DNA from: a virus
DNA length: 23,006 bases
Virus record (IMG/VR): IMGVR_UViG_3300028557_000199
Span: 1-23,006 of that record
Strand: one strand, 5' to 3'
Program-made: the position numbers and the translations under genes
Part shown: one piece after another, positions 1-23,006 of the stretch
Layout: every line of letters begins with the position of its first letter
How positions within the stretch are numbered: position 1 is the first letter of the stretch
Notes under the pieces: generated by a model
Databases searched by the model: none
Told to the model about the DNA's origin: nothing
Seen by the model: only the letters and a program-made list of their open reading frames with translations

Positions 1-4
1 GCAT

Positions 5-42
5 AAAAAAAAAGCCCCCATCACCTTGTGGGTGACAGGGGC
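5..42 (-). terminator. Rho-independent terminator of the late operon
   Basis: Read on the minus strand, a 12-bp stem (GCCCCTGTCACC paired with GGTGATGGGGGC, containing two G-T wobbles) closes a 5-nt CACAA loop. It is followed at once by nine T residues. This is a textbook intrinsic terminator. It lies 27 nt past the last stop codon of the lysis cassette, so it most likely ends the long leftward late transcript. The plus-strand side has no comparable T run, so it should act in one direction only. Confidence 0.93.
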
Positions 43-68
43 CTTTGCCTCGCGCTTGCTACAAACTA

Positions 69-254
69 TTAGTTTGAACCACGTCCAAACTCTGGGGCTG
101 ATGTATCTAGCCACTTGAGTACTGGACCTAGGAAGCCAGCCAAGGCTGCAGTTCCAAGGACCTTAAGATCAGTCTCTCCTGCTAGGTATAGTGCGATTGC
201 TGCAGCAGCAGCTGCACGAAACCAAGTAAGACCGACTTGCTTTAATTGTTCCAT
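69..254 (-). CDS. Small holin (r1t-like)
   Basis: A 61-aa membrane protein, last gene before the terminator. I start it at the ATG of MEQLKQVG rather than further upstream. This ATG overlaps the endolysin stop codon in a TAATG junction and has GAAAGG about 7 nt upstream. Two hydrophobic stretches are visible, an Ala-rich one (about residues 10-25) and one around residues 31-46. The tail reads TSAPEFGRGS; a proline followed by FGRG at the end is, from memory, typical of r1t-type holins of phages with Gram-positive hosts. Holins form the inner-membrane lesion that releases or activates the endolysin. Its place directly after an M15-type endolysin supports this. No catalytic motif is present. 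An alternative is an antiholin partner of the 88-aa membrane protein upstream. Confidence 0.72.
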   Translation of the reverse strand: MEQLKQVGLTWFRAAAAAAIALYLAGETDLKVLGTAALAGFLGPVLKWLDTSAPEFGRGSN

Positions 255-778
255 TAGATTGCCTTTCGTTTTGTATTGTGAACCTTGCAGCAGGTGCATA
301 CTGGTACCAAATTGGTACCTTTTGCTACCTTCTTCTTTGGCTGAGGCTGTAATTTAGCCAGAGCCTGGTTCACAATCTTAGGTTGATTCATCCACCAAAA
401 CCAAGGGCTAGTGTCATTAGCCATATCAGCGTTAATAGAAATATGAAGATGCTTAGTATGAGGGTTACTGCCACTGTACTTGCGATTGCCAGAACTAGCC
501 AACTGGCGTGACCAAATCTTCTTATTGAAGATAAGGTAGGAAACGCGCTCATCCTCTTTAAGTTTTTCAAAAATAACGGCACAGTCAATACCTGCCTTTG
601 GGTCGTGGGTCAGGTCTACTGCTAGTCCAGTATTGTGATCTGAATTAGGACTTGCCTTGATGTGAGCAGCACTGGGCAATAGCCCATCCGATGCCTTGTT
701 CCGCTTCGGTACAAGCGCAGTTGCTTGTCGTAGTACAACTATCGCAGCAGGACTTGCGGCCTTCACCACAGGTTTCAT
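254..778 (-). CDS. Endolysin, peptidase M15/VanY-like
   Basis: A 174-aa predicted zinc peptidase that would cut peptidoglycan stem peptides at lysis. The metal-binding signature is visible: SDHNTGLAVDL gives His48 and Asp55, and HTKHLHI gives His110/His112 as third ligand. This is the SxHxxGxAxD plus HxH pattern of the M15 (D-Ala-D-Ala carboxypeptidase / L-Ala-D-Glu peptidase) group. There is no signal peptide and no recognisable cell-wall-binding domain, so export should depend on a holin; small holin-like genes flank it on both sides. The last 20 residues are Lys-rich with a C-x-C-C-x2-H cluster (Cys161, Cys163, Cys164, His167), an unusual possible metal-binding or membrane-interacting tail. 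The start codon overlaps the upstream stop (ATGA). The exact bond cleaved cannot be read from sequence. Confidence 0.82.
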   Translation of the reverse strand: MKPVVKAASPAAIVVLRQATALVPKRNKASDGLLPSAAHIKASPNSDHNTGLAVDLTHDPKAGIDCAVIFEKLKEDERVSYLIFNKKIWSRQLASSGNRKYSGSNPHTKHLHISINADMANDTSPWFWWMNQPKIVNQALAKLQPQPKKKVAKGTNLVPVCTCCKVHNTKRKAI

Positions 779-1041
779 TCATCTTCCTTTTCTTTCTTTT
801 TGTTTTTCATTCCGTTAGCAGACACAATGCCCGCCAAGGTGCCTGTCAAGAAAACTGTCAAAGTTGAAACAAGGTCAATAAAAGCTGCATCGTTGGGAGC
901 CTGCTTCATTGGTTGAGTCACAAATACCAAAGCCCACAATAAAGCAAAGACAGACATTGCAAAGACAATAGCAAGGATAATTCCAATAGTCACAATGAGT
1001 CTTGCGTGTAGCTCTTCAACAGTAAGTCTAGTCCTTTTCAT
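775..1041 (-). CDS. Two-TM membrane protein, holin candidate
   Basis: An 88-aa protein with two predicted membrane helices (about residues 15-41 and 53-75) and a very charged C-terminus (KNKKKEKEDE). This is the layout of a class II holin. It directly precedes the endolysin with an ATGA overlap, the classic holin-endolysin order. I place the start at the ATG preceded by GAGGTG about 4 nt upstream; the TTG one codon earlier is less likely. The gene begins inside the 3' end of the lipoprotein gene, so the two are translationally coupled. With a second holin-like gene after the endolysin, one of the two may be an antiholin. No family beyond a generic holin-like membrane protein is claimed. Confidence 0.62.
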   Translation of the reverse strand: MKRTRLTVEELHARLIVTIGIILAIVFAMSVFALLWALVFVTQPMKQAPNDAAFIDLVSTLTVFLTGTLAGIVSANGMKNKKKEKEDE

Positions 1042-1213
1042 CAAACACCTCTGGTAGTAAGTCAGCAGAGCAAGTTCCTGTCACTTCACATTGAGGCGGA
1101 TTACACTCAGGCTTCTCCCAATTTTCAAACTCTTGGCAGGGATAGCGAACCCATCCATCATAACTGCAACCTGTGAGGCTAAGGCCTATCAATAAGCAGA
1201 CGATAAATTTCAT
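1028..1213 (-). CDS. Small lipoprotein in the lysis cassette
   Basis: A 61-aa protein with a clear type II signal peptide: a short positive start, a hydrophobic stretch and the lipobox LTGC with the lipidated cysteine at residue 16. The mature part is about 46 residues, rich in Cys, Pro and acidic residues (for example EKPECNPPQCEVTGTC). From memory, similar small lipoproteins recur in uncultured marine and freshwater phages, without assigned function. The gene overlaps the membrane-protein gene upstream by 35 nt and the 88-aa holin candidate downstream by 14 nt, so it belongs to the lysis cassette. An outer-spanin-like role is possible if the host has an outer membrane. In a monoderm host it would be anchored outside the cell membrane. 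The start is the ATG; a TTG lies one codon upstream. Confidence 0.7.
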   Translation of the reverse strand: MKFIVCLLIGLSLTGCSYDGWVRYPCQEFENWEKPECNPPQCEVTGTCSADLLPEVFDEKD

Positions 1214-1376
1214 CAACGCGACTTTCTAATCTATTGACCTGATCCTTTACAGAAGTTCCACCATTTGGCTTGAGTTCGTTTAGGTAATGCTTAACTAACC
1301 AGCGTACAACGCCAGCAAAGCCAGTGATTATGGTTAGTGTTGCTACTGCAAGGGTTGCCCATTCTGTAGGTGTCAT
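1179..1376 (-). CDS. Single-TM protein with coiled coil, lysis region
   Basis: A 65-aa protein with one membrane helix (about residues 7-26), a basic segment (RWLVKHY), then NELKPNGGTSVKDQ and a short heptad-like helix (VNRLESRVDEIYRLL). The LKPNGG-x-S-x-KD-x3-RLE pattern is one I associate with small membrane proteins in the lysis regions of actinobacterial phages; this is from memory. The positive residues straight after the helix favour a cytoplasmic C-terminus. It starts one base past the stop of the large tail protein with GGAG about 8 nt upstream. The gene end overlaps the lipoprotein gene by 35 nt. It could be a holin accessory or an inner-membrane spanin-like partner; the predicted topology argues against the latter. 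Confidence 0.62.
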   Translation of the reverse strand: MTPTEWATLAVATLTIITGFAGVVRWLVKHYLNELKPNGGTSVKDQVNRLESRVDEIYRLLIDRP

Positions 1377-3317
1377 TTATACGCTCCGTATAGTTACTAG
1401 CAAAGTGCCCCCGAAACCTGAGAAGCGCTTATCTGTTGGTGTGCGGTTGATAAAGTCCATCTCTTCTATAAGCCCGATAAAGGACTCACCTGTTCTGAAA
1501 TCCTGAACGACAAGAGTATCGCCAAGGTTTTCTACTGCTTCAAGTTGTTGCATACGATCCCAAGCAGAACCCTCATAGCCCACCTCTACGCCAAACTTAT
1601 CGCTCTCGTGGTCATAGCAGAAGACTGGGTATTGAATCAGTCTCTGACGAGGGATTGCTGGTAGAGATTTAATCTGATAACCATTAAATATTGGACCAAG
1701 TAAATTGCTAGTAGTAGACCTAGTAAAGGTAAACTTAAATCCTAAATACTCCTGAGCTGAAGCAGGATAAGGGATACCACCTTCTGTTACGGTTTCACCT
1801 TGAGAATAGGTTCCGATATTGTATGTGGTTCCAGCAGAGTCAATAGACTGCAGACTCAAGCCACCATTGGTAGAGATAAATCTAGGAAAGAGCAACTTAA
1901 ATATCTTAGGCTCTAAGGTGTTATAGCGGATATAACCAGTCTGTAAGTAACCAGAGGCAACCTTGACTCCGTATGATTCAATCCATATTCCATCACCTGG
2001 AACAGCAAATACAACTCTATCGGTAGCACCAAGGAAGTCTGTAGATGATGGGTTAACAGTCTCACCGCTTGCACAAACATCCCAAGCATAAGCAAAGACA
2101 AGGCTATTAGGAACTACTGGCTGTGATAAATCAATACGGATTAGACCTGACTCAGTACCTTGCAAGGTTGTTACATAAGCAAATCTATCCTTGAAAGTTA
2201 CACTCTTGCACTCTGTATCTACCAGCAATGGTCCATAGCTGATGTCACCATCAGTAGATACCACTGCAACTCTTACGCCTTTATTAGTGCAAAGAACTCC
2301 AAAGGTACCAAGGTATACATCAAAGGAGTTTAGTATCTCACCCTCTGGTAAATCAACTACAACAGTAGGAACGTTTAATTCTGGAAAACCTAGCGCATTG
2401 GCATTAGCAGTATCTAATGTAATTTTGTATAGAGATGACTGAGATCCAGCATAGCCACCAACATAAAAAGCAGCAGGTCCTTCAGATATGGTTGTCCATA
2501 TCCAAGATGGATTTGGGTGTTCATAAAGCGCAGTAGGTAAATTGTGACCACCTGCAGTAGTTGCAATATTGGAATTTAATTCATATAACTCTCTACCCAC
2601 GCCAGCAAGTAAACGTTGCTTTGCATAGCGCAGTGCTACTGTGGTAACTGGACCATCAAGGTCATAGATATGACCATCAGATGTAGAACCAAAAATATTA
2701 CCTCTATGAAGTTTGTCATTATCTGCTGCAAAGTATCTACTGCCATCAGAGGTTAAAGCCATAAAATCAAGGGTATGTGGAGCTGCTGTTAAAACATAGT
2801 CAGTAACAGTAGGTGTATCACTGCTCATAGTAAGTTTCTTAAGGTCAGGTCCTTCAGTAAAGACAACTGCATCTACGTTATTAGCAGTATCTCTAGCACC
2901 GACTAGGTATAGGTTAGTTGCTGTTGCAGGTTCAGCCCTGACTGTGCTGTTTAACAGGGTAGCCTGTCCCTTAGTCCAGACATCTACACCTTTAGACTCA
3001 GTAAACTGGAAGCGTAGCGACTCATCTTGTAGCGGTTCAAAGTATTTAATACCAGCACCAAGGTGGAATGATGACTGTGATCGTAGCCACCAACCTGTAA
3101 GAGTCTGCTCGCCAGGCTCTCTGGTCTGGTCAATCTGTTGCTTACGATACTGAGCTGTAACTCTACGATAAGGCGTATCATCACTAGCAGCCAAGAAGAA
3201 TGGCAGACCAGCAAAGGCTACATCGTATGCCTCACTGGTTGATGAGTAACTGGTGGCCCCAGCAGGATTGGAAAGTACATAGGGAATGCCCTCTGTAATA
3301 TCATCGCCGTAGGCCAT
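1377..3317 (-). CDS. Large beta-rich tail protein (nozzle/propeller-like)
   Basis: A 646-aa protein with no signal peptide and no catalytic motif. It is almost all short beta-like segments with repeated patterns such as LTSDGSRYFAADNDKLHRG, AVVSTDGDISYGP and ATDRVVFAVPGDGIWI, which look like beta-propeller blades. The C-terminal about 150 residues form a separate region (RLIQYPVFCYDHESDKFG onward) resembling the ends of phage tail proteins that hold fibres or close the tail. The size and repeated blades are comparable to the nozzle (tail tubular B-like) proteins of short-tailed phages, but I recognise no diagnostic motif. It follows the recombinase after 16 nt with AAGGA 7 nt before the ATG, and it directly precedes the lysis cassette. 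Tail assignment is fairly safe; the nozzle role is inference. Confidence 0.66.
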   Translation of the reverse strand: MAYGDDITEGIPYVLSNPAGATSYSSTSEAYDVAFAGLPFFLAASDDTPYRRVTAQYRKQQIDQTREPGEQTLTGWWLRSQSSFHLGAGIKYFEPLQDESLRFQFTESKGVDVWTKGQATLLNSTVRAEPATATNLYLVGARDTANNVDAVVFTEGPDLKKLTMSSDTPTVTDYVLTAAPHTLDFMALTSDGSRYFAADNDKLHRGNIFGSTSDGHIYDLDGPVTTVALRYAKQRLLAGVGRELYELNSNIATTAGGHNLPTALYEHPNPSWIWTTISEGPAAFYVGGYAGSQSSLYKITLDTANANALGFPELNVPTVVVDLPEGEILNSFDVYLGTFGVLCTNKGVRVAVVSTDGDISYGPLLVDTECKSVTFKDRFAYVTTLQGTESGLIRIDLSQPVVPNSLVFAYAWDVCASGETVNPSSTDFLGATDRVVFAVPGDGIWIESYGVKVASGYLQTGYIRYNTLEPKIFKLLFPRFISTNGGLSLQSIDSAGTTYNIGTYSQGETVTEGGIPYPASAQEYLGFKFTFTRSTTSNLLGPIFNGYQIKSLPAIPRQRLIQYPVFCYDHESDKFGVEVGYEGSAWDRMQQLEAVENLGDTLVVQDFRTGESFIGLIEEMDFINRTPTDKRFSGFGGTLLVTIRSV

Positions 3318-3333
3318 CAGTTATTCCTTTCAA

Positions 3334-4125
3334 TCAACCAAGTAAATTCACCAGCGATCTAGCTCTTCCAGATGCCAGCTGTGTATAAACCTGAGTAGTA
3401 GCCACAGATGAGTGGCGCATTAAATCTCTTACTGCTAGTAAATCTCCGCCTGATTTCTCAAGCATATTGGTAGCAAAGTAATGCCTACAGGCGTGGAAAG
3501 TCTTCTTAGGTATACCCAAGCGCTTCATCTCAAGTGAGCACATCTTGGTCAGAGCGTTAGGCGTTACTGACCATATCTTGCCACTGGTTTCGTGCTTCAA
3601 AATTGTCTGAGCTACTATGGCAGCAACTGGCACAGATATGTCTGTACCGCCCTTACCTGCCACTCTGAGGATGTATCCATCGTCAGCCTGCTCTAGGTCT
3701 ACCCCACGAAGGTTTGCCACCTCCATAGCCCTTAGACCCGCTTTACAGCCTATTATGAACCAGTCCCTCATAGGCAAGTCAGCCTTAGTCATAACCAGTT
3801 CAGCCTCGCCTGGGGTCAAAGGATGTGGTAATCCTCTTGCCTTGCGTACAGCAGGTAGGTCTAGGTCAGCTTCATTTTCTATCAGGCCCATCTTTCGCAG
3901 AGCCTTAAAGATACTTCTAATGCGAGCTGCGTAAGTTCCCTTAGTTGATGTGGCCTTGACTCCCATAATGAGTCGTTGCAGATCCTCAACGGTAGCTACT
4001 TCTGGGTGAACACCAAGGCGTAGCAGTAGGTTGAAGTCATTTCTAAACAGGGCCTCAGCATATCCCTGTGATTCATAGCGTGCTTGTAGCTTTTCTTTCA
4101 TTGTTTCTAGCGGTATTTTCTTCAT
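3334..4125 (-). CDS. Tyrosine site-specific recombinase
   Basis: A 263-aa recombinase with all catalytic residues of the family: Arg132 (GLRAMEVANLR), Lys158 (GKGGTDISVP), His211-x-x-Arg214 (FHACRHYFATNM), His238 (LMRHSSVATTQ) and the nucleophile Tyr247 (VYTQL). Residues about 8-80 look like a short core-binding (SAM-like) domain; no arm-binding domain is apparent. I use the ATG (KKIPLE); a GTG lies three codons upstream with no clear ribosome site. The location is odd: it sits between a plus-strand fibre-tip cassette and the large tail protein, not in an early lysogeny module. No repressor or excisionase is visible nearby. It could be a prophage integrase, but adjacency to convergent fibre units suggests a fibre-switching invertase working like FimB/FimE. 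Confidence 0.9.
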   Translation of the reverse strand: MKKIPLETMKEKLQARYESQGYAEALFRNDFNLLLRLGVHPEVATVEDLQRLIMGVKATSTKGTYAARIRSIFKALRKMGLIENEADLDLPAVRKARGLPHPLTPGEAELVMTKADLPMRDWFIIGCKAGLRAMEVANLRGVDLEQADDGYILRVAGKGGTDISVPVAAIVAQTILKHETSGKIWSVTPNALTKMCSLEMKRLGIPKKTFHACRHYFATNMLEKSGGDLLAVRDLMRHSSVATTQVYTQLASGRARSLVNLLG

Positions 4126-4132
4126 AGGAACC

Positions 4133-4162
4133 ACTTTAACATAGGGATTATTCTGGTGTCAA
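4133..4162 (-). promoter_or_regulatory. Candidate promoter for the recombinase gene
   Basis: On the minus strand a perfect TTGACA (4162-4157) is followed after 18 nt by TAAAGT (4138-4133, four of six matches to TATAAT). Transcription would start only a few bases before the recombinase ATG. The -35 box abuts the 23-bp repeat at 4164-4186, so rearrangement at that repeat would change what lies upstream of the promoter. The weak -10 and the very short leader keep this tentative. Confidence 0.3.
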
Positions 4163-4764
4163 CCACAATCCTTAGAGATTGTTCCAAGAACATTCCCCAT
4201 TTTGTAGCGGATAGTTCGGTTTCTCCAACAGGGTTGAAGTGGGCTGCGCCTGGAGGTGCAAGCGCATTAACCTTTATTGCTTCAGCGACTCCAAGCGGAG
4301 CAGCAAGCCAATCTTTTAATAATTGTTTTTCAGCGACTTATCAGAATTATTTATTTGTTTGCAATCTAAGTGTTTCTAACGCGGAAGAGCAATTAAATTA
4401 TAGGATGCGAGCAAGTGGAACAGATGCAACTGGTTCTGATTACGATTACCAATCACTCGGCGCTAGAGCAAGCACTACAATTTCAGGTTTTGGTTCAAAT
4501 AATCAAACTGCTGGCAGAGTTGGTAATTTTGGTGGAAGTAGCACTATCCAAAGTCAATTTGTATTTTATGTTAATCGCCCTTTTGAGGCAGAAGCAACTA
4601 CATTAGTGTCGCAAATGTCTTGGTATAACGGCACAGACGACATAAGATGGACGGCTTATGCGGCAGTTCATACCCCGACAACTTCTTATGATGGAATAAG
4701 TCTTATTTCAAGTGCTGGAACAATGACGGGCACAATTCGCATCTACGGCTACGCCAACAGTTAG
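4156..4764 (+). CDS. Orphan tail-fibre tip module (no proper N-terminus)
   Basis: A 202-codon open frame on the opposite strand from all neighbours. It encodes a C-terminal fibre domain. The junction FVADSSVSPTGLKWAAP is the usual transition from fibre base to tip in many aquatic phage fibres, and the end GTIRIYGYANS is a common tip terminus (both from memory). What should precede it, the conserved fibre base as in GDLIVGTANDTPGILSVGTNG of the fibre at 6238-6741, is missing. The only upstream start is a GTG at 4156 (AGGGA 8 nt before it), followed by about 15 residues unlike any fibre base. The frame is open from 4111 but holds no ATG before the tip. I read it as a silent or donor cassette that becomes a full fibre after recombination in the GTAGCGGATAGT stretch. 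Independent expression from the GTG cannot be excluded. Confidence 0.72.
   Translation: MSTTILRDCSKNIPHFVADSSVSPTGLKWAAPGGASALTFIASATPSGAASQSFNNCFSATYQNYLFVCNLSVSNAEEQLNYRMRASGTDATGSDYDYQSLGARASTTISGFGSNNQTAGRVGNFGGSSTIQSQFVFYVNRPFEAEATTLVSQMSWYNGTDDIRWTAYAAVHTPTTSYDGISLISSAGTMTGTIRIYGYANS
4164..4186 (+). repeat. Recombination-site-like repeat, copy A
   Basis: C-ACAATC-CTTAGA-GATTGT-TCCA: two perfect 6-bp inverted arms around a 6-bp spacer. It matches copy B (4995-5017) at 20 of 23 positions, all three differences being in the spacer. The two copies are directly oriented, 831 bp apart, and exactly enclose the plus-strand fibre cassette. Arms with a 6-8 bp spacer are the layout of tyrosine-recombinase crossover sites, and the recombinase gene starts 39 bp away. 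It could also be the phage attachment core. Confidence 0.55.
4202..4215 (+). repeat. 14-bp inverted repeat, left copy
   Basis: TTGTAGCGGATAGT within the orphan fibre tip, encoding the V-A-D-S junction. The same 14 bases occur on the minus strand at 6595-6608 inside the expressed fibre gene, in the same codon phase. The flanking bases differ at once on both sides. As an inverted pair it would allow inversion of the 2.4 kb between the two copies. Confidence 0.75.
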
Positions 4765-4772
4765 GAATTAAA

Positions 4773-4994
4773 ATGAAGATATCTGAAACTTTTGCAGAAA
4801 CAAACGAAACAATAGTTAGAGATATGACCGAAGAAGAACTTGCTCAACGGCAAAAAGATATAGAGGAACAAGCGCAACTAAAAGCAAAGCAAGAAAAGGC
4901 TGAAGCAGAGGCAGCAGCCAAGAGGGCAGCAGCCGAAGCAAAACTAGCAGCACTTGGGCTTACCTCAGATGACCTTAAGGCTTTAGGTCTGTAG
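4773..4994 (+). CDS. Small fibre-accessory protein of the plus-strand unit
   Basis: A 73-aa, highly charged, probably helical protein: an N-terminal KISETFAETNETIVRDMTEEE segment, then a Lys/Glu/Ala-rich helix (about residues 24-62) and a C-terminal TSDDLKALGL. Small proteins with the TNETIxRDMTxEE start commonly follow tail-fibre genes in aquatic phages (from memory), so a fibre assembly or chaperone role is plausible. It starts 8 nt after the orphan tip frame with AGGA 6 nt before the ATG, so the two are coupled. Its stop lies 6 bp from the convergent stop of the minus-strand accessory gene, with repeat copy B at the junction. If the tip is silent, this gene is probably silent too in this orientation. 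Confidence 0.68.
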   Translation: MKISETFAETNETIVRDMTEEELAQRQKDIEEQAQLKAKQEKAEAEAAAKRAAAEAKLAALGLTSDDLKALGL

Positions 4995-5017
4995 CACAAT
5001 CTATAAAGATTGTTCCA
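4995..5017 (+). repeat. Recombination-site-like repeat, copy B
   Basis: C-ACAATC-TATAAA-GATTGT-TCCA, the partner of copy A at 4164-4186. It begins one base after the stop of the plus-strand accessory gene and includes the stop codon of the convergent minus-strand gene, whose last residues (LEQSL) are encoded by the site. A bidirectional terminator was considered: the 6-bp AT-rich stem without a T run is too weak, and the second copy inside the start of a coding frame does not fit that role. Confidence 0.55.
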
Positions 5018-5342
5018 GCCAACTTAGGCTATCTTCATCCCAATACCATTCGCCCTCTGTGGGCATTGGCGTTGGCGGTTGCCAATCAAAGTTTTGGTCT
5101 AGCGACCAAGATGGATAAGGTTGTGGGGCTATAAATACATCATTGACGGCATCATAAGTGTAGCCAATGCCTGCATATTGCTTGCGTATGTTGTTATTGT
5201 ATGAAGTTCGCCTGCAGACTTGGCCTCTAAAATTGCCATACCAAGTTTCTGTGTCTAAACCTTCTATAAGTTCAGTTTCATCAATGCCTGTAATGACTTC
5301 AGTTACTATGTTGTTTTCATCTAAAAAAGCGTAGTGTGCCAT
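5001..5342 (-). CDS. Fibre-associated protein (tail-fibre assembly-like)
   Basis: A 113-aa soluble protein starting MAHYAFLDENNIVTEVITG, with a central YNNNIRKQYAGIGYTYD segment and a C-terminal part rich in Trp and Pro (QPYPSWSLDQNFDWQPP). I know this pattern from many cyanophage and other aquatic phage fibre loci, where it follows the fibre gene; the usual guess is a fibre accessory or chaperone. The start chosen is the ATG overlapping the stop of the glycine-rich adhesin (TAATG); three extra codons upstream are unlikely. The C-terminus runs into repeat copy B. It occupies the position of the U gene in a Mu-type fibre segment, facing the 73-aa gene on the other strand. Confidence 0.72.
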   Translation of the reverse strand: MAHYAFLDENNIVTEVITGIDETELIEGLDTETWYGNFRGQVCRRTSYNNNIRKQYAGIGYTYDAVNDVFIAPQPYPSWSLDQNFDWQPPTPMPTEGEWYWDEDSLSWLEQSL

Positions 5343-6238
5343 TATGCCCAACTCACATTCCCTGTGCCAGCAGTAATTGTTGCAATAGTATTTGCACCGC
5401 TTGTGCTTGTTGATCCTGTCAAACCTGCACCAATAGTTATAGTTCCAGCAGCAGTTGGAAAACTTAGAATAACAATTCCAGAACCGCCGTTGCCACCAGA
5501 AGTGCCGCCAGTGTCACTTTCGTTATATGAACCACCGCCGCCTCCACCGCCCCTATTTGCTGTGCCAGCAGCGCCTGGGGTGTTGCCAGAGACAATTCCA
5601 CCATCACCACCGCCACCTGCTCCACCTGTTCCTCTAGTAACTGTATAACCGCCACCGCCACCGCCACCGCCATATGAAATTGAAGAGCCCGAAATATTTG
5701 TGCTAATACCAGCGCCGCCATTACCGCTTGTTACTGTTGTGGCAGTTGCGCCAACAGCATTTGCACCACCACCGCCACCTGAACCAAATGGAGGCCCAGA
5801 GGCAAAATTATTGGCGCCACCTGCGTAACCTTCGTTCGCTGTTCCCGCGCCGCCTGTCCAACTATCACTTGATGCTCTTGCCCCACCCCCTGAACCACCT
5901 GATACACCATTTCCATTTTGAGAATTACCGCCACCACTTGTTGAAACTGTGCTAAAAACAGAGCCTGCACCTGCGGTTGCGGTGCTTATACCACCTGTTC
6001 CACCTGCGCCAACTGTAACTGTATAATTAGTAGATAAACTTAAAGATAAAGCGCTTGGTAAAGACCCACCACCGCCTGTTGCTTGAACTGTGCAACGCAC
6101 ACCACCTGCACCACCACCGCCGCCACTACCCCCACCTGATGAAGTTGCACCGCCACCACCAGCAACAACAAGGTAATTGACAGTAAGTGGCACAATGCGC
6201 GGATAATTTTGTGAAGCAATAATCCCGATTAAACTCAT
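5342..6238 (-). CDS. Glycine-rich tail-fibre adhesin
   Basis: A 298-aa protein: an N-terminal 20-residue head (MSLIGIIASQNYPRIVP), then VNYLVVAGGGGATSSGGG and about 230 residues of glycine-rich sequence with several G6-G8 runs. It closes with GGSGIVILSF and a last 40-residue Thr/Gly segment ending GTGNVSWA. The VxYLVVAGGG start and GGSGIVI end mark the phage glycine-rich domain family. In T2/S16-type Gp38 adhesins, glycine-rich motifs form polyglycine-II lattices that bind host receptors; a similar receptor-binding role is inferred here. The ATG overlaps the fibre stop (TAATG), so it is translationally coupled to the fibre and to the 113-aa gene downstream. An in-frame upstream extension has no support. 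Confidence 0.8.
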   Translation of the reverse strand: MSLIGIIASQNYPRIVPLTVNYLVVAGGGGATSSGGGSGGGGGAGGVRCTVQATGGGGSLPSALSLSLSTNYTVTVGAGGTGGISTATAGAGSVFSTVSTSGGGNSQNGNGVSGGSGGGARASSDSWTGGAGTANEGYAGGANNFASGPPFGSGGGGGANAVGATATTVTSGNGGAGISTNISGSSISYGGGGGGGGYTVTRGTGGAGGGGDGGIVSGNTPGAAGTANRGGGGGGGSYNESDTGGTSGGNGGSGIVILSFPTAAGTITIGAGLTGSTSTSGANTIATITAGTGNVSWA

Positions 6239-6741
6239 TAGGCGATATCTCCTACGACATACCAAGTGTCGGTTGCGACCTTGATGCAAGAAGCGGCTGA
6301 GAACTGAGCCCTCAAGTCGGGCTCTGCGGCAGTAGCTCCTGTTGATGAGATCGTAGTAGTTCCTGAAGTAACTGCCTTGATTGTGGTCTGTCCTGCACCG
6401 ATTTGAATAACATTGATTACTGTGCCAACTGGAAAAGCAACATTGGCATTAGTTGGAATTTGGAAATCATTAGCAGCAGCATTGGACATAGTGACCAGTT
6501 TGTAGGCATCACCGAGGACAACTGTGTAAGTAGCAGTCTGAGCGTTTAGAACTACTGGAATGCCAGCAGAGTAGGCAAGTCCTGTGGCTGCTCCACTATC
6601 CGCTACAAGTGTGTGGCCGTTTGTGCCGACTGACAGGATACCTGGGGTATCGTTGGCAGTACCTACGATCAGGTCGCCCTTAGCGGCTATAATAGACTCA
6701 GGGATACCTGTCCCTGGTTCTGGAATACGTCCTATTGCCAT
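6238..6741 (-). CDS. Tail fibre protein, currently complete version
   Basis: A 167-aa fibre. Residues 1-50 are the common fibre base (AIGRIPEPGTGIPESIIAAK, GDLIVGTANDTPGILSVGTN), ending in HTLVADS. The rest is a beta-rich C-terminal half (TATYTVVLGDAYKLVTMSN, FPVGTVINVIQIGAGQTTI, DTWYVVGDIA). The start is an ATG one base after the stop of the 109-aa gene with GGAG 10 nt upstream; nine extra upstream codons overlap that gene and are rejected. The codons for VADS share 14 bases with the orphan tip at 4202-4215 in the same phase, so a swap there keeps the frame. This is the S-like gene of the proposed two-way fibre locus. Confidence 0.78.
   Translation of the reverse strand: MAIGRIPEPGTGIPESIIAAKGDLIVGTANDTPGILSVGTNGHTLVADSGAATGLAYSAGIPVVLNAQTATYTVVLGDAYKLVTMSNAAANDFQIPTNANVAFPVGTVINVIQIGAGQTTIKAVTSGTTTISSTGATAAEPDLRAQFSAASCIKVATDTWYVVGDIA
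6595..6608 (-). repeat. 14-bp inverted repeat, right copy
   Basis: Minus-strand TTGTAGCGGATAGT inside the expressed fibre gene, identical to 4202-4215 on the plus strand. It lies exactly between the conserved fibre base and the variable C-terminal half, the place where a fibre-tip exchange has to occur to give a functional product. Confidence 0.75.
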
Positions 6742-6742
6742 A

Positions 6743-7072
6743 TTATGATAACTCCGTTCCGAAGGCATTGAATGAGAAGTTAGCTGTGGATGCGTATACG
6801 CTTACAACGTCTGTAGCAGCCAAGGTAATTCCCAGAGTCATTGTATCTGTAGAAGTCGCAGATAATGATGCGTCATAAATTAGATACTGTGCGTTAGCAG
6901 CAGCAGCTCCCGCGATACGTACATATACGCGGTAGGTTCCAGCGGAAGCGCCTCTATTGGCTACAGTTATCGTTGAGACGATTGCCGAAGTAGCCGCAGG
7001 CACTGTGTATAGATCTGCTTGCGTTGTTGCAGCAGGGGCAGATTGCCCTAGTACTTTGTAGGTTGTAGCCAT
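6743..7072 (-). CDS. Small beta-rich tail protein
   Basis: A 109-aa protein starting MATTYKVLGQSAPAATTQ, followed by LYTVPAATSAIVSTITVAN and a Tyr/Val-rich beta stretch (GTYRVYVRIAG), ending NFSFNAFGTELS. The start YKVLGQ..P.A.....LYTVPA..S.V.ST..V.N is a frequent small-protein pattern in marine and freshwater phage tail regions (from memory), usually next to fibre genes. It looks like a single Ig- or jelly-roll-type beta domain. It starts directly after the previous stop with GGGAG 7 nt upstream and is followed by the fibre gene after one base. Role: tail or fibre attachment, inferred from position. Confidence 0.65.
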   Translation of the reverse strand: MATTYKVLGQSAPAATTQADLYTVPAATSAIVSTITVANRGASAGTYRVYVRIAGAAAANAQYLIYDASLSATSTDTMTLGITLAATDVVSVYASTANFSFNAFGTELS

Positions 7073-7465
7073 TTATGCTCCCATATAGAGAAATGAAGTT
7101 GGTATTGTTTGTTGTTGGTCATCAAGTCCTTCTTCAAATGCTGTTAAGTCATCTGAGGTTAGGACGTGTTTTATAGTAGCGCCTGAGCTGTGGCTTGTAG
7201 CCGCAGATCCTGCTCTACTTCTGACGATAGTTAGCGTATCGCCAGAAACTTGTTGGACGAAGACAATCTCTTCGCTTGCGGTATCAGGGTCAAGAGCAAC
7301 GGTGAACTGGTCTGGATAGATACCGCCTACTGCTGCTCCTAGCGTCACACCACCCATAAGTGCAGCGCCTGTTCCTGTAGCAACAGTCAGAGTCGTAACA
7401 GCGCTGTTGATACCAGAGGCAAGCGTTGTCTCAACGCTAATTGAACTGAATTTTCTAGTTGCCAT
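7073..7465 (-). CDS. Fibre-base or tail attachment protein
   Basis: A 130-aa protein. Residues about 12-105 form a small beta module: TTLTVATG, a DPDTASEEIVFV strand pair, SGDTLTIVRSRAGSAATSH and a closing KHVLTSDD. The remaining 25 residues are an acidic, Gln-rich tail (LTAFEEGLDDQQQTIPTSF). The same arrangement (DxE--IxI then NTLTVxxGxGRGxxGTTAxxH) occurs at the start of the 300-aa adaptor just upstream, so the two share a domain. AGGAAGG lies 5 nt before the ATG. Modules of this kind often join fibres to the tail in aquatic phages; here that is inferred from sequence similarity to the neighbour and from position. Confidence 0.62.
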   Translation of the reverse strand: MATRKFSSISVETTLASGINSAVTTLTVATGTGAALMGGVTLGAAVGGIYPDQFTVALDPDTASEEIVFVQQVSGDTLTIVRSRAGSAATSHSSGATIKHVLTSDDLTAFEEGLDDQQQTIPTSFLYMGA

Positions 7466-7474
7466 AGCCCTTCC

Positions 7475-8377
7475 TTATTTGGTGTAGTGAAGCCGTATTG
7501 GATACTTGTCAGCTAACTTCAATGCTTCCTCTTGAAGTCTCTGTTGATATAGAGCAAAGATGTAACGAGATGCAGATGCACCAGAGTTGTATGGATTCTT
7601 GGTGTCATTAAGATCAGCCTCAGCGCTAGATAGATTTATACGACCAGCGTCAAGGAAACTGAGAAGTTTGTATGAAGCACCGAGTACAGTAACATCAGAA
7701 GAGCTCTCAGGTAGACCAGTAACGTCAGCATAGTCATCGGTATTAGCATCAAGGGTATTGGCTGTTGTTGTGTACCAGACTTGAACGGTACGACCAGGTT
7801 GTATGTTTTCATAGATGTTCACCGTATTGTTAGTGTTAAAGGTTGCTGAGCTTGCCATTGGGTCTGCTCTCCAACGGTTAATAGGTAACCATTCCTGAGA
7901 AGAGCCTGTGGTCTGCCAAGACATATACAGGATTGATTCCAAATCATCTGGCAGAGCGTATGTAGTCTGAGAAGCATTAAAGGTAAAGGTTGTTGAATTT
8001 ACTGCCCATAGTTTAGGGAAGTAAGAGTTAATCGTATCGTTGATAGCCTTCTTGATATTAACTCTAGGAAAGGTTGGAGATAAAGTTACCTGAGCATACT
8101 GGGCGTGTGGTGATGCGGTAGTTCCTTGATATCCGCGACCAAAGCCTGGAGCTACAGTTAGAGTATTGCTGGCCTTATCAAAGGTATCAATCCAAAGTAA
8201 TTCGTCATCTATCTCAACTACACCTTTAGCAAGGTTACTAGCAGAGCCGATAGTAATGTTAGTGCTAGTAGCGCTAATGCCACCTGCATTGGTTACATAC
8301 GATATGCGATCTTGGCGAAGGGCATAGCCTTGTAGATTGGCTCTGACCTCATCAACCATTTCTCCCAGTGTTGGCAT
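7475..8377 (-). CDS. Head-tail adaptor-like protein
   Basis: A 300-aa protein beginning MPTLGEMVDEVRANLQGYAL with a helical start. A beta module follows (about residues 25-85; EIDDELLWIDTFDKASNTLT, GFGRGYQGTTASPHAQYAQ), then a core with TFPRVNIKKAINDTINSYF and ALPDDLESILYMSW, and a helical C-terminus (SRYIFALYQQRLQEEALKLA). Helices at both ends around a beta core resemble connector/adaptor proteins of short-tailed phages (gp4- or gp11-like), but no single motif proves it. I choose the ATG with GGAAGGA about 5 nt upstream, which leaves a 26-nt overlap with the glycosyltransferase gene; eight codons further upstream is less likely. It heads the tail-fibre block. Confidence 0.6.
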   Translation of the reverse strand: MPTLGEMVDEVRANLQGYALRQDRISYVTNAGGISATSTNITIGSASNLAKGVVEIDDELLWIDTFDKASNTLTVAPGFGRGYQGTTASPHAQYAQVTLSPTFPRVNIKKAINDTINSYFPKLWAVNSTTFTFNASQTTYALPDDLESILYMSWQTTGSSQEWLPINRWRADPMASSATFNTNNTVNIYENIQPGRTVQVWYTTTANTLDANTDDYADVTGLPESSSDVTVLGASYKLLSFLDAGRINLSSAEADLNDTKNPYNSGASASRYIFALYQQRLQEEALKLADKYPIRLHYTK

Positions 8378-9437
8378 TGTTTCCTTCCGTATACCAGCCA
8401 TCTTCCCAGAGCGTCATTAGTCTCTGGAAATAGTATTCATATTGCTTTGCTATGACATCTACTGAGTAGAGCGATATAGCCCTATCTCTAATAGCCTGTC
8501 TATCTAAGTTCTTGACATTTTGAGTGGCAAGAATAAATTCTTCTACGTTGCGACATCTATAACCTGTCACACCTTGAACTACAGTTTCAGTAAATGCACC
8601 CCAGTCTGTAGTAATTACTGGAGTTCCGCAGGCTTGTGATTCAATGTTCACATTACCAAAAGGTTCTAAGTAAAGCGTTGGGACAAATGTAGCTATTGCT
8701 CCACCCATCAACTCTGCACGCTTCTCAGGTCCTACTGGACCTAGATACTCACCATAGTTTGGTATGTGTGGTCCAGGACCTGCAAAGATAAGTCTTGCTC
8801 CGATGGTCTTGCAGATATGCGCTGCAATGTCTATACCTTTTCTCGGAATCATTCTCCCGACATACAGGTAATAGTCTCCATCACCTTTGCCCATTGGGAA
8901 CATATCAGGATCTAGATAACCTGGAATCACTGCATCAAAGAATGAACCATCTACTTGAGCAGCGTTCTTATGCTGAGCATAGATTGCGTGCATCCAAGCA
9001 TAAGATTCATAAACTCTATATTGAGCAAATACTCCTGCGTATCCAACACCAAACTCTACTGTCATCATTGCTGGCAGTGCATCTGCTATTGGCTTATGAC
9101 TTGCTCCACCAATTACACAGATGAAGTCGTGCTTCTCTGCTCGCTTCTTAATTTCAGCAGCAGCTTTCTTATTAAACTTTTGCCAGTGAGGTAAACGATA
9201 ATCAAAGGGTGCTTCAACATAAGGCTTATTGCCTACAACGATTCTGCGTTGTGTCTCAGAGATACAAGAGATGTGCTCATCTACTTGAGCTTCATTCTCA
9301 TCGCCTGCATATAGGTAGACCGTATGGCCTAACCCTTTCATCATATTGCAGAATCTGCGAACCTTTTCAGTGTACGCACAACCTGCAAATTCTTTAGTTA
9401 CCTGTGTATGGGGTAGAGCTACTACGTGGAATCTCAT
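8352..9437 (-). CDS. GT4-like (GT-B) glycosyltransferase
   Basis: A 361-aa enzyme of GT-B fold. The N-terminal half binds the acceptor (FAGCAYTEKVRRFCNMMKGL, GHTVYLYAGDE). The C-terminal half has the nucleotide-sugar site: YLYVGRMIPRKGIDIAAHIC (about 191-210), RLIFAGPGP (215-223) and the E-x7-E motif EPFGNVNIE (Glu258, Glu266) followed by SQACGTPVITTDWGAFTE. It has no membrane segment or signal peptide and should act in the cytoplasm. It is 9 nt downstream of a GT25-like gene, itself overlapping a collagen-like fibre gene, and it overlaps the adaptor gene. The likely substrate is therefore a virion protein, although modification of host surface glycans is possible. Donor sugar unknown. Confidence 0.85.
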   Translation of the reverse strand: MRFHVVALPHTQVTKEFAGCAYTEKVRRFCNMMKGLGHTVYLYAGDENEAQVDEHISCISETQRRIVVGNKPYVEAPFDYRLPHWQKFNKKAAAEIKKRAEKHDFICVIGGASHKPIADALPAMMTVEFGVGYAGVFAQYRVYESYAWMHAIYAQHKNAAQVDGSFFDAVIPGYLDPDMFPMGKGDGDYYLYVGRMIPRKGIDIAAHICKTIGARLIFAGPGPHIPNYGEYLGPVGPEKRAELMGGAIATFVPTLYLEPFGNVNIESQACGTPVITTDWGAFTETVVQGVTGYRCRNVEEFILATQNVKNLDRQAIRDRAISLYSVDVIAKQYEYYFQRLMTLWEDGWYTEGNNANTGRNG

Positions 9438-9446
9438 ACCACAATT

Positions 9447-11267
<1,821 letters not shown>

Positions 11268-11268
<1 letters not shown>

Positions 11269-11555
11269 CAGGTAGAGACCGCTCTGAGAGCTGCCGCTGC
11301 AGGTAAGCCAGAAGTAGAAGCGAGCTGATTACATACACCGTTAAAATCCAGCCACTTGCTCTTATCAGTGTTGCCAGCAATTTGATTTAACACCCCCACA
11401 GTATCTGTTACGGTAAGAGTGACACTTCGTTGCGCTGCCCATTGCTGGGCTGCCTTGGCCTTATCAACCATATTTGCAGCAGTCCGATAAGTTCCGCCAT
11501 TTGCTAGACGATTTAACTCTGAGTTGAGAGTTGTACCTGCAACACCAAATGCCAC
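11268..11555 (-). CDS. Small conserved phage protein
   Basis: A 95-aa Ala/Thr/Asn-rich protein starting AFGVAGTTLNSELNRLANGG and ending LPAAAALRAVST. A weak internal repeat is visible: 'LNxLAN/xGxY', 'VLNQIAGNTDKSKWLDFNG' and 'VCNQLASTSGL', each resembling [L/V]-N-x-[L/I]-A-x-[T/N]. From memory such repeats occur in small proteins of aquatic phages placed between capsid and fibre genes. Function unknown. The GTG start has AAGGAG 8 nt upstream, one of the better ribosome sites in the window, which suggests high expression as for a structural or decoration protein. It is coupled to the next gene (TGATG). Confidence 0.55.
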
Positions 11556-11565
11556 TGTTTACTCC

Positions 11566-11727
11566 TTACTTCTTCTTTTTTCTTGCTGCTGCTGCGTTAT
11601 CTATCAAGTTAGGATATGGACGACCCGCTGCTTTAGCGCGAGCTTTAGCAGCGCTCTTTTGTGCAGGAGTTAATTTCTTTGATGTCTTCTTTGGGTTCTT
11701 TGTTTCCCAGAATGGTTTCTTCTTCAC
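11566..11727 (-). CDS. 53-aa Lys-rich basic protein
   Basis: A short gene with a GTG start inside the end of the preceding 90-aa gene (GTGA overlap; a second GTG sits one codon earlier). The product is MKKKPFWETKNPKKTSKKLT followed by an Ala/Lys/Arg-rich helix, GRPYPNLIDN and a KKKK end. About a third of residues are Lys or Arg. There is no membrane segment. It looks like a small DNA- or RNA-binding or DNA-condensing protein; proteins of this type recur next to head genes in uncultured phages (from memory). The stop lies 10 nt before the next GTG, so the reading frame fits the operon exactly. Confidence 0.62.
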   Translation of the reverse strand: MKKKPFWETKNPKKTSKKLTPAQKSAAKARAKAAGRPYPNLIDNAAAARKKKK

Positions 11728-11996
11728 CACTTCACCTTATCTGCCCAGTATGCGGCGCTCATCTTGCCTTTGGCTATGTTCTTTGAATGTCTTGCTTTGA
11801 ACGATTTTTGTCTAGCAGTAGGTTGCTTATCGCCGCTTACGCCTTGTTGTCCGAATCGGATTGTCTTGACTTGAGATCCTTCTTTGGCAACGACAACGTG
11901 GCTCTTAGTTGGGTGGCTAGGCGTACGCTTGGGTTTGTTGAAGCCCGCAACGCCAGCTCTTGCAAGACGCGAATCACGCTTTGTTTTTCTTTCCAT
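11724..11996 (-). CDS. Conserved basic phage protein (KTIRFGQQG / SAAYWADKVKW family)
   Basis: A 90-aa basic protein with a strikingly conserved-looking core: NKPKRTPSHPTKSHVVVAKE, VKTIRFGQQGVSG, KSFKARHSKNIAKGKMSAAY and an end WADKVKW. I recognise this family from many marine and freshwater phages and some bacteria; I believe it has only a DUF name (possibly DUF6321), with no known function. The invariant His and the basic stretches suggest nucleic-acid binding. It overlaps the upstream 47-aa gene by 23 nt and the downstream Lys-rich gene by 4 nt. Confidence 0.68.
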   Translation of the reverse strand: MERKTKRDSRLARAGVAGFNKPKRTPSHPTKSHVVVAKEGSQVKTIRFGQQGVSGDKQPTARQKSFKARHSKNIAKGKMSAAYWADKVKW

Positions 11997-12117
11997 ACTC
12001 TCCGTACTTTCCTAAGACGGCACGGACTGTGCCATTCTTGTTAAGTCTAACAATCAATCCGTTTCTAATCTGAACAGAGTTGAAGCCTCGGTGTGTCTTG
12101 TGTTGTCCAGAGGACAC
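11974..12117 (-). CDS. 47-aa basic phage protein
   Basis: A short gene: a GTG start that shares one base with the stop of the upstream 48-aa gene (TAGTG), product SSGQHKTHRGFNSVQIRNG then LIVRLNKNGTVRAVLGKYGE and a basic end. It ends 23 nt inside the following 90-aa gene. The sequence predicts a small beta hairpin sheet with a basic tail. From memory the RGFNSVQIRNGLIVRL pattern recurs in related phages next to the KTIRFGQQG family. Function unknown. Support is the perfect packing between neighbours and protein-like sequence; no strong ribosome site is visible, so translation is probably coupled. Confidence 0.52.
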   Translation of the reverse strand: MSSGQHKTHRGFNSVQIRNGLIVRLNKNGTVRAVLGKYGEYGKKNKA

Positions 12118-12263
12118 TACTTAGCAGGCTTTCCTGGAGCACCAGTCATTAGCTTGTCATAGGTCATAAAAGGCTTATCGTTGGTATCAGAAGGCCAAGG
12201 TAGGTATTCGTTTTCTTCTGCAACATACTTGCTGTCATATTGCTTTGGGTCATTTGTTGGCAT
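12117..12263 (-). CDS. 48-aa acidic/polar small protein
   Basis: A short gene with an excellent ribosome site (AAGGAG about 6 nt before the ATG). The product starts MPTNDPKQYDSKYVAEENEY and continues LPWPSDTNDKPFMTYDKLMT, ending GAPGKPAK. It starts one base after the stop of the 96-aa gene and its stop overlaps the start of the 47-aa gene. There is no membrane segment or Cys. I do not recognise the family. The strong ribosome site and exact fit in the operon make it a real gene. Confidence 0.6.
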   Translation of the reverse strand: MPTNDPKQYDSKYVAEENEYLPWPSDTNDKPFMTYDKLMTGAPGKPAK

Positions 12264-12264
12264 T

Positions 12265-12555
12265 TTAGTTCTCCTTGAACATTAGTGTGTTTCCGTCAAA
12301 GGCTTTACCAGCCTCATTAGATAACATCATTGCTGCGTCTATATCTTTTTTCTTGGTGGATATTGGTTCCACTCCCTGCCTTACAGCAGAGTAGTAAGAA
12401 TCCAATTCTTTATCCCAGTTCTTTTCTTTGTCTTTATCCCAACCTCGTCTAGTAGGAAAGCATCCTGTAAATCCGAAGTTTGCTTCTTGTAGGCAGTCAG
12501 AATAAGATTTGTGGTCTTGGGTTTTGCAACCAGATCTGCAATTAGAATTTGTCAT
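12265..12555 (-). CDS. Conserved Cys-containing small phage protein
   Basis: A 96-aa protein. The N-terminus (NCRSGCKTQDHKSYSDCLQE) carries Cys6, Cys10, His15 and Cys21, with a further Cys at 32, a possible metal site. The C-terminal two thirds is helical: KEKNWDKELDSYYSAVRQGV (an 'N-W-D-K-E-L-x-x-Y' segment) followed by KKKDIDAAMMLSNEAGKAFD. The CRSGCxTQDHxSYxxCL...WDKELDxYxxAxRQGxxP pattern is one I have seen repeatedly in aquatic phage genomes, as a hypothetical protein near capsid genes. The start overlaps the upstream stop (ATGA). Confidence 0.6.
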   Translation of the reverse strand: MTNSNCRSGCKTQDHKSYSDCLQEANFGFTGCFPTRRGWDKDKEKNWDKELDSYYSAVRQGVEPISTKKKDIDAAMMLSNEAGKAFDGNTLMFKEN

Positions 12556-12875
12556 AGTTGTGTAAGGTACTCCGAGTATCCTGCGTCTATAAATATCTGA
12601 GCTTCAGCATCACTGATTGTATTGGTAGTTCCGCCAAGGTAGTATGAATCAGCAGCAGCCAGTGTGTCTTGGCTTGGTGTCTGCTCTGTGGTAACAGTAG
12701 TTCCATTGACTATGAATGTATAACCACGAGGAATATCAGTAAGGAATGGATTGATAGTTCCTGTTATTGAACCACCAGTTATTGGCCTACCAGCAAGGCG
12801 AGCGTATGGAGTGAACTGAGTGTAATCAGCTCCCCAAGTTTCCCAACGCCAAGGTGTTGTTAATGTGTAGGGCAT
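12552..12875 (-). CDS. Small protein after the capsid gene
   Basis: A 107-aa protein starting MPYTLTTPWRWETWGADYTQ, with a Gly/Thr-rich beta middle (GRPITGGSITGTINPF, YTFIVNGTTVTTEQTP) and an acidic helical end (SDAEAQIFIDAGYSEYLTQL). Position directly after the major capsid gene suggests a head-completion, decoration or head-tail joining role, but no motif supports one over another. AAAGGA lies about 6 nt before the ATG. It is separated from the capsid gene by 68 nt with a hairpin and is coupled to the Cys-containing gene by an ATGA overlap. Confidence 0.55.
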   Translation of the reverse strand: MPYTLTTPWRWETWGADYTQFTPYARLAGRPITGGSITGTINPFLTDIPRGYTFIVNGTTVTTEQTPSQDTLAAADSYYLGGTTNTISDAEAQIFIDAGYSEYLTQL

Positions 12876-12903
12876 TTCTTCCTTTCAAAATTAACTCACC
12901 ACC

Positions 12904-12927
12904 AGGCAGGATTTCTAGGCCCTGCCC
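12904..12927 (-). other. Hairpin between capsid gene and next gene
   Basis: Minus-strand GGGCAGG pairs with CCTGCCT (7 bp, one wobble) around a 10-nt loop. AT-rich sequence (TTAATTTT) follows only after 9 nt, so it is a poor terminator. It may act as a partial terminator or mRNA 3' stabiliser lowering expression of genes after the capsid gene. Confidence 0.35.
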
Positions 12928-12935
12928 GATAGTCA

Positions 12936-12952
12936 ATCAACTACTAGTTGAT
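12936..12952. other. Perfect 17-bp palindrome at the capsid stop codon
   Basis: ATCAACTA-C-TAGTTGAT: 8-bp arms around one central base, covering the last codons and the tandem TAG TAG stop of the major capsid gene. A one-base loop cannot form an RNA hairpin cleanly, so a DNA-level site (protein binding or chance) is as likely. Confidence 0.3.
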
Positions 12953-13885
12953 AGAAGTTGCAGTCTCAATGCGGTATAGAGCCGCTTCACGAAGACGTGC
13001 GAAACCACCGAAGTAGTACCAGCCGATGGTGCGGAAACGGCGCAGAGCGTCAATTTCTGGACCAATTACAACTGATGTATCTTGAACGGTTGCTTCAGCA
13101 AGTGCTTCACGACCAGCAACAATCGCTGAGTAAACAGTGACGGCTGGTGATTGTGTATTTGCAGCAGATGGAACGCGAGGCGTTTCAACAATGAACGCGC
13201 CTTCAAGAACGCCAACTGCTCCAGCAACGAACGGAGTTCTATCAACGAACTTAGTTAGATCCTGGAATCCACCAGTGCCTGATTCGGCACGGAGGTCAGC
13301 AGACTGACGTGGGTGTAGATATGCAGCATAAAGCTCGCCGATACGAGGAATTGCTTTATTGCTGCGAAGTTGAACAACAGCCTTACGGATGTTGGCTGCA
13401 GTGATGGTACCTGAAGAGGTGATTGAGTTAGTACCAGTTGCTGCGCCACCGTAGATTACGTTAGTTCCAGTGGAACCAGTAAGAACGGATGCTACAACGC
13501 TATCAATAGAATCGGCAGCGTTATATGCAATGATGTCAGCAAGAGCTGAATCAACATCGTTGAAAGAAGTTAGGTTCAACTTCTTGGTTGTTGTTACGGC
13601 TGAGCCGTACTCATTAAGTGTTACAGTAACCTGTGAAGGGTTACCAAGAGCAATGGAGGAAACATCAGAAGTTTCTGTCAATGTACCAGTCGCTGTTGAG
13701 AGATCTGAGTAGATGGAGAATACAACTGACGAACCTGGCATTGCTTGCTGTACTGGCTTAACATCAGCCAACGCACGCATCACTGGGATGGAGCGAAGAG
13801 CCATACGAACATACTGATCGTACGCACTCTGTACAAGGTTTTGCATTGACGAAATTTGTGTCAATGTACCTGTAGGAATTGCCAT
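12944..13885 (-). CDS. Major capsid protein (N4-gp56-like, HK97 fold)
   Basis: A 313-aa protein. It has a helical start (ISSMQNLVQSAYDQYVRMAL), a beta-rich middle (TETSDVSSIALGNPSQVTVT, LNEYGSAVTTTKKLNLTSF), an alpha region (DSALADIIAYNAADSIDSVV) and IPRIGELYAAYLHPRQSADL. The C-terminal part ends with FRTIGWYYFGGFARLREAAL. These blocks and the length fit the N4-gp56 family of major capsid proteins, common in phages of actinobacteria. It forms the icosahedral shell. The start has AAAGG 9 nt before the ATG, and the gene lies 28 nt after a scaffold-like gene, the usual order. It ends in two TAG stop codons in a row. Confidence 0.86.
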   Translation of the reverse strand: MAIPTGTLTQISSMQNLVQSAYDQYVRMALRSIPVMRALADVKPVQQAMPGSSVVFSIYSDLSTATGTLTETSDVSSIALGNPSQVTVTLNEYGSAVTTTKKLNLTSFNDVDSALADIIAYNAADSIDSVVASVLTGSTGTNVIYGGAATGTNSITSSGTITAANIRKAVVQLRSNKAIPRIGELYAAYLHPRQSADLRAESGTGGFQDLTKFVDRTPFVAGAVGVLEGAFIVETPRVPSAANTQSPAVTVYSAIVAGREALAEATVQDTSVVIGPEIDALRRFRTIGWYYFGGFARLREAALYRIETATSIN

Positions 13886-13913
13886 TTATCTTACCTTTCG
13901 GATAGGTTCGGTC

Positions 13914-14384
13914 TTAGAGACCAGACGACCTAATAATTTCATCCAGTTCTTCACGGCTGTTTGCATTCATTAACTTACGATGAATGTCTGCTTGGAACTC
14001 AGGAGTAGCTCCCTGTTCTACAGCATTGGTCATCCGCTGATATGCAGCAGCCTGCTTTGGATCTACATTAGGTGTTGCCTGGTTTGACTGGGTTTCATAG
14101 CCAAATACATCGGCATAATCTTCCAGCCATTTAGATACAGACTCTTCAGTTGGGTCTATATCCTGTGGGATAAATGCAGCAATTTTGCTGTTTACCCCAC
14201 GACTAGCAAGCGCATCTTTGATTGCTCGTTCACGGTTGGATTTAGAGATAGATTCAAACTGAGTTTTTAGTTCAGCTAGTTCTTTCTCTTTTTGTTTATT
14301 TGCTTTTCGCAACTGTTTGACGAGATCATTACCATCGTTAGATGGTGTATCAAAGTCGTCATCTTCGTAGTCGTAGTTGGACAT
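13914..14384 (-). CDS. Capsid scaffolding protein candidate
   Basis: A 156-aa acidic protein: an N-terminal acidic stretch (SNYDYEDDDFDTPSNDGND), a coiled coil (about residues 21-55; LRKANKQKEKELAELKTQFE), then a helical region with SRGVNSKIAAFIPQDIDPTE and a C-terminal helix (ANSREELDEIIRSSGL). Acidic, coiled-coil proteins of this size just before the major capsid gene are typically scaffolds that guide procapsid assembly and leave before DNA packaging. I use the ATG preceded by GAGAAGGA, not the one five codons upstream that overlaps this ribosome site. No protease gene is seen in the window. Confidence 0.76.
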   Translation of the reverse strand: MSNYDYEDDDFDTPSNDGNDLVKQLRKANKQKEKELAELKTQFESISKSNRERAIKDALASRGVNSKIAAFIPQDIDPTEESVSKWLEDYADVFGYETQSNQATPNVDPKQAAAYQRMTNAVEQGATPEFQADIHRKLMNANSREELDEIIRSSGL

Positions 14385-14422
14385 AGGTCCTTCTCCCATT
14401 CGTTTTTAGTTTACGTAGACCT

Positions 14423-14449
14423 CATACAGACTTGGGGGATTTCTGTATG
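14423..14449. other. Hairpin in scaffold-gene leader, distal
   Basis: CATACAGA pairs with TCTGTATG (8 bp, perfect) around an 11-nt loop containing GGGGG on the plus strand. It lies in the 121-nt intergenic stretch before the scaffold gene and has no following T run on the minus strand. Possible RNA-processing or stabilising structure in the head-gene message. Confidence 0.4.
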
Positions 14450-14476
14450 GCTTCTACTCCTGGTCTTGGTGTCTCT

Positions 14477-14500
14477 CTAACAGGCCAGTCGTTCTGTTAG
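14477..14500. other. Hairpin after the 474-aa virion gene
   Basis: CTAACAG pairs with CTGTTAG (7 bp, perfect) with a 10-nt loop, 6 nt past the stop of the 474-aa gene. No T run follows on the minus strand, so it is not a standard terminator. With the neighbouring hairpin at 14423-14449 it makes a double stem in the longest intergenic gap of the operon. No convincing promoter was found in this gap. Confidence 0.4.
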
Positions 14501-14505
14501 CAGGC

Positions 14506-15930
14506 TTAGTATTGTCCAGCGCGTTCGCGGGATAGTGCTCCACCAGTTACTCCACTGGTTCCACTAAATGTTGTTGTCTCTAGTTGTCCAAGTTTACGTC
14601 TCTGGCGGCGTGCTTTCTCAGCATCAGGTAGAGCAAAGACTTCTGCCTCTGCTACCGCTTGAGTATAATCAGGTTGGTTGTAAATCTGTGATAGTTGGCG
14701 ACCACGCTCTAGGCCGCTTGCAATGGTTCCAAAGCCTTGACGAGCTTGGTCACCAGTAACTCCATAGCGTTGTAATTCTTCTGCTCTGGAAAGACCTGTT
14801 GCTAGTCCTGCTATTGCAGCACCTGCTCCAATTTCAGCAGCTCCTACTTTACGCTTGATTTCATTTAGAGCCTTATCAGGATCTAAAGCGTAGGCTAGAA
14901 TATCTCCACCAGTAATTTCTGGATAGAACTGACGTAGCGATTGTGCTACCTGTGGAGCAGCATTAAGAACGCGACTCTGTGCAGTAATAATTCTATCTTC
15001 AAGTTCTGCAGCAGATACATCTCCACCAATAAACTTCTCAAATCCTTCTTGACGACCCATATCACCGCGAGAATAATAAGATGCTGGCAGGCCATAGTTA
15101 CGCATTACATTTTGATACTGGTCTTCAAGGCCAATGTATTCTGCCTCAGATAAAGCACGTAGACCTCTTTGGATGCGAGATTGATTAGCAGCAAAGCGCT
15201 TCTTATACGCATCGGTATCTCTTAGGCGCAAAGTAAACTCTGCTGGAGATAATCCTTCTACAATAAATCCTTGCAATGGCGCTACTAAAGCCCCAAGGCC
15301 ATAGCGTTCAAACTCTGAAAATAGTAAAGCATAGGCAGACTGTCCTTGACGGAGCTTTTCTTCTGCAGCCGCTTGCGCTGCTTGTTGAGCAGCAAGAGTT
15401 GCTGCTGATGTTGAAAGAGTGCTAGTAAAACTACTGGATGTAGTAGTTTTTAGTAAACCGTTTTCATAAGTCTTACCTTGCCAAGTTCCTGTAAATGGTT
15501 GACCGTTGATAGTAAACAAATCAGCAGTAGTTCCTAATCCGCGATACTGATTACCTTGAGCATCCATACCATAGCCTGCTGCATATTTAGAAGCATACAA
15601 AGAATCACTAGATGTAGACGCTCCAGATACCATTGATTGAGTAGCATCTGTTCTTTCGCCAGTAGCAGGGTCTACGATTGTATTGGTAGAAGCATCATAG
15701 TATGCATTGGGAGATTTAATTAATTTAAGTTGACCTTCAGGGGTACCAACGCCTTGTCTCCAAGTGTAGTCATAAACATAAGCATCTGGCTTTGGAAGTG
15801 GAGGAGCAGCGGCAGTTGCCTTTGCTTTAGATTCTTCCTGTGCCTTAAAGTATGCTTCGCGGCGAGCGGCAGATTCTTCTGCTACTTCCTTTTGAATACG
15901 AAGGCGGCGTTCTTCTTTTGTCTCAGCCAT
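14506..15930 (-). CDS. Virion-associated protein, 474 aa
   Basis: A soluble protein in three parts: a charged helical start (AETKEERRLRIQKEVAEESA, about 1-45), a Tyr/Thr/Gly-rich middle (about 50-190) and a helical Ala-rich C-terminal domain (about 195-474) with FYPEITGGDILAYALDPDKA, RAEELQRYGVTGDQARQGFG and an end TTFSGTSGVTGGALSRERAG. I recall the C-terminal part (YPEI-x-G-D-x-LAYALDP..., QLETxxFSGxSGVxGGAL) as a conserved hypothetical protein just before scaffold/capsid genes in actinobacterial phages. It has no enzyme motif. It starts 2 nt after the preceding stop with AGGGG about 6 nt upstream. A minor head or internal virion protein is the best reading. Confidence 0.6.
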   Translation of the reverse strand: MAETKEERRLRIQKEVAEESAARREAYFKAQEESKAKATAAAPPLPKPDAYVYDYTWRQGVGTPEGQLKLIKSPNAYYDASTNTIVDPATGERTDATQSMVSGASTSSDSLYASKYAAGYGMDAQGNQYRGLGTTADLFTINGQPFTGTWQGKTYENGLLKTTTSSSFTSTLSTSAATLAAQQAAQAAAEEKLRQGQSAYALLFSEFERYGLGALVAPLQGFIVEGLSPAEFTLRLRDTDAYKKRFAANQSRIQRGLRALSEAEYIGLEDQYQNVMRNYGLPASYYSRGDMGRQEGFEKFIGGDVSAAELEDRIITAQSRVLNAAPQVAQSLRQFYPEITGGDILAYALDPDKALNEIKRKVGAAEIGAGAAIAGLATGLSRAEELQRYGVTGDQARQGFGTIASGLERGRQLSQIYNQPDYTQAVAEAEVFALPDAEKARRQRRKLGQLETTTFSGTSGVTGGALSRERAGQY

Positions 15931-15932
15931 TG

Positions 15933-16841
15933 CTACCCCTGGAATCCGAAGTCACGAAGTACGCCAAGAGCTACGCTAGATACTTCTTCTCTAGCATTAT
16001 CGGTATACTGCCAGCGTGGGTCTTTACGGACTGCACGTTGGAAATCATATAAAGACATTTCTTTGTCTTGTCCATAGGCGCTACGTAGTAGCGGATCATC
16101 TAGGCTAATAGCATCTGGAGTTAGCTCTAACAGATTAGCCATACGAGTTCTATACGGAGCATAGATATTATCTAGGTCTAGACCTTCATCAAGCAAGGCT
16201 CCTACTTTTTCAGGTAGACCTAACTTAGCTTGCTGTCTAATAATGCGGGAGAAATCATCAAGAGATTCACCTTTAGATATACGCTGTAGCCAGCCATCTA
16301 ACTGCAAGCCAAAGTCTTTTTCTAAGTTGAAACCATTAGCACGGGCAACACCACGCAGACTAGATAAAGCATCGCCTATTTCACCTGCTGCACCTTTAGC
16401 AGATATACCACCAGCAAGTTCATCAAAGATAGTTTCATCATCAATACCATCTAGATAATACTTATCAAGGGTTGCATCATCTGCTTTAAGACCGCGAGAG
16501 GCAAGCTGACGCTTGATACCAATTTTCCAGTTTTTAAGTTTCTCTTTGTAAAGTTTATCATTCTCAAGTTGCATAAGAATGCGGTCTTGAGCATCTCCAT
16601 CTAACTTACCCCAAGCAGACTTAAAGTATTCTTCTTCTGCCTCGGCTAATTTGCCAGCATCAAGGAGTCCAAAGATTTTTCTAATCTCAGCGCCATAGAT
16701 TGGGTGATTTAATAAAGCCTCACCAATGCCGTACTTATCACGAACGTTTACAGTATTTTTATTTGTAGAAGTATTTGATGTATCGGTTTCTCCATCAAGA
16801 GCACCGCCACCATCTACTACCGAAGTTAAAGGTCTAGCCAT
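15933..16841 (-). CDS. Virion-associated protein, 302 aa
   Basis: A mainly helical soluble protein: a Thr/Asn/Ser-rich start (about 1-33), then YGIGEALLNHPIYGAEIRKI, a charged helix (KLAEAEEEYFKSAWGKL) and KNWKIGIKRQLASRGLKADD. The C-terminal block DLDNIYAPYRTRMANLLELT with YDFQRAVRKDPRWQYTDNAR and VALGVLRDFGFQG is one I recall as conserved in phages of actinobacteria, always in the same gene order. GAGGAGGT, nearly a perfect anti-16S match, precedes the ATG, which overlaps the previous stop (TGATG). Strong translation fits a structural or injected protein. No enzyme motif. Function unknown. Confidence 0.58.
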   Translation of the reverse strand: MARPLTSVVDGGGALDGETDTSNTSTNKNTVNVRDKYGIGEALLNHPIYGAEIRKIFGLLDAGKLAEAEEEYFKSAWGKLDGDAQDRILMQLENDKLYKEKLKNWKIGIKRQLASRGLKADDATLDKYYLDGIDDETIFDELAGGISAKGAAGEIGDALSSLRGVARANGFNLEKDFGLQLDGWLQRISKGESLDDFSRIIRQQAKLGLPEKVGALLDEGLDLDNIYAPYRTRMANLLELTPDAISLDDPLLRSAYGQDKEMSLYDFQRAVRKDPRWQYTDNAREEVSSVALGVLRDFGFQG

Positions 16842-17608
16842 CAGCCTTTACCTCCTCGTGACAATAACCATTTAGTGTTATCAATTCTTTGTTTACGCTG
16901 AACAGATGCAGGATCTTCTGCTTCTATTGTAGAAGTAATCTCCTCAGCAATCTGTTCCTTGGAAAAGCCTGGAGCCTGAGTAACAACCTTCTCCATCTTG
17001 CCAGTCTTAGGGTTCTTAACTTCTTTAACGGTAGTTACAATACCCTCGCCGTAAAGATTGCTGATACTCTTGACTAAATCTTGATACCAGCCCATATCTT
17101 TATCAGAGTCTTGTAAGGTGCGCCCTGCTTTTTTCTGTAAAAAATCATCAATGTCTGCAGAGATTTCATCCTCAGTTACCTGATATACCTGACGGGTAGG
17201 AAGAGCTGGACCCTTCTTCTTCTTGCCACTTGAATACCAACCAAGATATTGCTCTGGAGTAATCTTTTGTTGACCATTAGATGTGGCATACCAGTCAGAA
17301 GCGCCAGCAACAGATAATTCCCACAAGGCTCTAGCCTGTAAAGGGTCTGTGCCAAATCCATTTTTACGCAAAGCTGTATTCCACTTTTCGCGTAGTTGAG
17401 CATCTGTTAGATAACGGGCTTGGGCCTGAACTGTAGTCTCTGTAAGGTCCTTAGTTGTTGGCTTAACAGTATATGTTCCACCTGTAGGACTTTGAGTTGT
17501 GTAACCAGGAACCTTTTGAGGACCAAGATAAACTTTGTTTACATAAGTTCCAGCAGGAGATGCTGTACTACTATAGTTGTTGAAAAAATTTTCTACAAAG
17601 TCTGCCAT
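16841..17608 (-). CDS. Virion-associated protein, 255 aa
   Basis: A soluble protein with a Thr/Tyr/Pro-rich first quarter (VENFFNNYSSTASPAGTYVN, VPGYTTQSPTGGTYTV), a helical middle (YLTDAQLREKWNTALRKNGF, QARALWELSVAGASDWYA) and a C-terminal charged region (VKEVKNPKTGKMEKVVTQAP, then SKEQIAEEITSTIEAEDPAS). I do not recognise the family beyond its position between the giant protein and the 302-aa protein. It shares a 1-nt overlap with both (TAATG with the upstream gene, TGATG with the downstream one), so all are coordinately translated. A minor virion protein is likely; I see no catalytic residues. Confidence 0.55.
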   Translation of the reverse strand: MADFVENFFNNYSSTASPAGTYVNKVYLGPQKVPGYTTQSPTGGTYTVKPTTKDLTETTVQAQARYLTDAQLREKWNTALRKNGFGTDPLQARALWELSVAGASDWYATSNGQQKITPEQYLGWYSSGKKKKGPALPTRQVYQVTEDEISADIDDFLQKKAGRTLQDSDKDMGWYQDLVKSISNLYGEGIVTTVKEVKNPKTGKMEKVVTQAPGFSKEQIAEEITSTIEAEDPASVQRKQRIDNTKWLLSRGGKG

Positions 17609-20600
17609 TATAGCCCTTCTAACAAAGTATCATTTTCAAGAATACGCGTATAGACTCTATTAAAGGTGACATCTCTATCAATAAGAGCACCAGTAAAAGC
17701 ACTCCATAGTTCTTTTAGGTCAGCATTTTCTTCATTGTTAATATTTTTAGATTTACGTTGTGACAATAATGTAACAACATACTGACGACCCTTTAGATAG
17801 TCAGCCATAGTTTTCATATCATTACGAGATGAAAGTCTAGGATCAGAGGTTGCCTTCTTAGCAAATGTTAGGAAGTTCATAACCTTACGGGTATCAATCT
17901 TACCTCGCACTGCAGCCCAGTCAGGGTTTTCCTCAGACAAAGCAGCAATGAAATCAGTTTTTAACTGCTTCAAGTCTTCAGCGCCTTTGGACTCTAGGCT
18001 CTTTAACCCGCGATTTATGCGCTCTACTTCAATGCGGTCTATAGCCTTATTGTAAAGAATCCATCCGCGTTCTGCATTGGTTTCCTGAATAGCATCGTAT
18101 GGATCTTGAGCACCTCTAAATGTGGTGGTAGAGCCAGGAGCTACTACTTGCTCTCTCTGCTTACGGTAAACAGTAGGCGAGAACTCACCAGCATTAGCAT
18201 CTCCAACCAAGAACCAGCCATACTCTGGGTTGTTAGCGATAAGATCTTTTAATTGCTTTGCTCTCTTATCAGCCTCAACTGTTGCAGCTACGCCTGTATA
18301 GTTTTTGGAAAGGCTAGTTGTAAAGTAATAATACTCATCACCATACTTGTTATAGAAGTTCTCAGCAGCGTTTATTGGGTCTTCCTCGCGCATACGCTGG
18401 TATTCATCAATCCAGAACTGGTAAGGGCTACGAGTCTGAGTAGCAAAAGGCAGTAATGCTCTAGATACTACATCAAGACCAATAATAAATTTAACTTTGT
18501 TATTGATTTCATCAGGAGATGGAGCCTTATCGCGCTGACCTGTAGCATACTTATGGCTTTCTTCTGCCATTACAAGTACTGTTAGGTTAGAACGTAATGG
18601 ACTTTCTGTGTCAAAGCCATCTAAAGCACGGCGGAACGCTGCGTTCTGGATGAGGAAACTTCTTATACGAGTATCTTGTGGACCATAAGGAAGGATTTCC
18701 CTAATAACCTTATTGGTTTCTTTCTCAGGATACTTCTTCAAAATAGATGATAGTGGATACTGAACAAACCATCCAGCACCTGGATTCCACCAAGCATTAC
18801 CTTGATAGATAAGGTTTAATGATGGCTTTGGAATTGAGATAGGACGCTCACCTGGATCAAGACGTAGGAACTTAGCCCACTCACCAGGAATGTTAATGTA
18901 TTTAATTCCATCGCGTTCTTCAACCATACCGCTACGGTCTGGAGAATCATAAATTGTTTCTAGTTTACGGATAGTTGATGGGTCATTAAGGATAATGCGA
19001 CCCCACTTCTCAGCAACGTCAGCAAATGCACCAAAGAATGGAAAGATATAACGCATAGTAGATGCAGCATCTACACGCTCTGATGTATCGTAAAGCGTTC
19101 TACGCATCTCAGCCCTAGCCCATTGGCGAGCTTTGTTTTCTAGACTTCGTAGATACTCTGGTGGGACACTATCTCCAGGGTATTCATCAATAGTATTCTT
19201 TATTAAAGCATCCATACGCTTACGGTATAAATCTACAAACAATGGATTACGAACAAGGGTTGATTCAGGCATTTCACCGAATCCCTTGTAAAAGTTATCT
19301 AAGAAGTTAGCCCAGATACGCATAGGAGCACCGCGACCAAGAGCAGTCTTTACTTGGGCTGCGTTTACATCTGGACGACCAGTTACTGGTATGTACTTAG
19401 CAATATCATCTGCTGTAATATTACGTTTAGCAGCGATAGCCTTTAGTGCGGGACTAATATACGATGGAAATAGCGACTCAATATTCTGCATATTGGCCTC
19501 TACTAGCTCATCTACGTTACGACCTAGAGCAAGGTTCTTTAATATCTGTCGGCCTTCTGGGTCCTTAAGAAGGAACATCCTTGCATTATTCATAACTTGC
19601 TCTCTAGGAGCATCTTTTAATAATATAGAAGCAAGTTTAGATCCTCGCAGTTGGCGATTAACTACACGAGCGTAGGACTCTGCCCAATTCTCATCTGTGC
19701 CTTTGATAACTACCCAGTCTCCGCTAAGTTCAGTAGCATTGCGTAGTTTGCTGGATGATTCGCTGAAAGCGTTATCCATCAGGGTAGCTGCGTTAGTGAT
19801 AAATCTTTCTTGAATGTATTTAGCCTTAGCAGGGGTAGCTCCGAAAGCATCTTCATAGGTGAAGACTTCATCGCCTATCTTTATCTCACGAAGGCCTAGA
19901 CCAAACTTATCTTTAATCTTCATTCTGCCATCAAGCATTGCATCAATTTCAGCAATTTGTCTTTCAACTAACTCTGGATTATCGGCATCATCAATACCAG
20001 CAAGAAGTTCAGATTTCTTGGTATTAAGTTTAACGCTATCTAGATAGTCAATTATCTCAGTAGGCTTAGCATCCTTGAATCTGTTTTGAACTATGTTTTT
20101 AACGCCAATTCCTGTACGGTTTAGGATAGCCATAGCGCCAACAGTGTTAGCAATACGTAAGAATCCTTCAGTAACGCTACGTATTGGATATCCAACGCGG
20201 GCTAAAACCTCAAACTTAATCAAGGAATCAATACCTTGCGCTAATTCTCCAACTCCGCGTTGGAAAGCATATACAGGACCTAGTGCTTCAAAGCGAGATG
20301 CACGAGTTGCTTTGGTTAAAGCGCCATACATACCATCAATATCAAGGGTTGGTAGCTCTTTTAACAACTGAGATTCGGTCAAAGGCATTGGAATAACCAA
20401 CTGAGTTCCATCAATACCTTCAATAGGTGTCAATCTTCCACCTACTGGACCGCCAGTAGCAGGGTCTATAGCGCCAGTATAGGCACGCTCACGAATTAAG
20501 TTATGTGCTCTGGCTCTTGCTCCTGCAAAAATACCCCAAGCCCTACGAACATCTTCAGGATTAGTGTATCCAAACTGACGAGCAACCGTATCAAAGAGCT

Positions 20601-22248
20601 CTCGCTCTATTTCTTGATAGACATTGGCTCTTTGTATAGGATCTGGTGTAGCAACATACTTATCAAACAGTTCATTCTTGCGCTCAACAGTAAACTTTGA
20701 TAATTCAAGGTTACGCTTATTAGCATCTATCTTAGACCTGATGATTTTTTTCTGAGTTTCATCAGTTACTAGAAGCAAATCTTTTTCTAGTTGAGCAATA
20801 TTGGCAAGATAAAGTTTTTCTTGCTTTTCAGATACACCACGAACCCTGCTCAGCAAGTTATCTACGGTCTGTAATGACTGATTATCGGTAAAATCAATCC
20901 AACCTTTAGGACGCTTATAGGCAAATCCTTTAAGAATACGCACTGGAGCGCTTGCAGCACCTAAACGAAGGTCAATAAAACCCTGACTTCTAAAAGCTGC
21001 TGTCCTTACACGAGATATAGCATCTACGCTAGGGATAACATTAGGGTTAATAATTGCTTCAGCGTTTAATTTTTGGATATTGGATGCTAATTCCTGCTCA
21101 TACTGAGCAGCCATAGCAATATTCTTTTCAAGATTATCGCCTTGGTTTACTAAATCCATTGTTAATTGACCGCTGACTTTATCTACACCAGCGCCAAAGA
21201 ACTTAGCTCCTACGATTTCATCTTGTAGGTTAGCAATATCTGCTGCTATATCTTTATTAGTTTGTAGTAAACGGGTAGCTGCGCCAACATCACCCATAGC
21301 CCATTGGACTATATCAGTCTTTGCTGCGTGGCGGGCAGTAACATCTTCAATCTTATTAGCCTTGGCGATAAGATCAGAGAATGCTGCAGGAGCTGCAGAC
21401 TCACGAATAGCTTTAATGCGAAATAACTCCGCTGCTGTAAGGTCATCTGTCTTCTCTACGAAATCTTGTAGTGTTGCCTTGATACGTTCTGCTCTAGGCC
21501 CAACTTTTTCTCCAGCAAGAACTGCCTTAAGTTCAGTAGTTCCTTTTACTGCATATTGAGCAGCACGAGCAACTTTAACTGCTTTACCTACGAAAATGGT
21601 TGGATCTATAACAAAGCGAGCAACTACATCCGTTCCCCAAGATGAGAAGCGACCATAGGTTTGCTCACGAAAAGCCTTTTCTGCTTGTTCTTTATCATAA
21701 ATATCAAAGTCATTAGCAGCAAAAAGCAAGTGGTCTTTAATAAACTTCTCTGCTTTATTGCGACTCTTGCCTAGAGTTGCTGCATTAAGAGCATCTTCTA
21801 CAAGATTTATTGGCTGTCCAGTAAGAGTTTTTACTAAAGCTCTACCTGGAGATACAGTACGAGCCTTTTCCCAAGATTGACGAACCTTATTTACATCTAA
21901 TCCTTTACCCTGATAAAGTGGATTAGTTTCCTCACCAACAAGTAAACCAAAAGAAACTGCTTGGGCTGAAAGGTTGTAAGCCTTCTCCATATACTTAAAA
22001 AGATTTCCCCAGAAACCAACTTTTTGCTCAGTTTTTTTTAACTCTTCTTGACGAGTAAGAGTTTGCTGCGCTTCAGCGCGATTAGTTGGAGGTAGCGCTC
22101 TTCCAAAATCTGCAGGAGCTGCTAACGAAGCAGGGTTACGAGGGTCGTTGTAATAACGATTAAAGGTTCCCATTGTGTCAAAGGCAGAGGGATTCTTTGC
22201 TTGAAGTTTTTCAGAATATACCCTCTGTGCGATTTCTCTATCACTCAT
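17608..22248 (-). CDS. Giant internal virion/ejection-type protein, 1546 aa
   Basis: The largest gene, one fifth of the window. The product is almost wholly helical and soluble. Visible parts: a leader (1-80), an amphipathic region (VVARFVIDPTIFVGKAVKVA, about 208-227), a coiled coil at about 472-530 (SEKQEKLYLANIAQLEKDLL and after), a central helical region and a segment near residue 1065 (MRYIFPFFGAFADVAEKWGR). Then come WWNPGAGWFVQYPLSSILKK and RSPYQFWIDEYQRMREEDP, and a charged helical C-terminus. The FPFFGAF...W block resembles segments in phage polyvalent or internal proteins; this is from memory. It is too large for a portal and lacks the long uninterrupted heptads of a tape measure. 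I see no peptidase, transglycosylase or RNA polymerase motif. Best reading: an internal protein ejected with the DNA. The start overlaps the previous stop (ATGA). Confidence 0.6.
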   Translation of the reverse strand: MSDREIAQRVYSEKLQAKNPSAFDTMGTFNRYYNDPRNPASLAAPADFGRALPPTNRAEAQQTLTRQEELKKTEQKVGFWGNLFKYMEKAYNLSAQAVSFGLLVGEETNPLYQGKGLDVNKVRQSWEKARTVSPGRALVKTLTGQPINLVEDALNAATLGKSRNKAEKFIKDHLLFAANDFDIYDKEQAEKAFREQTYGRFSSWGTDVVARFVIDPTIFVGKAVKVARAAQYAVKGTTELKAVLAGEKVGPRAERIKATLQDFVEKTDDLTAAELFRIKAIRESAAPAAFSDLIAKANKIEDVTARHAAKTDIVQWAMGDVGAATRLLQTNKDIAADIANLQDEIVGAKFFGAGVDKVSGQLTMDLVNQGDNLEKNIAMAAQYEQELASNIQKLNAEAIINPNVIPSVDAISRVRTAAFRSQGFIDLRLGAASAPVRILKGFAYKRPKGWIDFTDNQSLQTVDNLLSRVRGVSEKQEKLYLANIAQLEKDLLLVTDETQKKIIRSKIDANKRNLELSKFTVERKNELFDKYVATPDPIQRANVYQEIERELFDTVARQFGYTNPEDVRRAWGIFAGARARAHNLIRERAYTGAIDPATGGPVGGRLTPIEGIDGTQLVIPMPLTESQLLKELPTLDIDGMYGALTKATRASRFEALGPVYAFQRGVGELAQGIDSLIKFEVLARVGYPIRSVTEGFLRIANTVGAMAILNRTGIGVKNIVQNRFKDAKPTEIIDYLDSVKLNTKKSELLAGIDDADNPELVERQIAEIDAMLDGRMKIKDKFGLGLREIKIGDEVFTYEDAFGATPAKAKYIQERFITNAATLMDNAFSESSSKLRNATELSGDWVVIKGTDENWAESYARVVNRQLRGSKLASILLKDAPREQVMNNARMFLLKDPEGRQILKNLALGRNVDELVEANMQNIESLFPSYISPALKAIAAKRNITADDIAKYIPVTGRPDVNAAQVKTALGRGAPMRIWANFLDNFYKGFGEMPESTLVRNPLFVDLYRKRMDALIKNTIDEYPGDSVPPEYLRSLENKARQWARAEMRRTLYDTSERVDAASTMRYIFPFFGAFADVAEKWGRIILNDPSTIRKLETIYDSPDRSGMVEERDGIKYINIPGEWAKFLRLDPGERPISIPKPSLNLIYQGNAWWNPGAGWFVQYPLSSILKKYPEKETNKVIREILPYGPQDTRIRSFLIQNAAFRRALDGFDTESPLRSNLTVLVMAEESHKYATGQRDKAPSPDEINNKVKFIIGLDVVSRALLPFATQTRSPYQFWIDEYQRMREEDPINAAENFYNKYGDEYYYFTTSLSKNYTGVAATVEADKRAKQLKDLIANNPEYGWFLVGDANAGEFSPTVYRKQREQVVAPGSTTTFRGAQDPYDAIQETNAERGWILYNKAIDRIEVERINRGLKSLESKGAEDLKQLKTDFIAALSEENPDWAAVRGKIDTRKVMNFLTFAKKATSDPRLSSRNDMKTMADYLKGRQYVVTLLSQRKSKNINNEENADLKELWSAFTGALIDRDVTFNRVYTRILENDTLLEGL

Positions 22249-22679
22249 AGAAGATTAGCCCGCAGTTGCCTTACATAGTTACGAAATGCTTGAGATGAAT
22301 TAGGTGATGCTGCAACTACTTCTAGAGCTGGAAGGTATGAAAGCATTCTGTCTTTATCTTCTTGTGTATCAAGATTATTATTGATACCTAGAACTTCTGG
22401 TCCTGGTCCATCGCCCATTGCAATACCCGCAGTAACAGGTTCGTCTGGACGCTCAGATGGAGCAAATAATGGAGTCACTGCTCTTGTTTGACTTGGAGCC
22501 ATACCCATCTCGCTACGAGATGTTGGACGTACATCTGGGGTTTTTGCTAGTGGAGCTCCTGCTTTATTAGCAGTGTTCTCAACACCTGAGCCATACTCTG
22601 TTGATTCAAAAGATAAACCATCTGTTCTCTTGGAGAATTTACCAGGTCCTGATACACCTGCCATAGGCCCTCTAGCCAT
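22245..22679 (-). CDS. Conserved phage protein (GPGKFSKRTD family)
   Basis: A 144-aa mostly disordered-looking protein: a start MARGPMAGVSGPGKFSKRTD, a Gly/Pro/Ala-rich middle (KAGAPLAKTPDVRPTSRSE, APSERPDEPVTAGIAMGDGP) and a helical C-terminus (DKDRMLSYLPALEVVAASPN, SQAFRNYVRQLRANLL). The VSGPGKFSKRTD start is a pattern I have seen in many tailed phages near portal and terminase genes; function unknown. It overlaps the 72-aa gene by 8 nt and the giant gene by 4 nt, so it is part of the same operon. Confidence 0.62.
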   Translation of the reverse strand: MARGPMAGVSGPGKFSKRTDGLSFESTEYGSGVENTANKAGAPLAKTPDVRPTSRSEMGMAPSQTRAVTPLFAPSERPDEPVTAGIAMGDGPGPEVLGINNNLDTQEDKDRMLSYLPALEVVAASPNSSQAFRNYVRQLRANLL

Positions 22680-22890
22680 TTGGATCCTCCATCTTCTCTA
22701 AATCTGATGTGAACTGTTCCCATACTCTGGAAACCTTTGTTGTTCTATTTGCGTTATACACTGCTAAATCTAAAAGTTCTGATGCAAGCATCTCTACAGC
22801 TCGGACTATATTCACAAAGAAACCTGATACGACTACAAAAAAATCTGCAAGAGTGACAGAGCGTGGTACATAATCTTTGTTATCTTCCAC
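22672..22890 (-). CDS. Small conserved phage protein, 72 aa
   Basis: A short helical protein: EDNKDYVPRSVTLADFFVVV, a hydrophobic stretch (about residues 16-30), then VEMLASELLDLAVYNANRTT and VSRVWEQFTSDLEKMED. The hydrophobic part is too short and amphipathic for a confident membrane helix. Small proteins ending in a 'N-R-x3-VWExFxxDLExM' helix occur near the GPGKFSKRTD protein in related phages (from memory). A GTG start with GAGAGGA about 7 nt upstream sets the frame. Function unknown. Confidence 0.55.
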   Translation of the reverse strand: MEDNKDYVPRSVTLADFFVVVSGFFVNIVRAVEMLASELLDLAVYNANRTTKVSRVWEQFTSDLEKMEDPNG

Positions 22891-22914
22891 GCTCTATCCT
22901 CTCAACGAGTAACA

Positions 22915-23006
22915 CTAAGCCTTCTTGCCTTTACGAGCTTTGCCAGCATATCCAAATGCCACTTTACCGCCTGCTGGCTTCTTCATATCCTTCTTGCCTT
23001 CAGTTG
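22915..23006 (-). CDS. C-terminal end of a basic protein (cut by window edge)
   Basis: The frame is open to the window edge and ends in TAG 24 nt before the next start. Visible residues include KKDMKKPAGGKVAFGYAGKA and RKGKKA, very rich in Lys and Gly. It could be the tail end of a longer protein lying upstream on the minus strand (portal or neighbour) or a tiny protein starting at the ATG at 22986. Only about 30 codons are visible, so no product is named. Confidence 0.5.
   Translation of the reverse strand, partial: TEGKKDMKKPAGGKVAFGYAGKARKGKKA

Follow-up and report, generated by a model that had tools for sequence, protein, structure and literature searches.

The window analysed here is the 23,006-base IMG/VR virus record IMGVR_UViG_3300028557_000199, in which the head and tail genes lie on the minus strand. 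The virus infects bacteria and is known solely from environmental DNA. Its nearest named cultured phages are Streptomyces Flowerpowervirus and its kin, with 41–43% identity in the capsid and 35–36% in a tail protein; in Stella, no recombinase is annotated at the corresponding place. Rfam searches gave no match in the window, and no tRNA gene was found in it.

Two fibre units face each other beside the gene of a tyrosine recombinase (Table 1). On the minus strand, a constant fibre base is fused to the tip that is now expressed and is followed by a glycine-rich, adhesin-like protein and an accessory protein of 113 aa. The plus strand carries a second, silent tip without a base, followed by an accessory of 73 aa which, judging from its position, may serve as an assembly helper. 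This arrangement had been described in an initial annotation made from the letters alone, and every element named there was found where it had been placed, including the converging stop codons, whose gap is exactly 6 bp (4995–5000). A structure model of the silent tip (pLDDT 64, modest confidence) has Foldseek matches to uncultured phage proteins, tail fibres among them (E down to 1.8e-12), and would support an all-beta tip and nothing more specific.

Table 1. Features of the fibre locus in window coordinates.
Feature	Position	Strand	Evidence or remark
Tyrosine recombinase, 263 aa, probable invertase	3334..4125 (or to 4134)	minus	Pfam Phage_integrase
Promoter-like site for the recombinase (TTGACA, 18 nt, TAAAGT)	4133..4162	minus	Consensus scan, 10/12 matches
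Palindrome ACAATC-N6-GATTGT beside the outer site	4165..4182		Sequence
Outer (recombinase-proximal) crossover site TTGTAGCGGATAGT, putative	4202..4215	plus	Inverted repeat
Proposed invertible segment, 2407 bp	4202..6608		Bounded by the 14-bp inverted repeat
Silent headless fibre tip, 186 aa from VADSS, predicted all-beta	4204..4764	plus	Without base
73-aa accessory of the silent tip	4773..4994	plus	Homologues follow many tips in relatives
Second palindrome, between the converging units	4996..5013		RNA fold -10 to -12 kcal/mol, z about -3
113-aa accessory of the joined unit	5001..5342	minus	phrog_7759 (function unannotated); opposite strand in L186/L013
Glycine-rich adhesin-like protein, 298 aa	5342..6238	minus	Pfam Gly_rich_2, 1.2e-9; phrog_2295
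Joined tip of the fibre now expressed (VADSGAATGLAYSAG...)	6238..6608	minus	phrog_8780, minor tail protein
Base crossover site TTGTAGCGGATAGT, putative, inside the fibre gene	6595..6608	minus	Inverted repeat; codons L-V-A-D-S
Constant fibre base, N-terminal part (MAIGRIPEPG...)	6609..6741	minus	Outside the invertible segment
Fibre gene	ATG at 6741; ORF can begin at 6768	minus	

The inverted repeat and related loci

The two fibre units share a perfect 14-bp inverted repeat, TTGTAGCGGATAGT, which the initial annotation had overlooked and whose copies are read in one frame across both units (L/F-V-A-D-S). On length alone, chance would give roughly one such repeat in the 23 kb of the window, and two were found; a 14-bp repeat between the two gene regions arose in 8 of 4000 Markov simulations. 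When 4202–6608 is inverted in silico, the base runs on in frame into the plus-strand tip, and the present tip comes to lie next to the recombinase without a head. The result is a full-length fibre of 242 aa from the first start, which bears out the earlier observation that the plus-strand tip lacks a base and could be completed by the one on the minus strand. At the recombinase-proximal site, the upstream part of the frame is a short stump that does not belong to a fibre.

IMG/VR was scanned with three recombinases and one neighbouring gene as queries; at a threshold of 45% identity, 102 distinct loci with a recombinase relative were obtained. In 61 of them the core GTAGCGGAT, either exact or with one base changed, adjoins the recombinase and opens a headless reversed tip. 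The core lies about 55–135 nt upstream of the recombinase, and its density is 117 copies in 239 kb of such upstream sequence versus 7 in 418 kb elsewhere. Silent tips, which have no base and occur in both orientations, have an open VAD frame of 100 codons or more in 63 of 73 cases, the other 10 being cut by a contig end, and the base-oriented sites are open in this frame without exception (40/40). Between base and silent sites, identity reaches only 0–4 nt 5′ of the 9-nt core and mostly amounts to 9–16 nt in total. The 52 site-bearing relatives tested, the window among them, all have a frame of at least 140 codons on the opposite strand next to the recombinase, and none of the 27 site-less ones has it, so that the layout cannot be ascribed to chance. 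The 14-mer itself also has matches in IMG/VR, among those listed mostly on unrelated contigs, and these were used only where a recombinase co-occurred. Repeat searches in the non-switching relatives found no alternative inverted site.

Three sites are present in many loci and four tips in L075; the system is therefore a shufflon, of which the window is the two-tip form. The switch had been described as two-way, which is correct for the window but too narrow for a family with two to four tips. A silent-tip search of IMG/VR found no contig with the window's own silent tip joined to a base. A 57% relative of this tip occurs in L086, at a locus where no recombinase was found. The contig L003 shares the cassettes, but its fibre base is of another type and lacks the core; the contig may be recombinant or chimeric and was not used as evidence.

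Opposite arrangements and linked palindromes

The initial annotation had proposed that close relatives be compared for the inverted arrangement, and this arrangement was found in two pairs, L079/L312 and L186/L017, each composed of related phages and not of one virus. Between L079 and L312, the flank on the recombinase side is 97.4% identical over 3,660 bp and the base 91%. Their common 732-nt cassette (core, tip and accessory) is 100% identical and inverted, being fused to the base in L079 and headless, adjoining the recombinase, in L312; its identity starts at the first base of GTAGCGGAT and no base earlier. As the flanks are less similar than the cassette, exchange between phages contributed here too. 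In the second pair, the flanks are 99.6% and 97.5% identical, the unit of the glycine-rich and 113-aa genes is inverted, and the left homology stops at the core. L186 is the flipped form of the window's unit types: a tip2-like tip and a 73-aa-like accessory are on the base, and the glycine-rich and 113-aa genes are reversed and adjoin the recombinase. Assemblers usually use overlaps longer than the shared core, which makes chance misjoining at this sequence unlikely. Near-identical contigs of one virus all have the same orientation (window/L004, L034/L035, L048/L182, L013/L186 and L314/L315); switching may thus be slow, or one form may dominate.

The segment-flip fibre switch envisaged in the initial annotation is borne out by the shared inverted in-frame site, the headless silent tips and the flipped relatives, all of which were found. 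The locus is very probably a switch that exchanges the tail-fibre tip by site-specific DNA inversion, in the two-tip form of a fibre shufflon. In this reading, the recombinase would pair and exchange two inverted copies of a short asymmetric site with the core GTAGCGGAT; one copy lies in the fibre gene, the other adjoins the recombinase, and in the window the two are identical over 14 bp. The flip would replace the base-fused tip, the glycine-rich protein and the 113-aa accessory by the plus-strand tip and its 73-aa accessory, and each join would stay in frame because almost all tips have V-A-D encoded at the site. Recombination is presumably the work of the window's own recombinase, and switching may take place within single virus populations. 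A programmed host-range switch had been suggested: the switch of tips is supported by the comparison of relatives, whereas altered receptor recognition or host range is what we infer from it.

A palindrome is linked to the cassettes. The motif ACAATC-N2-9-GATTGT has 92 copies in 287 kb upstream of recombinases and 0 in 470 kb elsewhere on the same contigs, and it is present in 47 of 48 switching loci as against 7 of 25 others. It lies at the ends of cassettes and next to silent cores; none was found at the base core of the window. The identity between L079 and L312 ends at the palindrome, and L028 seems to have lost its silent unit at this point. The palindrome was considered as the crossover site and rejected, since its centre differs between the window's two copies (CTTAGA and TATAAA) and it is absent at the base site. 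Insulator, accessory binding site and exchange boundary are candidate roles.

These observations also bear on an alternative in which cassette acquisition is the main process, the enzyme capturing or swapping tips between co-infecting phages in an integron-like manner and inversion being secondary. Such a process would suit the very diverse tips beside 97–99% identical flanks, the 100% identical cassette in 97% identical phages, the 2–4 cassettes per locus, the palindrome linked to them and the distant kinship of the enzyme with integron integrases. We nevertheless regard it as unlikely, given that most cassettes face the opposite way from the base, as suits inversion, that the palindrome, unlike a crossover site, varies at its centre within the window, and that free circular cassettes are not known. 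A combination of both processes can be put forward tentatively: one recombinase might flip tips within a genome and also trade cassettes between co-infecting phages, the system having originated once, from a recombinase already beside fibre genes with another task. If this were true, the inversion switch would be a phage counterpart of the integron, acting on receptor-binding ends via frozen fibre codons.

The recombinase

The recombinase is complete (Pfam Phage_integrase, PF00589, E 1.6e-13), and R132, K158, H211-x-x-R214, H238 and Y247 are all invariant in the alignment of relatives. The start conserved among relatives is the Met at 4125, which gives a protein of 263 aa, and no arm-binding domain is apparent. 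By sequence, the nearest solved relatives are Xer recombinases and Gp33, the armless integrase of Brujita. A structure model (pLDDT 66, modest confidence) is nearest to Brujita, Tn1549, the integron integrase IntI4 and XerA, and would back an assignment to the enzyme superfamily only. The FimB/FimE class proposed in the initial annotation holds at this superfamily level, but the best family models are XerC, XerA, XerD and integron integrase. The gene is under purifying selection, with dN/dS of about 0.05–0.08 in close usable pairs and 0.20 in one distant pair. Promoter-like sites are no commoner in its upstream region than in shuffles, so that the candidate promoter in Table 1 is a weak one.

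In a tree of 72 distinct recombinases, the site-bearing, reversed-tip state clusters and requires four changes, which can be read as a single gain and three losses, within a grade of site-less relatives. Relatives without a reversed tip keep an intact recombinase; the enzyme therefore has or had another task. Five related records of ~40 kb have neither a tyrosine nor a serine recombinase, and the serine recombinase family PF00239 has no match in the window record.

It could be argued that the recombinase is a lysogeny integrase that lies by chance next to the fibre genes, and that the reversed tip is a passive relic. The enzyme is the sole recombinase found in each of 11 recombinase-bearing records (one tyrosine and no serine recombinase per record, many of them fragments), its intact copy in the relatives without a reversed tip would agree with such a role, and it resembles the armless Brujita integrase. 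However, the core site and reversed tip are tied to the recombinase in 61 loci, and the gene sits amid tail genes. The initial annotation had pointed to an attP site matching a host tRNA gene as a sign of a prophage integrase; the window contains no tRNA gene, and a pattern-limited scan of genome contigs found no close integrated relative, the best match having 39% identity. This match, L290 from an Actinomycetes MAG, is a lone gene without fibres and was rejected as an integrated relative. An integrase placed there by chance is, on this evidence, very unlikely.

Codon usage at the site and relation to known switches

The codons for VAD in switching loci are those of the core GTAGCGGAT (GTA GCG GAT) in 125 of 126 cases, versus 0 of 21 among basal relatives that have the recombinase but no reversed tip (p 1.5e-24, uncorrected for shared ancestry), which use GTAGCAGAT, GTCGCGGAT, GTGGCGGAT, GTTGCAGAT and others. 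The count takes in motifs reading VADS; variants such as GTAGCGAAT in L017 fall outside it. The VADS...TG tip motif is common to relatives whose recombinase has no reversed tip, and the Thr-Gly codons a few residues downstream vary freely in the same switching loci. This is the pattern expected for a recombination site laid over coding sequence. Ordinary homologous recombination at a conserved coding motif, with the repeat reflecting shared VADS ancestry and no enzyme-driven inversion, could appeal to VADSxxTGLKW as a conserved protein motif and to cassettes that clearly move between phages, as in L079/L312, but it is very unlikely in view of synonymous codons that are frozen at the site and variable in neighbouring codons and in relatives without reversed tips, a site identity too short for RecA-type exchange, silent sites that keep the core though non-coding upstream, and a reversed open frame in every site-bearing locus tested.

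The inversion switch thus preferred has a published precedent of its kind, although the initial annotation knew of no described phage switch of exactly this composition. Tyrosine-recombinase fibre shufflons, termed Rin, have been reported from prophages of Bifidobacterium (PMC6109161) and Eggerthella lenta (PMC8778435). In these, an armless tyrosine recombinase lies beside a constant N-terminus of a receptor-binding protein and several dissimilar C-termini, the crossover repeats are short and asymmetric (11 bp and 8 bp), and inverted variants occur between relatives (PMC6109161, PMC8778435); the published rix site is TTCCCTAACCC (PMC6109161). The window resembles Rin in its armless recombinase adjoining variable receptor-binding ends, and its relatives do so in having more than two tips with several sites, although the window has only two. 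The core GTAGCGGAT differs from rix, and the site is a codon-frozen part of the fibre gene itself. Further differences are the accessory genes that the tips of this group carry, the linked palindrome, the cassette exchange, and the lack of a second integrase in the 11 recombinase-bearing records (many fragments). The lineage also differs, being one of environmental phages nearest Streptomyces Flowerpowervirus. The literature searched, from which most subscription journals were absent, yielded no description of the system in this group.

A type of switch known from gut prophages is now represented by about sixty loci of an environmental phage group, which offers a precise crossover core and about a hundred distinct tip ends. 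A natural comparison set is provided by two kinds of relatives, those that have the recombinase without a reversed tip and those that have neither. Because the trait clusters on the recombinase tree, the idea that a DNA switch arose from a recombinase already present can be tested. Since the codon-frozen site is a signature that can be searched for in reads, the switching rate and ecology of the system are measurable without cultivation.

The G segment of Mu with gin and the C segment of P1 with cin are inverted by a serine invertase with a Fis enhancer. The window has the same layout of two facing units of tip and accessory, a constant fibre part and an invertase gene just outside, but its enzyme is a tyrosine recombinase of PF00589 and no serine recombinase was found. 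In the R64 shufflon, the tyrosine recombinase Rci acts on short asymmetric sites and exchanges the C-terminal adhesin end of PilV. The window shares with it the type of enzyme, the short asymmetric sites and the C-terminal adhesin swap, and differs in that a phage fibre takes the place of a plasmid pilus adhesin. The Min system of p15B uses a serine recombinase (PMC6109161), and its several fibre ends shuffled by inversion are comparable to those of the window's relatives with three or four tips.

Probable cassette turnover and loci with a single tip

The phages carrying loci L016, L018, L019, L020 and others share 97-99% identity across kilobases from the recombinase onward, and their tips, which begin no more than tens of bases from the crossover site, are unrelated. 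Unrelated tips in such similar phages point to a rapid turnover of tip cassettes.

Two loci positioned within the switching clade, L028 and L213, have one tip each; they retain the core in the fibre base and lack the silent unit, and are probably locked derivatives. In L028, the junction falls at a palindrome, ACAATC-N-GATTGT, which is also present in many relatives of the window. It is restricted to the switch region, with 92 copies in 287 kb compared with 0 in 470 kb elsewhere.

Copies of the ACAATC-N-GATTGT palindrome in the window
Feature	Position
Palindrome	4165-4182
Palindrome, second copy	4996-5013

Basal relatives and locus L003

In basal relatives (L072, L082, L211, L258, L261, L272 and others), an intact recombinase relative lies downstream of the fibre genes, all of which point forward; neither a reversed tip nor a repeated site was found in these loci. 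In L003 (IMGVR_UViG_3300027970_000676), the recombinase and cassettes are 99.5% identical to those of the window, and these window-like cassettes are attached to a different fibre base without the core site. This locus may be a recombinant or a chimeric contig.

Collagen-repeat gene of the window

In the region 8352-10927, a gene for a collagen-repeat protein adjoins those of a group 1 and a GT25-family glycosyltransferase, which suggests a glycosylated, collagen-like virion fibre.
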